A stretch of DNA of 64,000 nt. Source: Trichocoleus desertorum NBK24 (GTDB lineage Bacteria > Cyanobacteriota > Cyanobacteriia > FACHB-46). The notes beneath the pieces are model-generated. The model had not been told where the DNA came from. It was given only the letters and a program-made list of their open reading frames with translations, and searched no databases. Location of the stretch: positions 343,628 to 407,627 of the forward strand of contig NZ_CP116619.1 in NCBI RefSeq assembly GCF_030409055.1, written 5' to 3'. Of the stretch, positions 1-64,000 are shown piece after piece; the first letter of the stretch is position 1, and the number at the start of each line of letters is the position of its first letter. The position numbers and the translations under genes are program-made.

Positions 1-183
1 CGTGTGTTCGATGCTATCGCCTCGGCTGGCAGCCCGCAGCAGGATCTCGAATAGGTCTTGGGGGGTGTATCCGCCTTTCATGTTCAGTGGAACAGACTCG
101 AGTAGACAATCAAGGGCAGCTTCCAGTGTCCCTTCATCGGTCAGAGCGGGAGCAGGAGATAATGAAGATGGGTAGGTCGTCAT
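1..183 (-). CDS. Transposase-like protein, N-terminal part (cut by the window edge)
   Basis: The minus-strand frame opens with ATG at 183 and stays open to base 1, giving 61 residues that start MTTYPSSLSPAPALTDEGTL and include GGYTPQDLFEILLRAASRGDS. An N-terminal helix-rich segment of this type, with a 'tloedLfeiLlrAA' pattern and a following 'Ds(I/V)' run, resembles cyanobacterial and archaeal ISH3/IS4-like transposases, which fits the mobile-element-rich neighbourhood. The catalytic domain would lie outside the window, so the family is an inference. No terminal repeat could be identified on this side. It could equally be another cyanobacterial protein of unknown role. Confidence 0.4.
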   Translation of the reverse strand, partial: MTTYPSSLSPAPALTDEGTLEAALDCLLESVPLNMKGGYTPQDLFEILLRAASRGDSIEHT

Positions 184-222
184 GGCTTGATCTAATGCTT
201 TTAGCCTGACCCTACCCCTTTC

Positions 223-525
223 CTAGAGAATTTGCGATCTACTGAGTCTACCAATCAGCCAGCGATCGAGGTTGGCTTGCACATTTAACTCGCTCGCATC
301 AGAAGAGGTTGCGAGTTCAGTCAGCTCGGCAAGCTGGCGCAAAACGGAGTGGGTGGCAATCTCATCCGGCAGAGGCTGGTTTGGATAAGGAGATCGACGA
401 GATTGATCGTTCATCAGTTGCGATTGGCAGGTTTGAGTGAAACCTTGCGCCTGAGCCGGAATAATGGGCAGGGATGTGGTGATCAGCAAACCGAGCAGCG
501 TAGCAACCATCGAGCGATCGACCAT
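223..525 (-). CDS. Small putative secreted protein, function unknown
   Basis: A 100-residue ORF with a convincing signal peptide: a basic start (MVDRS), a hydrophobic stretch (VATLLGLLITTSLPII) and an A-Q-A cleavage region near residue 27. The mature part is about 70 residues, polar, with one Cys and no recognised domain. A second in-frame Met (residue 6, base 510) is an alternative start; neither has a clear Shine-Dalgarno sequence. It lies between a partial transposase gene and an IS4-family element, so it may be a remnant or a small exported protein of the host. Function not recognised. Confidence 0.45.
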   Translation of the reverse strand: MVDRSMVATLLGLLITTSLPIIPAQAQGFTQTCQSQLMNDQSRRSPYPNQPLPDEIATHSVLRQLAELTELATSSDASELNVQANLDRWLIGRLSRSQIL

Positions 526-654
526 AAAAGAGAACCAGTCAATATCTGAACAAGTTTATTGAACCAAAGAGTTTCAGAAATGTTTCCAGGGTTGTGCAGC
601 ACCAATGAGAAGGATGACAGCACCCCCAAACAAGTATTATCAGAGTTGGAAGTT

Positions 655-668
655 AGGTTTCGCCGCCT
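655..668 (+). repeat. Left copy of direct repeat flanking the first IS4-family element
   Basis: AGGTTTCGCCGCCT occurs here and again at 1933-1946, immediately outside the inverted repeats of the element. It is the target-site duplication. Because the repeat starts AGG and ends CCT it merges with the element ends, so its true length lies between about 8 and 14 bp. Confidence 0.85.
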
Positions 669-1932
669 CAGGGGGTAACAGAAAGCTTGAAGCAGATGTG
701 TAGCAGGGGATAGAGCCGCTAAACACAAAAAAAGATAGGCTTGCTACTTGACCACAAGCCTACCCCTAAAAATGCTGCCTCTATTCTACCAAGCTCACCT
801 CCAACAGTGCCTCAGTCCTCGCCATTACTTACTTGTGAATCTGCTGGTGTTGCTATTGCAATGGCATAAACAAGTGCGCCTCGAAAGACTTGCGACCACC
901 TTGCCTCTACCGATTCAATTCGAGGGTCGTCGCCGCTGTTTGCAACGCTTGTTTTCGAGCCCTCAGTTGCACATTGATACCCTCTGGTTGCCCTTAGTCG
1001 GCTACTTGCTATCTTGCCAATTCCGAGTCGGACAAACTCTTTACTTGGTCCTCGACCGCACGCAGTGGCAAGGGGTGAATGTGCTGATGGCGAGTGTGAT
1101 TTATCGAGGGCGGGCTCTGCCCTTGTACTGGCAGTTCTTGTCGCATTCTGGAAGTTCGGGCTTAGCGCAACAACAAGCGGTTTTGCGCCCACTTTCAGCG
1201 CTACTCAAGCCTTATCAAGTCGTGGTCTTAGGGGACCGGGAATTCTGCTCGGTGCATCTAGCGCAATGGTTGGGCCAAGAACAGCTCAGCTTCTGTTTAC
1301 GCTTACGCTGTAACGAGTACGTTCAAGATGAAACGGGTTTGGTTGAGCAACTCCAACACCTGGGATTAAAACCCGGTCAATCGCGCTTTTTCGAGCAGGT
1401 GAGGGTGACGAAACAAGGGGGTCTGGGATTGTTTAATGTGGCTTGCTATTGGAAACGAGCATATCGAGGCCATTGCGAGAAAAGTGCTTGGTTTCTCTTA
1501 ACCAATCTGCCCTCTTTAGGTGCTGCTGTGACGGCTTATCAACATCGCATGGGCATCGAAGCTTTCTTTCGTGACTACAAAAGTGGAGGGTATCAAGTCG
1601 AATCCACTCGTCTGAATCCTCAGCGCTTATCAGGTTTATTTGTTCTCTTAGCCCTTGCTTATACCAGTGCAGTCATTCAAGGCCATGAAGTTCGCACTCA
1701 AGGCTTAGCTAGCTATATTTGTCGAGCCAAAGAAGGACGAAGAATGCGTCGCAGACATAGCGATTTTTGGATAGGTTTGTATGCTCAAGCTTGGTTGGAA
1801 GGGATGGATTTAGCCACCGATTGGGTAGAGTCTTGGATGCAGCTTAGTGGCAATAAGCAATCCTATCTTCAGCGAGGACTAGACGCTGCTTCCCGCCTCC
1901 AGTCCTTGTTCTAGCCTTCTTGTTACCCCCTG
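669..1932 (+). mobile_element. Complete IS4-family insertion sequence, about 1.26 kb
   Basis: The ends are inverted repeats: CAGGGGGTAACA at 669-680 and its exact complement at 1921-1932, with weaker pairing continuing inward (GAAAGCTTG against AGAAGGCTAG). Including three bases outside, 15 bp pair perfectly. A direct repeat of up to 14 bp flanks both sides, as expected for this family. The single transposase gene fills most of the element and is intact, so the copy looks recent and possibly active. It sits in non-coding DNA between a small secreted-protein gene and the J-domain gene. Confidence 0.88.
772..1914 (+). CDS. IS4-family transposase
   Basis: A 380-residue DDE transposase that cuts and rejoins DNA at the element ends. 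Landmarks in order: the first catalytic Asp in LDRTQW, the second in LGDREFCS, and the catalytic Glu in the IS4 signature Y-x2-R-x3-E-x6-K, seen as YQHRMGIEAFFRDYK. I chose ATG 772 (MLPLFYQAHL), which aligns with the start of the related transposase at 21887; an upstream in-frame start at 748 lies in the leader. There is no frameshift or stop. The protein is clearly homologous to the transposase at 21887-23026 but the inverted repeats differ, so they are two distinct elements. Confidence 0.9.
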   Translation: MLPLFYQAHLQQCLSPRHYLLVNLLVLLLQWHKQVRLERLATTLPLPIQFEGRRRCLQRLFSSPQLHIDTLWLPLVGYLLSCQFRVGQTLYLVLDRTQWQGVNVLMASVIYRGRALPLYWQFLSHSGSSGLAQQQAVLRPLSALLKPYQVVVLGDREFCSVHLAQWLGQEQLSFCLRLRCNEYVQDETGLVEQLQHLGLKPGQSRFFEQVRVTKQGGLGLFNVACYWKRAYRGHCEKSAWFLLTNLPSLGAAVTAYQHRMGIEAFFRDYKSGGYQVESTRLNPQRLSGLFVLLALAYTSAVIQGHEVRTQGLASYICRAKEGRRMRRRHSDFWIGLYAQAWLEGMDLATDWVESWMQLSGNKQSYLQRGLDAASRLQSLF

Positions 1933-1946
1933 AGGTTTCGCCGCCT
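1933..1946 (+). repeat. Right copy of direct repeat flanking the first IS4-family element
   Basis: AGGTTTCGCCGCCT, identical to 655-668, directly after the right inverted repeat. Confidence 0.85.
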
Positions 1947-2130
1947 TAAGCGTTACCTCTTTAAGATTGAATCCATAAAGCTCAGCCCAACCTGCGGTGA
2001 GAAGAACGAATCTACGGCGAGATCTACCGAACTAGCAAATGCTGAACCGAGCAGAAATTTTAGATCGGGCTTTTGGTTTGATTGCCCCGTCAGAGCTTTT
2101 ACCTTTAGCGGAGCAGGAATAGCCAGCTCT

Positions 2131-2790
2131 TTAAAGCATTTGTTCAATCCGGCGGAAATCGCGTTCTACTTCGGCCCAGAGCGATCGATTGTGGGGATCG
2201 GTGCGGAGGGCTTTTTTCAGGTAGATTCTGGCTTTATCTAGCTGCTTTTGGCTGACCAAGTGCCGACCCAAGCGTTGATACACGATCGCTTGCCATTGGC
2301 GCACCTCTGGGTCTTGGGGGATGCGTTGGGCTAACCCTTCTACAATCGTGACGGCTTTGGGAAAGCGCTGATCTCTCAACAACTGCTGGAGCTGTTCGTA
2401 AACCGCTTGCTTTAGTTTGCGCTCTACTGCCGAAAGCTGCGGATTGAACTCAACTCCGGGTTGCTTCTTGGTTACCTTAACCTGATCCGGCGTAGTCCGC
2501 TTCACCGTCACCTTGGGCGTAGGAGGGGGAGACTTGGCGGTAGTATGAGCCGTAGCGGCCTTGTTAGCTGCGCCTTGGCTTTGGCTAGCCTGTCCCTCTG
2601 ACGACTTCACCGTACTCAAGAGAATTTTGTAAGCTGCCGTTAGCTCAATAAACTTTTCCTTAGCACGCTGATCTCCTGGATTCACGTCAGGATGATACTG
2701 CCGCGCTAAACGACGGTAAGAAGCTTTGATTTCGGCAAAGGAAGCACCTGAGCGCAGCCCTAGAAGACGGTAGCAATCTGCAACATTCAT
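2131..2790 (-). CDS. J-domain (DnaJ-type) co-chaperone with TPR-like C-terminus
   Basis: 219 residues. Residues about 4-70 form a J domain: CYRLLGL, the helix II motif SYRRLARQYHPDVNPG with the essential HPD tripeptide, then AKEKFIELTAAYKIL. A Ser/Thr/Lys/Pro-rich linker (about 75-125) follows. The C-terminal 95 residues are helical and TPR-like (QAIVYQRLGRHLVSQKQLDKARIYLKKAL). There is no G/F region or zinc finger, so this is a type III J protein that would stimulate the ATPase of a DnaK, with the TPR part perhaps choosing clients. It lies downstream of clpP on the same strand after a 116-bp gap, which suggests a shared protein-quality-control theme. Confidence 0.85.
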   Translation of the reverse strand: MNVADCYRLLGLRSGASFAEIKASYRRLARQYHPDVNPGDQRAKEKFIELTAAYKILLSTVKSSEGQASQSQGAANKAATAHTTAKSPPPTPKVTVKRTTPDQVKVTKKQPGVEFNPQLSAVERKLKQAVYEQLQQLLRDQRFPKAVTIVEGLAQRIPQDPEVRQWQAIVYQRLGRHLVSQKQLDKARIYLKKALRTDPHNRSLWAEVERDFRRIEQML

Positions 2791-2906
2791 TGAAATGAAA
2801 AATGGCAGAATTATCAGATTCTGCCACTACTAAAGATAGATTGACATCTGAGCAAGAATCAAGAAATCCATCCAGGCTTCATGGGTTCTTGACTCCTACT
2901 GGGTAG

Positions 2907-3503
2907 TTAAGGGGCGCGATCGTCTAAAACGCGATCGACCAAACCGTATTCTTTGGCTTCTTCAGCTGACATAAAGAAGTCTCGATCCATGTCTTTCTCA
3001 ATCTTCTGTAGGGTTTGGCCCGTCTTGTCAGCATAAATTTGGTTGAGTTGACGACGAATCCGCAAAATTTCTCGTGCTTCAATCTCAATGTCGGTAGCCT
3101 GCCCACGGGTGCCGCCAGAAGGCTGGTGAATCATGATCCGCGAGTGGGGTAGGGCTAAGCGCTTCCCTTTTGTTCCAGCGGCTAGCAGGAAGGAACCCAT
3201 AGAAGCAGCCAAGCCAACACAAATGGTCACCACGTCGGATTTAATGTGCTGCATGGTGTCGTAAATCGCCATGCCAGACGTGACCATACCGCCAGGAGAG
3301 TTGATGTATAGATAAATATCTTTGCCAGGATCTTCTGAATCCAGGTACAGCATCACCGCAATGATCTGGTTGGCGATCTCATCATCCACATCGCGCCCCA
3401 AGAAGATAATTCGTTCTCGGTAAAGGCGGTTGTAGATGTCGATCCACTGGGTAAATTGTTCCCCCGGCATCCGGTAGGGAACCTTAGGAACGCCAATAGG
3501 CAT
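2907..3503 (-). CDS. clpP: ATP-dependent Clp protease, active proteolytic subunit
   Basis: 198 residues from ATG 3503; GGAG at 3513-3510 supports this start over a TTG five codons earlier. The protein begins [15 protein letters not shown], as cyanobacterial ClpP3-type subunits do. The serine-protease triad is present: Ser101 in GLAASMGSF, His126 in RIMIHQP, and Asp175 in DMDRDFFM. The oligomerisation and substrate-channel sequences ([12 protein letters not shown]) are intact. ClpP subunits form the barrel that degrades proteins unfolded by ClpC/ClpX. The gene follows clpR on the same strand. In cyanobacteria ClpP3 and ClpR make one mixed essential core, and the arrangement here fits that pair. 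Confidence 0.95.
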
Positions 3504-3632
3504 AATATGCTCCGTCAATCAATGAGGTGAGGGGTGGGCAAGTCAGGGGTGGGCAAGTCAGGGGTGAGCGGATGAGCAGGTGAGGGGCCAATAAGTTCTT
3601 AACACCTCTGCTCTCTCCTAACTCTTCACTGC

Positions 3633-4292
3633 TTAGATCACTCCTGCGGGCAGAGGGGGGTGGGCAAGGTCTTCTTTTTCTAAGACTCGATCAATCAAGC
3701 CGTAGGGAACGGCTTCCTGAGGAGTGATATAGAAGATCCGATCCATATCTTTGGTAATTTTTTCGTGGGATTGGCCAGTATTCTCTGCCAAAATATCGAC
3801 CATCGTTCTTTTGTTAGCTAGCACCTCTTTCGCCCGAATTTGAATATCGGTGGCTTGGCCGCGAGCGTAGCTTTTGGGTTGATGCAACACAATGGTGGCA
3901 TTGGGCAAGCTAGCTCGGCAGCCTTTGGTACCAGCGGACAAAAGCATGGCCGCCATTCCCATTGCTGAGCCCAAACAGATGGTGTGAATGGGGGGCTTGA
4001 TGTACTTCATGGTGTCGCAGATGGCGAAAGCTTCTGTTTCAAAGCCGACGGGCTCGCCATTGTAGCTAGAAGTCCCAGTGGAGTTGATATAGATTTTGAT
4101 GGGTTTTTCTGGGTCTTCGTACTGTAAGTACAATAATTCCGCAATGATTAACTCAGTTACGGCGGGAACTAGCGGCATCCCTAGATAAACAATCCGCTCC
4201 TTGAGCAACAAGGAAGGTAAATCTGGAGGGGGGGTTCGAGAGAACGCATCTCCATAGTAGGGAGATTGAACGGCTTGGATCGGTAGGTTCAT
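3633..4292 (-). CDS. clpR: ClpR, inactive ClpP-like subunit
   Basis: 219 residues from ATG 4292 (MNLPIQAVQSPYYGDAF). A longer frame opens at 4388, but the extra 32 residues are basic and unlike the family. The ClpP fold is clear (IKIYINSTGTSS, LLSAGTKG, VLHQPKSYARGQATDIQI). The catalytic Ser position carries Gly (CLGSAMGMAAM in place of [11 protein letters not shown]), and the catalytic Asp position reads DRIFYI in place of DRDFFM; the His is kept. This subunit therefore cannot cut and serves structurally in a mixed ring with ClpP, as known for cyanobacterial and plastid ClpR. It lies upstream of clpP, with a 129-bp gap containing a 14-bp tandem repeat (GGGTGGGCAAGTCA). Confidence 0.93.
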   Translation of the reverse strand: MNLPIQAVQSPYYGDAFSRTPPPDLPSLLLKERIVYLGMPLVPAVTELIIAELLYLQYEDPEKPIKIYINSTGTSSYNGEPVGFETEAFAICDTMKYIKPPIHTICLGSAMGMAAMLLSAGTKGCRASLPNATIVLHQPKSYARGQATDIQIRAKEVLANKRTMVDILAENTGQSHEKITKDMDRIFYITPQEAVPYGLIDRVLEKEDLAHPPLPAGVI

Positions 4293-4506
4293 AGCCTGTG
4301 CGTGTCTTTGCCTGTAATTAATGGCGCTATTTTTAACAATAGTAGCGTGCCTCCGCCTCTGAGCGTCGGAGTGGTATCCGACTAGCACTAATGGCGCGGT
4401 TTTAGCTTGATTTATCGGAAGAATTACCTCCCGATTCCGTAGCGTCTGTTATGGATGGTGAGGTTAGTAGTACCCTCCTCTATCTGCCTGCCCAGGAGCC
4501 TTGGTT

Positions 4507-5748
4507 ATGAAAGTCAACCTGCAACCGACCCTCAACGATCGCCACTTAGATGCGACGCAATCGAGTAGCCAACGGCAACTTGCAATTTCGGTGTCAGCGA
4601 TTCCGGAGGCTAGCGATCGCACAGTACCCCTGAATTTGTGCTTGATCTTGGATCACAGCGGCTCGATGAATGGGCGACCCCTGGAGACGGTGAAGCAGGC
4701 AGCGCAGCAGTTGATTGACCAATTGTCTCCGGGCGATCGCATTTCGGTAGTGGTGTTCGACCACAAGGCCAAGGTGCTAGTACCAAATCAGGTAATTGAC
4801 GATCCGGTGGGCATTAAGAGCAAAATTGCTCAACTGAAGGCTGGCGGCGGTACCGCGATCGATGAAGGCATGCGCTTGGGCATTGAAGAGTTGGCTAAAG
4901 GCAAAAAGGACACGGTTTCTCAAGCTTTTGTCCTGACGGATGGCGAAAACGAGCATGGGGACAATCAGCGCTGTCTCAAGTTAGCGGAGTTGGCGACTAG
5001 CTACAATTTGACGTTCAATAGCTTGGGTTTTGGCGACCACTGGAATCAGGACATTTTAGAAAAAATTGCCGATGCCGCCGGGGGCAGTTTGTCTTATATC
5101 CAGCATTCCGACGAGGCGGTGGAGGTCTTTGGCCGCTTGTTTAGTCGGGCGCAGGCGGTGGGCTTAACCAATGCTTATTTGCAATTGGCTCTGGAGCCTA
5201 ATGTGCGACTGGCAGATTTGAAGCCGATCGCCCAAGTGGCTCCAGATACAGTAGAGTTGCCTGTGCAGCAGGAGGGGGCTTGGTGTACGGTGCGGCTGGG
5301 CGATTTGATGACCGATGTGCCACGGGTGATTTTGGCAAATTTGTATGTGGGGGCTTTGCCTGAGGGTCAACATGCGATCGCGCGGGTGCAGGTGCGCTAT
5401 GACGACCCAATGCAAGGTCGGGAGGGGCTGATTTCAGAAATAGTTCCAGTGGAAGCGGCGGCGTTGAGCGTGTTTCAGCCTGCGATGGATGCGGAGGTGC
5501 AGCATCATATTTTGGCGCTGGCGAAGTATCGGCAAACTCAGATTGCAGAGGTGAAGCTACAACAGGGCGATCGCGTGGGAGCGGCAACGATGTTGCAAAC
5601 GGCGGCGAAAACGGCGCTACAGATGGGCGATCAGGGGGCGGCGACGATTTTGCAGACGAGTGCGACGCGGTTACAGTCGGGTGAGGAGTTGTCGGAGGCG
5701 GATCGCAAAAAGACTCGCATTGTTTCTAAGACGATTTTGCAGGCTTAG
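4507..5748 (+). CDS. von Willebrand factor type A domain protein
   Basis: 413 residues from ATG 4507; AGGAG at 4494-4498 sits 8 bases upstream and favours it over a TTG at 4501. Residues about 38-210 form a VWA domain with a complete metal-ion adhesion site: LDHSGSMNG (DxSxS), a Thr in GGGTAIDEG, and a later Asp in LTDGENEHG. The remaining 200 residues are a beta-rich then helical region, as in cyanobacterial 'VWA domain' proteins. There is no signal peptide or membrane segment, so it is probably cytoplasmic. Such proteins bind partner proteins through Mg2+; the partner is not evident. The gene is divergent from clpR. Confidence 0.88.
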   Translation: MKVNLQPTLNDRHLDATQSSSQRQLAISVSAIPEASDRTVPLNLCLILDHSGSMNGRPLETVKQAAQQLIDQLSPGDRISVVVFDHKAKVLVPNQVIDDPVGIKSKIAQLKAGGGTAIDEGMRLGIEELAKGKKDTVSQAFVLTDGENEHGDNQRCLKLAELATSYNLTFNSLGFGDHWNQDILEKIADAAGGSLSYIQHSDEAVEVFGRLFSRAQAVGLTNAYLQLALEPNVRLADLKPIAQVAPDTVELPVQQEGAWCTVRLGDLMTDVPRVILANLYVGALPEGQHAIARVQVRYDDPMQGREGLISEIVPVEAAALSVFQPAMDAEVQHHILALAKYRQTQIAEVKLQQGDRVGAATMLQTAAKTALQMGDQGAATILQTSATRLQSGEELSEADRKKTRIVSKTILQA

Positions 5749-6358
5749 TAATTCCTAGGAAGAACCAAGAACTTGGGGGCACTTGCCCCCAAACCCCCGC
5801 TGAGGGACGGCTGCGTCCCCCAGACCCCCTCCAGAAGGGTTTAGATGTCACGCATTTACCCTATTAATTTCAGTTCCCCCAGAATTGGGGGGTTAGGGGG
5901 CCATCCGGGATTAGAGAGCTAAGAGGGGCTTATGAAGCTGGCGATCGCAATGATGGCTATTCATCTTTACAGTCATCCTGAGACATCTAAAATTTCTACC
6001 CAAGGATACGGGTGCGACCACAATTTTGGTTAGATATACTACTAAAAGATGCACAACGACTTCTAGTCATCAAAGTTTAGTATTCAACAGGCTCCTCAAC
6101 TCAACAGGTAGTCGCGGTCTAGGCTGCCACTCATAGATAAAAGTAGAGGAGAACACCATTATTTGCGCTGAATTAACTTTTTACACATCTGTTGTTCACA
6201 TCACATCATTGAGCATAAGAAGTTAACTATTTATTCAGCGAGACGCTATTCTAGCAAGAATTTGCATTTTTTGGCATGCTTCTCTACCCTATCTAGCCAT
6301 CAGCAAGCTACAGCATCCTAGGCCACAACGATGTCATAAACGTTTGTGGAGCATTGTG
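5749..6358. other. 610-bp gene-free stretch with palindromes at its left end
   Basis: The first 145 bases hold three short GC-rich hairpins (5773-5792, 5804-5819 and 5876-5891). The remaining 450 bases are AT-richer, with no ORF that looks real, no tRNA and no obvious riboswitch. It presumably holds the promoter of the hydrolase gene at 6359. Confidence 0.6.
5773..5792 (+). terminator. GC-rich hairpin downstream of the VWA gene
   Basis: TTGGGGGCA (5773-5781) pairs with TGCCCCCAA (5784-5792). It starts 25 bases after the VWA stop codon, but no T-run follows, so termination is uncertain. A second hairpin, GGGACG-GCTG-CGTCCC (5804-5819), and a third, CCCCCA-GAAT-TGGGGG (5876-5891), follow. Such palindromes are common between cyanobacterial genes. 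Confidence 0.5.
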
Positions 6359-7243
6359 ATGAGACGTATCGAAGGGAAATTTAAGGGATTCGGTGGACTC
6401 GATCTCTATTATCAAAGTTGGCATCCAGACGCACAAGTCCAAGCCGTGGTGGTCATGGTGCATGGCTTAGGAGCGCATAGCAGCTTGTTCAACCAGGTAG
6501 TGCAATATTTGGTAGGACAGGAATATGAGGTTTATGCCTTTGATCTCCGGGGTCATGGACGCTCCCCTGGCCAGCGAGGACATATCGGGTCATGGGCCGA
6601 GTTCCGAGAAGATCTGCGCGCATTTCTCCAACATATTCAGACTCAACGCGCTAGTTGCCCTTGTCCTTATTTCTTGTGGGGACATAGTTTGGGCGGTACG
6701 ATCGCGCTGGATTATGCCCTGCGATCGCCAGATCCTTTACAGGGGTTGATTGTCTCCGCCCCCGCTCTGAGTAGAGTTTCTGTCTCCCGTGGCAAGCTCA
6801 TGATAGGAAAATTGCTTTCCGGTATCTTTCCCCACTTTAGTTTGCGATTAGGCATTCCTTCTAATTTAGGATCGCGAGATCCCACCCTAGTGCTTAGCTA
6901 CACTCAAGATCCGCTCCGACATGAGTATGGCAGCGCCCGATTAGCTACAGAATTTTTTATGACTGTGGATTGGATCTACAAACATGCCTCTGATTTGCAA
7001 ATTCCTTTGTTGCTGCTTCATGGTAGTGCCGATCAGGTCATTCATCCGGAAAGTAGTCGTGCTTTCTTTCAGCAAGTCATGTTCTCCGACAAAGAACATC
7101 ATGAATACCCAGGGTGTTATCACGATCTCTACGTAGATGTAGATTACCAAAAAATGTTTACAGACTTAGAGAACTGGCTAGAACGGCATCTAACAGGAAG
7201 TCCAGCTTGTGAGGCTTTAGGGCTTTGCACAGTGCGGTACTAA
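6359..7243 (+). CDS. Alpha/beta hydrolase, monoacylglycerol-lipase-like
   Basis: 294 residues from ATG 6359 (GGAG at 6348-6351; a GTG one codon earlier is possible). Serine-hydrolase landmarks: the oxyanion region VVVMVHGLGAHSS, YAFDLRGHGRSPG, the nucleophile elbow LWGHSLGGTIAL, the acid in LLLHGSADQVIHPESS, and the catalytic His in YPGCYHDLYVD. The order and spacing match the Hydrolase_4 / monoglyceride lipase (lysophospholipase PldB) group. It would release free fatty acid from monoacyl-glycerides or lysolipids. A lipid role is attractive because a beta-oxidation cluster begins 0.9 kb downstream on the same strand, but they are separated by a strong hairpin. Confidence 0.85.
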   Translation: MRRIEGKFKGFGGLDLYYQSWHPDAQVQAVVVMVHGLGAHSSLFNQVVQYLVGQEYEVYAFDLRGHGRSPGQRGHIGSWAEFREDLRAFLQHIQTQRASCPCPYFLWGHSLGGTIALDYALRSPDPLQGLIVSAPALSRVSVSRGKLMIGKLLSGIFPHFSLRLGIPSNLGSRDPTLVLSYTQDPLRHEYGSARLATEFFMTVDWIYKHASDLQIPLLLLHGSADQVIHPESSRAFFQQVMFSDKEHHEYPGCYHDLYVDVDYQKMFTDLENWLERHLTGSPACEALGLCTVRY

Positions 7244-7300
7244 CTTGCAGAGAGGTTAGTTAGAGTTCAAAAAATCATTCAAGCCATTTCTAACTTTCAT

Positions 7301-7346
7301 AATTTTTCAGGTGAAGTTTACTCTGATCAACCTCACCTGAAAAATT
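7301..7346 (+). terminator. Perfect 14-bp inverted repeat after the hydrolase gene
   Basis: AATTTTTCAGGTGA (7301-7314) and TCACCTGAAAAATT (7333-7346) are exact complements around an 18-base loop, in which GTT and AAC can extend the stem by three pairs past one mismatch. The A/T-rich outer arms put a run of T after the GC core in both directions, so it can act as a two-way intrinsic terminator. It lies 58 bases past the stop codon. Confidence 0.7.
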
Positions 7347-8145
7347 TATGAAAAAGATAATTGCTCTAGCTTGACTAATCTTTGAGTCTAATTTTTGTGA
7401 AGTATTTTTAAGCTTAATATTAAAGTTTAATTACGGATAAATTACGATCGCTGACTACTAGCATTCTAAAGAGGTATTCCTATTAATGTACGTACCTTGC
7501 TAGGGTTTAGAGGAAGCTTATCAATCAAAATAGATGTTTTACCTAAAAAAGCATTTATTTCCACGCTATTTGTCTACTAATTAGCTCAAAAAGACTAGAA
7601 AAATTACACTTGTTCATCGTTTCTTGTCTCTCTTTTGGATGAGAAAGTGATGGGGATCAAGCCAAAATGATGTATACAGCTATTAGCCTTAACTTTATAG
7701 AGAGTTACTTTATTTCTGGTTTTGTTCAAGAAATGTATAAAAACCAATAATTTGATTCTCTTTTAGCTACACTAAATATTATCTAAAAATCTATTACTGT
7801 CAGTCTGCTAGGTATGGTACTGCCCAGGCTGAAGCTGTATAGAAACTACTGCTAATTACTACCAAGTCAAAAGGAGACACTGGGAATCGACTAGGGCTTT
7901 GGCATTAGGAGTCGTGCTTTTAAGTTTCTAACGGGTCCGCATCTAGCCTCTCTGAAGCATTGTCGAATCTTTGCCGATTTAACATCGAGCAAGCATTTAA
8001 CTTTTAGAACAGTCAAAGAAATTTGTAGTGCATTGTTCTCGTTGCATCCTTTGCGCTCCCCAAATTTCTTTTCTAGAACTCTTTGCTTTAGGGAACTAAA
8101 AATTACTGGTCGTGAGGAGAGGAGTTTTCACTCTTCTTGAGAGAG
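7347..8145. other. 800-bp AT-rich gene-free stretch upstream of the fatty-acid cluster
   Basis: No ORF with family resemblance, no tRNA and no long repeat were seen on either strand. The base composition is clearly more AT-rich than the flanking genes. It must contain the promoter and any control region of the cluster that begins at 8146. I could not pick out a convincing operator. Confidence 0.5.
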
Positions 8146-10224
8146 ATGTCGCATATGAATCAAACTTATCAGGCTCCTCCCAACTCTGGCAGGGTCGTTC
8201 TGGGGCGCACGATACCCTCATTGCTCGATGAGGCCTGTGCTCAAGCCCCAAATGCTCAAGCTTTGAATCAATGGACGGGCACACATTGGCAATCACTATC
8301 TAATCAAGCCTTTCGGACTGCTGCTACAGCCTGTGCGTTAGGTTTGCGGGAATTGGGTTTGGAGAGCGGCGATCGCGTCGCTTTATTGATGTATAGCGAT
8401 GTCAGCTTTGGTTTGGCTGATATAGGTTGTCTTTGGGCAGGTTTGGTGGATGTACCAATCGATCTCACTCACACCCTAGAGCAAATTATTTTTGTGCTGC
8501 AACATACTGAGGCCAAGGCTCTGGTCATTGCCGACCTAGAGCTATTAGCACAAATCGCGCCACATTTAAAAGAGACTCCTCACCTACAGCATATTGTGGT
8601 CGTAGATGTGCCTGAGAGCTGGACAGAGCAGCGATCGCAATGGCTCCAATCATTTCCCGTTTCACTGATGTCTCTTGATGAGCTGCAAAGTAGCAAACCC
8701 ATCCCAGAGACAAACGAGACAACGCCAGTTCTACAGGCAATCCCAAAACCCAATGATTTAGCCACAATCATCTATATTCCGGATGAAGCTGGGCAACTAC
8801 AAGGTGTCATGCTAACCCATGAGAACATCTCTATGAACGCTTTTGCCGCTTTCTCAGGTATTACTACGCTGGGCAAAGGCAACCAAGAAACAGTGCTGTC
8901 GTTTCTTCCGTTAAATCATGTGCTGGCGCGGACAATGCTCTATGGACATATCCTTTATGGGCACAGTATTTATTTCTCTAGTGCTAGCCGTCTTACCAAA
9001 CATCTCCAGGAGGTGCAGCCGACAATTTTGGTGACAGTGCCAATCGTCTTGGAGAAGACGTATACCAAGATTGTAGAGAAGGGAAGTACCAGTCGTTCTC
9101 TGCTCACTAGGCTTATCTTTCTCTGGGCTTTGGGTCTAGCCAAGCGTTATGAAATTGGTCGCCAACCCAACCTCCTATACGCTTTCCTCCTCAAAGTAGT
9201 CGATTGGTTAGTGCTGTCAAAGTGGCGATCGCTTTTGGGGGGTCGTCTTAAGTACGTGATTTGTGGTGGAGCGGCCCTCAAGTCAGAATTGGTTAATGTC
9301 TTTGCAGCGGCTGGAATTCCAATTCTACACGGTTATGGTCTTACTCAAGCTAGTGCCGTGGTGTGCTGTAATCGTGGCTCTCTTAATCGCGCAGGGACGG
9401 TAGGAGTGCCGATCGCAGGGATAGAGGTAGCGATCGCAGAAGATCATGAAGTTTTGGTGCGTGGCCCCTGTGTCACTTCCGGCTACTACAAAGACCCCAA
9501 AGCCACCCAGGAGCTAGTTGATCAGCAAGGTTGGCTACATACAGGCGACTTGGGAGCATTTACAGAAGATGGTTTCCTAAAAATTACAGGTCTAAAAAAA
9601 TCTCTGTTTAAACTCGCAACAGGTAAATATATTGCACCGCAACCGATTGAGCAGCGCTTACAACAGTTCCCGTTGGTAGCTCAAGCGATCGCCGTAGGTT
9701 CCGCCCAAAAGTTCTGTGCTGCCCTGATTGTTCCAGACTTACAGGCTCTCCATAGCTATGCTTTAGGAGTGGGGATTGATCTTCCACCTGATGCCCTCCT
9801 CACACATCCTCACGTCACAGCGTTGTATCAAGCTTTAGTTGATACTGCCAATTGTCATTTGCCTTACTGGGCGATCGTTAAACGCTTTCAACTGATCAAC
9901 CATCCATTCACCGTGGAAAACGGCTTACTAACTCCAACAGGGCAACTGAACCGTACTCAGATCAATAAAACTTTTGCTAAAGAAATTGATGCTTTGTATG
10001 GAGAATCAGAGCCAAGACGTGGGAAAGATAAGGATAAGCAAAAAGCAGCTTCTACATCTCCTCAATCTCCTGAAACTGACCTATCGGTTGTGTACCCGTC
10101 TGTTTCACCTGCTGCCTGCCCTGCCTTTGCCCAATCCTTACCTCGGATTAATCGTTTGATCACACTCATTCTTTGCACAAGTTTGACTGTGCCTCATTCG
10201 TTCGCCAGATTGCCGATTTACTAA
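8146..10224 (+). CDS. AMP-binding (acyl-CoA synthetase) homologue with degenerate catalytic motifs
   Basis: 692 residues from ATG 8146 (ATG 8155 is an alternative). The fold of long-chain acyl-CoA synthetases is clear: FLPLNHVLARTMLYGHILYG, VTVPIVLEKTY, LKYVICGGAALKSEL, VPIAGIEVAIAEDHEVLVRG, LHTGDLGAFTEDGFLKITG, GKYIAPQPIE and FTVENGLLTPTG. Catalytic positions are nevertheless changed. The Ser/Thr/Gly/Lys P-loop expected after IIY reads IPDEAGQLQG; YGLTE is YGLTQ; TGR(K/A)K is TGLKK; and the lysines expected after LLTPT are replaced (GQLNR). The frame is intact over the whole length, so this looks like a maintained pseudoenzyme, possibly a regulator or scaffold, rather than a decayed gene. 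The last 75 residues are a Lys-rich, then hydrophobic tail. It is the first gene of the beta-oxidation cluster, 47 bases before fadN. Confidence 0.8.
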   Translation: MSHMNQTYQAPPNSGRVVLGRTIPSLLDEACAQAPNAQALNQWTGTHWQSLSNQAFRTAATACALGLRELGLESGDRVALLMYSDVSFGLADIGCLWAGLVDVPIDLTHTLEQIIFVLQHTEAKALVIADLELLAQIAPHLKETPHLQHIVVVDVPESWTEQRSQWLQSFPVSLMSLDELQSSKPIPETNETTPVLQAIPKPNDLATIIYIPDEAGQLQGVMLTHENISMNAFAAFSGITTLGKGNQETVLSFLPLNHVLARTMLYGHILYGHSIYFSSASRLTKHLQEVQPTILVTVPIVLEKTYTKIVEKGSTSRSLLTRLIFLWALGLAKRYEIGRQPNLLYAFLLKVVDWLVLSKWRSLLGGRLKYVICGGAALKSELVNVFAAAGIPILHGYGLTQASAVVCCNRGSLNRAGTVGVPIAGIEVAIAEDHEVLVRGPCVTSGYYKDPKATQELVDQQGWLHTGDLGAFTEDGFLKITGLKKSLFKLATGKYIAPQPIEQRLQQFPLVAQAIAVGSAQKFCAALIVPDLQALHSYALGVGIDLPPDALLTHPHVTALYQALVDTANCHLPYWAIVKRFQLINHPFTVENGLLTPTGQLNRTQINKTFAKEIDALYGESEPRRGKDKDKQKAASTSPQSPETDLSVVYPSVSPAACPAFAQSLPRINRLITLILCTSLTVPHSFARLPIY

Positions 10225-10271
10225 CTCATAACCCTCAACGCAAAGACCTTAACGCAAGGGAGAGTTTCTCA

Positions 10272-12614
10272 ATGTTTAAGCCATTTCGAACCGCCGCCGT
10301 CTTGGGTGCAGGTGTGATGGGGAGCCAGATTGCTGCTCACCTCGCCAACATCGGTCTGACTGTGCATCTATTGGATCTTCCTGCGAAAACAGGGAACAAA
10401 AATGACTTGGTAGAAGGAGCCTTCAAGAAAGCCCGCAAACTATCTCCACCGATCTTTTTTATTGACAAAGTGGCTCACCGTGTCATTCTCGGTAATTTTG
10501 AAGAGCACTTCGATCGCCTAGCAAAGGTAGATTGGGTAATCGAAGCCGTGGTTGAAAATCTGGATATCAAGCAACAACTGATGCAACGCTTGGAAGGAGT
10601 GCTGCGGCCCGATGCAGTGATCTCGACTAATACCAGCGGTTTGCCGATTCATGCGATCGCAGAAGGTCGATCAGATGCTTTTCGCCAACGCTTTTTAGGA
10701 ACGCATTTCTTCAATCCACCCCGCTATCTGAAACTACTAGAAATTATCCCCACTCCTGACACTGCTCCAGAAGTGATGGCACGCACACGCTGGTTTGGCG
10801 AAACCCGTTTAGGCAAAGGCGTGGTGATTGCCAAAGACACCCCAAACTTTATTGCCAACCGCATCGGTATGTACGCCACGATGCAAGGCTTGCGAGCCTG
10901 GACAGAACAGGGATATACAATCGAAGAGATTGACACGCTGACGGGCACTTTGGTAGGGCGACCCAAATCAGCCACCTTCCGCACCGCTGACTTAGTGGGT
11001 TTAGATACGCTGATGTATGTGGCGAAAAACCTCTATCCTGCCATTTCCCACGACGAAAGCCGTGAGATGTTCCGGGTGCCAGAGGTGTTGCACAAACTCG
11101 TCACCAGTGGAGCGGTCGGTGCCAAAGCAGGACAGGGATTTTACAAAAAACAGAAGGGAGAAATTCTTTCGGTGAATCCTGAGGCGATGAGCTATGAGTC
11201 TGCCAAGCCAATGGATTTGGGCGAGGTGGAAAAATTAGGAAAGTTGCCTAGTTTGCGCGATCGCCTGCAAGCTCTATACAAAGATCCAGGTCGAGCAGGG
11301 CAGTTCTTCCGCACCACTACCTTAGACTTGCTGGGATATAGCGCCCGTCGTATTCCTGAGATTGCTGATAGCCCTGCCGATATCGATCAAGCGATGCGCT
11401 GGGGCTTTGGCTGGGATGTCGGCCCGTTTGAAATTTGGGAAATGCTAGGGTTCGACACCGTACTGGCAGATATGAAGGCAGCTAATATCTCGGTGCCTGA
11501 TTGGGTAGAAACCATGCATAGGCAGGGCGAAGCATTCGGACAATCCTCTTTGCAACCAACTACTAAGCCTACTGCCGAATCCTTCGCCCCTACGGCGGAC
11601 AAAATCAATTTAGGAGAGATTAAAACAGATCCCCAAAAGACTTTATGGCAAAACGCTGAAGCCGCTTTGTTAGATTTGGGCGATGGGGTGACCCTCTACG
11701 AATTCCGCTCTAAGGGCAATACTCTGAGCTTCAAGGTGGTAGAAGGGTTATCTGAAGTTTTGGATCTCCTGGAGAAACGGGACGACCTCAAAGGGATGGT
11801 GATTGGTAACGGTAGCGATCACTTCTCTGGTGGTGCCAATCTGGCTGAAATGGGCATGACTGCTCAATCGGGAAATCTGCAAGCGCTGGACGACTTAATT
11901 GTGCAGTTTCAGTCGATTCTGCAACGCATCCACTATGCACCCAAACCCGTTGTCATTGCCATGCAAGGACGCGCCTTGGGCGGCGGGTGTGAGCTAGTTA
12001 TGGCCTGTCCTCATGTCGTTGCCGCTGCTGAAAGCTATATCGGCTTGGTCGAGCTAGGCGTGGGTCTGATTCCCGGTGCAGGCGGCATTATGCGGAGTGT
12101 GGCACGAGTGGCAGAACGAGCTGCCAGTGAAGCAGCAGGGGACATCCAACCGTTCCTCAGAGCTGCCTTTGAAACGATCGCAATGGCTAAGGTGTCTAGC
12201 AGTGCCTACGAGGCGCAGCAGATGGGATATCTCCCCTGCGATGCTCGCATCTTGATTAGTGGTGAGAATCGCTTAGAAGTTGCCAAAGCTGAAGTTCTCC
12301 ATCTCGATCGTGCTGGGTATGCGCCCCCGCCAGAGCAGACCGCCATTATGGTCCTGGGTCGTCCCGCCAGAGCCATGCTCGAACATATTGCCTATGTCTT
12401 CCAACAAGGCGGTTTTGCCAGCGAATACGATCGCTACTTGGCAGGCAAGTTGGCTTATGTGATGACAGGTGGCGAGCTCTCCGCTCCCACTCTCGTACAT
12501 GAAGATTACCTGTTGCGCTTAGAACGGGAAAACTTCTTACCGCTCCTCAGCCAACCCAAAACTCAAGAGCGGATCGCCCACATGTTGAAGACGAAGAAGC
12601 CACTAAGGAATTAA
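10272..12614 (+). CDS. fadN: Bifunctional 3-hydroxyacyl-CoA dehydrogenase / enoyl-CoA hydratase
   Basis: 780 residues from ATG 10272 (MFKPFRTAAVLGAGVMG) with AAGGGAG upstream; the frame is open earlier but the extra residues are not family-like. N-terminal half: NAD-binding GAGVMGSQ and the dehydrogenase His-Glu pair in THFFNPPRYLKLLEIIP. C-terminal part (about 500-700): a crotonase domain with ALGGGCELVMAC and VELGVGLIPGAGG, each bearing a catalytic Glu. The dehydrogenase-first order and length match Bacillus FadN rather than E. coli FadB, where the hydratase comes first. It hydrates trans-2-enoyl-CoA and oxidises the 3-hydroxyacyl-CoA with NAD+. It is followed by fadA and fadE, the Bacillus fadNAE order. 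Confidence 0.93.
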   Translation: MFKPFRTAAVLGAGVMGSQIAAHLANIGLTVHLLDLPAKTGNKNDLVEGAFKKARKLSPPIFFIDKVAHRVILGNFEEHFDRLAKVDWVIEAVVENLDIKQQLMQRLEGVLRPDAVISTNTSGLPIHAIAEGRSDAFRQRFLGTHFFNPPRYLKLLEIIPTPDTAPEVMARTRWFGETRLGKGVVIAKDTPNFIANRIGMYATMQGLRAWTEQGYTIEEIDTLTGTLVGRPKSATFRTADLVGLDTLMYVAKNLYPAISHDESREMFRVPEVLHKLVTSGAVGAKAGQGFYKKQKGEILSVNPEAMSYESAKPMDLGEVEKLGKLPSLRDRLQALYKDPGRAGQFFRTTTLDLLGYSARRIPEIADSPADIDQAMRWGFGWDVGPFEIWEMLGFDTVLADMKAANISVPDWVETMHRQGEAFGQSSLQPTTKPTAESFAPTADKINLGEIKTDPQKTLWQNAEAALLDLGDGVTLYEFRSKGNTLSFKVVEGLSEVLDLLEKRDDLKGMVIGNGSDHFSGGANLAEMGMTAQSGNLQALDDLIVQFQSILQRIHYAPKPVVIAMQGRALGGGCELVMACPHVVAAAESYIGLVELGVGLIPGAGGIMRSVARVAERAASEAAGDIQPFLRAAFETIAMAKVSSSAYEAQQMGYLPCDARILISGENRLEVAKAEVLHLDRAGYAPPPEQTAIMVLGRPARAMLEHIAYVFQQGGFASEYDRYLAGKLAYVMTGGELSAPTLVHEDYLLRLERENFLPLLSQPKTQERIAHMLKTKKPLRN

Positions 12615-12655
12615 GGATGAAGGAGGAGGGATGAAGGATGAAAAAGGGGGGATGT

Positions 12656-12668
12656 ACGCCTTTGGCGT
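12656..12668. repeat. Small palindrome between fadN and fadA
   Basis: ACGCC-TTT-GGCGT inside a 155-base purine- and pyrimidine-biased spacer (many GGATGAA and CTTCTGACT runs). It is typical cyanobacterial intergenic filler; no role can be assigned. Confidence 0.4.
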
Positions 12669-12769
12669 TTCCGCAGGGTGGGATAAATCAGGAACTTCTG
12701 GCTTCTGACTTCTGACTCTTCTCTCCTCACCCCTCTCTCCTCACCTCAAAAGATTTAGGAGAAACGATC

Positions 12770-13951
12770 ATGCAAGATGCATATATTGTGAGCAGCGTTC
12801 GGACGGCAGTGGGTAAAGCGCCTCGCGGCACCCTCCGTAACATGCGTCCTGACGATATGGGCGCGATCGCAGTCAAGGGCGCGATCGCCAGGGTTGAAGG
12901 ATTAGAACCAGGGCAGATTGACGATGTGATCATGGGTTGCTCCTTCCCGGAAGCGGAGCAGGGATTCAATCTGGGGCGGGTAATTGCCCAGCGAGCAGGA
13001 TTGCCTGACACAGTCGCAGGTTGTACCGTAAACCGCTTCTGCGCCTCAGGATTACAGACGATCGCGATGGCGACCCAAGCGGTAATGACTGGACAAGCCG
13101 ACGTGATGGTGGCGGGTGGTGCTGAAACCATGAGCTTAATCCCGATGGGTGGTCATGCCATGCTGCCCAACCCAGACTTAATGACTTCTACGCCGCAAGT
13201 CTACTGCACAATGGGATTGACGGCGGAGAACGTGGTGCAGCAATATCACGTTTCTCGCGAAGATCAAGATGCCTTTGCTCTGCGATCGCACCAGCGAGCT
13301 TTGGCGGCGATCCAAACAGGCAAATTTGAGGAAGAAACCATCCCGCTCCCTATCCATGAGACGTTGTATGTCGATGGTGAACTCAAAACCGTAGACATGA
13401 TGTTCCAAGTGGATGAAGGCCCACGCGCGGATACCAGCATGGAAGCTTTAGCCAAACTGCCCTCTGTGTTCCGCATGGGAGGCAGTGTCACGGCGGGAAA
13501 CTCCTCCCAGATGTCCGATGGGGCTGCTGCCACAATCATCATGAGCCAACGCAAAATAGATGAGTTGGGCGTGAAACCAATGGGACGGTTGTTAGGTTTT
13601 ACCGTGGCGGGTGTGCCTCCGGAAGTGATGGGAATTGGTCCAGTCGAAGCGATTCCTAAGGTGCTTAAGCAAGTCGGCTTAACCATAGATGACATTGGCT
13701 TGATTGAACTTAACGAAGCCTTTGCTGCCCAATCTCTAGCAGTAATTCGCAAACTGGGTCTCAACGAGGAGATCGTCAACGTCAATGGTGGCGCGATCGC
13801 TCTAGGGCATCCACTCGGTATGACTGGAGCCAAACTCACTGCCACGATTCTCCATGAGATGAAGCGTCGGGGTGTGCGCTATGGCCTGGTGACGATGTGC
13901 GTGGGTGGTGGCATGGGCGCTGCGGGCGTGATTGAAAACCTGATGCTTTAG
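12770..13951 (+). CDS. fadA: Acetyl-CoA acyltransferase (3-ketoacyl-CoA thiolase)
   Basis: 393 residues, the normal thiolase length. The acyl-accepting Cys91 is in [12 protein letters not shown]; the His of [14 protein letters not shown] and the second Cys of [13 protein letters not shown] complete the active site. AGGAGAAACG precedes the ATG. It cleaves 3-ketoacyl-CoA with CoA to acetyl-CoA plus a shortened acyl-CoA, the last step of each beta-oxidation round. The cluster encodes no polyhydroxyalkanoate synthase, and the position between fadN and fadE supports degradation over acetoacetyl-CoA biosynthesis. Long antisense ORFs over this gene are composition shadows. Confidence 0.94.
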
Positions 13952-13970
13952 TAATGCAGACCCCTCCCTG

Positions 13971-13993
13971 CCCCTCCCCCACGGGGAGAGGGG
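13971..13993. repeat. GC-rich imperfect palindrome between fadA and fadE
   Basis: A C-rich arm (CCCCTCCCC from 13971) faces GGGGAGAGGGG ending at 13993, around CA. It lies 20 bases after the fadA stop and is one of several similar palindromes in the spacers of this cluster. It could weakly terminate or stabilise transcript ends. Confidence 0.4.
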
Positions 13994-14035
13994 TCATCAG
14001 AGGTCATTTATCCGCATCTATTTGGATGAACAACC

Positions 14036-16489
14036 ATGATATCTATTCCCTTCGCGATCGCCCTCTCTCTTTTCCTTGTTTTCTTTCTGATTCTTGGCTA
14101 CACAGGAGTGCCGCTCTGGGCTTGGTCGCTTTATACAGCGGGTGTTTTAGCTGCTGTTCAAGCTCCTACGTGGCTGTGGGTAGGGTTTGGGATTGTAGCC
14201 CTAGTGCTGAATCTTCCTTTGCTAAGGCGATCGCTTCTGACAGCTCCCTTGATGCAGGCAATCCAATCGCTAAAGTTGTTACCTAGTATCTCTGACACAG
14301 AGAGAGCGGCGATCGAGGCAGGAACAGTTTGGGTGGATGGAGAGTTTTTCTCCGGCGCACCTGACTTAAAACGAATGAACAGTGAGCCTTATCCAGAACT
14401 GTCAGCCGAAGCTCAAGCATTTCTGGATGGGCCTGTAGAGCAGGTTTGCCGTATGGCGACGGACTGGGAAATCAATCGCCGCAAAGACTTACCGCCAGAA
14501 GTGTGGAGTTACCTAAAACAAGAGCGCTTCTTCGGCATGATGATTCCGCAGGAGTATGGTGGGTTGGGTTTCACCAATCTGACCTATAGTGCGGTGATGG
14601 TGAAGTTGGCATCGCGATCGTTTATCCATACCGCTACGGTTGGGGTGACGAATTCCCTCGGCCCCGCCAAACTCCTGCTAAACTATGGCACTCAGGAGCA
14701 AAAAGACTATTATCTCCCCCGATTAGCACGCGAAGAGGAGATGCCTTGTTTTGCCCTCACTGAACCTACTGCTGGTTCTGATGCTGCCAGCATCACCTCC
14801 GAGGGGATTGTGTTTCGGGGTGAGGATGAGAAACTGTATCTGTTGTTGAACTTCCGCAAGCGCTATATTACCTTAGGCGCGATCGCCACCCTAATCGGTT
14901 TAGCCTTCAAACTCCACGACCCCGAAAATCTTTTAGGCAAAGGAGAGAATGTCGGCATTACTTGCGCTTTGATTCCGGCGGATACGCCTGGTTTAGTCTT
15001 AGGCAAACGCCACGATCCAATGGGAGTGCCATTCTACAACTCTCCGGTTGAAGGCCATAATGTCGTAGTGTCTATCGACCAGATTATTGGTGGTAGTGCG
15101 CAGGCAGGCCAAGGTTGGAAGATGTTGATGCAAAGCTTGGCGGCAGGCCGAGGCATTAGTTTCCCGGCATCTTGTACCGGAATTGCCAAATTGGTCACGC
15201 GAGTTACCAGTGCCCACGCGGTAGTTAGACGACAGTTTGGCTTATCCATCGGTCGCTTTGAAGGCGTAGAGGAACCTCTGGCCCGGATTGCTGGGTTGAC
15301 CTACCTCATGGAAGCTGCTCGCATCTACACCTGTGCCGCTGTAGACAATGGAGAAAAGCCAGCCGTTGTTTCCGCGATCGCCAAATATCAATTCACTGAG
15401 CTATCCCGGAAGCTAGTCAACGATGGTATGGATGTCCTGGGAGGTTCAGGGATTTGCAAAGGCCCGCGCAACTTGTTAGCTAACGTCTACACCGCCATGC
15501 CGATTCCAATTACGGTGGAAGGCGCGAATATCCTCACTCGTACCTTGATGATTTTTGGTCAGGGAGCGATTCGTTGTCATCCTTATGTTTATCAAGAAGT
15601 TATAGCTCTGAATGCAGGAGACGCGATCGCCTTTGATCATGCCCTTTGGCATCACATCGGCTTGATGGTCCGCAACACCATCCGGTCAATGTTGCTGAGC
15701 CTTTCCCGTGGAGCCTTAGCTCAATCTCCCGTCTCTGGCCCAACGGCACAGTATTACCGCAAACTTGCTTGGGCATCGGCCACCTTTGCCACGCTTACAG
15801 ACATCGCCTTGATTGCTTTTGGTGGTTCCTTAAAGCGGCGAGAGAAGTTGACGGGGCGTTTTGCCGATGTTCTCTCCTGGATGTATCTAAGCATGGCAAC
15901 GCTACGACGCTATGAGGCAGAAGGACATAAAGCAGAAGATTTGCCTTTGGTACATTGGTCCATGCAGTATGCCTTTGCTCAAATTCAACTGGCATTTGAA
16001 GGGCTATTTGCCAACCTCTCGATTCCAGTTTTGGGTCCAGTTTTCCGAGGGCCAATCCTTTGGTGGTCTCGGCTCAACCCTATCGGCATACTACCAACCG
16101 ATGAACTGGGTGGTAAACTGGCTCAAAGTGTAGAAACACCGGGAGAAGTGCGCGATCGCCTTACTACCAATATCTACATTCCTTCTCATCCCGATGAAGC
16201 GTTAGGACGATTGGAGCAAGCCTTCCAGCTCTCAATTCAAGCCGAAAGTATCCTGAAAAAAATCAAAACTGCTATTCGTGAGAGTAAATTATCACCCGCC
16301 AAACCAGAACAACTGATTGATGCTGCTTTGGCAGCCGAAGTGATTACAGCGACAGAAGCCGCCCTAATCCGGGAAGCTGAATCTGCGCGTAATGAAGCGA
16401 TTCAAGTCGATGCCTTCTCGCTAGAAGAGTACCAACAAGGTGCCCAAATTACCTCTTGGCCCACTCAAGAACTGATGCAACATGCATGA
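14036..16489 (+). CDS. fadE: Acyl-CoA dehydrogenase, long E. coli FadE type
   Basis: 817 residues, close to the 814 of E. coli FadE and far longer than ordinary acyl-CoA dehydrogenases (about 380) or Bacillus FadE (about 590). The first 70 residues hold two hydrophobic segments (IALSLFLVFFLILGYTGV and the WLWVGFGIVALVLNL region), so it is probably membrane-anchored. FAD and substrate motifs: CFALTEPTAGSDAAS, the GRGISFPASCTG region, QFGLSIGRFEGVEEPLARI, LGGSGICKGPRN and VEGANILTRTLMIFGQG. The last 270 residues match the DUF1974-type C-terminal part. It makes trans-2-enoyl-CoA, passing electrons to an acceptor not encoded here (no ETF genes in the window). Confidence 0.92.
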   Translation: MISIPFAIALSLFLVFFLILGYTGVPLWAWSLYTAGVLAAVQAPTWLWVGFGIVALVLNLPLLRRSLLTAPLMQAIQSLKLLPSISDTERAAIEAGTVWVDGEFFSGAPDLKRMNSEPYPELSAEAQAFLDGPVEQVCRMATDWEINRRKDLPPEVWSYLKQERFFGMMIPQEYGGLGFTNLTYSAVMVKLASRSFIHTATVGVTNSLGPAKLLLNYGTQEQKDYYLPRLAREEEMPCFALTEPTAGSDAASITSEGIVFRGEDEKLYLLLNFRKRYITLGAIATLIGLAFKLHDPENLLGKGENVGITCALIPADTPGLVLGKRHDPMGVPFYNSPVEGHNVVVSIDQIIGGSAQAGQGWKMLMQSLAAGRGISFPASCTGIAKLVTRVTSAHAVVRRQFGLSIGRFEGVEEPLARIAGLTYLMEAARIYTCAAVDNGEKPAVVSAIAKYQFTELSRKLVNDGMDVLGGSGICKGPRNLLANVYTAMPIPITVEGANILTRTLMIFGQGAIRCHPYVYQEVIALNAGDAIAFDHALWHHIGLMVRNTIRSMLLSLSRGALAQSPVSGPTAQYYRKLAWASATFATLTDIALIAFGGSLKRREKLTGRFADVLSWMYLSMATLRRYEAEGHKAEDLPLVHWSMQYAFAQIQLAFEGLFANLSIPVLGPVFRGPILWWSRLNPIGILPTDELGGKLAQSVETPGEVRDRLTTNIYIPSHPDEALGRLEQAFQLSIQAESILKKIKTAIRESKLSPAKPEQLIDAALAAEVITATEAALIREAESARNEAIQVDAFSLEEYQQGAQITSWPTQELMQHA

Positions 16490-16521
16490 TCTGTATCTCC
16501 TGTAAACTTGTAGATCTGGCT

Positions 16522-16544
16522 CCCCTTCCCTAGTAGGGAAGGGG
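16522..16544. terminator. Perfect palindrome between fadE and the fumarylacetoacetase gene
   Basis: CCCCTTCCCTA (16522-16532) and TAGGGAAGGGG (16534-16544) are exact complements around a single G. It lies 33 bases after the fadE stop. There is no T-run, so it may be an mRNA-end stabiliser or a repeat rather than a strict terminator. Confidence 0.5.
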
Positions 16545-16625
16545 CTAGGGGTTAGGTCTTAATTTGTATTTCACTAGGGCACTTGTGCGTATACCAAAGA
16601 CCCTACAAGGGAGGTTCATTCGCCT

Positions 16626-17951
16626 ATGTCTTCTGTCATCAATGCCACGCATGACCCAAACTTGCGGAGTTGGGTGGAATCCGCTAACCAACCTGATACA
16701 GACTTTCCAATTCAAAACTTGCCGTTGGGTGTCTTTCGTAGACGCAACAGTACCGAATATCCTCGGCTGGGTGTAGCGATCGGTGATCAGATTTTAGATC
16801 TCTTACAGTGTCATGAGCGGGGATTACTAGAAGGACTACCTGGAGATCTGCAAGCAGCTTGTGTAGACTCTAATCTCAATGCTCTCATGGCTCTAGGTAA
16901 TTCAGCAGCATCGGCGTTGCGGCAGCGCTTGAGTGATCTACTACGATCGCCTCAGCAGGATGTTTCCGTCAATCCCGATCTCCTCTTGCCCCTTCTCTTA
17001 CCCATCTCGGCAGCGGAGATGCTGCTACCTGCCGCGATCGCGGACTATACAGACTTTTACGCTTCTATTTTTCATGCCACTAATGTCGGCAAGTTGTTCC
17101 GTCCCGACAATCCCTTGCTGCCTAATTACAAATATGTGCCGATCGCCTATCATGGGCGAGCTTCCTCAATTGTAGTCAGTGGTACGCCGATCAAGCGCCC
17201 CAGTGGTCAACGCAAACCGCCAACTACAACAGTACCGAGCTTTGGCCTTACTCAAATGTTGGACTATGAGTTGGAAGTTGGTGCTTTGATTGGGGTTGGT
17301 AATGAGCTGGGAGAGGAGATCGCGATCGATAACGCAGAAGATTATTTGTTTGGGCTGTGCTTAGTCAATGATTGGTCTGCCAGGGATATTCAAGCTTGGG
17401 AATACCAGCCTTTAGGCCCGTTCCTCGCCAAAAACTTTGCCACTAGTATTTCTCCTTGGGTGGTGACTTTAGAAGCTCTAGCTCCCTTTCGGAGTTCTGC
17501 CTTTCAGCGAGCCGAAGGAGATCCGGAGCCTCTACCTTATTTATCTTCTGAGCGCGATCGCCAACAGGGAGGCATCGCCATTACTGTAGAAGTATCCCTA
17601 TGTTCTGCCCAAATGCGAGAAGCAAGCATCGAACCTGTGCGGCTGAGTCAGGGTTCGTTTCAGCAAATGTATTGGACATTAGCTCAGATGCTCACCCACC
17701 ACGCCAGCAACGGCTGCAATCTCCGTCCTGCTGATTTGATCGCGAGTGGCACTATCTCTGGGGCAGAACCAGGCTCTCAAGGATGTTTGCTAGAAATCAC
17801 TCAACGCGGTGCTCACCCCATCAAACTACCAACCGGAGAACAGCGATCGTTTCTAGTTGATGGGGATGAGGTGATTTTACGAGGTTATTGCGAAAAACCT
17901 GGCTATGCCCGGATTGGCTTGGGTACTTGCCAAGGCATCGTAACCGGATGA
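16626..17951 (+). CDS. fahA: Fumarylacetoacetase
   Basis: 441 residues. Residues expected from the mammalian enzyme are present: Asp143 in YTDFYASI, the catalytic His150 in FHATNVGKLFRP, the metal-binding Glu215 and Glu217 in DYELEVGALIG, and Asp249 in LVNDWSARDIQAWEY. GPFLAKNFATSISPWVV follows as in the family. The N-terminal SH3-like part (PLGVFRRR, PRLGVAIGDQILDL) is complete. It splits fumarylacetoacetate into fumarate and acetoacetate, the last step of tyrosine/homogentisate breakdown. The other tyrosine-degradation enzymes are not in the window. Its position right after fadE suggests shared regulation or joint use of the acetoacetate/acetyl-CoA pool. Confidence 0.93.
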   Translation: MSSVINATHDPNLRSWVESANQPDTDFPIQNLPLGVFRRRNSTEYPRLGVAIGDQILDLLQCHERGLLEGLPGDLQAACVDSNLNALMALGNSAASALRQRLSDLLRSPQQDVSVNPDLLLPLLLPISAAEMLLPAAIADYTDFYASIFHATNVGKLFRPDNPLLPNYKYVPIAYHGRASSIVVSGTPIKRPSGQRKPPTTTVPSFGLTQMLDYELEVGALIGVGNELGEEIAIDNAEDYLFGLCLVNDWSARDIQAWEYQPLGPFLAKNFATSISPWVVTLEALAPFRSSAFQRAEGDPEPLPYLSSERDRQQGGIAITVEVSLCSAQMREASIEPVRLSQGSFQQMYWTLAQMLTHHASNGCNLRPADLIASGTISGAEPGSQGCLLEITQRGAHPIKLPTGEQRSFLVDGDEVILRGYCEKPGYARIGLGTCQGIVTG

Positions 17952-17962
17952 TTGGAAATAAG

Positions 17963-18721
17963 TTAGGCTGCTGCCTGAAGTTCAGATGGTTCGGGATGCG
18001 CTTCTGGCGGCGCACCATCTTGCACCAACGAAGGCATCTGACCATTTTTCTGCACCAAATTTCCGACCATTGCTAACAAAGCATTGATTTTACGCGATCG
18101 CCACTCATCCACCAACTCAACGACTTGAGCGGCAGGCAAGCGACGTTCTAGAGCCTCATATAGATAAGCCGCATGGCCCGTCTCATCTTTAGCAATGCTG
18201 AGCATGCCTTTCTTCAAATTGGCACTCCGCAGATCGTCATCCGGGAGAACCTGGGCCATCCGCGCAAAGTCTTTGCTGGCATCCAACTCCAGAATGTAGG
18301 TGCTGGCCATAAACACGATCCAGTCTATGTTTTCTGGCTTTAGGTCAGCTTGGGAATAGCCATCAAAATAGGCCGCAAAGAAGGGACTGCGGCGTTGTTC
18401 GGGTTTACGCTCTTCTGCTTGCTTTGCTAGTTGCTTGAAGTCAATTACTTGCTTGTTGAGTTGCTTCAACGCTTGAGCAAAGATTTGCCCGTGTCGCCGT
18501 TCATCTGCGGCATGACGGCCTAGTCTCTCTGCCAACCAAGCATCTCCTTCGGCAGCAGCGCGATCGCGTAATGCTTCTAGAAATGGTACGGAACCAGACT
18601 CTGCTAATTGGAACCCTGCAACGATATTGGGTCTAGTTAAGGGATCACGAATTTGGCGGGCATAGACATAAGCCGTAGCCGCAGATCCAACCAAATGCAG
18701 GGCGTAGGTAAAGATATTCAT
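17963..18721 (-). CDS. Ferritin-like di-iron protein
   Basis: 252 residues, mostly helical, with a full set of carboxylate-bridged di-iron ligands at ferritin-like spacing: Glu41, Glu74-x2-His77 (AADERRHGQ), Glu145 (YILELDASKDF) and Glu180-x2-His183 (AKDETGHAAYL). The first 20 residues are hydrophobic but without a clean cleavage site, and the last 20 are Pro/Glu/Ala-rich. Candidate roles are an oxygenase, as in MiaE-like tRNA hydroxylases, or a peroxide/iron-handling protein; the sequence alone does not decide. It is 11 bases from the end of fahA, on the opposite strand, and 14 bases downstream of the DJ-1-like gene, with which it probably forms an operon. Confidence 0.78.
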   Translation of the reverse strand: MNIFTYALHLVGSAATAYVYARQIRDPLTRPNIVAGFQLAESGSVPFLEALRDRAAAEGDAWLAERLGRHAADERRHGQIFAQALKQLNKQVIDFKQLAKQAEERKPEQRRSPFFAAYFDGYSQADLKPENIDWIVFMASTYILELDASKDFARMAQVLPDDDLRSANLKKGMLSIAKDETGHAAYLYEALERRLPAAQVVELVDEWRSRKINALLAMVGNLVQKNGQMPSLVQDGAPPEAHPEPSELQAAA

Positions 18722-18735
18722 CCTGAGAGTTCACC

Positions 18736-19341
18736 TTAAACAGTTGCCATCTCTTCCTGCTCGTGCTCAATCTTGGTGCCGAGGGCTTTGAGGAATTCCG
18801 CCAGCCATCGCGGATGAGCGGGCCAAGCAGGAGCTGAAATCAAATTGCCATCTGTAATCGCGTCATGCACAGCAATTTCTACATATTCGCCTCCAGCCCG
18901 AGTTACATCCGGGGCGCAGGCAGGATAAGCCGCACAACGCTTACCCGCTAATACACCAGCCGCTACCAAGACTTGTGGGCCGTGACAAATAACCGCAATC
19001 GGTTTGTTGTGGCCCGCGAAATGACGCACAATCTCAATCACTCGGGAGTTAAGGCGAATATACTCTGGAGATCGTCCACCAGGGATAACTAAGGCGTCAT
19101 AGTTGTTTTCGTCGATGTAGTCGAAGGTGGCATTGAGTTCAAAGTTATGCCCTGGTTTTTCGCTGTAGGTCTGATCACCCTCAAAGTCATGAATTGCAGT
19201 TCGGATTTTGTCGCCAGCTTCTTTGTGGGGACAAACTGCGTGAACGGTATGCCCAACCATTTGCAACGCCTGGAAAGGCACCATCACTTCATAATCTTCG
19301 ACGTAGTCACCCACCAACATCAAAATTTGCTTGCTTGCCAT
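18736..19341 (-). CDS. DJ-1/PfpI family protein
   Basis: 201 residues. The family nucleophile is Cys119 in AVICHGPQ with the adjacent His120; Glu15 (DYVEDYE) is the usual partner carboxylate; [10 protein letters not shown] is the second conserved loop. Proteins of this family act as glyoxalase III/deglycases, chaperones or, rarely, peptidases, mostly against carbonyl or oxidative stress. The longer form with an extra segment ([20 protein letters not shown]) resembles the PfpI-like amidotransferase group. The gene is directly upstream of the di-iron gene (14-bp gap, same strand), which points to a stress-response pair. Confidence 0.88.
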
Positions 19342-19500
19342 TGTGATTAACTCCTGCCAGATGCCCTGAATGCTTGCAGCTCTAGACTAAACATCTAATC
19401 TAAGGGCTTTTCTGCCTAATAGATGACGTTGGTTAAAAACTTATATCTTTGTTCTAGCGCTTTGTGCTAACGAGTGCAAACTACAAATTCCCTGCCAGCC

Positions 19501-19833
19501 TTAAGTCAGAGATTGGTTAGAACTCGCACAGTTTCTGCAATTTGACTCAGGTGATTTGGTAGTTGGGTTAAACGCAGCATTGGGAGTTGGCTTGGCAGAA
19601 AAGGAAGCGAGGGTTTGTTCAATAAAGTCTAGGCGCTGGCGATGCTGTAACCAGACGCGGCAAGCTTCTTCAGTCAGTTGTGCTTCTTCAGGGGCTAAGG
19701 CTTCTTCAGGCGGGTTCTGAGCTAAAACCTTGGCGACCCGACTTGCTTGGTGATAATCTACCCCAGCTTTAACCAGTTCCGCGTGAAACAGCCGTGTTTT
19801 TTCTTCAACTGAAACAAAAAATTTGGTTGACAT
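19501..19833 (-). CDS. Small conserved-type protein, function unknown
   Basis: 110 residues, not recognised. The first 75 are helical and charged (VSVEEKTRLFHAELVKAGVD, EEACRVWLQHRQRLDFIEQT). The last 35 are polar and low-complexity, with two Cys near the end (CRNC). There is no signal peptide or membrane segment. It stands alone between the DJ-1-like gene and a Crp-family regulator, all on the minus strand. The helical part looks like a genuine coding sequence rather than a chance ORF. Confidence 0.5.
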   Translation of the reverse strand: MSTKFFVSVEEKTRLFHAELVKAGVDYHQASRVAKVLAQNPPEEALAPEEAQLTEEACRVWLQHRQRLDFIEQTLASFSAKPTPNAAFNPTTKSPESNCRNCASSNQSLT

Positions 19834-19947
19834 GAAAAACTGGCGCGATCGCGGTTAGTAGGGGGCAGCTACCTTACAGTTTCGCCACCCATAGACCCAA
19901 TCAGCATCTGCCTAAAGATTCACTTCTAAACCAACTCAGCCAGAATC

Positions 19948-20544
19948 CTAAATCTCATAATGCCAAACTTCCTCTTCTTGCAGCACAATGCGCTGGAGCG
20001 ATAAGCGACGAATCAAGCCCTGTTGCTCTAGCTGATTGAGCGTGCGGGTAATGGTGACGCGAGTAGAGCCGAGCATCTCCGCAATGTCCTGGTGAGTGAG
20101 GCGGAGATCGATCAGTTGTCCTTGCTCAACTTGACGACCAAACTTTTTGCCTAACCAACTCAACAGCTTCAGCAGCATCATATCAACGCGACGATGGCTG
20201 CGGATTAAGGTCAACTCTCCAGCTTGTTGAATATGAGCCAGCAAAGCAGATTGAGTTTGCTGCCAATTGTCAGTTTGTAGCCGAGTTGCTTCTACTTTAG
20301 TTAAGCACTCCAATTGATAGGGATCGATCTGGGCTAACGCTTTGCCTACAATCTCTCCCGCTCCCCATAAGCCCAACGTGACGACAGTGCCATCCTCTAA
20401 CCAGCTCAAGGCTCTAACTACACCCGTCTCAATCTTCCAGCAGCTCTCCATTTCCAAGGGCAACAGCGATCGCGGCGCAAACTGACGTGGATTTGTTGAT
20501 GCAGCATGAGTTCGAGATAGCAAGGAGATAGACATAGTCTTCAA
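19948..20544 (-). CDS. Crp/Fnr-family transcription regulator
   Basis: 198 residues. The N-terminal half is a short cyclic-nucleotide-binding-like barrel (WKIETGVVRALSWLEDGTVVTLGLWGAGEIVG), with the phosphate-cassette residues of CRP not evident, so cAMP binding is unlikely. The C-terminal helix-turn-helix is clear: LRLTHQDIAEMLGSTRVTITRTLNQLEQQGLI. It is similar in layout to cyanobacterial NtcA/CysR-like proteins but is not NtcA, judging by the shortened sensor domain. It lies 122 bases downstream of the serine acetyltransferase gene on the same strand, so a role in sulfur or cysteine control (CysR-like) is possible but unproven. Confidence 0.85.
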   Translation of the reverse strand: MKTMSISLLSRTHAASTNPRQFAPRSLLPLEMESCWKIETGVVRALSWLEDGTVVTLGLWGAGEIVGKALAQIDPYQLECLTKVEATRLQTDNWQQTQSALLAHIQQAGELTLIRSHRRVDMMLLKLLSWLGKKFGRQVEQGQLIDLRLTHQDIAEMLGSTRVTITRTLNQLEQQGLIRRLSLQRIVLQEEEVWHYEI

Positions 20545-20666
20545 AAATCCTGTATCCCGATAGACTAACCGGGGTTTAGATAAATGTCAATTTTTTCGAT
20601 TGCAAATCTAATTCAAGTTTTCTATCCCTAGCTTTAGAACCTAGCTTTAGAAGAAAGCTACAAAAG

Positions 20667-21389
20667 CTAAATGCCCGCTCCATTGAGGAATTCTTCAATC
20701 ACCAAGTCAGAGTTGGCTTTTTCAGTTGGCACCATTGCTGGAGTAGAGGGAGGAGATGCAGGAGTAGACGCTTGCAACTGCTCGATTCGCTGCTCTAAGA
20801 ATTTAACTCGCTCAAACAATAGCTGAATCACTTCCGCTTCCACATCTCGGAGGCCGCTATTGCTTAGTGTTGTGGCGCTTGTGCGATCTTGAGGAATCAC
20901 TCGTCCTGGAATGCCCACAACAGTACTGTAACTAGGGACATTTCGCAGCACCACTGAGCCCGCACCAATCCGAGTATGGTTGCCAATTTGGATATTGCCT
21001 AACACCTTTGCCCCTGCGCCGACTACAACGTGCTCTCCCACTGTGGGGTGCCGCTTACCTGTTTCCTTGCCTGTTCCGCCTAAAGTAACTCCCTGATAAA
21101 TCAAGGCATAGTCACCCACGATCGCCGTTTCTCCGATGACCACTCCCATGCCGTGGTCGATAAAAACTCCCTTACCAATCTCGGCTCCCGGATGGATTTC
21201 GATTCCAGTCAGAAAACGGCTGAGTTGAGAAATGAGTCGAGGTGCCAAAGGCACTTTCAGGCCATATAACCAATGGGCTAAGCGATGGAACTGTAGGGCT
21301 TGAAGTCCGGGGTAGCAAAACAAGATTTCCAGCCAATTTCGGGCCGCTGGATCTCGCTCGTAAATTGTCCGAAAATCCGCTAACACCAT
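20667..21389 (-). CDS. cysE: Serine O-acetyltransferase
   Basis: 240 residues, the shorter EpsC-like form of CysE. The N-terminal helical region ([27 protein letters not shown]) is followed by a left-handed beta-helix of hexapeptide repeats ([57 protein letters not shown]). His in IDHGMG and in KRHPTVG are the expected active-site residues. It makes O-acetylserine from serine and acetyl-CoA, the first step of cysteine synthesis. The last 60 residues (after GRVIPQ) contain a heptad-like stretch ([19 protein letters not shown]) that may add oligomerisation. A palindrome lies in its promoter region. Confidence 0.92.
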
Positions 21390-21451
21390 AGTTGCTTGAC
21401 CTCTTAAAAACTCAGGCAGTTTTCGCTGGTTAGTAGTTTTCAGCTAAACTT

Positions 21452-21467
21452 CCGTAAGAATATACGG
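21452..21467. promoter_or_regulatory. Inverted repeat upstream of cysE, candidate operator
   Basis: CCGTA-AGAATA-TACGG, perfect 5-bp arms, 63 bases upstream of the cysE start codon in an AT-rich stretch. Its size and symmetry fit a dimeric regulator site. It is not the GTA-N8-TAC NtcA site (spacing 6). The nearby Crp-family protein is a candidate binder. Confidence 0.4.
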
Positions 21468-21546
21468 TAACTTTATCAAGTTATAGTATTTTAGATCAAT
21501 GGCATCCTATCATGCCTTGCAGATGTAAAGCGAGTGGCTTAAAAAA

Positions 21547-21576
21547 CCAGTGATTGGGGAGCCAGTGATTGGGGAG
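21547..21576. repeat. Perfect 15-bp tandem duplication
   Basis: CCAGTGATTGGGGAG occurs twice back to back (21547-21561 and 21562-21576). It lies in non-coding DNA between cysE and the IS; origin by slippage is likely. Confidence 0.7.
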
Positions 21577-21769
21577 AGCGATCGCCCGTCTGGCTCCCCG
21601 TAATAGGGAAAACCAATGGGCGAATGAATTACTCCAGCAAACTGCACAAAGCCTTGACTCGTTGCTGCAAGCCCACGACGAGCGAATTAAACGAAGCAAA
21701 CAAACGCAAGAGGAAACTCTACAAGCCGTGAAGTGCGCTTCTCGCTCCTAGAGCATGGACTGGATGGGT

Positions 21770-21778
21770 GTGGCGAAC
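21770..21778 (+). repeat. Left copy of target-site duplication of the second IS4 element
   Basis: GTGGCGAAC (9 bp) directly before the left inverted repeat; the same nine bases follow the right inverted repeat from 23048. Confidence 0.85.
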
Positions 21779-23047
21779 CTGGTGGGGGGACAGAGGAGGT
21801 TCTAAGGCAGAGGTGACAAGGCCTTGAGGGACAATAGGCCAAGAAAGAAAGGTCCCCGCTTGTTGAGAAGACCTTCCACCATAAAGATGCCTGAATTCTA
21901 CCAAACTCATCTGCGCTCCTGCCTGAGTCCCGCTCAATTTCTCCTACTCCTGTTGGTGATTCAACTCCTACAAACCCTCAAAACCGTCAAGCTCGAATCC
22001 CTGGCCGCTAATCTGCCAATTCCGATTCAAAGCGAGAGCCGTTTGCGGAAGTTGAAACGCTTTTTGAGTTTGAGCGAATTCACCTTTGAACGCCTCTGGC
22101 ATCCGATTCTAGTGGAACATTTACACCGGGCTCATGCACCGGGTGCGAGCATCTATGTGGCTCTAGACCGCACTCAGTGGAAGCAGACAAATTTATTAGT
22201 GCTCAGTTGGGTGCAATCTGGACGAGCCATTCCCATCTACTGGATAGAACTGTCACATTTGGGAAGCAGCAATTTTAAGGAACAAAAGAAGTTGTTACTC
22301 AAGGCGTTGCGCCCTCTGAAGGAGTACAAAGTCGTCGTCCTAGGCGACCGTGAATTTTGCTCGGTCAAACTCGCTCGATGGCTGAACTATCAGGAGGTCT
22401 ATTGTTGTTTACGCTTACGCTGCCATGAATACTTGCAACAGTTCAATGGGGACTGGCAGCAACTCAAACAGCTAGGTTTGAAGCCCGGAATGCAGGCATT
22501 CTTTCGGGGGGTCAATGTGACTAAAACTCATCAAGTCAGTGGCTTTCAGGTGGCAGCCTGTTGGCGAGGCAAATACCGAGGCAAAGTCGCTAAAGAAGGT
22601 TGGTTCTTGTTAACCAACTTGTCATCCTTGCAAGCAGCAACTCGAGCCTATGCCAAGCGCATGGGCATTGAGCAGATGTTCAGAGATTGTAAAAGCGGAG
22701 GTTATCACCTGGAGGGAACCGGGCTCAAAGGCAATCGCTTAATTGCCTTGTTGTTAGTCCTGACTTTGGCCTATGGAGCGGCAACTTTTGTGGGACAAAA
22801 ACTGCGTCAACGAGGAGTGGCTCATTACATTGCTCGTCCCTCCCAATCGCCACGAAGTCGCCCGAGACATAGCCATTTTTATACGGGTTTGTATGCCTAT
22901 GGCTGGGTCAACTTTGCTGACACCTGTGCGGATTTAGTGAATGCCTTATTGCAACTGAGCCCTGGAAAACGACCGTTTTATCAACGAGGTCAACGGGCTA
23001 TGTCTCTGATTCGCTCTACTTTGTAAGCCCTTCTGTCCCCCCACCAG
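21779..23047 (+). mobile_element. Complete IS4-family insertion sequence, about 1.27 kb
   Basis: The terminal inverted repeats CTGGTGGGGGGACAG (21779-21793) and CTGTCCCCCCACCAG (23033-23047) are exact complements over 15 bp, flanked by the 9-bp duplication GTGGCGAAC. One intact transposase gene is inside. The ends differ from those of the element at 669-1932, so the two are separate IS species of one family. The insertion lies about 50 bp beyond the 3' end of lysS and does not disrupt it. With perfect repeats and an intact gene, it looks recent. Confidence 0.9.
21887..23026 (+). CDS. IS4-family transposase
   Basis: 379 residues from ATG 21887 (MPEFYQTHLRSCLSPAQ). The catalytic DDE set: Asp in LDRTQWKQ, Asp in LGDREFCSVK, and Glu in YAKRMGIEQMFRDCK, which fits the IS4 Y-x2-R-x3-E-x6-K signature. 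The frame extends upstream to 21824, but those residues are basic leader and unlike the family. It aligns along its whole length with the transposase at 772-1914 (for example SHLGSSNFKEQKKLLL against SHSGSSGLAQQQAVLR). The gene is intact and likely functional. Confidence 0.9.
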   Translation: MPEFYQTHLRSCLSPAQFLLLLLVIQLLQTLKTVKLESLAANLPIPIQSESRLRKLKRFLSLSEFTFERLWHPILVEHLHRAHAPGASIYVALDRTQWKQTNLLVLSWVQSGRAIPIYWIELSHLGSSNFKEQKKLLLKALRPLKEYKVVVLGDREFCSVKLARWLNYQEVYCCLRLRCHEYLQQFNGDWQQLKQLGLKPGMQAFFRGVNVTKTHQVSGFQVAACWRGKYRGKVAKEGWFLLTNLSSLQAATRAYAKRMGIEQMFRDCKSGGYHLEGTGLKGNRLIALLLVLTLAYGAATFVGQKLRQRGVAHYIARPSQSPRSRPRHSHFYTGLYAYGWVNFADTCADLVNALLQLSPGKRPFYQRGQRAMSLIRSTL

Positions 23048-23056
23048 GTGGCGAAC
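23048..23056 (+). repeat. Right copy of target-site duplication of the second IS4 element
   Basis: GTGGCGAAC, identical to 21770-21778. Confidence 0.85.
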
Positions 23057-23099
23057 TCAATGCCGCACCCCAGTTTAGCTCTTAACAAAAGGTACTGTC

Positions 23100-24842
23100 C
23101 TATGTCTGTTTTTGATAACCATACTTATTTCTGATATGTTCCTCGAAATAATGATCACGAACTTTTCCATTCATACTAACTAACACCTGATGAGCCGCAG
23201 GCACTTGATAGTAGTGGTAAACTTGCCCCTGATGGAACTCAATTTCAAGTATTTCCCTATCGGAGTAATATCGAACTGATTTAAGATTAGTAGCCTTTTC
23301 TCCCGATTGATCTTCAGGCTTTAGGAGTGGAAAAGCGATCGCATCTCGAATGCTGGGGCTATTCGTCAACAACATGACTAGGCGATCGATCCCAATCCCT
23401 AATCCTCCGGTGGGTGGCATGCCATATTCCAGTGCCGTCAAGAAGTCTTCATCCACGTCATTCGCTTCGACATCACCTGCCTCTTTACGAGCCGCTTGCG
23501 CTTCTAGGCGTTGGCGTTGATCGATTGGGTCGGTTAACTCCGAGAAGCTATTTGCGGTTTCGCGACCGACAATAAATAGCTCAAAACGCTCAACTAATCC
23601 GGGCTTAGAGCGGTGGGGTTTAGCCAGTGGAGAAATTTCGACGGGGTAATCAATTACAAACGTCGGTTGAATTAACGTTGCTTCCACTTTTTGCTCAAAG
23701 GCTTCGTTGAGAATATGCCCGATAGATTCGCACTCATCAGCGACATCAATCTTGGCTTGACGCGCCGCCGCTTTAGCTTCATCCAAGGTTTGGAATTGGC
23801 TGAAGTCAATGCCCGTTTTCTCTTGCACCAATTCGTGCATCGTTGCTCGTCGCCAGGGAGCTGTGAGATTAATTGCTTCCCCTTGGTAAGTAATCTCTAG
23901 CGTACCCAACACTTCCTGAGCCGCGTAGGTAATTAGCGTTTCAGTCAGCGCCATCATGTCGTTGTAGTCAACGTAGGCTTGATAAACCTCAATGGTGGTG
24001 AATTCGGGATTATGCCGTGTGGAAATCCCCTCGTTGCGGAACACTCGCCCTAGCTCAAACACCTTCTCGAAGCCACCCACAATCAGTCGCTTCAAGTGCA
24101 ACTCAGTGGCGATCCGCAAGTACAGATCCATCTCCAAAGTGTTGTGGTAGGTGATGAACGGTCGTGCCTCTGCACCTCCCGCCTCACTCTGAAGTACTGG
24201 AGTTTCGATTTCGATAAAGCCTTGCTGATCTAAGTAGCGTCGAATGGCTGCGGTAATCAGCGCCCGTCGCCGGAAGGTTTCGCGCACCTCCGGGTTGACG
24301 ATCATATCTACGTAGCGCTGGCGATAGCGCTTGGCAATATCGGTTAAACCATGCCACTTGTCGGGCAAGGGTAAAAGAGACTTGGTGAGAATGGCGTATT
24401 CGCTCACGTAGACAGACAGCTCACCTTTTTCTGTCCGTTTAATGTTGCCACGCACGCCAATAATGTCGCCCACATCTGTCAGTTGCTTCAGCAAATTGAA
24501 GGCATCTGGCGTTTCTGACATGCTCTCTTGAATTTTCTTCTTGTCTAAATAAAGCTGGATGGTGCCAGTTTCGTCTTGCAAAGCGAAGAAGGCCAGCTTA
24601 CCAAATACCCGTCGCGCCATGATGCGTCCAGCGATCGCGACTTCTAGCGGGTCTTCCGCACCATCGGGCAAATCGGCAAATTTAGCTTGCAAGTCGGCAG
24701 CCTGATGGGTAACTTCCCAACGGTAGGCATAGGGAGTCAGTCCCGCTTGTTTCAGTTGCTCCACCTTTTGTAGGCGGGTAGCACGAATTTCTTCTAGGGT
24801 TGAGTTCGATTGAGTTTCGGGTCGGGACTGCTCAGAAGACAT
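23100..24842 (-). CDS. lysS: Lysyl-tRNA synthetase (class II) with C-terminal KTSC-type domain
   Basis: 580 residues, about 70 longer than a standard LysRS. The N-terminal OB-fold anticodon-binding domain ([30 protein letters not shown]) is followed by the class II catalytic core: motif 1 ([20 protein letters not shown]), motif 2 ([18 protein letters not shown]) and motif 3 ([12 protein letters not shown]). After the usual end (AFPLLKPED) come about 60 residues including [25 protein letters not shown] and the [22 protein letters not shown] segment. This matches the small KTSC domain, which occurs at the end of some lysyl-tRNA synthetases and as a stand-alone protein; its role is unknown. Confidence 0.94.
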
Positions 24843-24996
24843 AGGTAGATTAATGGCTCAGGCCGAGCGAATAATTGGTTTGTCTGTGGCTCACTACAAG
24901 CTCAACAGATGAACGGCAACATTTGATTATAGTAGCGAACCAGCTCGCTTGCCTGAGTTTTCTTAATGCGAGCGATCGCTCCCCTGAATTTTTTGA

Positions 24997-26178
24997 CTAA
25001 GCAGGACGAATGCGTCGGAGAATTTGGATGGCGACGATAGTGGTTATGAGTGCTAGTACCAAGGCAATGGGATGGTGTAGCAACATCGATACCAAAATGG
25101 TGATTGTGGATAAGACGAAAGCGCCAACAAAGCTGGTTAGGAGTGTCATATTTTCAGTCAGAGAACTCAGGAAAGGGATAAAGCTGAGTGCTTCGCTGAG
25201 AGGAGCAGCAACAAAGTTGAGACCAAACCACATACAAAGAAAACCGCCAAGCCTGAACACCCACAGCATCACAACATAGTTGGAGCGCAACTTGGCGATC
25301 GCTTGCTCACGGCTACCCGGAAAGAGATCATAGAGACGATGCTTGCTCTTGTGCAAATAGGGAGTAATGCGATCGGGAGCGCTGAGCTGACCAAACACAG
25401 TGACGCTTGTATCGGCTGGCAAAGCAGCATAGCGAATTCGGAGATCACCAATATGAGGCGTAGCTAGCGAATCCTTGCCTGCATAAATATATTTACCTTG
25501 TAAAGATACCGACTCATCCAGGCTCAGTTTTTGCGGCTCTAATAGTAGGTTCTTAAGGGATAAAATCTGAAGATCAGGTACATTGACTTTGTAAACGCCT
25601 ACCTTGGCTTCTGAAACTTTGTAAGTTTGAGCTGCGATCGCTCTTTCGCTCTGATGATAAGTTCCTTCGCGATCGCCCTTGAGACGATAGTTATAGCGAA
25701 ACCCTTCTGCGGTTTTGACCAGATTTTTGTAGCTTTTGGAGTATTTGAATGAATCAGAGTTCGCTGGATCAGCCGTCCACTTGGCATCGTAGGTGTAGGT
25801 TGTAGTCGTAGTTTCAGAACCACCTAAACTCTTTTTAGTTTCTGTCTTCTTTTCCTCTACCCAAGCATACGTTTCAACTTGACGCTCAACGACAATATAG
25901 TTTCCCTCTTTTAGGAATAAGCGATCGCCTAGTCTCTGAGCGGATGTAATATTGCCTGTGGTGGAGACTAGTTTGCCTTGGGTAGCAATGTTTGGGGCCG
26001 TGGCTGAAATTTCTACGGCTGTTTTAGCAACCTGAGAAAAATCTATTCTGCCTTCATTCCAGTACAGGACAAAAAAGGAGGCAAAGAATAAGCCAACTCC
26101 CAGGAGCGCAGCCACAAAAGAGTTACCTAATCTATTGCCCCAATGATTAACTTCAACTTCTTGATACTGATTGCTCAC
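24997..26178 (-). CDS. TMEM43-family membrane protein
   Basis: 393 residues. One N-terminal membrane segment (FVAALLGVGLFFASFFVLYW) is followed by a long soluble region of about 230 residues and three C-terminal membrane segments (around YVVMLWVFRLGGFLCMWFGL, LLTSFVGAFVLSTITILVSM and IALVLALITTIVAIQIL). NEGR after the first segment, the V-ERQVE-Y-W-E motif and the final membrane triplet fit the TMEM43/LUMA family. The biochemical role in bacteria is unknown. The ETTTTTYTYDAKW stretch lies in the soluble loop. It is a single gene on the minus strand, downstream of the release-factor-like gene with a 106-bp gap. Confidence 0.82.
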   Translation of the reverse strand: MSNQYQEVEVNHWGNRLGNSFVAALLGVGLFFASFFVLYWNEGRIDFSQVAKTAVEISATAPNIATQGKLVSTTGNITSAQRLGDRLFLKEGNYIVVERQVETYAWVEEKKTETKKSLGGSETTTTTYTYDAKWTADPANSDSFKYSKSYKNLVKTAEGFRYNYRLKGDREGTYHQSERAIAAQTYKVSEAKVGVYKVNVPDLQILSLKNLLLEPQKLSLDESVSLQGKYIYAGKDSLATPHIGDLRIRYAALPADTSVTVFGQLSAPDRITPYLHKSKHRLYDLFPGSREQAIAKLRSNYVVMLWVFRLGGFLCMWFGLNFVAAPLSEALSFIPFLSSLTENMTLLTSFVGAFVLSTITILVSMLLHHPIALVLALITTIVAIQILRRIRPA

Positions 26179-26284
26179 GAATTGAGCCTCTCAAGGGCCA
26201 TCCTATTTAGGATGATTCCCTAGGCAGTTCTTCAATTCCAGAGCTAAATTGTATCTTTTCCTCAAGTTATAGACCTCTCCCCCA

Positions 26285-27445
26285 TTAGTAACGGAACACA
26301 GCCGCTAGGGGAGCTTCCTCAGGCACTTGATCGGGTTGAACCGCGTAGACTGTACCACCATTGAGCAACGTTTGGATCGCCGCAGAGTCTAGCAAATCTT
26401 CATCCCCAGGTTGGGCATCGGTATGCACCTGGATCTGGTTGGCATCGGGGTCAAACTTGCCCCACTGTTGCACACCCACCGCGACAAACAGTTGTTCCAC
26501 CCGTCCGTAATAAGCTGCTGGTACTGTCTCCTCCAGATTATGGGAGATTTTGCCAGTGCCATTTAGCTCTCGGTAGTGCTCCACTGCTTGTTGTTGAGCT
26601 TGATGGAAGAGAGGTTCTACAATCTGCCAAGCAGCGGTATGGAGTTCTTCTGGCTGAGAGATTTTTTGGTTGCCAGTAATCCCTTCAGGCAGCAGGTGAG
26701 GATAGGTATTCGCATCCTGATAGAGCGGAAAGAGATATTCTACCCCTGCCAAAACCAAGGGTGCTTTTTGATTCCGCAACGTTTCATGCAAGCTCTCATC
26801 TAAGCGATGGAAAAATTGCAGAATATCATCCTGCTTTGCACCATCATTGCCTTGACCGTGGAAAGTACCCGGTTGCTGGAATGAGTTATTAGTGCCGCCC
26901 CGAGAAGTCGCAATTCGCTGCTCAATTCCCTGATCTGGCCCATCGTAGTGCAGCGCTTCATTCAAGGTTTTGGGCATATTTTCTACCTCAAGCTCTCGAA
27001 TGCTGAAACGGCTACCCTCAAAGAACTTCACTTCATCTTCTTGACTCAGAGTCAATAGATAAAATTTTCCATCGCCCGTCAAGAGTGGCAGTAGGGGTTT
27101 GATGTGGAAGCGATCGCTAACCACAACCAGTTCCTCAAAGCTAGTCGGCACACAATAGTACTGAAACACGCCATTAGCAACAAAAATAGCCAAGCCTTCG
27201 CTTTGGTGCTGCCAGAAGTCCTCATGATCCAGATCATGGGCGGGCTGGAGCAGTTCTACAGCTTCGGTAGAGCGCATGCCCTGAGTAACCAGTTGTTCTT
27301 CCGCTTGCCGAATTAAATTCTTAAAACGAATTGGGTTTTGCTGAGTTTCAGAACCCAGTCGCACCATCGGCATATAAAGAGATACACAGACTCCCTGAGT
27401 TTGGTCTACTAAATTTTTTAGCTTTTCAATGGATAATATGCTCAT
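26285..27445 (-). CDS. Bacterial release-factor-like protein (baeRF family 7 type)
   Basis: 386 residues, cytoplasmic. Features fit bacterial proteins related to the archaeal/eukaryotic eRF1 fold: VCVSLYMPMVRLG at the start, EGLAIFVANGVFQYYCVP, FYLLTLSQEDEVKFFEG, then PLVLAGVEYLFPLYQDAN and a C-terminal AAIQTLLNGGTVYAVQPDQVP. A Gly/Gln/Asn-rich loop (SRGGTNNSFQQPGTFHGQGN) sits where eRF1 carries its peptide-release loop, but I see no clean GGQ. Such proteins are proposed to act on stalled or hibernating ribosomes under stress; this is family knowledge, not shown here. It is divergent from the CrtISO-like gene at 27556. Confidence 0.72.
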   Translation of the reverse strand: MSILSIEKLKNLVDQTQGVCVSLYMPMVRLGSETQQNPIRFKNLIRQAEEQLVTQGMRSTEAVELLQPAHDLDHEDFWQHQSEGLAIFVANGVFQYYCVPTSFEELVVVSDRFHIKPLLPLLTGDGKFYLLTLSQEDEVKFFEGSRFSIRELEVENMPKTLNEALHYDGPDQGIEQRIATSRGGTNNSFQQPGTFHGQGNDGAKQDDILQFFHRLDESLHETLRNQKAPLVLAGVEYLFPLYQDANTYPHLLPEGITGNQKISQPEELHTAAWQIVEPLFHQAQQQAVEHYRELNGTGKISHNLEETVPAAYYGRVEQLFVAVGVQQWGKFDPDANQIQVHTDAQPGDEDLLDSAAIQTLLNGGTVYAVQPDQVPEEAPLAAVFRY

Positions 27446-27555
27446 AGCAAGTTGGCTCCCATATGGTACTTCCGCTAGAGTGCTTAACGTTAGCTCAGCG
27501 ATCGCGCTGAGCTCGTCTCTCTACTGGTTGATGTCTGTTCTCTCAAGAAAATTTC

Positions 27556-29085
27556 ATGCAAGGCTCTGAAGCTCAACATTTTGATGTAATTGTGGTTGGC
27601 AGTGGGATTGGTGGCCTAACTGCTGCGGCTCTTTTGGTACGCTATGGCAAGCGAGTGCTGGTCTGCGAAAGCCACAATCTGCCAGGAGGAGCGGCTCAGA
27701 GCTTTACCTATCAAGGCTTTCATTTTGATGCTGGCCCATCGTTTTATGCAGGCTTGAGCGACCCCAACAGTTTGAACCCACTACGCCAAGTTTTGGATGT
27801 CTTGGAAGAGAATATAGAGGCGATCGCCTACGATCCGCTGGGTCACTACCACTTCCCCGAAGGCACTTTCCCGGTTTATTGCCAGATAGAGCGTTACCGA
27901 GAAGCTGTAGCCCAAGTCACACTCTCAGGAGCCCAAGAACTCATCCAATTTGAGCAAAGATTGTTAGCTCTCTACGAGGCGTTGCGCGGAATTCCTGCGA
28001 TCGCGCTCCGGGCTGATTGGCAAATCGGGCCAATTTTAGCGACCCGCTATTTTCCTGCCTTGATCAAGCTATTGCCACAGCTAGGTATGATTCAAAGCTC
28101 AGTTGGCAAGATTATGGATCAGACAGTGCGCGATCCTTGGGTGCGGCGGTTAATTGATCTGGAGTGTTTTTTACTGTCAGGACTCAAAGCAGCAGGCACG
28201 ATCGCCCCAGAAGTAGCATTTATGTTAGGAGAGCGATCGCGCTCAGTAATTGATTACCCAGTTGGAGGCAGCGGGGCGATCGTACAAGCGCTCATTCGAG
28301 GCTTGGAGCGTTGGGGTGGCAAACTTCGCCTCAAAACTCATGTGGAGCAAATTCTGGTAGAAAACGGCAGAGCAGTAGGTGTGCAACTGCGTAACGGCGA
28401 TCGCGTCACAGCTCCGATTGTGATCTCTAATGCTACGCTTTGGGATACCTACACCAAACTTCTCAAACCTGAAGATCTACCTGCCCAATATCGAGAAAAG
28501 GCGATCGCCACACCAGCAGTAGATAGCTTTATGCACTTACATCTAGGTATCCGAGCAGATGGTCTAGAGGATTTAACTGGACATCACGTAGTAGTGCATA
28601 GCTCTGAGCAAGACATCACTACTCCGGGCAACACCTGCATGATCTCTATTCCGTCCGTGTGGGATGCAAATCTGGCTCCAGCGGGTCATCATGTGGTTCA
28701 TGCCTACACCTTGGAACCTTATGCAGGTTGGCAGCGCAATGAAAACTACGAGGAGCACAAACGAGAGCGATCGCAATCTCTTTTTCGAGCTTTGGAGCGA
28801 ATTGTCCCAGATCTGCGCGATCGCATTCTGGTTGAACTCATTGGCACTCCCCGCACTCACGCTCACTATTTGCGCCGCCATCAAGGCACCTATGGCCCTG
28901 CGATCGCCGCTGGAGAAGGGATGTTTCCTGGCCCTCAAACTCCGATCGAGGGTTTGTATCGGGTGGGAGACAGTACCAGCCCTGGCATTGGTGTGCCTGC
29001 TGTAGCAGCATCAGGGATTTTATGTGCTAACACTCTCGCGTCCCCCCAACAAGTCAAGACATTGCTGGATCAACTACAGATCTAA
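27556..29085 (+). CDS. CrtISO/phytoene-desaturase-like FAD oxidoreductase
   Basis: 509 residues. FAD-binding dinucleotide fold at the start: FDVIVVGSGIGGLTAAALLV, then CESHNLPGGAAQSF, where GG-A-x-SF is the carotenoid desaturase/isomerase pattern. FDAGPSFYAGL follows. Near the C-terminus IEGLYRVGDSTSPGIGVPAV is the conserved GDS-PG flavin motif. The overall layout is that of carotene cis-trans isomerase (CrtISO) relatives, in which several cyanobacterial paralogues have unassigned substrates. No other carotenoid gene is adjacent (crtW lies 25 kb away). I cannot tell isomerase from related oxidoreductases by motif. Confidence 0.82.
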   Translation: MQGSEAQHFDVIVVGSGIGGLTAAALLVRYGKRVLVCESHNLPGGAAQSFTYQGFHFDAGPSFYAGLSDPNSLNPLRQVLDVLEENIEAIAYDPLGHYHFPEGTFPVYCQIERYREAVAQVTLSGAQELIQFEQRLLALYEALRGIPAIALRADWQIGPILATRYFPALIKLLPQLGMIQSSVGKIMDQTVRDPWVRRLIDLECFLLSGLKAAGTIAPEVAFMLGERSRSVIDYPVGGSGAIVQALIRGLERWGGKLRLKTHVEQILVENGRAVGVQLRNGDRVTAPIVISNATLWDTYTKLLKPEDLPAQYREKAIATPAVDSFMHLHLGIRADGLEDLTGHHVVVHSSEQDITTPGNTCMISIPSVWDANLAPAGHHVVHAYTLEPYAGWQRNENYEEHKRERSQSLFRALERIVPDLRDRILVELIGTPRTHAHYLRRHQGTYGPAIAAGEGMFPGPQTPIEGLYRVGDSTSPGIGVPAVAASGILCANTLASPQQVKTLLDQLQI

Positions 29086-29088
29086 AAA

Positions 29089-29108
29089 GGGCGAATCACC
29101 GTTCGCCC
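29089..29108. terminator. Hairpin between convergent genes
   Basis: GGGCGAA-TCACCG-TTCGCCC, perfect 7-bp arms, starting 4 bases after the oxidoreductase stop codon. It lies between that gene and the convergent gene ending at 29174, so it can serve both. Poly-A (AAAAA) precedes it, giving U's on the minus-strand transcript. Confidence 0.6.
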
Positions 29109-29173
29109 CTACAGGTCTTTACAGGACTTCAGAAACAAAAGGCGATCGCATGACCACCTCCTGGCCTGAAAAC

Positions 29174-30202
29174 TTAGCCAATCAAACTGGAATTATCCGT
29201 TGGTGCTAGAGGTAGCTCGAAGTTCGACGGTTGGTGCAACTGATTGAACAAGTCACTGGAGGTAGCATTTCCACGAGAACCTCTACTGCCCCCAGGAAGT
29301 GCTTTCGCGGTTAGTTGCACATCGTCAAAATCAACCTCAATTCCTGGCCCTTGCAACAAGTTGATCAGGCGAATTTCCAAGGGTTGTCCTACAACTGCAT
29401 CAGTTGCGGAGCTAGTGTAAGTTATTTTAGAGGTCTTAAATTTCCCTTCCGGAATGTTGAGAGAATTGTCATCTACTACTAGAACTTGCCTACCCGCCAG
29501 CAGTTCAACTCGGTAGCCTGAAAACCCTGGGAAGGAAATTCCGGGCACTGGATCATCTCCTGTCGGATTACCAACCGCCACCGAAAGAGTATAGCGGGTG
29601 TTAGGAGCCAGCAGTGTATCTAGGGTTTGACTTAAACCTGCCTCTCCGCTGCCAGGCTCTTGTACCAAAAAGCTATAGCCGACGTTGTTGCCCTCTGGAA
29701 CTCCACCAGGATAGTTATCAAGAGATGGATTGAATACCCCAGTCGCAGATGAATCTTCAGTCGTGACCTCAGGAATGATGTCATAGGGGTCGTATACTTG
29801 CCAGCCCGGAGGTGGCTCAACCGTAAAGGTAAAGTCTTCCTGAGCGGGATCTTCAAAGCCAGCGTTTTGGATCGGAATAGAAACCTTAGAGTTCGCCTTA
29901 TCTTTGACGTTCAACAAATCAGTGATTTTGTTTAGGTCAACTCCATCACCAACAAAAGACTGAACTGCGCTTACAATCTCATCCACTTCTAGCTGTCCTG
30001 CAAGCGATGCAGCTACGGCAACCTTCTCATAAGTAGCAGCACTGACTAGCCGAGAAATGTTGCCAGCACTAGTAAGCCCAGATGGAAAGGCAATCCCACC
30101 AAAGGCATTGTCAGAATCAATCAGGTTGAAGAACTCATTAGCTTTAGCAGCAATTCCTTGGCTCTCAATTAAGTCAACAATCGATGAATTTTTCTCTGAC
30201 AT
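29174..30202 (-). CDS. Protein with CBM-like beta-sandwich domain (Stig-cyclase-like resemblance)
   Basis: 342 residues without a signal peptide. Residues 1-105 are helical (SIVDLIESQGIAAKANEFFN). From about residue 108 a beta-sandwich of carbohydrate-binding type begins: IPIQNAGFEDP, PPPGWQVYDPYDIIPE, NNVGYSFLVQ, AGLSQTLDTLLAPNTRYTL, SGYRVELLAG, LEIRLINLLQGPGIEVDFDD. This series, with an NxxFE-P start and a VDFDDVQL end, is found in cyanobacterial exported proteins and recalls the Ca2+-dependent Stig cyclases (HpiC1-type) of hapalindole synthesis. That last link is an inference from memory; no indole-alkaloid genes are nearby. The C-terminal 35 residues are Ser/Gly/Asn-rich. Confidence 0.5.
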   Translation of the reverse strand: MSEKNSSIVDLIESQGIAAKANEFFNLIDSDNAFGGIAFPSGLTSAGNISRLVSAATYEKVAVAASLAGQLEVDEIVSAVQSFVGDGVDLNKITDLLNVKDKANSKVSIPIQNAGFEDPAQEDFTFTVEPPPGWQVYDPYDIIPEVTTEDSSATGVFNPSLDNYPGGVPEGNNVGYSFLVQEPGSGEAGLSQTLDTLLAPNTRYTLSVAVGNPTGDDPVPGISFPGFSGYRVELLAGRQVLVVDDNSLNIPEGKFKTSKITYTSSATDAVVGQPLEIRLINLLQGPGIEVDFDDVQLTAKALPGGSRGSRGNATSSDLFNQLHQPSNFELPLAPTDNSSLIG

Positions 30203-30454
30203 GATTGGAAGTTTCTCCCTATGGGTCTTAAATTGGCGAACCTAACCTACGTAAGGGGGCAACTTAGTGTTACTAAAATACCCAAATATACGATTTTTCT
30301 TTCACTTCCTCGTATATGCGTTCAAATTTTGCGATCGCCTCTGAGTCCACCAAGAAAGGGCTTATCTCATTTACAAGCTCAGCAGTAACTTAGGTTAGAT
30401 TAAAGTTGCCGCTGCTGGAGTAGTGGGCTGAGATCGTGACTATTGACACTTACT

Positions 30455-30922
30455 ATGCTGATTTTTTTACGGTTGTTACTCGCCTTAGCCTTGCTGGGAA
30501 TCGGAATCGGTCGGTTCGGCAAACCAGCGATCGCCCAAGAGCATGAAGGCTGTTGGATGCTGAACTCAGCAGGAGCAGTAGTTGATTTAAACGGCTCGGT
30601 TTGTCCGCGATCGCCTGCTGTACTTAGCTCTACACCACTAGTTTTCTCTAACTTGAAGGTTGAGCCTATAGCCAATGGCAAGGTTGCCGTGTCAGGGAGT
30701 GTGACGAATCGCGACAGTCAACCCATCCCTCTAGTTTTGGTGGAATACAAACTGGTAGATCAGCAAAGTCAAGAGATCCTCTATGAAGGAATGGTGCCGC
30801 TGGAAACTCCGGGAGCTTTACAAGCTGGGGCATCAGTCAACTTTAGCCGTGTCTTGAATGCTAATCGATTACCGCAAAAACCTTTAACTGAGATGACCGT
30901 CCAAGTTGCTCGTTATCTTTGA
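30455..30922 (+). CDS. Small exported protein with FxLYD-like fold
   Basis: 155 residues from ATG 30455 (a TTG at 30443 is also in frame). Signal peptide: MLIFLRLLLALALLGIGIG with a likely cleavage after AIA (residue about 27, before QEHEGC). The mature part has two Cys (CWML, VCPRS) and a beta-rich domain: VFSNLKVEPIANGKVAVSG, SVTNRDSQPIPLVLVEYKL, TPGALQAGASVNFSRVLN. This 'NxG-K-x-V-x-G-x-V-x-N' pattern is of the FxLYD/DUF3426-like type, usually a periplasmic binding or scaffold domain. The partner is unknown. The gene converges with the tandem membrane proteins, only 8 bases from the end of the second one's extended frame. Confidence 0.65.
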   Translation: MLIFLRLLLALALLGIGIGRFGKPAIAQEHEGCWMLNSAGAVVDLNGSVCPRSPAVLSSTPLVFSNLKVEPIANGKVAVSGSVTNRDSQPIPLVLVEYKLVDQQSQEILYEGMVPLETPGALQAGASVNFSRVLNANRLPQKPLTEMTVQVARYL

Positions 30923-30930
30923 GCGACTGC

Positions 30931-31728
30931 TCAAATTTGTAAAAAGGCTAAGATTTCCTGCTGAGTATTATGAAAGGCTTGATGCACCTCCACAGGAGAT
31001 CCACCCATTGGTTCCACGACAATTTTTTTGCCCCAAACAGCAGTAGCAATCCGTACTTCTCAACCAGATTTAAGCTTTAACGCCAGATGATCTTGGCCCA
31101 CATTCACTGATGCGATCGCCGAGACAGGAAACTCATTTACAGCAACTTGAGGCTTGCCAGAATGTTGTTTCCGCGTTACCGTAGCCCAATCTTTCTCCTT
31201 GTTCAATCTCACAACATATATTTCTTCGCTTGCCAGTGATTTATCCACGCTCTTCAAGATGATGGCGATCGCCATACACCCCAGCATCGAGAGAAATGGC
31301 CGATATTCTACAACAGGCAACAGTCCTGACTGAATTTGAAATGAAAATTTGCTGGGATTTTGGATAAATCGATTGGCTCTATCCTTTGCAGAATAGCGAT
31401 CAGGAAAAGAGAGATCTCCTACATCTGTGGTGAGGATAACAGTAAAACCATCACAGCTAGATTTTCGATTGCGGCTGAAATTACAGGTTGGTTTAGAGCG
31501 AGCGGCTTTTAATTGAATGTCTCGTTCCAAGCTCAAACCAGTGAATGAGTGGTAAGTCAATATACAACTGGGAGCTTGCGTGCCACCTGGACAAACAATT
31601 TCTGGCTTGAAACTCGTTCCAACGATCGCTCCTAAACAGAGGACTAACCAGCCACCTGCGGCTAACCAGCGACCCGATTGCCAATGATAGAACACGAGTT
31701 CTTGATAAGTTTGCTTTAAAGTTCTCAC
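30931..31728 (-). pseudogene. Tandem-duplicated membrane protein cut by an in-frame TGA
   Basis: The reading frame begins with GTG at 31728, which overlaps the TGA of the upstream paralog (GTGA). It stops at TGA 31060-31062 after LALKLKSG. The same frame continues for 42 codons (EVRIATAVWGKK ... EILAFLQI) to a TGA at 30931-30933. That tail aligns with the paralog's end (KSGKQVRVAELLW ... VITEFLQ), so the TGA lies inside a formerly complete gene. Layout: N-terminal membrane segment, a central outside domain with the pattern C-x7-C-x-LTYHS, a second membrane segment, and a cytoplasmic beta-rich tail. Function unknown. The truncated form (222 residues) may still be made. TGA recoding is a formal alternative. 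Confidence 0.75.
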
Positions 31729-32489
31729 TGCAAAAACTCCGTGATCACCTGGCAGCCTTTTTCGAGCGATCGCTTTGTCTGAACGGGTATCCAAAGAAGT
31801 TCAGCCACTCGCACCTGTTTGCCTGATTTTAGTTTTAGGATGAGGCAATTGGGGACAAGCCGCCGCAGATGCAGAGTCTCAATCTCAGCGATCGGAAATT
31901 CTGTCGTTACTACTTTTTGACCATAGAACTGCGTACAGGTAATCGTCACCCAACCGCTTGATTTATTAAACTGGCACCTGTAAATTTTTTCCTGTCTCAT
32001 GCACTCAGACAGCAGAATAAACATGACAAAGGGCAGAATAAAAAATACAAGATTATAGAAAGGATGGTTCAACGACCAGCCATAAAGCTCAAGTTGTAAC
32101 TCGGAGGAATTGGACTGGCTGATAAATTGATTCACGACCTCAGCTAAGAGATCGGCTTCCATCCCCAAAACATAAACTTCACCTCGCTGAGTTTTCAATA
32201 CATCTACTTCACCAAAGCAACCTGTCCAGGTCATTTCAGGAGGTAAACAGATTGGCGAGCTATAAACAGATTTGACTTGAATACCGCTCTCTGAAGTGAG
32301 TCCACTCAACGAGTGATAGGTGAGAGTACAGTTTGGCAGTGTTGCAGTTCGCTGACAGGAGATTTCTGAAATAATGCTGACTTTGAAGGCTGCTGCCACA
32401 CCAACTGCCAAGCAAGCGATCGCGATCATCCATCTACCGGGTTGTCGATGATGAATGATCAGGTCTTGAGGCGACTGGCTAATTTTCAT
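31725..32489 (-). CDS. Two-pass membrane protein of unknown function, upstream paralog
   Basis: 254 residues. Membrane segment 1 is at about residues 22-42 (MIAIACLAVGVAAAFKVSII). The central domain carries four Cys (CQRTATLPNC, then two in the CLPP ... GC segment) and the motif LTYHSLSGL. Membrane segment 2 is NLVFFILPFVMFILLS. The cytoplasmic end (YRCQFNKSSGWVTITCTQFY ... FPIAEIETLHL ... LKLKSGKQVRVAELLW) is beta-rich. The same architecture and motifs occur in the next gene, which starts with the overlapping GTGA; the two are tandem duplicates and probably translationally coupled. I do not recognise a family beyond cyanobacterial hypothetical proteins. Confidence 0.7.
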   Translation of the reverse strand: MKISQSPQDLIIHHRQPGRWMIAIACLAVGVAAAFKVSIISEISCQRTATLPNCTLTYHSLSGLTSESGIQVKSVYSSPICLPPEMTWTGCFGEVDVLKTQRGEVYVLGMEADLLAEVVNQFISQSNSSELQLELYGWSLNHPFYNLVFFILPFVMFILLSECMRQEKIYRCQFNKSSGWVTITCTQFYGQKVVTTEFPIAEIETLHLRRLVPNCLILKLKSGKQVRVAELLWIPVQTKRSLEKGCQVITEFLQ

Positions 32490-32732
32490 GCAGCCTGAGA
32501 AAGACGTTTATGAGAGATAGAATTCCCAGAAAAAAGATAAATCGATGGCTTAGTAGAAATAGTGTCGCGATCGCCCTAGCAACTCTATTCTCGGCTTGTG
32601 GCTATCGAGTTCCTTTTTCTCCCCCAAGCCAACCAAAACCGAATTCAGTATCAATTGAGGCACAGCCTACTCAACTAGCAGAGCTGCAACCACCAAAACC
32701 GAAACCTGCACTCACAACGGTAAAGGCCTTAG

Positions 32733-34071
32733 GCAGCTTGTAAAAATAAGTTGAGCTTTTTCCTGACTTCATGACCTACCTCAACAGAGCAACTAAGCTT
32801 GAACTGTAGGGTTATTATGAGCAGCATGATCGCAGCGGATGTTGTTGAACAAATTCGCTTCAAGTACGAGGCATTTGCTCCTTATTTGAATGAGCAAACA
32901 CGACGCATCTGGGCAGCAATTGAAGCACGAAGTTTGGGGCATGGTGGTGTGAGTGCACTATCAAAGGCAACAGGACTGAGCCGCAATACGATTACATCGG
33001 GACAAAGAACTCTAGAAGCGACTGAGGAAACGATTGTCACAGGTTCGATTCGTAAACCAGGAGGAGGACGTAAGCGAGTCGAAGAGCGCGATGAGACATT
33101 AATCAAGCGTCTCGATGACCTGGTTGAACCGACGACTCGAGGAGACCCGACTTCGGCACTGCGATGGACCTGTAAAAGTGTGAACAAATTAGCACAGGAA
33201 CTTCAAAGACAGGGACATCAAGTCAGCGCTAAGACCGTTTATACCCTGCTCAAGTCAATGGACTACAGCTTGCAAAGCAATCGCAAAACTCGCGAAGGCA
33301 AAGATCATCCCGACCGTGATGCCCAGTTTGAGCACATCGCAACCACGGTTGAGCAGTTTCAACAGTTGCATCGCCCTGTGATTTCAATCGATACCAAGAA
33401 CAAGGAACTGGTGGGCAATTTCCATCATCCTGGGCGAGAGTGGGAACCAAAGGGAGAGCCTGTGGAGGTCAATGTCCATGACTTTGCTGACAAGACATTG
33501 GGCAAAGCAATTCCCTATGGCATCTATGACTTGGCTTTGAACCAGGGTTGGGTGAGCGTCGGCATTGACCATGACACGGCTGAATTTGCCGTTGAGTCCA
33601 TTCGTCACTGGTGGTTAGACATGGGGCAACTGCTTTATCCGCGTAGTAAGCATTTATTAATCACGGCAGACTGTGGGGGCAGCAATGGCTACCGCAATCG
33701 CTTGTGGAAGTTGAAACTCCAAGAGTTCGCTGATGAGATGGGTTTAACGGTTCACCTGTGCCATTTCCCACCAGGTACGAGCAAATGGAACAAGATTGAG
33801 CATCGACTGTTCTGCCATATCACGCAAAACTGGCGAGGTAGACCTTTAACGAGTTTGCAAGTCATCATCAACCTGATTGGAAGCACTACGACAGAGCAAG
33901 GCTTAGAAGTTCATGCTCAACTCGATGAAAAGCGATACAAAACGGGCATTAAAGTAACGGATGAAGAGTTTAACGCGATTGCGATTCGGCGCAAACGGTT
34001 TCATGGAGATTGGAACTATCAAATCAGCCCCAGAAAAGCTGCTTAATTGCTCAACTTATTTTTACACGCTT
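32733..34071 (+). mobile_element. ISAzo13-type insertion sequence inside the lipoprotein-ankyrin gene
   Basis: TGTAAAAATAAGTTGAGC near the left end (32739-32756) is the exact complement of the sequence at 34049-34066; the pairing extends outward through AGC with one mismatch (from 32735 and to 34070). CCTTAG occurs just outside both ends (32727-32732 and 34072-34077). Taking those as the target duplication gives an element of 1339 bp whose removal restores the host frame. It holds one intact transposase gene. Confidence 0.82.
32817..34046 (+). CDS. ISAzo13-family transposase
   Basis: 409 residues from ATG 32817 (an earlier TTG at 32799 is open). An N-terminal helix-turn-helix (HGGVSALSKATGLSRNTITS) is followed by a basic linker (RKPGGGRKRVEERDETLI). 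The catalytic domain has Asp in VISIDTKNKELVGNF, Asp in LLITADCGGSNGYRNRLW and Glu in SKWNKIEHRLFCHI, the DDE arrangement of the 'Rhodopirellula transposase' (ISAzo13) group. The C-terminus reads HGDWNYQISPRKAA. The reading frame is intact. It is unrelated to the two IS4 transposases in the window. Confidence 0.9.
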   Translation: MSSMIAADVVEQIRFKYEAFAPYLNEQTRRIWAAIEARSLGHGGVSALSKATGLSRNTITSGQRTLEATEETIVTGSIRKPGGGRKRVEERDETLIKRLDDLVEPTTRGDPTSALRWTCKSVNKLAQELQRQGHQVSAKTVYTLLKSMDYSLQSNRKTREGKDHPDRDAQFEHIATTVEQFQQLHRPVISIDTKNKELVGNFHHPGREWEPKGEPVEVNVHDFADKTLGKAIPYGIYDLALNQGWVSVGIDHDTAEFAVESIRHWWLDMGQLLYPRSKHLLITADCGGSNGYRNRLWKLKLQEFADEMGLTVHLCHFPPGTSKWNKIEHRLFCHITQNWRGRPLTSLQVIINLIGSTTTEQGLEVHAQLDEKRYKTGIKVTDEEFNAIAIRRKRFHGDWNYQISPRKAA

Positions 34072-35084
34072 CCTTAGAACTTGCTTTCTTGAGAAAAGAC
34101 TTTGCTCAGGTCAAACAGTTAATAAGGTCTGTGTCGGCTCAAGATATTGAGCGCTCTGAATTGATGCTGAAAGCTGTTCATGCCAATCAACCAGAGCTGA
34201 TTCAACTCATGCTTAAGCGAGGCGCAGATCCTAATGCTAACGACGGTATTCTACCTCTGCGCCAAGCTGTACGTACGGGAAATGCTCCGCTGGTTCAATT
34301 GTTGTTAAAACACGGTGCAGACCCAAATCATCCAGATGGCAATACAGATTCTATTTTGCAAGAAGCCTTATCTGCCAATCAATACATTGGATTTCCACAT
34401 TGGACTAGCAAAATAGAACGGTTTGCTCAGGTGAGTGCCCAGCGTATGGAAACAATCCGCCTAATTCTCAAAGCAGGTGCCAATCCGAACGACCGCGATC
34501 GCTCTAATGGGACAACAGTGCTGATGGTTGCAGCAGGGCATGGCAACGAAGAACTTGTTGAACTATTACTGCAACAAGGGGCGAATGCAAAAGTAGCTAA
34601 CGCCTATGGAGAAAATGCATTGCACTATGCTGCTTGGCGGGGTAATTATGCGATCGTGCAACGACTGCTATCCGAAAAAGTCAATGTCAATCCTACCCAC
34701 TACTTAGGGCGAACTCCGTTGATGTTTGCAGTGCGGCGAGGCTCATTACCAATCGTGAAGCTTCTGCTGGCGCAGGGGGCAAGAGTTGACGCAGCCAGTC
34801 GTGAAACTTTTGTGGAACCTCATCGGTTGAGATATGGCTATTACTCTGTCCTGGATCACGCGATCGCCACAAGCCACTCTGAGATTGCTGCTTTGTTAAA
34901 GCAAAAAGGCGCTAAACCATATGCACAGCAATAACCTTACGGTGAGGTTCTTAGCATGAGAATTATTTGTTCTTCCAGGATGACAGTAGCTTCAGTTTTT
35001 GGCTAACGTGTAGCAGATCGAACAAACTTCAGTTGGGGGATATTTCCCTCACTCGCTGGAAGAAAACTGCTGTTAAGGAAGCTT

Positions 35085-36710
35085 ATGAGTCACTCTCCTC
35101 TCTTCGACAATTTGGCGCGGACTATCCGGGTTGCTTTATTTTGCAAACGGCAGCGGATTTCGACTAGCCAAGGTTTAGAGTGGCTCGCTACGATTGAGGA
35201 AGCTGCCGATCGCCAACGGTTACGCCGTCGGGAGTTGTTAGCGTTAGGAGGTTTGGGAATTGCAGGCGCGATCGCGAGTCACATGGGTCGGGTTAATGCA
35301 GCACCCAAACCAAAGCCAAGTGCCAACGTAGGAATCATAGGGGCAGGGTTTGCTGGATTGACTTGTGCCTACGAACTTCAGCGCAACGGGATTCTTGCCA
35401 CCATTCATGAGGCGAGCGATCGCGTCGGAGGCCGCTGTTACTCTCTTGGCAACAATTTCTTTCCCGGACAAGTGGCAGAGCGAGGGGGTGAGTTTATTGA
35501 TAACTTGCACAAAACCCTGATCGGTTATGCTCGCGAATTTGGTTTAACGCTGGAAGATGTCACCAAGCAACCGGGAGAAGTTTTCTACTATTTCAATGGT
35601 CAGCGTTATCCAGAATCAGTGGTGGTAGATGAGTTTCGGGCTTTGGTAGCCGCTATGCGAGTAGACCTACGCACCCTCTCTAGTGAGCCTAGCGCCGATA
35701 GCCACAACGAGGCAGATATCAAGCTCGATCGCACTAGTTTGCAAGCCTATCTCGACAGCCGCCAAGCGGGAAATGTGGTGAAGGCAGCGATCAAAGCCGC
35801 CTACGAAGCAGAATATGGCCTACCGATCGCTCAACAAAGCTGCTTAAATTTCCTCCTGTTTGTTCATGCCGATCGCCGCTCAAAATTTACGCCGTTTGGG
35901 GTCTTTAGTGATGAGCGCTATCACATTGTAGAGGGTAACGACAAAATCACGCAGGGGTTACGCGATCGCCTGCAAAGCCCTGTCAAACTGGGCATGAAAC
36001 TGCTGCGAGTACGACAGACAGGCACTAAGCAAATCGAACTCACCTTCCAGAATGGTTCCCGCACCACCAGTGCTATCTACGATGCTGTCGTTTTAGCAAT
36101 TCCCTTTACAACCCTGCGTCAAGTTGAGTTGGACGCAAGTCTGGGTCTGCCCGCCTGGAAGGTTCAAGCGATCCAACAACTCGGTTATGGCAACAATGCC
36201 AAGATGATGCTCGGTTTCAAGGGTCGGCCTTGGCTCCCTGGCAGCAATGGCAGCTCTTACTCCGACTTACCCAACCACCAAACCACCTGGGAAACCAACC
36301 CCGCTAAAGCCACCAGCACTCAGGCGATTCTCACCGACTACTCCAGTGGCGATCGCGCCCTGCGGCTCAAACTCAGCAATGTGCAGACAGAAGCCGATCG
36401 CTTCCTCACTGATCTCAATCGGGTGTATCCAGGCTCCAAGGCAGTCGCCACCAAAATCAATGGTCAATACCGCGTTCACCTAGAACCTTGGCCCGCAAAC
36501 CCTCTCACCAAAGGCAGCTATACCTGTTACACCCCCGGACAATTTACCACCATTGCAGGCAACGAAGGAAAACCAGTCGGCAATCTCCATTTCGCCGGAG
36601 AACATGCCAACTCCTTCTACGAATGGCAGGGCTTCATGGAAGGAGCCGCTCTCTCTGGCATCCAAGCGGCTAGCGAAATCCTCCAAGATCTCAAAGTTGG
36701 GAGATTATAG
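35085..36710 (+). CDS. Flavin-dependent amine oxidase (monoamine or L-amino-acid oxidase type)
   Basis: 541 residues from ATG 35085, with AAGGAAG upstream. The N-terminal 50 residues are helical and followed by a twin-arginine-like signal (RRRELLALGGLGIAGAIASH), so the folded flavoprotein may be exported. FAD motif: VGIIGAGFAGLTCAYELQRNG; GG motif: IHEASDRVGGRCYSLGNNFF; then AERGGEFIDN. The C-terminal flavin motif is GNLHFAGEHANSFYEWQGFMEGA, with a Trp-x-Gly before the Met-Glu-Gly-Ala helix as in amine oxidases. It would oxidise an amine or amino acid to an imine, making H2O2; the substrate cannot be told. The DMT transporter 24 bases downstream may be co-transcribed. Confidence 0.85.
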   Translation: MSHSPLFDNLARTIRVALFCKRQRISTSQGLEWLATIEEAADRQRLRRRELLALGGLGIAGAIASHMGRVNAAPKPKPSANVGIIGAGFAGLTCAYELQRNGILATIHEASDRVGGRCYSLGNNFFPGQVAERGGEFIDNLHKTLIGYAREFGLTLEDVTKQPGEVFYYFNGQRYPESVVVDEFRALVAAMRVDLRTLSSEPSADSHNEADIKLDRTSLQAYLDSRQAGNVVKAAIKAAYEAEYGLPIAQQSCLNFLLFVHADRRSKFTPFGVFSDERYHIVEGNDKITQGLRDRLQSPVKLGMKLLRVRQTGTKQIELTFQNGSRTTSAIYDAVVLAIPFTTLRQVELDASLGLPAWKVQAIQQLGYGNNAKMMLGFKGRPWLPGSNGSSYSDLPNHQTTWETNPAKATSTQAILTDYSSGDRALRLKLSNVQTEADRFLTDLNRVYPGSKAVATKINGQYRVHLEPWPANPLTKGSYTCYTPGQFTTIAGNEGKPVGNLHFAGEHANSFYEWQGFMEGAALSGIQAASEILQDLKVGRL

Positions 36711-36734
36711 GGATTCATCAGCTCCACGAATTCC

Positions 36735-37670
36735 ATGCTAATTTGGCTCACCCAATTTAAGGGAGAACTAGCTGCGCTCAGTGCGGCATTTTTATGGGCG
36801 ATCGCGTCTGTCATCTATACTCGTATCGGCCAACGGGTGCCTCCGCTAGTGTTGAACTCGGTGAAAGGTCTGATCGCGATCGCCTTTCTTGCCATCACGC
36901 TCTGGCTCCAAGGCAGCGGTCTACCCGACATTAACGGCACAGCGTTGAGCCTATTGATCCTGAGTGGAGTGGTGGGCATTGGCTTTGGCGACACCTATTA
37001 CTTTGCCGCACTCAACTTGCTAGGGCCGAGACGAACTCTATTATTAGAAGCCTTAGCGCCACCGTTATCTGCTTTTCTCGCCTTGCTGTTTTTGCAAGAA
37101 ACACTAGAGCTGAGCAATTGGTTAGGCATTTTTCTCACTATTCTTGGTGTGACTTGGGTCGTGAGCGAACGGGCACCTACCGAAACCACCAATGCAGCAA
37201 CAGGAAAATCAACTCATCCTTTGCGGGGAGTGGGCTACGGCCTGTTGGCAGCGTTGGGCCAAGCTGGTGGGGCGGTGTTGTCTCGTGCGGCTTTGACTCA
37301 GAGCACCATTAGCCCCTTGTGGAGCACTTTAGTTCGCCTAGCTGCTGGCGTGTTGATGCTGTTGGTTTGGCTAGTGGTGCGGCGGCAAGCAGGATTAGTG
37401 GTGAAAACGTTAGAGTTCGAGCGCGATCGCCGTCGGGGTTTGTCTTGGTTAGGAGCGATCGCCATTACCTCTTTTTTCAGCACCTATTTAGGCATTTGGC
37501 TCCAACAAATTTCGCTCAAATTTACGGCAGTTGGAGTCGCCCAAGCCCTGAGTTCTACCAGCCCCCTGTTCATTCTGCCAATCGCGATCGTCCTAGGAGA
37601 AGTAGTCAGCAGACAGGCCATTCTGGGAGTGCTGGTCGCTTGGGCAGGGGTTTGGTTCTTGTTCAGCTAA
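36735..37670 (+). CDS. DMT-superfamily (EamA) transporter
   Basis: 311 residues, almost entirely hydrophobic, consistent with ten membrane helices in two EamA repeats. The first repeat starts LAALSAAFLWAIASVIYTRI and ends with LSNWLGIFLTILGVTWVVSE; the second begins VGYGLLAALGQAGGAVLSRA and ends RQAILGVLVAWAGVWFLF. A polar loop (RAPTETTNAATGKST) joins them. Members export amino acids or metabolites; here the amine oxidase upstream makes an amine or amino-acid substrate plausible, but that is inference. ATG 36735 is 24 bases from the previous stop. Confidence 0.88.
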   Translation: MLIWLTQFKGELAALSAAFLWAIASVIYTRIGQRVPPLVLNSVKGLIAIAFLAITLWLQGSGLPDINGTALSLLILSGVVGIGFGDTYYFAALNLLGPRRTLLLEALAPPLSAFLALLFLQETLELSNWLGIFLTILGVTWVVSERAPTETTNAATGKSTHPLRGVGYGLLAALGQAGGAVLSRAALTQSTISPLWSTLVRLAAGVLMLLVWLVVRRQAGLVVKTLEFERDRRRGLSWLGAIAITSFFSTYLGIWLQQISLKFTAVGVAQALSSTSPLFILPIAIVLGEVVSRQAILGVLVAWAGVWFLFS

Positions 37671-37681
37671 TGCTTATTCAG

Positions 37682-38344
37682 CTATCGCTTCAGGGCTAAG
37701 GTTAAACCATCTGCGATCGGCACGAGGCTCAGCGTGATGCGATCATCTTGATGCAGTTTGGCGTTAAAAGCGCGAATTGATTCTGTACGGTTGTCCTGCA
37801 CTTTTGGGTCTGCGACTCGCCCAGACCACAATACATTGTCGATCGCGATCAACCCACCCGGACGCACCAGTTGCAGCGATCGCTCGTAATAGTTCCAGTA
37901 ATTGCTCTTATCCGCATCAATAAAGGCAAAATCGAAGGTTTCTGCCTCACCAGCCGCTAAAAGCTGATCGAGGGTGTCTACTGCTGGGCCAATTCGCAAA
38001 TCTATCTTGTCGGTCACGCCCGCGGTTTGCCAATAGCGACGGGCGATCGCGGTGTAGTCTTCGCTCACGTCGCAAGCAATGATTTTGCCATTAGCGGGTA
38101 AGGCCAGCGCCACGACCAAGGCACTATACCCAGTAAACACTCCCACCTCTAGCGTTTTTTTAGCTCCCATTAGCTGCACTAACAGCGCCATAAACTGCCC
38201 TTGCTCTGGCGCAATTTGCATCTGTGCCATCGGATGTTGAGCGGTTTCCTGCCGCAGTTGAGTTAAAAGCTCAGGTTCCCGCAAAGAATTAGACAATAGA
38301 TAGTCATACAGTTGGTTAGTCAGATCAAGTGTTTTATTAGCCAT
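37682..38344 (-). CDS. Class I SAM-dependent O-methyltransferase (COMT-like)
   Basis: 220 residues, the length of cation-dependent catechol/caffeoyl-CoA-type O-methyltransferases. Motifs: MGAKKTLEVGVFTGYSALVV (SAM-binding motif I), KIIACDVSEDYTAIARRYWQ, FDFAFIDADKSNYWNYYERS (metal-binding Asp) and LIAIDNVLWSGRVADP (second metal-site Asp-Asn). These show a bivalent-metal-dependent methyl transfer to a hydroxyl; the substrate is unknown. The stop is only 12 bases from the end of the transporter gene, which is convergent. Confidence 0.9.
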   Translation of the reverse strand: MANKTLDLTNQLYDYLLSNSLREPELLTQLRQETAQHPMAQMQIAPEQGQFMALLVQLMGAKKTLEVGVFTGYSALVVALALPANGKIIACDVSEDYTAIARRYWQTAGVTDKIDLRIGPAVDTLDQLLAAGEAETFDFAFIDADKSNYWNYYERSLQLVRPGGLIAIDNVLWSGRVADPKVQDNRTESIRAFNAKLHQDDRITLSLVPIADGLTLALKR

Positions 38345-38440
38345 AGGAGTATTTTGCTTAAAAATGCAGCCACAAAATTACTATATTGAGGTATCGAGGA
38401 GACTCGCTGTAATTGGGAACGAAGAGGAGAGTAAGCGTTT

Positions 38441-38851
38441 ATGATCCGAGCGATTTTGGCAGTAGTATTGGTGGGATTGTTAACGGCTTGTGGCAATGGC
38501 ATTTCAGGGCTGAGCAACCGAGTCGTTCAACAGGCGATCGCTCTCCAAGTTAGCCAAACTCAACAAACCCTCGCTGCTCAACTCCGCCTGAAGAAGCCAC
38601 CCAAAGTAGAAGTCAAGCAAGTGGCGATCGCCAACCAAGAGTCGTTAAAAATCCAGGGTTTGCCTGCTTACCATCTCCAGGGAACTTACGACCTGACGCT
38701 GAAGCTACCCAGCCGCCAAGTGACTCAGGAGCAAAACTCGTTTGAAGTCTATTTGCAACAGCAACCCGACCAGAAAACCTGGAAGCTAGCTCAACTAAGC
38801 AAATCAGATACAGCAGCAGAACCAGTTTGGGTCACAGAACCCATCCAGTAA
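38441..38851 (+). CDS. Small lipoprotein, function unknown
   Basis: 136 residues. A type II signal peptide: MIRAILAVVLVGLLTACGNG with the lipobox LTAC, so the mature protein starts at Cys17 and is lipid-anchored. The rest is soluble: an amphipathic helix (VVQQAIALQVSQTQQTLAAQ), then beta strands (KVEVKQVAIANQESLKIQGL, YHLQGTYDLTLKLPSRQVTQ, WKLAQLSKS). The pattern is found in cyanobacterial lipoproteins of no assigned role. It is followed 25 bases later by a Uma2-type gene. Confidence 0.7.
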   Translation: MIRAILAVVLVGLLTACGNGISGLSNRVVQQAIALQVSQTQQTLAAQLRLKKPPKVEVKQVAIANQESLKIQGLPAYHLQGTYDLTLKLPSRQVTQEQNSFEVYLQQQPDQKTWKLAQLSKSDTAAEPVWVTEPIQ

Positions 38852-38876
38852 GCCTAGAGATTAGGGGAGGTTGGCT

Positions 38877-39494
38877 ATGGTTGGGCAAGTTGCGCGATCG
38901 CCATTGACCTTTGATCAGTTTGTTAGTCAATATCCAGAAGATGGGGGACGCTATGAGCTGCGCTGGGGCGAGGTAGTAGGGATGCGTCCAACTGGTTCGC
39001 ATGAAAAGGTGGCCGCACTGGTAGCTCGAAAGCTAGATTTGGAAATTGAGCGGTTAGGATTACCGTGGTTTATTCCTCGTACCTGTTTAGTCAAGGTTGC
39101 AGGATCAGAAATCAACGGATACTTGCCTGACCTAATTGTGCTAGATGAGGTATCGGTAGCCACTGATCCATATTGGCAGAAGCAGTCAAGCATCTCTCTG
39201 GGTAGTTCGGCCAAGCTTGCAGTTGAAGTGGTGAGTACAAATTGGCAGGATGACTATGCTCACAAACTGGCGGACTATGAGCAGTTAGGGATTCCAGAAT
39301 ATTGGATTGTAGATTACCTGGGTTTGGGAGGGGTGCGCTACATTGGTTCGCCTAAGCAGCCCACAATTACGGTGTATACGCTAGTCGATGAGGAATACAT
39401 CGGCACGCTGTTTCGCTCAGGCGATCGCGTTGTCTCTCCTCTCCTTTCAGAGCTGGATCTGATGGCGGATCAGATATTTGCAGCGGGACAGTAG
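38877..39494 (+). CDS. Uma2-family (DUF820) restriction-endonuclease-like protein
   Basis: 205 residues. ATG 38877 is preceded at 8 bases by GGGGAGG, which decides it over a TTG at 38871. The PD-(D/E)xK core is visible: NGYLPDLIVLDEVS (Asp), AKLAVEVVSTNWQDDYAHKL (Glu-x-Val and Lys), then DYEQLGIPEYWIVDY. FDQFVSQYPEDGGRYELRWG at the start is the usual Uma2 opening. The family is greatly expanded in cyanobacteria; nuclease activity is presumed from the fold and the biological role is unclear. Confidence 0.9.
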   Translation: MVGQVARSPLTFDQFVSQYPEDGGRYELRWGEVVGMRPTGSHEKVAALVARKLDLEIERLGLPWFIPRTCLVKVAGSEINGYLPDLIVLDEVSVATDPYWQKQSSISLGSSAKLAVEVVSTNWQDDYAHKLADYEQLGIPEYWIVDYLGLGGVRYIGSPKQPTITVYTLVDEEYIGTLFRSGDRVVSPLLSELDLMADQIFAAGQ

Positions 39495-39513
39495 GTATAG
39501 GTTCGTTGAGAAA

Positions 39514-41766
39514 TTAATCTGCGTGCGCGATCGCGGCTTGACGGGCACTAGACTGGGTTTTCGATTGACGAATGGGAATTTCAATCACAAATTCTGTACC
39601 TTCGCCTAGAGCTGAGACACACTGCAATGAGCCGCCATGCTTTTCTACGACAATCTGATAGCTGATCGACATCCCCAACCCCGTTCCTTTGCCGACAGGC
39701 TTGGTGGTGAAAAAAGGATCTAGCAAGCGTTGCTGGACTGCCGCAGACATGCCAGGGCCATTATCGGCAATGTAGACTGCAATGCGATCGCGACCCACTT
39801 TGACAGTGCGAATTGTAATCGTCGCTGCGGGTTTGGTGCCTGTAGCTGCTAGTTTGGCTTGGTACTCATCCAAGGCATCAAGCGCATTGGTGAGAATATT
39901 CATAAATACCTGGTTGAGTTGGCCGCTATAGCACTCCACGGGTGGTAAGTTGCCGTATTCTTTCACCACCTGAATTGCTGGATGCTCTGGCTTCGCTTTG
40001 AGGCGATTTTGCAGAATCATCAGAGTGCTATCGATGCCTTCATGGATGTCCACATCTTTGACCTCTGCTTCATCCAGGCGAGAGAAGTTCCGCAAAGACT
40101 GCACAATATCCCGAATGCGATCGGCCCCTACCTTCATCGAGGCCAGCAATTTAGGCAAGTCTTCCTGTAAAAACTCCAAGTCAATTTCCTCAGCTTGCGC
40201 CAGCAGCTCTGGCGTCGCATTTGGAAACTGTGCTTGGTAGGAGGCTAGCAACTCTAATAAATCCTGAGTGTACTGGCTGGCATGAACCAGATTGCCGTGA
40301 ATGAAATTAACCGGATTATTAATTTCGTGGGCCACTCCAGCCACCAGTTGACCCAAGCTAGACATTTTTTCGCTGTGAACCAGTTGGCTCTGAGCTTGGC
40401 GCAACTCAAGCAGCGTGGCCTGGAGATGATCATTGTTTTGGTGCAACTCTTCGGTGCGTTGTGCTACCCGAAACTCTAACTCTTCGTTGGTCTTCTCCAG
40501 AGCGGTAAACGAATCCCGCAACTGTTGGGACATTTGGTGAAAGGATAGCGACAGAATAGAGATCTCATCTAAGCCAGCCAGCTGCATGTCAGCCCCCGAA
40601 GGATGCAGCGCTTCGTCTGTGGCTTCCTGGCCCCCAGCATCGGTTTTCTCAGCTTCGATCGCCCTGAGCTTATGACATTCTTCTAAAATGGGTCGCAAGC
40701 GATCGTTAAGCCGCCGCACAAACAAAGCTACTACCAAAGCCAAGATTGCCCCTGCACCTAAAGCCCCTGCGATCGTGATTTGGAGGACTGGCCCTAGTAC
40801 CAAGGCTTGAGGGACTGCCGCTAACATGAGCCAGTTAGTTTGAGGAATTCGCTGATAAGCCCACCACGTACCTTGGAATTGCACTAAACCTGCTTGCCCT
40901 CGTTGCAGTTGCGGCCAAACTTGCCGTAGTTCGGGTACGTTTTGATAACTGGCTCGAATTTTAGCTTGATTGGGGTTCGGTGGATAAGCCAGGAGATTAC
41001 CTTGGGCGCTGAGAATGGCAAAATTGCCCCCATCCTGCATCACAGGCGCTTTAATTTGCTCGGCTAAAGCGGTGACGTTTACATCTGCGCCCGCTACGCC
41101 AATCATTTTGCCATTAGCATCAAAAAATGGGCTTAAAAAGCTGGTTATCGTGATGCCGTACCAATCGTAAGGCTCCACCCAAACGGCTTTGCGACCTGCA
41201 ACCGGAACCGTGTAGTACTCCTTCTGGGAATAGTTGTCGTCTACAAATAAGTCTGAGTAACGGAGGTTGCTATGGGGAGCAGGTAAAAATTGCCCCACCG
41301 CGCCCGCTACGCCTTGATCCACATAGAAGTAAGGCCAGTACCACTCGCGATCGCCCACGATAGAGTTAGGAGTTTGCCCAAACCCCAACCCCATGACTAA
41401 ATCGGGGCGCTGTTGAAAGAACTCAAAAGTCAATTGTTTGTAAGTGGATGCCTCTTTGGTGCCTGTGCTGTGCATGGTCTTGGCAGCCGCAGCGAGTCCG
41501 CTCATTGACACTTCTACTTCCACCAACTGGCCCGCGATCGATTGCACTTGAGTACTCAACCGTTCTCGCACCTGCTCCTTAGCTCGATTTTCCGCAGCTT
41601 GGTAGAAGAAGTAAGACATACCGCCTAACCCCACCAGTGCGCCGCTGAGGACGTAGAGAAACAAGCGAGAGCCAATCGACTGGTTTAAAGGCGATCGCAG
41701 CCACCGCTTTGATCGGAACTTAAATAGAGTGATGGGTTTGCCTAACGATGCGGGAAGGGGCGTCAT
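39514..41766 (-). CDS. Membrane sensor histidine kinase with dCache domain
   Basis: 750 residues. Membrane segment 1 (LFLYVLSGALVGLGGMSYFF) is followed by an extracytoplasmic region of about 290 residues of double-Cache type (WYWPYFYVDQGVAGAVGQFL, KAVWVEPYDWYGITITSFLS, IGVAGADVNVTALAEQI), membrane segment 2 (ITIAGALGAGAILALVVALF), a linker and coiled coil (DSFTALEKTNEELEFRVAQR). The phospho-acceptor His is in LGQLVAGVAHEINNPVNFIH. ATP-binding: N box (FMNILTNALDALDE), G1 (YIADNGPGMS), F (DPFFTTKPVGKGTGLGMS). Dimer-forming and signal-reading roles are known for this class; the ligand is unknown and no response regulator is adjacent. Confidence 0.92.
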   Translation of the reverse strand: MTPLPASLGKPITLFKFRSKRWLRSPLNQSIGSRLFLYVLSGALVGLGGMSYFFYQAAENRAKEQVRERLSTQVQSIAGQLVEVEVSMSGLAAAAKTMHSTGTKEASTYKQLTFEFFQQRPDLVMGLGFGQTPNSIVGDREWYWPYFYVDQGVAGAVGQFLPAPHSNLRYSDLFVDDNYSQKEYYTVPVAGRKAVWVEPYDWYGITITSFLSPFFDANGKMIGVAGADVNVTALAEQIKAPVMQDGGNFAILSAQGNLLAYPPNPNQAKIRASYQNVPELRQVWPQLQRGQAGLVQFQGTWWAYQRIPQTNWLMLAAVPQALVLGPVLQITIAGALGAGAILALVVALFVRRLNDRLRPILEECHKLRAIEAEKTDAGGQEATDEALHPSGADMQLAGLDEISILSLSFHQMSQQLRDSFTALEKTNEELEFRVAQRTEELHQNNDHLQATLLELRQAQSQLVHSEKMSSLGQLVAGVAHEINNPVNFIHGNLVHASQYTQDLLELLASYQAQFPNATPELLAQAEEIDLEFLQEDLPKLLASMKVGADRIRDIVQSLRNFSRLDEAEVKDVDIHEGIDSTLMILQNRLKAKPEHPAIQVVKEYGNLPPVECYSGQLNQVFMNILTNALDALDEYQAKLAATGTKPAATITIRTVKVGRDRIAVYIADNGPGMSAAVQQRLLDPFFTTKPVGKGTGLGMSISYQIVVEKHGGSLQCVSALGEGTEFVIEIPIRQSKTQSSARQAAIAHAD

Positions 41767-42126
41767 ACAGTGTCTTTAAGAAGAGCATCTAGACTGAGGT
41801 AATTGCAATGCCGTAAATTGCTCGAACTCGGTAGGGGTAGATGCCGAGCTGCAACTCCATCGTGAGCTAATCACTCTTAGACCTACAACAGCGATCGCGC
41901 TGATTGATCTCCGCCATTCTTACGCTCTTAGCCTTCAGTCCTAGATTTGCTTCTGGCGATCGCGTTTTCTCCGTTGCTTTGCGAGTTGAACTTGATGGCG
42001 GATCAAGTAAGTAAGAAAGGCTTGTAGCTATAGGCACGCAACTTCGACTCAGCCAGAAGGCTGAGTCGAAGTTGCGTAATTGAGGTTTAACTTTGTGAGT
42101 ACAAGGATTAATCTCTCAGTTTGAGT
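41767..42126. other. 360-bp spacer with a long perfect hairpin
   Basis: It holds the promoters of the divergent histidine kinase and coiled-coil genes, several CGATCG cores, and the 19-bp-stem hairpin at 42036-42077. I see no ORF or RNA gene beyond that. Confidence 0.5.
42036..42077. repeat. Perfect 19-bp inverted repeat with 4-base loop
   Basis: ACGCAACTTCGACTCAGCC (42036-42054), loop AGAA, then its exact complement (42059-42077). It lies 50 bases upstream of the coiled-coil gene start. No T-run follows, so termination is not obvious. A stem this long and perfect may be a mobile palindromic element, a processing site or an attenuator. Confidence 0.85.
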
Positions 42127-42855
42127 ATGGCGATCGATAAAGGTATAGCTAGTCAACCAAAACCTATCAAGCACCACATTCAAATCGCTAGTTTAGTAGC
42201 GGTGAATCAGGAACTGAAAGCCCAAATTCAGCACTTAAAAGATGAGTTTCTAAATCAGAACAACTCACACATTGAAAACGAGCTAGACCTTTTTATTCAA
42301 CAGGCTGAAAAGAAGATCAAGCAGTTAGAAGCAGAAGCAGCACAACTGAAAGCACAAAATAGAGACCTACAGCAGCGTTTGTGGGATCAGGCCAAGGAGT
42401 TGGAATCCTGCTATGAGGAAGTGCAGCATACCAACCGAGAACTATGCCAAGCATTAGACTCCAACCAAGTTTCCTGTAGCGAGGCGATCGCCAGTGCCAA
42501 AGAAATCTTACGTGATGATCAGCCCAGCAGAGAAGCTCTAGCTAGGTTGCTTCAAGTAATTTATGGTCAAGACGTTAGGGCCAGAGATTTAGGAAGGCTT
42601 CGGAGATGGACATCTCCGAAGCCGCACTCTTCCTATTTAGCTAACGCTTACCCTTTATCTAAGCAAGCGATCGCAGCCCAGCAGCAGCGGGATCAAGCCA
42701 AAACTCAATCTTTGAGACTAAAAGCTCAATCTCAAGCTCTGAGGCACCAATCTTCAACGCTAAAAGCTCGATCTCAGGTATTGGAGACTCAATATCACGG
42801 GCTGAAAGCTCGATATCTCCAGTTCAAAGTGGCTGAGGGCGATCGCGCTAATTAA
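42127..42855 (+). CDS. Coiled-coil protein, function unknown
   Basis: 242 residues from ATG 42127 (TTG 42121 is also in frame). Long heptad stretches dominate: ENELDLFIQQAEKKIKQLEA, LKAQNRDLQQRLWDQAKELE, and a C-terminal repetitive part in which 'LKA-x-S/Y-x-x-L' recurs (LRLKAQSQALRHQSSTLKA, LETQYHGLKARYLQF). There is no membrane segment or catalytic motif. The middle (residues about 155-170, RLRRWTSPKPHSS) breaks the coil and is encoded by a perfect palindrome. The function is not recognised; structural or scaffold roles are usual for such proteins. Confidence 0.65.
   Translation: MAIDKGIASQPKPIKHHIQIASLVAVNQELKAQIQHLKDEFLNQNNSHIENELDLFIQQAEKKIKQLEAEAAQLKAQNRDLQQRLWDQAKELESCYEEVQHTNRELCQALDSNQVSCSEAIASAKEILRDDQPSREALARLLQVIYGQDVRARDLGRLRRWTSPKPHSSYLANAYPLSKQAIAAQQQRDQAKTQSLRLKAQSQALRHQSSTLKARSQVLETQYHGLKARYLQFKVAEGDRAN
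42596..42623. repeat. Perfect 12-bp hairpin inside a coding region
   Basis: GGCTTCGGAGAT (42596-42607), loop GGAC, ATCTCCGAAGCC (42612-42623). It lies within the coiled-coil gene and coincides with a break in the heptads. It resembles in style, though not in sequence, the palindrome at 42036. Confidence 0.8.
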
Positions 42856-42889
42856 TTCACCATTACCTTTCAAGTTCTGGCTGTCGAGA

Positions 42890-44284
42890 TTACAACAAAC
42901 CTGCCGTTTCGTAGAGCCGTCTCAGCGTAGCGGTAATCTTAACGCCGTATTGCAAATCTGCGGTCCAGCGACCACTGAGTTGCTCAACTAAAGGCGCGAT
43001 GCCACGAGTGACAAAGCGGAATCGGGGGTCTACTACGTCTTGTACCAAAGGCTCAGTGCTGGCATAGGCTTTGAGATGCTGAATGTGAGCACGCACCCCA
43101 ATCCGAGCACTGGGGAAAGATGCCCCCGTGTCAGCCCCGCCGACCGTTCCTAAGCCAGCAAAGTTGTTTTGTGAAGGCTTGAGATCACCACCAAAGCGCA
43201 AAAAGCCTGTCTCTACACACATTTGGCAAAAGGCAATATCATAATTCACGCCTTCTATGCTGGCTTCCTCGCGGTAGAGCTTCGGCAAATCGGGGAACTG
43301 AGTCAAAGCATTCTCATTATTAGATTTGAGAAACATCATTAGCTGGACTTCGGAAGTATTGCCGTTGCTCATGATGCGATCGAGTTGACCCGGACAAATG
43401 GAGAGGATCGATCGCAAAATCACCGTTCGGCTAGCGCTATCCCAACCAACAGAAATATTTAACTCCCGCAAATCTACGGCTCGGATGTAGACAATATTGC
43501 GGTAATTAATCCGGCGAATATTAGGAGCTTTAGTCAGATCCACCCGCAAGCGATCGGCTAGATCAACGGGAATATAAGCGTTTCCATTCACGACAATCCC
43601 CTGCTCACCATAGAGAGAGCCGTTGATATTGATGTTGGCGGGCGTATAGGTGCCAGTTGGCGGTACAGGGGTAGGGGTGGGAGTTGGCGTGGGAGTCGGT
43701 GTAGGGGTGGGGATGGACGCATCGACCGCTCGGCTCCAAGCGGCTAAGCCATCAGCAATGCCTAAGGCAATATCACGGCGACGGTTTTGAATCAAAAAGC
43801 GATCGTCTGGATTGGTTAAGAAGCCCACTTCCATCAACAGCGAAGCAGGAACCACTTGACGGCAGAAAACTAAGCTGCCCACTCCGGTAGTAGTATCAGG
43901 TCTGGCCCCTCGGCTTGGCAGTTGGGGTACTCGGCGCAGCAGGGCCAGCAGCAGCAGTTCTGAGTGAGCTTTGCGCTCGTCGTTGTTGGCAATATAAAAA
44001 ACGCTGGCTCCTCGGATAGAGGGATCAGAAAAAGCATCGGAATGGATTTCTAGGGCAACGTCACCTACACGCCCGCGACTGTTGATCCAGGAGATGGTCC
44101 CCGCTAGGCTAAGGTCATCCGGTACGGCCAAAACTTCAAACCCGCGCGATCGCAGTTCGGTTACAATCAAATCCCGCAGCAGGATCATTTCTCTGGCTTC
44201 TGTGGTGCCACCTGCGATCGCGCCTGGGTCGATTCTGCCGCTCTCGTTCCCACCATGACCTGCCGAAATAAAGATCCGTCCCAT
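42890..44284 (-). CDS. N-acetylmuramoyl-L-alanine amidase fused to glucosaminidase-like domain
   Basis: 464 residues. Residues 1-190 are an Amidase_3 domain: zinc ligands His10 (FISAGHGGNES), Glu30 (GTTEAREM) and His81 (ALEIHSDAF), with the catalytic Glu in LLMEVGFLTNPDD. A Thr-Pro dipeptide repeat linker (about 195-212) follows. Residues about 220-290 resemble a copper-amine-oxidase-N-like stalk domain (GIVVNGNAYIPVDLADRL, SVGWDSASRTVIL). The last 170 residues look like a glucosaminidase (NYDIAFCQMCVETGFLRFGG, NNFAGLGTVGG, HIQHLKAYAS). Together they could cut both peptide and sugar bonds of peptidoglycan. No signal peptide is visible at the predicted start. Confidence 0.85.
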   Translation of the reverse strand: MGRIFISAGHGGNESGRIDPGAIAGGTTEAREMILLRDLIVTELRSRGFEVLAVPDDLSLAGTISWINSRGRVGDVALEIHSDAFSDPSIRGASVFYIANNDERKAHSELLLLALLRRVPQLPSRGARPDTTTGVGSLVFCRQVVPASLLMEVGFLTNPDDRFLIQNRRRDIALGIADGLAAWSRAVDASIPTPTPTPTPTPTPTPVPPTGTYTPANININGSLYGEQGIVVNGNAYIPVDLADRLRVDLTKAPNIRRINYRNIVYIRAVDLRELNISVGWDSASRTVILRSILSICPGQLDRIMSNGNTSEVQLMMFLKSNNENALTQFPDLPKLYREEASIEGVNYDIAFCQMCVETGFLRFGGDLKPSQNNFAGLGTVGGADTGASFPSARIGVRAHIQHLKAYASTEPLVQDVVDPRFRFVTRGIAPLVEQLSGRWTADLQYGVKITATLRRLYETAGLL

Positions 44285-44606
44285 CTGCGCTGTTTCCTCT
44301 AGAGCTAAAAATTATTGATATTTAGTGTTTATTTGAAAAGCTATGGTTAGCTGGCCTCTATAACAGCCCTTAGTAAATGAAATAGTAAATGAAATTACCC
44401 TTAACGAGTTGATTATGCCCAACCCAAAGCCAGAATACAGCCTCCAGCCCAAATCATCGTGATAATAACCGAACTTCAAGGGTTTAGAGTAACAGGTTTA
44501 GGCCCAAGGCAGTAACAGCTCAACTGTTGCCAAAATGCAACGGCTTGGCTGTTACTGAAACAACGGTAAGAATAGTAACTGAGTTCTACTTTTCGGCACA
44601 GGGTTA
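44285..44606. other. 322-bp spacer upstream of dnaG
   Basis: It lies between divergent genes. It holds a structured inverted repeat (44510-44557) 49 bases before dnaG. The rest is AT-rich with no ORF or RNA gene seen. Confidence 0.5.
44510..44557 (+). promoter_or_regulatory. Two-tier inverted repeat in the dnaG leader
   Basis: Outer arms CAGTAACAGC (44510-44519) and GCTGTTACTG (44548-44557) are exact complements. Inside, GTTGC (44526-44530) and GCAAC (44537-44541) pair around CAAAAT. The unpaired steps are six bases on each side, so the transcript would form a symmetric stem with an internal loop. It could be a protein-binding site on DNA or an RNA attenuator of primase expression. Confidence 0.5.
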
Positions 44607-46649
44607 ATGGACATTCCTCGGCTGCATCCTGACACTATTGAGCAAGTCAAGCAAAAAGCTGACATTGTCGATATAGTTTCTGAGCATGTCGTGCTGCGGA
44701 AACAGGGAAAAGACTTTGTCGGGCTTTGCCCGTTCCATGATGACAAGTCTCCGAGCTTCAGCGTCAGTCCCAGCAAGCAGTTTTACTATTGCTTTAGCTG
44801 TGGAGCTGGAGGCAACACGATCAAGTTTCTGATGGAGTTGGGCAAAAACTCTTTCAGCGATGTGGTGCTGGATCTGGCCCGGCGCTACCAGGTCAATGTC
44901 AAAACTTTGGCTCCAGAACAGCGCCAAGAACTGCAACGGCAGCTTTCGGTGCGGGAGCAGTTGTATGAAATTTTGTCCATTACGGCTAAGTTCTACGAGC
45001 ATGCCCTGCGACAACCTCAAGGAAAGGTCGCCCTAGACTACTTACAAGATTCTCGGCACTTGAGCCAGGAAACCATTCAGCAGTTTCAATTGGGTTACGC
45101 TCCAGCGGGTTGGGAGACGCTGTACGGCTATTTGGTAGACCAGAAGCATTATCCGGTGGAATTGGTAGACCAAGCGGGGTTGATTTTGCCGCGCAAATCG
45201 GGGGGTGGCTACTATGACCGCTTCCGCGATCGCCTGATGATCCCGATTCTAGATATTCAGGGTCGCGTGATTGGCTTTGGGGGCCGCACCCTCAGCGATG
45301 AGCAACCCAAGTACCTCAACTCCCCGGATACCGACCTGTTTGACAAAGGCAAAACTCTGTATGGGCTAGACAAGGCCCGCGCCGCGATCGCCAAGCAAGA
45401 CCAAGCAGTAGTCGTAGAAGGCTATTTTGACGTGATTGCCCTGCATGCGGCGGGAATTACCAATGTGGTCGCGTCTTTAGGCACTGCCTTGAGTGTGGCC
45501 CAAGTGAAACAACTGCTGCGCTACAGCGAGTCGAAGCAGGTTGTATTCAACTTTGATGCTGATGCTGCGGGAGTGAAGGCGGCAGAACGGGCGATCGGGG
45601 AAGTGGCTGACTTGGCGTATCAAGGCCAGGTGCAGTTGCGGGTGCTGAATATCCCCGAAGGCAAAGACCCCGACGAGTTTTTGCACACTCATTCTCCAGA
45701 GCATTACCGCAGCTTGCTAGAAAGAGCGCCCCTCTGGTTAGACTGGCAAATTCAGCAAGCACTCCAAGGCCAAGACCTCAGGCAAGCCGACCAGTTTCAG
45801 CAGTCGATTCTGGCGATCGTCAAGCTATTGGGCAATTTACCCAATACACCCCTGCGAACTCACTACATTCATCAGTGTGCTGGGTTTTTGAGCCAAGGGG
45901 ATGCCCGACTAGCCCTGCAACTCGAAGAAAATCTCCGTACCCAGGTGCGGGGGCAGCGTTGGCACGGGCGATCGCAAAAATGGGAAAAACCCACCGACTA
46001 CACCCTACGGGAAGCAGCCGAAGCGCAACTCCTCCGCATCTACATCCACTGTCCTGCCCATCGCCTAGAAGTTCATGCGGCTCTCAAGCAACGCGAGTTA
46101 GAGTTTAGTTTGTCTCATCACCGCTTTTTGTGGCGGCAAATTCTTGACATTGAAGAACCAACTATTGATGAGGAGACCCGTGACTCACTTACTTTGCGCT
46201 TTGATAAGGGCGAAGATAAATGGGTGACTGATTGGGAAGAGAATACGGAGGTTGACTTACTCACGGCGCTGCAAGACCGTTGTACAGAGTCTCCAGAAGA
46301 AATTAAGCGAGTCTTGCACATTCTCCAACTCGACGAAACCGCCAAGCTAGATATTCTGCGTCCTAGTTTAGCGATTCGCACCGCCACTGCCAGCCTAGAG
46401 CGAATTATGTGCGAGAAACGTTGTCGTCATCTGCTAAAAATGTGGGAAGAAGCCACTCAAGCGATTCTGGCTGACCCCGACAAAGTACAAATTTTAGATT
46501 CTCTAGAACAGAGCTTAGATGCGGCTTTTGATACGGAGGCACTGCGATTTCAAAAGCTGTTTTACGACGAAAGACGCTATCTGCAAGAACTCGATCGCCA
46601 ACGCTGTGTTACGCCACTCGACCTATTAGAAGTACCTCAGTTGGGCTAG
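44607..46649 (+). CDS. dnaG: DNA primase
   Basis: 680 residues. The N-terminal zinc-binding CHC2 domain has the C-x2-H-x(~17)-C-x2-C set in [15 protein letters not shown] and [10 protein letters not shown]. The catalytic core includes [20 protein letters not shown] and [19 protein letters not shown]. The Toprim domain has the acidic Glu in [17 protein letters not shown] and the D-x-D in [17 protein letters not shown]. The C-terminal third is the helicase-interacting helical domain. It makes RNA primers for replication. Its stop codon overlaps the stop of the convergent pentapeptide gene by four bases (CTAG). Confidence 0.96.
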
Positions 46650-47206
46650 TCGCAGTAAAGCGTGTCGCGGGTATCGCGTCCAGTCACAGGGTTAGTGCCT
46701 TTAGCCACCTTACAAAGCAAAGCTTGAGCATCTTGGCGGAACTCTACATCAGTAAAATCTGCGCCATCGATTACGGCTCTCTCAAACTTAGCATTGAAGG
46801 CAAAGGCTCCTTCGAGAATGGCATTGGTCAAATTCGCGTCTGATAGGCGGGCTGTATCTAGGGTGGCGTTGCTGAGGTTTGCTCCCTCTAAATTGGCAGC
46901 TTCCAAGTTGGCTCCAAAGAAACTCACGCCTCGCAAATCTGTGTGGCTAAGATTAATACCGCGCAGGTTGGCTTTAGTAAAGCTGGAGTCTACTAAAACA
47001 CGGCCCGAAAAGTCAGCTCCCACTAAGAAAGCCTTGTTATAGTCCTCAGCCCAAGCAGGAGTCGCGATCGCCCCCCAAATCATCACCCCAGCCAAGGCCA
47101 TCAAGAACAAACTGAAACAAGCAGCAGCTAGGCGTTGATACCAAGCTATCTTCACTTCATTCTGAATTGGGTTCTGCATCAATGGGAAACCATACCTTCT
47201 GTCCAT
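46646..47206 (-). CDS. Pentapeptide-repeat protein with N-terminal signal
   Basis: 186 residues from 47206; the in-frame Met at 47179 gives a more standard signal peptide ([20 protein letters not shown], then a hydrophobic run and ATPAWAED). The mature part has A(D/N)Lxx pentapeptides building a right-handed quadrilateral beta-helix: [80 protein letters not shown]. The ending ([20 protein letters not shown]) has two Cys and is like luminal pentapeptide proteins of cyanobacteria. Export to the thylakoid lumen or periplasm is likely; the function is unknown. Confidence 0.88.
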
Positions 47207-47211
47207 CTCGC

Positions 47212-47251
47212 GTACTTTGTACTTTTTTTGTACTTATCTTTTTTTGTACTT
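47212..47251 (-). repeat. Four GTACTT (AAGTAC) direct repeats before the pentapeptide gene
   Basis: GTACTT starts at 47212, 47219, 47230 and 47246, separated by T-runs. On the gene's strand this is AAGTAC with A-rich spacers, immediately upstream of the start codon. The spacing (7, 11, 16) is uneven, so slippage between homopolymers is as likely as an operator. Confidence 0.6.
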
Positions 47252-47450
47252 GACTGACGTGACTATGACGAATCAGTGAGTCTGGGAGCCACTGTCAATC
47301 CGCCAGGTTGATTCTAAGCCCAACCCTGAGCGATCGCAGCGACCCCATCCCTGATCCTACCTGAAGCTGTCAGCCTCCTTCGCGAAACAGGAGAGTCGTA
47401 ACGTAGGTTCAAGTTTCGTTAAGCTGGACTCGGAGTAAATTGGAACCGTC

Positions 47451-48047
47451 ATGAATCCTGCACCACCGCAACCCCCGCGATCGCCCCGCTCGTCTCAGTC
47501 CAAGGGCGAAATTGGGTTGTTGGGAGAAGCCTTGGTTGCGGAGTGGTTAAAAGCTCAAGGTTGGGTAGTGCTACATCAGCGTTGGCATTGTCGTTGGGGC
47601 GAAATTGACCTGATTGCCCAACAACCTGCGACCCAACAACCTGCAACCCAACCTGCAACGCCAGGACAAAGGCGATCGCCCTCAGCTTCGCTGGTATTCG
47701 TAGAAGTTAAAACTCGGAGTAGCAATAATTGGGATGCGGACGGATTGCTCGCCATCACTGCCCACAAGCAGAGCAAGCTCTGGCAGACAGCAGAATTATT
47801 TTTGTCCAGTCATCCTGAACTAGCAGAATTACCTTGTCGCTTTGATGTAGCGCTGGTGGCATGCCAAGCTCTATCAAAAGCCCAACCGCAGCCTGAAAAT
47901 ATTAGTGAAGACAAGATTCAGGCTGCAAGGTTGGCAATAAGCACTGCAATCAGCAATCGTAGAGAGGCGATCGCCCAAGGGCAACCTATTGCGATTGGCA
48001 GTTATAAACTGAGCTTTAAAGACTATATTCAAGCTGCTTTCACTTAA
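47451..48047 (+). CDS. yraN: YraN-family (UPF0102) putative endonuclease
   Basis: 198 residues. The restriction-endonuclease-like core is clear: GEIGLLGEALVAEWLKAQGW, HCRWGEIDLIAQQ (Glu and Asp of the PD-(D/E)xK-like site) and LVFVEVKTRSSNNWD (Glu-x-Lys). Family members are about 120-130 residues. This one has an insertion of tandem QPATQ units (about residues 63-75), evidently from a DNA tandem repeat, and a C-terminal extension (QAARLAISTAISNRREAIAQ). Its biological role is unsettled; it is thought to act in DNA repair or recombination. Confidence 0.88.
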   Translation: MNPAPPQPPRSPRSSQSKGEIGLLGEALVAEWLKAQGWVVLHQRWHCRWGEIDLIAQQPATQQPATQPATPGQRRSPSASLVFVEVKTRSSNNWDADGLLAITAHKQSKLWQTAELFLSSHPELAELPCRFDVALVACQALSKAQPQPENISEDKIQAARLAISTAISNRREAIAQGQPIAIGSYKLSFKDYIQAAFT

Positions 48048-48146
48048 TTCTGACTTGACTCTGATCTGCCCGACTGAATCTGCAAACCACGACCAAGCCG
48101 CTAAATAGTGAATGCTAGCGAGCAAGAGTTGTCGAAGAACTGAAGC

Positions 48147-48536
48147 TTAGGCCAACGTTTCGGGGCAATAGCCGAGTCCAAGCACAAACTGCTTGCGGAA
48201 TTCTTCAATCTCAGCCCGATCGGGACTGCCATGAGACACCACTGCCACTTGATAGCGTCGCATCACATCAATAGCAGACTGACCCGTCTCCAAACTCCAC
48301 AAAGCCATCTGAATGCGAATTTCTGGCTCGTAGGGAATGCCTAGCTCATTTAAGAAAGCTCGGAAATCTCCATCTTCCTGTGGGCTTAAGTAGCGATTCA
48401 TCTTGACCTTGACGACCCAGCCATCAATCTGATGAATGACAGTCATGAATCGAACAGGCATTAGCGTGGTGCCATGTAGGTGTTCGACGACTCTTAAGGT
48501 TAGGCTGGCATTGCCAAGGTAGTAGAGATATTCCAT
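48147..48536 (-). CDS. Cyanobacterial-type protein of unknown function
   Basis: 129 residues, soluble. It begins MEYLYYLGNASLTLRVVEHL, then VRFMTVIHQIDGWVVKVKMN, IPYEPEIRIQMALWSLETGQ and IEEFRKQFVLGLGYCPETLA. Alternating strands and helices suggest a compact domain, not membrane-associated. I do not recognise a family. It stands alone between yraN (convergent) and queA (divergent). Confidence 0.6.
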   Translation of the reverse strand: MEYLYYLGNASLTLRVVEHLHGTTLMPVRFMTVIHQIDGWVVKVKMNRYLSPQEDGDFRAFLNELGIPYEPEIRIQMALWSLETGQSAIDVMRRYQVAVVSHGSPDRAEIEEFRKQFVLGLGYCPETLA

Positions 48537-48685
48537 GTTTCTTCGGACCCAGCGAATGCTACATTTCTATTCTTACGGGGATTTGCTGAACTCGATAGGG
48601 GAAAAGCCCCCGCCCTCCTATGGGGGGTTCCACCCAATATTGTCCTAAATGTTGCCTCTCATCGCTTGTTGCAGACCACTCTGGT

Positions 48686-49852
48686 ATGAACTTCACGGCC
48701 AAACCTCACGATTTTAATTCTTCAGCTCAGCCCATCACTCCGGCGATCGCGCCTGAGCCTACCTCCGACCAATCACTGAGCGCCTATGACTACGAGCTAC
48801 CCGAAGAGAGAATTGCCCAAAACCCAGTAGAACCAAGGGATCAGGCTCGGCTGCTCGTCCTCAACTCCCCGACTCAGCATAGCCACCGCATCTTTCGGGA
48901 CTTGCCAGATCTCCTGCAACCGGGAGATTTGCTGGTGCTCAATAATACCCGTGTGATTCCAGCCAGGTTGTACGGTCGTAAGCCAGGGGGCGCTGCGATC
49001 GAAGTCTTGCTTCTAGAACCCCAACCCCAACCGGACTGCTGGCTGGCTTTAGTCAAACCTGGTCGGCGGCTGAAGCCAGGAGCAGAAATTGAGTTTAGCC
49101 CAGATCCAACTGCGCCACCTCGTTTGAAAGCCACGGTGTTAGCCACCGATGCCACGACCGGGGGGAGAATTGTGCAGTTTGAGGTGCCCAATGGAGAGTC
49201 ATTGCAGACACGGTTGGCCGAACTTGGTCAAGTGCCTTTGCCACCCTACATTACCCAATCTGAGGCAGAACCAGAGCGCTACCAAACGGTTTATGCAGCT
49301 CAGCCTGGAGCCGTGGCAGCCCCGACCGCAGGCTTGCACTTTACCCCTGAGCTATTGACACGGCTACAAGCTCAAGGCATTGACCAAGCTTTTGTTACTT
49401 TGCATGTCGGAGTTGGCACGTTTCGGCCCGTAGAAGCGGAGGATATTACTCAACACGCCATGCATAGCGAGTGGGTAGAAGTGCCAGCCGATACGGTTGC
49501 GAAGATTCAACAAACCAAAGCCCAAGGAGGGCGCGTGATTGCTGTGGGAACAACGGTCGTTCGCACCTTGGAAGGAGTAGCGCAGCAAGCTGAGCAGAAT
49601 GGCAACCAGCCTGGGGAATTGCAGCCTTACCAAGGCAAAGTGAATTTGTTTATTTATCCTGGCTATCGCTGGCGCGTGGTGGAAGGATTAATTACCAACT
49701 TCCATTTACCTTGCTCTAGTTTGCTGATGTTAGTTAGTGCGTTGGTGGGACGCCCACGCTTGATGGCTTTGTACAAGGAAGCGATCGCGGAACAGTATCG
49801 TTTCTATTCGTTTGGAGATGCCATGTTGGTGTTACCAGAGGCCAGAATTTAA
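48686..49852 (+). CDS. queA: S-adenosylmethionine:tRNA ribosyltransferase-isomerase
   Basis: 388 residues from ATG 48686; the frame is open to 48620 but the extra part is not family-like. After a variable 30-residue start come the conserved motifs: LSAYDYELPEERIAQNPVEP, LVLNNTRVIPARLYGRKPGG, IEVLLLEPQPQPDCWLALVK, GAVAAPTAGLHFTPELLTRL and FVTLHVGVGTFRPVEAEDI. The ending is VEGLITNFHLPCSSLLMLVS and YRFYSFGDAMLV. It makes epoxyqueuosine in tRNA from preQ1 and SAM. A rhodanese gene starts 14 bases after its stop, probably in the same operon. Confidence 0.95.
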   Translation: MNFTAKPHDFNSSAQPITPAIAPEPTSDQSLSAYDYELPEERIAQNPVEPRDQARLLVLNSPTQHSHRIFRDLPDLLQPGDLLVLNNTRVIPARLYGRKPGGAAIEVLLLEPQPQPDCWLALVKPGRRLKPGAEIEFSPDPTAPPRLKATVLATDATTGGRIVQFEVPNGESLQTRLAELGQVPLPPYITQSEAEPERYQTVYAAQPGAVAAPTAGLHFTPELLTRLQAQGIDQAFVTLHVGVGTFRPVEAEDITQHAMHSEWVEVPADTVAKIQQTKAQGGRVIAVGTTVVRTLEGVAQQAEQNGNQPGELQPYQGKVNLFIYPGYRWRVVEGLITNFHLPCSSLLMLVSALVGRPRLMALYKEAIAEQYRFYSFGDAMLVLPEARI

Positions 49853-49866
49853 TTGTAGGTACGGAC

Positions 49867-50382
49867 ATGAATATGGGTATGGGGCGATCGCTCGTCTTCA
49901 AGTTACTTAGACGCTGGATTGCTTGGCAATACCCTCAAGTCCGTTGGGTCACGACTATAGAACTGGCTAAATGGCGCAAAAATCCTGCTCGAATCCAACC
50001 GCTATTATTAGATGCCCGAACTGCGGCTGAGTATGAGGTCAGCCATTTAGAAACAGCCCAACGGATCGATCCAGCTACTCCTGACTTGACCGCTCTGAAC
50101 CAGATTAATAAAAATAAGCCCGTAGTCGTCTACTGCTCAATTGGGTATCGCAGCGCTAAAGTCGCGGCCCAATTGCAGCAGGCAGGATTCACGCAGGTTT
50201 ATGACTTAGAGGGCAGCATTTTTCAGTGGGCCAACGAAGCACGACCTCTCTTTCAAGCCGAGCAACCCACGACCCAAGTGCATCCCTACAACGCTCAGTG
50301 GGGCTTATTGCTCAAGCCTGAGTATCGGGCAGAGTGCCAGGAAAGCTCATCCCCAGGCTCATCTCCAACCTCTCCAAATTGA
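49867..50382 (+). CDS. Rhodanese-like domain protein
   Basis: 171 residues. Signals of a rhodanese: LLLDARTAAEYEVSHLETAQ, then the catalytic-loop Cys in VVVYCSIGYRSAKVAAQLQQ and VYDLEGSIFQWANE. The first 30 residues are basic and aromatic (SLVFKLLRRWIAWQYPQVRW). Rhodaneses move sulfur or act as phosphatase-like or redox modules; CSIGYRS fits a sulfurtransferase loop. It lies 14 bases after queA, which suggests co-transcription, possibly a tRNA-modification or sulfur link. Confidence 0.88.
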   Translation: MNMGMGRSLVFKLLRRWIAWQYPQVRWVTTIELAKWRKNPARIQPLLLDARTAAEYEVSHLETAQRIDPATPDLTALNQINKNKPVVVYCSIGYRSAKVAAQLQQAGFTQVYDLEGSIFQWANEARPLFQAEQPTTQVHPYNAQWGLLLKPEYRAECQESSSPGSSPTSPN

Positions 50383-50391
50383 AGACATACC

Positions 50392-53100
50392 CTAACCTTC
50401 ATACTCCTCAACCTGCTGAATCAATTTAGCAATTAAAGCAGTCCAGCCTGTTTGGTGGCTAGCACCAATGCCAGCGCCATTGTCTCCGTGGAAGTATTCG
50501 TAGAACAAAATCAAATCTTGCCAATGGGGGTGGGTTTGAAATTTCTCGGTGTCTCCATAGACGGGGCGACGACCGGAGGCATCTTTGGCAAAAATCCGCA
50601 TGAGTCGTTGAGAGATCTCGCTGGCAACTTCCCACAAGTTCATCCACTGTCCCGAACCTGTGGGGCATTCTACTTTGAAGTCATCGCCCAGATAATGATG
50701 AAACTTTTGCAGCGATTCGATTAGTAAGAAGTTGATGGGAAACCAAATCGGGCCGCGCCAATTAGAATTCCCTCCAAACAAGGCACTGGTAGATTCAGCA
50801 GGCTCATAATCAACACGGTGTTGCTGACCATGCGCTTCAAAAATGTAAGGATGCTCGGCGTGATAACGGGAGAGCGCCCGAATGCCATAGGGACTGAGAA
50901 ATTCCGTTTCGTCTAGCATTTTTTCTAGAATCCGCCGCAGTTTATCGCGATAGACGATCGCCAACAACCTGCGATCGCCAATTCCTTGGCGTTTCATACA
51001 AGCAATCTTCTGTGTGAGATCGGGACGATTGCGAATAAACCACTCCGTCCGCTTCCAAAAATCAGGAAATTGTTCTAGAAGGTCGGCTTCGATCGGTTCT
51101 ACTGAAAACAGAGGAATCAGGCCAACAATGGAGCGAACTTTTAAGCGCACTTGATGCCCATCCGGGAAATGCAGCACATCATAATAGAAGCCGTCTGCTT
51201 CATCCCACAACGAGGCTCCCTCTTGGCCTAGGCGGTTCATGGCATCGGCAATGTAGAGGAAGTGCTCAAAGAACTTGCTGGCAATATCTTCGTAGATGGG
51301 ATTGGATTTTGATAGCTCCAAGGCGATCGCTAACATATGCAGGCTATACATCCCCATCCAACTGGTGCCATCGGATTGGTCAATGCGGCCCCCTGTCGGC
51401 AGTTCGGAACTGCGATCGAAGACGCCAATATTGTCTAGACCCAGAAATCCACCCTGGAAAACATTATTGCCCGCTGCATCTTTGCGGTTCACCCACCAAG
51501 TGAAGTTGAGCAATAGCTTTTGAAATACCCGCTCTAGGAACTGGCGATCGGCCCGCCCATAGAGTTTTTGCTCAATCTTATAGATCCGCCACGCCGCCCA
51601 AGCATGGACAGGTGGGTTCACATCCCCCAAGGCCCATTCGTAAGCAGGGAGCTGACCATTGGGATGCATATACCATTCTCGCGTCAGGCGATCCAATTGG
51701 TATTTAGCTAGTTCTGGATCAATCATAGCGATCGGAATCACATGAAAGGCCAGATCCCAAGCGGCAAACCAGGGATACTCCCACTTGTCAGGCATGGAGA
51801 GAATGTCATCATTAAATAAATGAATCCACTCAGAATTCCTCCCTTTCAGCCGCTCCGGAGATGCAGATGGCTCGGCAGGCGTATGTTTTAGCCATTCATC
51901 CACTACGTAATAGTAGAATTGCTTGCTCCACAGTAGGCCCGCAAAAGCTTGGCGTTGAATGTTTTGTAAGTCGGGCGATCGCGTGAAACAGCAAACCTGC
52001 TGATAAAATTCATTGGCTTCTCGTTGGCGATCGCCAAAAGTCTGCTCGAACTCAGCTCCCAAGGGAGAAGTGGCAACATCCGGAACCACTTGGTTTAACC
52101 TCAGTTGAACTGTTTTTGTCTCACCCGCCTGCACTTGCAAGATATAGTGTGCTCCTGCCTTAGTACCCATTAATTCAGGATTGACAGCAGTCTGCTCACC
52201 TTGGACTACATAGTTGTTGATGCCATCTTTGACATAAGCAGAGTCATTGGGAGTACCAAATATCCGCTCTGTATTGGTTTCATTGTCAGTAAACAGCAGT
52301 TCTGTCGGTGAGTCGCAATATAACCAATAGTCACCCAAGCTGGAATGGGAAGCGGAAATGACGCTGCAATTGTCCGTAGATCCCGCTTTAGACAGCAAGG
52401 GTTTATCTAAATTAGCAATGGAAGGACAAGTTTGCTTCTCACTCCCAGACCCCGTACTCCAAGACCAAGTATTACGAAACCACAGAGTCGGTAGCAAATG
52501 CAAAGCCTGAGCTTCTGGCCCACGATTCGTAATGGTGATGCGAATCAGGATATCTTCCGGAGCCGCTTTGGCATATTCAACTAAGACATCAAAGTAGCGT
52601 TCTTCGTCAAAAATGCCTGTCTCCAGCAGCTCAAACTCTAGTTGCTCGCGACCCCGACCAGCGTTCTCTGCCACCAGTTGTTCGTAAGGAAATGCCTGGT
52701 GCGGATATTTATAGAGGCACTTCATGTAAGAGTGCGTCGGCGTGTTGTCGAGGTAGAAATAGTATTCTTTCACGTCCTCGCCGTGATTGCCTTCTTTCCC
52801 AGTCAGGCCAAACAGCCTTTCTTTCAGGATCGAGTCGTTGCCATTCCAGAGGGCGATCGCAAAACAGAGGCGTTGATGATTGTCCGAAATGCCTGCAATG
52901 CCATCTTCTCCCCAGCGGTAAGCTCGCGATCGCGCCTGATCGTGCGTGAAATAGTCCCAAGCTGCTCCGCTAGCGCTGTAGTCTTCCCGGACAGTGCCCC
53001 ACTGGCGATCGCTAAGATACGGCCCCCATCTGCGCCAATGCGCTTGTCTTTGACGGGTTGCTTCTAGCCGTTGAGCTTCGGCGGTGGTATTTTCTGGCAT
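50392..53100 (-). CDS. GH63/MGH1-like glycoside hydrolase (glucosidase)
   Basis: 902 residues from ATG 53100 ([20 protein letters not shown]); the frame is open further to 53133. The N-terminal 350 residues are a beta-rich domain ([40 protein letters not shown]). The rest is an (alpha/alpha)6 barrel: [20 protein letters not shown] (Asp acid candidate), [34 protein letters not shown] and [20 protein letters not shown]. These fit MGH1-like 'glucosidases' of clan GH63, acting on glucosyl- or mannosyl-glycerate-type compatible solutes or oligosaccharides. There is no signal peptide. The gene ends 10 bases from the convergent rhodanese gene. Confidence 0.85.
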
Positions 53101-53449
53101 GACTCTCTCAGGCGATCGTGTGCAGCAAAGCAAATCTTGGCTAAATTAGCCTTCAATTCTTGGACTTTAATTCCTAGCCCTCGTTTGCCAGTTCTTCATC
53201 CCCAATTCTTAATCCCCAGACATCAATCCCCAGTCCTCAATCCCTAGAGTTGAGCCATTCTAGCGCACTCAACCTCCGTCCAATTATAGAGTTCAGGCTG
53301 GCACTTGCCTTTAGTTAGAGCTGCTCAAGCGTAATATTTCGTTACATCACCCAGAAGGAGTGCCTATAGGTTCGCACCCTAGACAGACTGCACGTTAGAG
53401 GCAGCTCGATAGTATGGAGACATAACAAGTTTGTTGAGGAATGTAAATT
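53101..53449. other. 349-bp spacer upstream of hli
   Basis: The left half is a direct-repeat-like text (CCCAATTCTTAATCCCC, CAATCCCCAGTCCTCAATCC) of the slippage type. The right half carries the hli promoter region with the HLR1-like site. No ORF is convincing. Confidence 0.5.
53331..53348 (+). promoter_or_regulatory. HLR1-like element upstream of hli
   Basis: GTAATATT-TC-GTTACATC: two direct half-sites 10 bases apart, matching the RpaB-binding HLR1 pattern (G/T)TTACA(T/A)(T/A) at about 6 and 7 of 8 positions. It lies about 100 bases upstream of the hli start codon. HLR1 sites are known in front of cyanobacterial high-light genes. Confidence 0.5.
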
Positions 53450-53665
53450 ATGGAATCTCGTCCTTCTGCTGATCTGCCTACTGTTGCTAACGCTTATAAC
53501 GGCAAAGACCGTAATGCTTTCTTGTTTGGTTGGAATCCCCAAGCCGAGCTATGGAATGGTCGTCTAGCTATGATCGGTTTCTTGGCTTACCTACTGTGGG
53601 ACTTGAACGGTTACAGCGTCCTACGTGATGTACTTCATTTCTTGCCCCAGTACATCGCTCGCTAG
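53450..53665 (+). CDS. hliA: High-light-inducible chlorophyll-binding protein (HLIP)
   Basis: 71 residues. GAGGA at 53436-53440 is a good ribosome-binding site. The single membrane helix carries the chlorophyll a/b-binding motif: AELWNGRLAMIGFLAYLLW, with the ExxxGRxAMxGF residues (Glu, Asn/Arg) that ligate chlorophyll. The N-terminal 27 residues are stromal/cytoplasmic, with GKDRNAFLFGWNPQ. HLIPs bind chlorophyll and carotenoid in thylakoid membranes and quench excess energy during high light and assembly of photosystem II. It is transcribed alone, between an HLR1-like site and a hairpin terminator. Confidence 0.94.
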   Translation: MESRPSADLPTVANAYNGKDRNAFLFGWNPQAELWNGRLAMIGFLAYLLWDLNGYSVLRDVLHFLPQYIAR

Positions 53666-53704
53666 TCACCCGTTCACTCATCACTAACCGATTCGTGAGC
53701 ATCT

Positions 53705-53767
53705 AACCTTGTAGTTAGACTGGCGGCCTTAACTCAGCCTTACAGCTGCCAGCCTAACCACAAGGTT
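53705..53767 (+). terminator. Long hairpin terminator after hli
   Basis: 23-base arms (53705-53727 and 53745-53767) beginning AACCTTGTAGTTAG and ending CTAACCACAAGGTT match at 20 of 23 positions, loop of 17 bases, followed by TTTTG. It starts 40 bases after the hli stop codon. Confidence 0.7.
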
Positions 53768-54001
53768 TTGCTATGACTAAATTTCTAATCAGCTATTTCA
53801 TAGTGGCAAGTTGGTAAATCGACACATCCAACTCCACTTTTTTACCTTGGTTCTGCTGGAATCCTTGGTTTAAGGGGCAGACAGGATTAAAGTAAATATT
53901 CTTCCTAGAAATTGTTCACCTGAAGATTGAGTGGCTACTACTTGGCCTTACTTTGTCTTTTATCTGCCCGCTTAAGTCAATAGTTACCTGGAGCTGAAGA
54001 T

Positions 54002-54796
54002 TTGATTTCCTCTGAGCAAGTACCCCCACCATCTGCCTCATCAACAGAAGAAATAACTATTGCTGAATTCACTTCTGACTTCACCAAAGCAGCAAACCGT
54101 AGCCTAATCACTGCAATTGGCATGCTCAGCCTCTGGGCCACGAGTTTAGCTTGCTTATTTAGCTTAGACATCTCCACTTGGCCTTTGCTCTGGAAGCTGC
54201 CGCTGATGGTCTGGCAGATGTTTCTCTATACGGGGCTGTTTATCGTCGCGCATGATGCCATGCATGGGGCAGTTTATCCAAAAAATTCCAAAATTAATGA
54301 TGGGATCGGAGCGATCGCTCTGTTTCTATATGCTCTGTTCTCTTTTGAAAAGCTTAAGCAAAAACATTGGCAACATCATCGTCATCCTGTCAGTGAACTA
54401 GACCCAGACTCCCATGATGGCAAGCATCAAAACTTTTTTGCTTGGTATTTTCAGTTCATGAAATCCCACTGGAGTTGGCTCAGACTTTTAGGATTAGTTG
54501 CCCTTTTTCATATCGTTCGCTTGACCCTGTCTTTGCCTGCCGAAAACATGACGCTGTTTTGGGTCATTCCCTCAATTTCGAGTTCGATGCAACTGTTTTT
54601 CTTTGGCACTTACTTACCGCACCGAGAACCAGAAGCAGGTTACAAGAACCAGCACCGAGCGCAAAGTAACCCACTTCCAGTCTTCTGGTCTTTCATCACC
54701 TGTTATCACTTTGGCTACCACGAGGAGCACCATCAGTATCCCCAGGCGGCTTGGTGGCAACTACCAGGTGTCGCTAAAGCTCAGGGAACAATCTGA
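54002..54796 (+). CDS. crtW: Beta-carotene ketolase (CrtW type)
   Basis: 264 residues. The likely start is TTG 54002, supported by GGAG at 53990-53993; the next Met (residue 41) would cut the first helix. Membrane-bound di-iron histidine clusters: HDAMH (84-88), HWQHHRH (122-128) and HEEHH near residue 240. VAHDAMHGAVYP, KQKHWQHHRHPVSELDPDSH and CYHFGYHEEHHQYPQAAWW are CrtW hallmarks. It adds the keto group at C4 of beta-carotene to give echinenone or canthaxanthin, needed for the orange carotenoid protein. A terminator follows. The neighbouring hli gene also serves photoprotection. Confidence 0.93.
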   Translation: MISSEQVPPPSASSTEEITIAEFTSDFTKAANRSLITAIGMLSLWATSLACLFSLDISTWPLLWKLPLMVWQMFLYTGLFIVAHDAMHGAVYPKNSKINDGIGAIALFLYALFSFEKLKQKHWQHHRHPVSELDPDSHDGKHQNFFAWYFQFMKSHWSWLRLLGLVALFHIVRLTLSLPAENMTLFWVIPSISSSMQLFFFGTYLPHREPEAGYKNQHRAQSNPLPVFWSFITCYHFGYHEEHHQYPQAAWWQLPGVAKAQGTI

Positions 54797-54834
54797 GAGA
54801 TCTTCTGAGAGGCTTAATGCAATAACAACTGTAG

Positions 54835-54855
54835 GGGCACCTCTTGTGGGTGCCC
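54835..54855 (+). terminator. Rho-independent terminator after crtW
   Basis: GGGCACC (54835-54841), loop TCTTGTG, GGTGCCC (54849-54855), then TATTTTTG. It begins 39 bases after the crtW stop codon. Confidence 0.8.
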
Positions 54856-54885
54856 TATTTTTGCCCTATCGGTGCAGTGAGCAGG

Positions 54886-55485
54886 CTATTTGCTAGACTT
54901 CTCGGCCTTAGTGTCACTCGCTTTTTCACTCGCCTTAGTGTCACTCGCTTTTTCAGCTTTCGTGTCCGGTGCCTTAGTGTCTGGTGGTTTAGTATCGGTT
55001 GAAGCTTTAGAGTCTGGCGATTGGAGCGCTTGATCGAGTACCGTCCGCGCATCTTCTGCTTGGGTTCTAGCTTCTCGGTAACGGAGATTGTTCTGAGCAA
55101 AGGTTTTCAAGGTTTTGAAGCCTTCTTTGAGATTGGCGATCGCCTCCTCACTTACAGACTCATCCGTAAACAGAATATCGACCTGCTCTCGCACTTTGAT
55201 CGCTTCAGAACGCAACTCCTGCACCTTGAGCTTGAGGGTCGCTAGGTTGCTCAGGACTTGCACTGCCTGGGTGACAGCATCTTCGTCGGCGGATACCGTT
55301 GAGTTTGGTTCTTTCACTTCAATAAACTGTTGAGGGCCAAATCCTTCTGCCAAATCGGTCGGTAGTTTGCCTGAATCCATCAGCTCCATTAACTGATCCA
55401 TCGCCTTCTCACGGGCTTTAACAGAATCTTTGCCAGAGACAGTCAGAATAATTTCAGGGCTTTGCGCTAGCGTATACTGAACCAT
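54886..55485 (-). CDS. Conserved-type cyanobacterial protein with Lys-rich repeat tail
   Basis: 199 residues. Residues 1-60: MVQYTLAQSPEIILTVSGKD and KAMDQLMELMDSGKLPTDLA, an alpha/beta start. Then a coiled-coil stretch (LATLKLKVQELRSEAIKVRE) to about residue 150. The last 45 residues repeat DTKA/SDTKASEKA, a low-complexity charged tail that probably varies in length between strains. No catalytic motif or membrane helix. The middle part looks like a real protein of a cyanobacterial family I cannot name. Confidence 0.62.
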   Translation of the reverse strand: MVQYTLAQSPEIILTVSGKDSVKAREKAMDQLMELMDSGKLPTDLAEGFGPQQFIEVKEPNSTVSADEDAVTQAVQVLSNLATLKLKVQELRSEAIKVREQVDILFTDESVSEEAIANLKEGFKTLKTFAQNNLRYREARTQAEDARTVLDQALQSPDSKASTDTKPPDTKAPDTKAEKASDTKASEKASDTKAEKSSK

Positions 55486-55561
55486 AAATGTACATTTGTA
55501 CTAAAGTCTTCTCTTCAATCTTAATATCCAGAAGCCCGAACCGGGAAAGTAGCTAGAGAGG

Positions 55562-55846
55562 CTACTGGGGCTGAGTCCGAGCTTGTCTCACCATTGCAAT
55601 CAAGGTTTGGTGAGCATCTTCTGAATCTTGCAACTCATGGTCAAACTCAACTCGGAGTGGTGTTGCGGCTCCCTCAACCTGAGCCATCAAGTTCATCCCT
55701 TGGGTATCAATTGAAACCATCTCAGCCGCAGTGGCATTTGCCGCTCCAGCATAAGCTTTGGCATAAAGCACGATCGCCTCAGCATGGTCTTCGTTCATAT
55801 GTTTGCAAATGCGATCGCTGATGCTAGGGGTGAGTGGATCAGCCAT
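55562..55846 (-). CDS. DUF2470 domain protein
   Basis: 94 residues from ATG 55846 (the frame is open two codons earlier). It matches the small DUF2470 fold that also ends HugZ-like heme proteins: SDRICKHMNEDHAEAIVLYA at the start (the H-M-NxDH motif), MVSIDTQGMNLMAQVEG, then the LRVEFDHELQDSEDAHQTLI segment. Stand-alone members in cyanobacteria and plants are linked to heme or tetrapyrrole control (for example GluTR-binding protein). The gene is preceded by four 10-bp direct repeats. Confidence 0.88.
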   Translation of the reverse strand: MADPLTPSISDRICKHMNEDHAEAIVLYAKAYAGAANATAAEMVSIDTQGMNLMAQVEGAATPLRVEFDHELQDSEDAHQTLIAMVRQARTQPQ

Positions 55847-55865
55847 AACCAAATCTCCTTAAATC

Positions 55866-55905
55866 AAATCGTGCCAAATCGTGCCAAATCGTGGCAAATC
55901 ATGGG
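55866..55905 (-). repeat. Four tandem 10-bp repeats upstream of the DUF2470 gene
   Basis: AAATCGTGCC, AAATCGTGCC, AAATCGTGGC, AAATCATGGG, at 55866, 55876, 55886 and 55896: two exact copies and two variants, in phase at one helical turn. They end 20 bases before the ATG on the minus strand. A 10-bp period puts each unit on the same face of DNA, as in operator arrays; slippage is the simple alternative. Confidence 0.75.
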
Positions 55906-55988
55906 TACCTGTTGGGAAGTTTAGCAGAGGCCAGGGCCAGGGATGCTAAGCTCACGAAGGTCTTGGTTCATGCTTTGGAGAAACAACT

Positions 55989-56393
55989 GTGTTTGCTGGT
56001 AAGCGCCCTACCAATCTCGGGGTTCAAAATGGTAGCTTAACACCCTGCCCAAGGACTCCCAACTGTGTCAATAGCCAAAGTACAAACCCGATTTGCCAAA
56101 TTGCCCCTTTAACTTATAACTCCACAGGGACTCAGGCGATTGCTGACCTGAAAACGGTCATCCAAAATCTGGAGCGTACAACCATCGTGACAGAAAGGCC
56201 CAACTACTTGTATGCAGAATTCAAGAGCGCTTTGCTGGGCTATGTGGATGATGTTGAGTTTTACCTGGATGAAGTTCAACATGTGATTCAGGTGCGATCG
56301 GCCTCTCGCTTGGGCAAATCCGATTTAGGCGTGAATCGCAAACGCATCGAAACCATCCGAGCTAAATTGCAAGCCCTACAAGCTCAATCTTGA
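55989..56393 (+). CDS. DUF1499 protein
   Basis: 134 residues. The start is GTG 55989, with GGAG at 55977-55980. Family features: LTPCPRTPNCVNSQ at the start (the C-x5-C motif, CP-TPNCV), IVTERPNYLYAEFKSALLGY and VDDVEFYLDEVQHVIQVRSA, ending SRLGKSDLGVNRKRIETIRA. Cyanobacterial DUF1499 proteins are often luminal or periplasmic and linked to photosynthetic stress, but this copy has no signal peptide. The role is unknown. It lies alone, divergent from the DUF2470 gene. Confidence 0.88.
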   Translation: MFAGKRPTNLGVQNGSLTPCPRTPNCVNSQSTNPICQIAPLTYNSTGTQAIADLKTVIQNLERTTIVTERPNYLYAEFKSALLGYVDDVEFYLDEVQHVIQVRSASRLGKSDLGVNRKRIETIRAKLQALQAQS

Positions 56394-56553
56394 AGCTCAG
56401 TTTTTCGCCCTACGCCTTGACAAACTCTTAATAATTTCGACAACGCCGACAGCATGGGGGTTCTAGAAGTATTGCTCTCTACAGAAGCCGTTACTAAGAG
56501 CTGAGAAGACTTACTCTAAGGGAAGGTAGGGCTTTGCTCCAGGTAACTTGATT

Positions 56554-59500
56554 ATGCTGACAATCCCCGGTTATCACGTTACTGCCCAGATTTATGAGAG
56601 TACAAATTCTCTGATTTATCGAGGACATTCAGAAGCTGACTTGCAACCTGTCATTCTGAAAACCCTCAAGCAAAACTACCCCACGCCCGACGAATTAACT
56701 CGCTACCGCCAAGAATACAAAATCACTCATAGTCTGTATCTAGACGGAGTGATTAAAGCTTACAACATTCAGAGTTACCAGAATCGTTTAGTGATCTTCC
56801 TGGAGGACTTTGGGGGAGAGTCTTTAAAGCACTGGATGGCCACCCGCTGCTTTTCTTGGCCAGAAGTTTTGACTTGGGGCAGTCAAATTGCCAAAACTCT
56901 GGGTCAAATTCACCAGCAGCAAATCATTCACAAAGATATCAACCCCTCCAATATCGTCCTGAACCCAGGGACAGGGCAGCTAAAGCTGATTGACTTTGGC
57001 ATTGCCACTCAAATTACGCGAGAAAACCCAACGGTTCGCAATCCAAACTTGTTAGAAGGAACATTGGCCTATCTGTCTCCAGAACAGACAGGACGGATGA
57101 ACCGATCGCTTGACTACCGCACCGATTTTTATTCCCTCGGCGTGACCCTATACGAACTGCTGACGCAGCAACTTCCCTTCACCGCAGATGACGAACTAGG
57201 GTTAGTGCATTGCCATTTAGCCAAGTACCCCATTCCACCGCACGATCGCAACCCAGCTATTCCTCCCGCAGTTTCTGCTGTGGTGATGAAACTGTTGGCA
57301 AAAACCGCTGAAGAGCGCTACCAGAGTTCTTGGGGAATTCAGGCCGATCTGGAGGCTTGTCTGACTCAATGGCACACAGGCTCCGCGATCGCCTTTCCCT
57401 TAGCTCAGCATGATGTTTCGGGGCGCTTTGAGGTGCCCCAAAAGCTGTATGGCAGGGAGCGAGAGGTTGCAGACTTGCTAGCAGCCTTTAGGCGCGTCAC
57501 AACTCCATCGGGCGATCGCAGCGGTAAAGTCAGTGAACTATTGCTAGTCTCTGGCTATGCTGGCATCGGCAAAACCTCGCTAGTCCAAGAGATTTACAAA
57601 CCAATGACGCAACGACGGGGCTATTTTGTTGCGGGTAAGTTTGACCAATATCAGCGAGACATTCCCTACTCTGCCTTTGTAGTGGCCTTTGCTGCTTTAG
57701 TGAGACAACTGCTGGCAGAGAGCCCTGCTCAACTTAGCCACTGGCAAGCAAAGCTCATCCAGGCTTTAACGCCTAATGCTCAGGTAATCATTGAAGTGAT
57801 TCCTGAATTGGCAATGATTGTCGGGCAACAGCCACCTGTCACAGCCTTGCCTCCGGCAGAAGCTCGTAACCGCTTCAATCGAACTTTCCAAAACTTAATT
57901 CAAGTTCTAGCCCAACCAGAACATCCCCTCGTGATTTTTTTGGATGATTTGCAATGGGCCGATGCAGCCTCTTTACAGTTGATGCAGTTGTTGATGGCTA
58001 CAGCAGGCCAAACCCTCTTGCTGATTGGGGCGTACCGAGATAATGAGGTGAGTCCTACGCATCCCTTAATGTCTACGGTAAGGGAGATCCAAGAGGCAGG
58101 AGGAGTTGTCAACCATATCTCTCTAGCACCATTGCTGCTTAGCAATATTCAGCAGTTGCTGGGGGATACGTTGCATTGCGGCGATCGCGAAGTAGATGAC
58201 TTGGCCTATCTCCTACTGGCTAAAACAGATGGGAATCCATTTTTTATTAACGAGTTTTTGCAAGCTCTGTATGCAGAAGGGTTACTGACGTTCAATTACC
58301 AGCGGGGAGAATGGCAGTGGTCGATGGCACAGATTCAGCAGCAAAACATTACAGATAATGTGGTAGAGCTACTGATTGGCAAGGTCAAGCGTTTGCCAGC
58401 GATCGCCCAAGCAGTGTTGCGACGAGCCGCTTGCATTGGCAACCAATTTGATTTGCAAACATTGACGTTTGTTTTAGTGGCAACTGGGGTTCTAGATACA
58501 GTTAGTTTCTCTGCTGCGATCGCCTTGCTCAAAGAAGCTATTGCCACAGGATTGATCTTTCCGCTCAACGACATTTACAAGCGCGTTGAATTAGAGATTG
58601 CTCAACCCGGAGATGAATTGCAGGTGGAATACAAATTTGTCCACGATCGCATTCAACAAGCGGCCTATTCGCTCAACTCCGCCACCGAGCAAAGTTTGAT
58701 TCATTATCATATCGGTCAACAGTTGCTCCAAAACACGCTGCCAGAGCAACAAAGCCAAAAACTATTTGATATTGTTAACCAGCAAAACTTGGGTCAGGCA
58801 CTAATTAAACTGCAATCTGAGCGGGACAAGCTAGCTCAACTCAACCTACAGGCTGGACAAAAAGCCAAAGCTTCATCTGCCTATAGCTCAGCATTTCGCT
58901 ATCTACAGGTCGGCTTAAATCTGTTGGCAGGGGATAGTTGGCAGTCTCAATATCAGCTCACTCTGGCTTTAAGTAGTGAAGCGACAGAGGCCGCTTACTT
59001 GAGTGGTCACTTAGAAGACATGGAGCGGTTGAGCGAGATTGTCCTACAACAGGTTCAAAGCAGTCTAGACAAAATCAAAGTTTATGAAGTCAAGATTCAA
59101 GCTTATGCCGCGCAGACTCAGTTTTTAGGGGCCATCCAAATGGCGCGAGAAGCATTACACCTGCTGGGAGTCAGCTTGCCCAAACAGGCAACAGCATCAG
59201 ATATTCAGTTGGCTTTAGAGGAGACTACTGCGAAACTAGCGGGCAGGCAGATTGAATCGTTAATTGACTTACCTTTAATGCAAGATGCGATCGCGCCTGC
59301 AATGATGCAAATCCTCGCTAGTGCGAATGCTCCTGCCTACCAAGCTGCTCCAGATCTCTTTCCCCTCATCATCCTTAAGATGGTGAATTTGTCCCTAGAC
59401 TATGGCAGTACTGCACTCTCTCCTCTTAGTTATGCTTTATATGCCATCCTCCTAGGGGGGATCGTCCTTGATATTGAGTTGAGCTATCGATTTGGTCAGT

Positions 59501-61773
59501 TAGCCCTCAATCTTTTAGAGCAATTTGACAACAATTCCATCCGTTGTCGCACTCTCTTTGTCGTTAATACAAGTGTGAAGTGGCGCAAAACTCATCTGAG
59601 AGAAACAATTCAGCCGTTGCAAGAAGCTTATCAACTGGGTATTGACAATGGCGATATTGAATTTGCTGGCTACAGCATTCTGCATCATTGCGACCACTTA
59701 TTCTTCATGGGACTGCCTTTAGCTGAACTCAAAACTAAGCTGGACATCCACATTCATGCTTTAACGCAATTGCAAGAGGTCACGAATACAAACGCACTCA
59801 AAGTTTACCAACAAACAATTTTGCATTTGATCCAACCTGTGACTCAGCCCGGAATTCTCATCGGTGAGGTCTACAGCGAGGCTGAAGATTTGCCATTTCT
59901 ACAACAAGCCAACCATCAAAAGGGGCTTTTCTATCTTTATTTCAACAAGCTGCTGCTCTGCTATTTGTTCGAGGATTTCCAACAAGCGATCGCCTATGCC
60001 GACCAACTGAACGATTACTTAGATGGGGGCCGTGCGAATGCTGTTTTTCCACTATTCTATTTTTATGCTTCCTTAGCGCAACTGGCTGTGTATTCGCAGG
60101 TATCCTCAACGGAGCAAGCCGCCCTTCTAGAAAAGGTCAATGCGAATCAGGAATTGATGCGCGTTTGGGCCAGCCATGCTCCCATGAACTACTTACACAA
60201 ATGGTATCTAGTCGCAGCCGAGCAGCATCGAGTTCTGGGAGAAGATGTAGCGGCAATGGAGGCTTACGATCGCGCGGCCACCCTTGCCCAAGAACAGGAG
60301 TACATCCAGGAAGCAGCCCTGGCCTATGAGCGAGCCGCACATTTCTATTTAGCCAAAGGCCGTATCCTGATTGCCAAAGCCTATCTCCAAGAAGCTTGGT
60401 ATGGCTATTGCAGATGGGGCGCAACGGCAAAACTCCAAGATCTGGAGCGACGTTATCCCGACTTGCTACAGCAGCCTAGAGCGCCTGAGTCTGTTCCTGC
60501 CCAGTCGTCCCTATCGATGACCACAACTGGAAGTCGTCCGACCGCCACCTTAGATTTGATCACGGTGATGAAAGCTTCTCAAGTCTTGTCAGGTGAGATT
60601 AACCTCTCAAAACTTTTGGCCCACCTAATGACCATTTTGTTAGAAAATGCGGGCGCTGAGACAGGGACACTCTTACTAGAGCGACGAGGACAACTTCAGA
60701 TTGAAGTGATAGGTCGGGTTGATTCCGGTGCGATCAAAGTTGAACCTGCGGCACTCCTCGAAGATAGCGACCAACTTCCTTTTTCGATTATTCAGTATGT
60801 CGCGAGAACCCAAGAAAATGTAGTTCTTCACGATGCCGCTCATCCCTCTCAATTTGTGGGCGATCGCTATTTGCAAACTCAGCGACCTAAATCGGTCATG
60901 TGCATACCGATTCAAGGGCATGGCAAGTTGATTGGCATTCTGTATCTAGAAAATAATTTAACCACCGATGTTTTTACCACCGATCGCCTCTCCATCCTGC
61001 AATTACTCACCTCTCAAGCTGCGATCGCCTTAGAAAATGCCCAACTATACGAGCAACTAGCTGACTATTCCCAAACCCTGGAAGTAAAAAATCAAGAACT
61101 TGAACAGGAAGTCAGCGATCGCCGTCATGCCGAGAATCAACTCAAAGCAGCACTGCTAGAAAAGGAAGTGTTACTCAAAGAGATTCATCATCGCGTTAAA
61201 AATAACTTACAAATCATTTCCGGTTTACTACAATTACAAGCTCACAGCGTCAGCGATCCCCAAACCATTCAACTCTTACGAGAAAGCCAAAACCGCATTG
61301 AATCGATGTCCTTAATTCACAAAAAACTGTATTTCTCCTCTGAATTTGGACAAATCGATCTAGCAGATTATATTCCTAGCCTGACCACTAACTTAGTCAT
61401 GTCCTATCAAGTGTCTCCTGGAGCCATAACCCTAGACACCAGCATTGACTCCATCATTCTCAACATTGATCAGGCAATTCCCTGTGGTTTAATTGTCAAT
61501 GAATTAGTTTCCAATGCTCTCAAATATGCCTTTCCCCACGGACAGGTCGGCAATCTTCAGATTAGCTTAAAGACACTTCCTGATAGCAAAGTTGAACTCA
61601 TAATCCAAGATGACGGAGTTGGCTTACCGGAAGTAGTAGATTGGCAACATCCCCAATCTTTGGGATTGTCCTTAGTTCGAGATCTGGCAATTGAGCAGCT
61701 CGAAGGTAGCTTGATGGTGGAGCGCTATCCCGGTACAACGTTTACAATCAAATTCCCTCAAGCAGTGGTGTAG
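56554..61773 (+). CDS. Multi-domain Ser/Thr kinase - AAA ATPase - GAF - histidine kinase
   Basis: 1739 residues from ATG 56554. Domains: 1-270 a protein kinase fold (IHKDINPSNIVLNPGTGQLK with catalytic Asp, LIDFGIATQ with DFG, LSPEQTGRMNRSLDYRTDFY); 290-560 an AAA/NACHT-like ATPase (Walker A SGYAGIGKTSLVQ, about residue 335; Walker B LVIFLDDLQWADAAS); 560-1310 a long helical TPR-like region (YERAAHFYLAKGRILIAKAY); 1330-1490 a GAF domain (MTILLENAGAETGTLLLERR); then a HisKA_2-type kinase (KEIHHRVKNNLQIISGLLQL, His about 1544) and ATP-binding domain (CGLIVNELVSNALKYAFPHG). This is the known cyanobacterial trifunctional 'Hstk' architecture, relaying signals through two phosphorylation types. It is followed at 13 bases by a receiver-histidine kinase gene. 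Confidence 0.93.
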   Translation: MLTIPGYHVTAQIYESTNSLIYRGHSEADLQPVILKTLKQNYPTPDELTRYRQEYKITHSLYLDGVIKAYNIQSYQNRLVIFLEDFGGESLKHWMATRCFSWPEVLTWGSQIAKTLGQIHQQQIIHKDINPSNIVLNPGTGQLKLIDFGIATQITRENPTVRNPNLLEGTLAYLSPEQTGRMNRSLDYRTDFYSLGVTLYELLTQQLPFTADDELGLVHCHLAKYPIPPHDRNPAIPPAVSAVVMKLLAKTAEERYQSSWGIQADLEACLTQWHTGSAIAFPLAQHDVSGRFEVPQKLYGREREVADLLAAFRRVTTPSGDRSGKVSELLLVSGYAGIGKTSLVQEIYKPMTQRRGYFVAGKFDQYQRDIPYSAFVVAFAALVRQLLAESPAQLSHWQAKLIQALTPNAQVIIEVIPELAMIVGQQPPVTALPPAEARNRFNRTFQNLIQVLAQPEHPLVIFLDDLQWADAASLQLMQLLMATAGQTLLLIGAYRDNEVSPTHPLMSTVREIQEAGGVVNHISLAPLLLSNIQQLLGDTLHCGDREVDDLAYLLLAKTDGNPFFINEFLQALYAEGLLTFNYQRGEWQWSMAQIQQQNITDNVVELLIGKVKRLPAIAQAVLRRAACIGNQFDLQTLTFVLVATGVLDTVSFSAAIALLKEAIATGLIFPLNDIYKRVELEIAQPGDELQVEYKFVHDRIQQAAYSLNSATEQSLIHYHIGQQLLQNTLPEQQSQKLFDIVNQQNLGQALIKLQSERDKLAQLNLQAGQKAKASSAYSSAFRYLQVGLNLLAGDSWQSQYQLTLALSSEATEAAYLSGHLEDMERLSEIVLQQVQSSLDKIKVYEVKIQAYAAQTQFLGAIQMAREALHLLGVSLPKQATASDIQLALEETTAKLAGRQIESLIDLPLMQDAIAPAMMQILASANAPAYQAAPDLFPLIILKMVNLSLDYGSTALSPLSYALYAILLGGIVLDIELSYRFGQLALNLLEQFDNNSIRCRTLFVVNTSVKWRKTHLRETIQPLQEAYQLGIDNGDIEFAGYSILHHCDHLFFMGLPLAELKTKLDIHIHALTQLQEVTNTNALKVYQQTILHLIQPVTQPGILIGEVYSEAEDLPFLQQANHQKGLFYLYFNKLLLCYLFEDFQQAIAYADQLNDYLDGGRANAVFPLFYFYASLAQLAVYSQVSSTEQAALLEKVNANQELMRVWASHAPMNYLHKWYLVAAEQHRVLGEDVAAMEAYDRAATLAQEQEYIQEAALAYERAAHFYLAKGRILIAKAYLQEAWYGYCRWGATAKLQDLERRYPDLLQQPRAPESVPAQSSLSMTTTGSRPTATLDLITVMKASQVLSGEINLSKLLAHLMTILLENAGAETGTLLLERRGQLQIEVIGRVDSGAIKVEPAALLEDSDQLPFSIIQYVARTQENVVLHDAAHPSQFVGDRYLQTQRPKSVMCIPIQGHGKLIGILYLENNLTTDVFTTDRLSILQLLTSQAAIALENAQLYEQLADYSQTLEVKNQELEQEVSDRRHAENQLKAALLEKEVLLKEIHHRVKNNLQIISGLLQLQAHSVSDPQTIQLLRESQNRIESMSLIHKKLYFSSEFGQIDLADYIPSLTTNLVMSYQVSPGAITLDTSIDSIILNIDQAIPCGLIVNELVSNALKYAFPHGQVGNLQISLKTLPDSKVELIIQDDGVGLPEVVDWQHPQSLGLSLVRDLAIEQLEGSLMVERYPGTTFTIKFPQAVV

Positions 61774-61786
61774 TAGGTTTTTCCCT

Positions 61787-63286
61787 ATGGAGCAAGCTAG
61801 AGTTTTAGTGGTTGAGGATGAAATCATTGTCGCCAGAACAATCGCCAATCAACTCACTCAGCTTGGCTACAACGTTGTAGATATTGCTGCTTCTGGAGTC
61901 GCTGCACTCGATAAAGCAAGTCGAGGTCGTCCCAACTTAGTGCTAATGGACATCGTCCTAAAAGGAGACATGGACGGCGTCACCACCGCGAATCAAATTC
62001 GTGAACAGTTGGATATTCCAGTGGTTTTTCTCACCGCTTACGCCGATGAAAGCACTTTGCAGCGAGCAAAAGTCACCCAACCCTTCGGCTATATTGTCAA
62101 ACCCTTCAACTCAGGAGAACTGCGAGTCGCAGTTGAGTTGGCTCTCTATAAACACGGACTAGAACGGGATTTGCGAGACAACAGGGAGTATCTAGCGACC
62201 CTGCTACGTTCCATGAGTGACGCTGTTATTGCCACAGATGATCAGGGGCAAGTAACCTTTATGAATCCGGCGGCAGAAACTTTAACCGGATGGTCACAAA
62301 CTGAGGCTGCGGGCGTTGCAGTCAACCAAGTGTTTCAGTTAGTAGATGAAGTCACAGATTTGCCTGTAGATAACCCGGTTTCACAAGTGCTGCAAGCAAA
62401 TCAGGTTGTGTATTTGCCGGATTTTGTGGCATTAATTTCTAAAAACGGTGACTACATTCCCATTGGAGATTGTGCTTCTCCTCTCCGTCGAGCCTCTGGG
62501 GAAGTCAACGGCGTTGTGGTTGTATTTTGGGACATCAGCGATCGCCGTCAAACCGAGGTATTACAAAAAGCCCTAGAGAAAGAGCGAGAACTCAATCGTC
62601 TCAAGTCTCAATTTGTTTCGACCGTTTCTCATGAATTTCGCAATCCCCTAGCTATCATTCGTACTGCCACGGAATTACTGGATATTCAAGGGCTAGCCAT
62701 GCCAGAAGCCAAAATGAAGTCCTACTTGCAGCGCATCAAGGCAGCCGTGCAGTCGATGAATCAACTCATGGAAGAAGTCCTGTTTATGGGAAGAGTAGAA
62801 GCGGATCGCTTGCTCTTGCGTCCAGCAACACTAGACTTAGAACAGTTTTGCCGAGAGTTGATCGAAGAATGTTTAGTGGCTCGTAGCTCTGTACGGGAAA
62901 TTGTTTTTACAAGCCAAGCACAAGCTACAGAAGCGGTGATGGATGAAAATCTCCTCCGTCACATTCTGACAAACTTGTTGAACAATGCCATAAAATACTC
63001 CCCAACAGACAGCCCTATTTACTTTAGGCTCACTGTGACAACGGAAGCACAAGTAGTATTTCAGGTACAAGATCAAGGAATTGGTATCCCTGGTGTTGAT
63101 CAAGCTCAATTGTATGAATCCTTCTACCGTGCTTCCAACGCTGGAAATGTTCAGGGAACAGGTTTAGGATTAGCGATCGTCAAAAAATGCGTCGATCTGC
63201 ATCAAGGACAGATTCAGGTCGATAGTGAAGTGGGTGTTAGAACAACGTTTACTGTCACCTTGCCATTACGTTTAACTTCACCTTAA
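61787..63286 (+). CDS. Receiver-PAS-histidine kinase (response-regulator hybrid)
   Basis: 499 residues. The N-terminal receiver (1-125): LVVEDEIIVARTI with the acidic pair, the phospho-acceptor Asp55 in LVLMDIVLKGDMDG, a Thr in VVFLTAYADE and the Lys in YIVKPFNSGE. A PAS domain (about 142-260) follows: MSDAVIATDDQGQVTFMNPA, TGWSQTEAAG. The kinase part has His282 in TVSHEFRNPLAIIRTATELL, N box (LTNLLNNAIKYS), G1 (QDQGIGIP) and GTGLGLAIVKKCV. Putting the receiver before the kinase is the reverse of common hybrids. With the gap of 13 bases to the upstream giant kinase, it is the obvious phosphotransfer partner. Confidence 0.94.
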   Translation: MEQARVLVVEDEIIVARTIANQLTQLGYNVVDIAASGVAALDKASRGRPNLVLMDIVLKGDMDGVTTANQIREQLDIPVVFLTAYADESTLQRAKVTQPFGYIVKPFNSGELRVAVELALYKHGLERDLRDNREYLATLLRSMSDAVIATDDQGQVTFMNPAAETLTGWSQTEAAGVAVNQVFQLVDEVTDLPVDNPVSQVLQANQVVYLPDFVALISKNGDYIPIGDCASPLRRASGEVNGVVVVFWDISDRRQTEVLQKALEKERELNRLKSQFVSTVSHEFRNPLAIIRTATELLDIQGLAMPEAKMKSYLQRIKAAVQSMNQLMEEVLFMGRVEADRLLLRPATLDLEQFCRELIEECLVARSSVREIVFTSQAQATEAVMDENLLRHILTNLLNNAIKYSPTDSPIYFRLTVTTEAQVVFQVQDQGIGIPGVDQAQLYESFYRASNAGNVQGTGLGLAIVKKCVDLHQGQIQVDSEVGVRTTFTVTLPLRLTSP

Positions 63287-64000
63287 AGAGCTGAGGGATA
63301 AGTTTCTGGTGGTTCACTACTTTCTACAGGTTCATCCCGATCTAATGGCTCAACAGCACGAGTATCATCTATGTGGATGATGGCATCAAACTGGCTAGGG
63401 AGTTGGGTGTGGAAATAGTGGCTCAGACGCTCCGAATGAGGGCGATAGATCACACCGATCGCTCTTTCTAAACGGGGTTCTCTCAATTGGGCGATCGCCG
63501 GATTGTCTTGCCGTAGATTTAACCAAAAGCGAGGTAGTCCAGTTTCGTGGAACAGAGACTCGTAACTATCAGGAAGCGCAGACCGCACTTGCTTCAGTTC
63601 AGCGGGGCCATCCCAATCATTTGCGGCTGTGACGGTGCCAGTGTAGGTGCTGAAACCCACTAGCACTGTATCTTTCCCATAGCGTTCGCGTACTAGTTGC
63701 CCCACATTCCACTCACCTGCTTCGCCCATATCGGTGGCTCTAGCATCTCCTAAGTGAGAGTTATGCGCCCAAACCACAATCTTGGCGGGTTGCTGCTGTT
63801 TGTTCAAATGGATCGATAAGTGATCAAGCGTTTCTGCCATGTGGCGATCGCGCAAATTCCAAGAAGACACTCTCCCTCGGAACATAGAACGGTAGTATTC
63901 CTCAGCACTCTTCACCAAGCGGGCATTCTGCTCGGCATAAAAGAACTCATCCTCCGCCAAAGGGCCATCTCTGCGCGTATACTCACTGGCCTGTTTTTGC
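63283..64000 (-). CDS. Erythromycin-esterase-like protein, C-terminal part (cut by the right window edge)
   Basis: The minus-strand frame runs open from 64000 to a stop at 63283-63285; the apparent start at 63960 is only a TTG inside it, and the frame upstream (SEYTRRDGP) has no stop. The visible 238 residues show EEYYRSMFRGRVSSWNLRDR, HMAETLDHLSIHLNKQQQ and KIVVWAHNSHLGDARATDMG, whose active-site His fits the erythromycin esterase family, then VLVGFSTYTGTVTAANDWDG. Many members in bacteria do not act on macrolides; the role is open. Its stop overlaps that of the convergent kinase (TTAA). The C-terminal 25 residues are acidic and Pro-rich. Confidence 0.85.
   Translation of the reverse strand, partial: QKQASEYTRRDGPLAEDEFFYAEQNARLVKSAEEYYRSMFRGRVSSWNLRDRHMAETLDHLSIHLNKQQQPAKIVVWAHNSHLGDARATDMGEAGEWNVGQLVRERYGKDTVLVGFSTYTGTVTAANDWDGPAELKQVRSALPDSYESLFHETGLPRFWLNLRQDNPAIAQLREPRLERAIGVIYRPHSERLSHYFHTQLPSQFDAIIHIDDTRAVEPLDRDEPVESSEPPETYPSAL

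Follow-up and report, generated by a model that had tools for sequence, protein, structure and literature searches.

What does a protein with the fold of an acyl-CoA ligase do at the head of a beta-oxidation operon when its adenylation residues have been lost? This question is raised by a gene in the window analysed here, a 64,000-nucleotide stretch of the Trichocoleus desertorum NBK24 genome (NZ_CP116619.1, positions 343,628 to 407,627) in whose own numbering all positions are given. No beta-oxidation pathway has been identified so far in cyanobacteria (PMC11837247), and the canonical pathway has been described as seemingly absent, yet fatty-acid degradation genes are upregulated in far-red light (PMC10830646). 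In cyanobacteria that carry fadN, the starting step of the pathway is occupied by an apparent ex-ligase, which raises the further question of how fatty acids get activated.

The gene, here called the pseudo-ligase, lies at 8146..10224 on the + strand and encodes 689-692 amino acids, depending on whether translation begins at the ATG at 8146 (692 codons) or the ATG at 8155 (689 codons). The first-pass annotation had described an intact frame of 692 codons ending 47 bp upstream of fadN, and both the open frame and the distance from its stop to the fadN ATG at 10272 were confirmed. Pfam searches gave matches over the cut-offs to PF00501 (AMP-binding, 2.8e-56) and PF23562 (AMP-binding_C_3, 8.9e-11), the pairing of AMP-binding and C-terminal domains that defines the ANL superfamily fold, and found no DNA-binding or signalling domain. 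AlphaFold2 predicted a full acyl-CoA-ligase fold for the window protein (pLDDT 88.5, pTM 0.87) and for the orthologue L116 (pLDDT 85.7, pTM 0.85). Both models align with 4-coumarate:CoA ligase bound to AMP and CoA (5bsr) and with 5bst over 494-500 residues at about 3 Å (window model against 5bsr: Z 43.9, 498 residues, 3.0 Å), and with several ATP- or adenylate-state structures over the N-terminal domain only. The models thus agree with a protein that may be held in the thioester-forming state, although this may also reflect a bias of the AlphaFold method.

All of the replacements reported in the first-pass annotation (P-loop IPDEAGQLQG, YGLTQ, TGL and GQLNR) are present in the window protein. 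The family comparison covered 390 sampled cyanobacterial genomes of the class; 70 orthologues were fetched and aligned, and 59 entered the per-position conservation counts. The A3 motif or P-loop (8773..8805, +) reads YIPDEAGQLQG in place of the canonical YTSGTTGxPKG, and no orthologue covering the region matches the pattern [ST]SG[ST]TGxPKG. The loop is degenerate across the clade, with residues 210-212 and 214-216 in the 65th-85th entropy percentile of the 59 aligned sequences and insertions inside it in L016 and L126. In the A8 region (9586..9630, +), TGLKKSLFKLATGKY, the window protein reads ITGLKKSLFK; the arginine is lost while the loop including K486 is kept. At position 480, where an active ligase has Arg (DR or GR) before the K/D hinge, the 59 sequences have V, L, C, Q, Y, M, I, S or the like. 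In the A10 region (9919..9954, +), NGLLTPTGQLNR, it reads LLTPTGQLNR without the catalytic lysine. The clade contains no TLK(L)KR-type motif, this lysine motif being lost or deleted among the 70 aligned orthologues, with the region missing altogether in several members. Neither the canonical P-loop nor the A8 arginine occurs in any aligned orthologue covering those columns (up to 70). As identical losses recur across the clade, they are not due to chance.

Other parts of the active site are kept. The A7 motif TGD (9541..9549, +) is present in 59/59 sequences, as are the YGLT of the A5 motif and K486, and the family is invariant at G371-G372-A373, Y394-T397, T463-D465 and H255/R259. Within the A8 loop, K481, K482, F485, K486, L487, G490 and Y492 are likewise found in 59/59 orthologues. 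In firefly luciferase and 4CL, the first half-reaction depends on the A10 lysine and the second on the A8 lysine. With TGD, YGLT and GGA invariant, along with the lysine-bearing A8 loop, the loss is restricted to parts that act in the first half-reaction, namely the triphosphate loop, the A8 arginine and the A10 lysine; computationally, the putative nucleoside pocket (adenine/ribose elements) and the A8 loop predicted to serve the second half-reaction are invariant. The earlier statements that every checkable position had changed and that all catalytic motifs were lost therefore hold for the P-loop, the A8 arginine and the A10 lysine, but not for TGD, YGLT, GGA, H255/R259 and the A8 loop. The substitutions are fixed among orthologues at the same three adenylation sites and not at A5 (9334..9348, +), where the window protein has YGLTQ; the fifth residue of this motif is Glu in 30/59 sequences and Gln in 29/59, and the change to Gln is for that reason a later, lineage-specific one. 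A further substitution, absent from the first-pass annotation, turns HxxER into HxxAR, with A258 fixed in 59/59 orthologues and Glu in the outgroups. Taken on its motifs, the pseudo-ligase is very probably not a ligase, although some low residual activity may persist.

Motif losses of this kind could also mark a gene in recent decay, and several lines of evidence make that reading almost certainly wrong. A protein search found orthologues in 73/390 genomes, and the family is monophyletic (SH-aLRT 100, with a stem of ~1.0 substitution per site in short-search trees), a single clade that rules out convergent losses. Canonical motifs were seen in Aas of this genome (L004), in Aquitalea (L021), in other outgroups and in 14 relatives within Cyanobacteriota (L176-L189), which are termed non-photosynthetic because they belong to the phylum but fall outside the class. 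The fetched flanks of the ligases of these 14 relatives contain no fadN, and no orthologue adjoining fadN carries the canonical motifs, so the losses are not a local decay. Comparison with two congeners gave dN/dS values of 0.103 and 0.083 for the pseudo-ligase and 0.094 and 0.06 for fadN (482-483 codons). With dN/dS about 0.1, fixation across the clade and nearly all frames intact, a pseudogene is ruled out, and the pseudo-ligase is, computationally, kept by purifying selection. Apparent frame breaks or truncations occur in L106 and L146, loci that are otherwise syntenic, and represent assembly error or decay. Adenylation would have been lost only once, near the start of the radiation that gave rise to the beta-oxidising cyanobacteria, the single origin being given by the trees.

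Downstream, the window encodes a fadN-like 3-hydroxyacyl-CoA dehydrogenase / enoyl-CoA hydratase (10272..12614, +; PF02737, PF00725, PF00378; NCBIfam FadB-type), a fadA-like acetyl-CoA C-acyltransferase (12770..13951, +; TIGR01930 over cut-off) and a fadE-like acyl-CoA dehydrogenase with a hydrophobic N-terminus (14036..16489, +; NF007000 at 1040 bits, cut-off 600). The next gene downstream is fadN in 67/70 orthologues, mostly ~20-280 nt away, and the remaining three lie at the very end of a contig or close to it; where the contig is long enough, fadA and fadE come next. FadN homologues occur in about 18% of the sampled cyanobacterial species. Across the 390 genomes, 70 have both pseudo-ligase and FadN, 3 the pseudo-ligase only, 2 fadN only and 315 neither (Fisher p 6e-71, calculated without phylogenetic correction), the five exceptions being for the most part matches truncated by the end of a contig. 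The pseudo-ligase is most likely a near-obligate partner of FadN-FadA-FadE. Together, the fixed losses and the low dN/dS support the core of the first-pass annotation, which had proposed that a ligase homologue without catalytic function was retained in association with the fad cluster. Orthologues with canonical motifs beside fadN, which that annotation had named as a refutation, did not turn up. The fad region of the window is flanked by two similar transposase-like ORFs (748-1914 and 21824-23026, +).

Two features extend the earlier description of the locus: an upstream lipase with fusions in three lineages, and a conserved C-terminal motif. The lipase gene (6359..7243, +) encodes a monoacylglycerol-lipase-like alpha/beta hydrolase that matches PF12146 at 5.3e-70, keeps its nucleophile elbow (GHSLGG, of the form GHSxGG) and has monoacylglycerol lipases as its best PDB matches. 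A same-strand lipase lies upstream in 34 orthologous loci, including three (L015, L103, L114) where it is fused in frame to the N-terminus of the pseudo-ligase. In 14 orthologues for which 2.5 kb or more of upstream sequence was available, no same-strand lipase was found there, and it is for this reason a frequent rather than obligate neighbour; 22 further loci had too little upstream sequence to judge. In this genus there is no gene call in the ~0.9 kb between lipase and pseudo-ligase (7244-8145), while in some other genomes the two are 0-150 nt apart or fused. Several genomes also encode a second hydrolase-like protein of ~500-550 aa, which either precedes the lipase or is joined to it (L123, L137, L138, L140, L148-L150; upstream in L125, L127, L131 and L152) and resembles a cyanobacterial alpha/beta hydrolase (GQSFGG). 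A 70-aa piece of this protein had no Pfam match.

At its extreme C-terminus, after a variable low-complexity linker predicted to be disordered, the pseudo-ligase carries CPAFAQSL (10117..10140, +), an instance of a motif CPxxA(Q/R/K)SL that is conserved in most orthologues and is often preceded by a second CPxxP. Within the fetched loci (1.44 Mb), CPxxA[QRK]SL was found in 47 distinct sequence contexts, all in the pseudo-ligase family. Searched genome-wide as a DNA pattern, the motif was uninformative as a signal (13 matches vs 11 in a reversed control). It is predicted to be partly ordered (pLDDT about 80 in the window protein and 65 in L116, after a linker below 50), forming a short structural element identical in both AlphaFold2 models. 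The tail is absent from a deep branch of the family (L123, L130, the L137-L150 group and others). Its role may be that of a docking motif, a reactive cysteine or a heme-type CP motif.

A canonical FadD query (E<=1e-25) against 36 fadN-positive genomes returned, in nearly all of them, the pseudo-ligase and one ORF of Aas length, with an additional similar place in a few genomes and the pseudo-ligase only in one. These second places were called Aas by length and score, and by sequence in the present genome only. No canonical FadD relative besides the Aas-like ORFs was found in the 36 genomes at this threshold. A whole-genome PF00501 search of the present genome gave nine places: the pseudo-ligase, Acs (L002), Aas (L004), FAAL (L006), an acetoacetate-CoA-ligase-like ORF below the family cut-off (L008), three very long frames interpreted as NRPS modules, and a 497-aa frame that we take to be MenE. 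A second canonical FadD was not among them. Since neither search gave a candidate beyond Aas, the acyl-CoA used by FadE is left without an obvious dedicated source. Aas of Synechocystis is reported to make acyl-ACP (PMC11973298, which cites Kaczmarzyk and Fulda 2010).

How, then, might a fixed non-ligase contribute? The explanation that we favour, and to which we give about an even chance, is that the pseudo-ligase acts with FadN-FadA-FadE as an adaptor that binds CoA or acyl-CoA. CoA binding and the adaptor role are both suggested indirectly, by synteny, the lipase fusions and the kept half-site. The protein would use the nucleoside pocket and A8 loop to bind CoA or acyl-CoA and would hold acyl thioesters or CoA between the upstream lipase as donor and the Fad enzymes as acceptors. 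The CPxxAxSL tail would be a docking or gating element, and acyl activation itself would be performed elsewhere, by Aas. The kept pocket and loop and the lipase fusions are at least as compatible with such an adaptor as with a pure regulator, and perhaps more so. The first-pass annotation had suggested a ligand sensor or a scaffold for the Fad enzymes, and a regulator of the fad operon responding to acyl-CoA, acyl-AMP or AMP would account for a protein at the head of the operon that kept ligand-binding elements and lost catalytic ones; as it has no detectable DNA-binding or signalling domain and the lipase fusion fits a metabolic role better, we consider this improbable. An active ligase with unusual residues would sit exactly where a FadD is needed and would explain the intact fold and remaining pocket residues, but the P-loop, A8 arginine and A10 lysine are all lost, the P-loop is interrupted by insertions in L016 and L126 and A10 is deleted in several members, making this reading very unlikely.

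Two further explanations, each carrying a small but appreciable probability, give the pseudo-ligase a more direct part in acyl-CoA supply. Alpha/beta-hydrolase-fold transacylases are known, for example PhaG, and lipase and pseudo-ligase may together form a lipid:CoA transacylase in which CoA attacks the acyl-serine intermediate of the lipase, independently of ATP. The three fused ORFs, the 34 loci with a lipase upstream, the lack of a canonical FadD beyond the Aas-like ORFs in the 36 fadN-positive genomes and the kept thioester half-site all speak for such a reaction, which would however be energetically uphill and would have to proceed in several lineages with no lipase nearby. Carried further, beta-oxidation might bypass ATP-dependent activation, with acyl groups from membrane lipids passing from the lipase acyl-enzyme to CoA on the ex-ligase and on to FadE-FadN-FadA, an extension that we regard as unlikely. 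Alternatively, as inactive paralogues often regulate active ones and Aas is the sole canonical long-chain ligase found beside it, the pseudo-ligase could be an allosteric partner that shifts the acceptor of Aas from ACP towards CoA or determines where Aas is located. Against this, Aas exists without a pseudo-ligase, as in Synechocystis (PMC11973298).

In Chlorogloeopsis fritschii PCC 9212, four consecutive beta-oxidation genes rise about 10-fold in far-red light, and the same four rise further in rfpBC mutants (PMC6424891); it is plausible that these are the pseudo-ligase/fad operon. A literature search covering few subscription journals found no description of a pseudo-ligase of this FadN-linked family. 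The family turns a vague gap in cyanobacterial acyl-CoA formation into a defined, testable protein set, and it looks like a clear example of how losing one half-reaction can give an ANL-superfamily enzyme a new use.

Among known proteins, the best NCBIfam match is to long-chain fatty acid-CoA ligases of the FadD11/FadD15-like type (NF038343), below the cut-off. The ligases of Aquitalea (L021) and of the 14 non-photosynthetic relatives (L176-L189) share the fold, full-length homology at 32-39% identity and the A4, A5, A7 and A8 sequence, but keep SGTTG..KG, ITDRKK and TPTLKxKRR, all three of which the pseudo-ligase clade has lost; moreover, the clade adjoins fadN, whereas the fetched flanks of L176-L189 contain none. 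Aas (slr1609 type; L004) resembles the pseudo-ligase in belonging to the ANL superfamily, in its link to fatty-acid metabolism and in occurring in the same genomes, but it has canonical motifs, lies elsewhere in the genome and is 28% identical. Finally, Bacillus-type fadN-fadA-fadE operons have the gene content and order of the cyanobacterial cluster, which differs from them in having the pseudo-ligase, and in many loci a monoacylglycerol-lipase-like gene, at its head, and in encoding a FadE of the large E. coli type.
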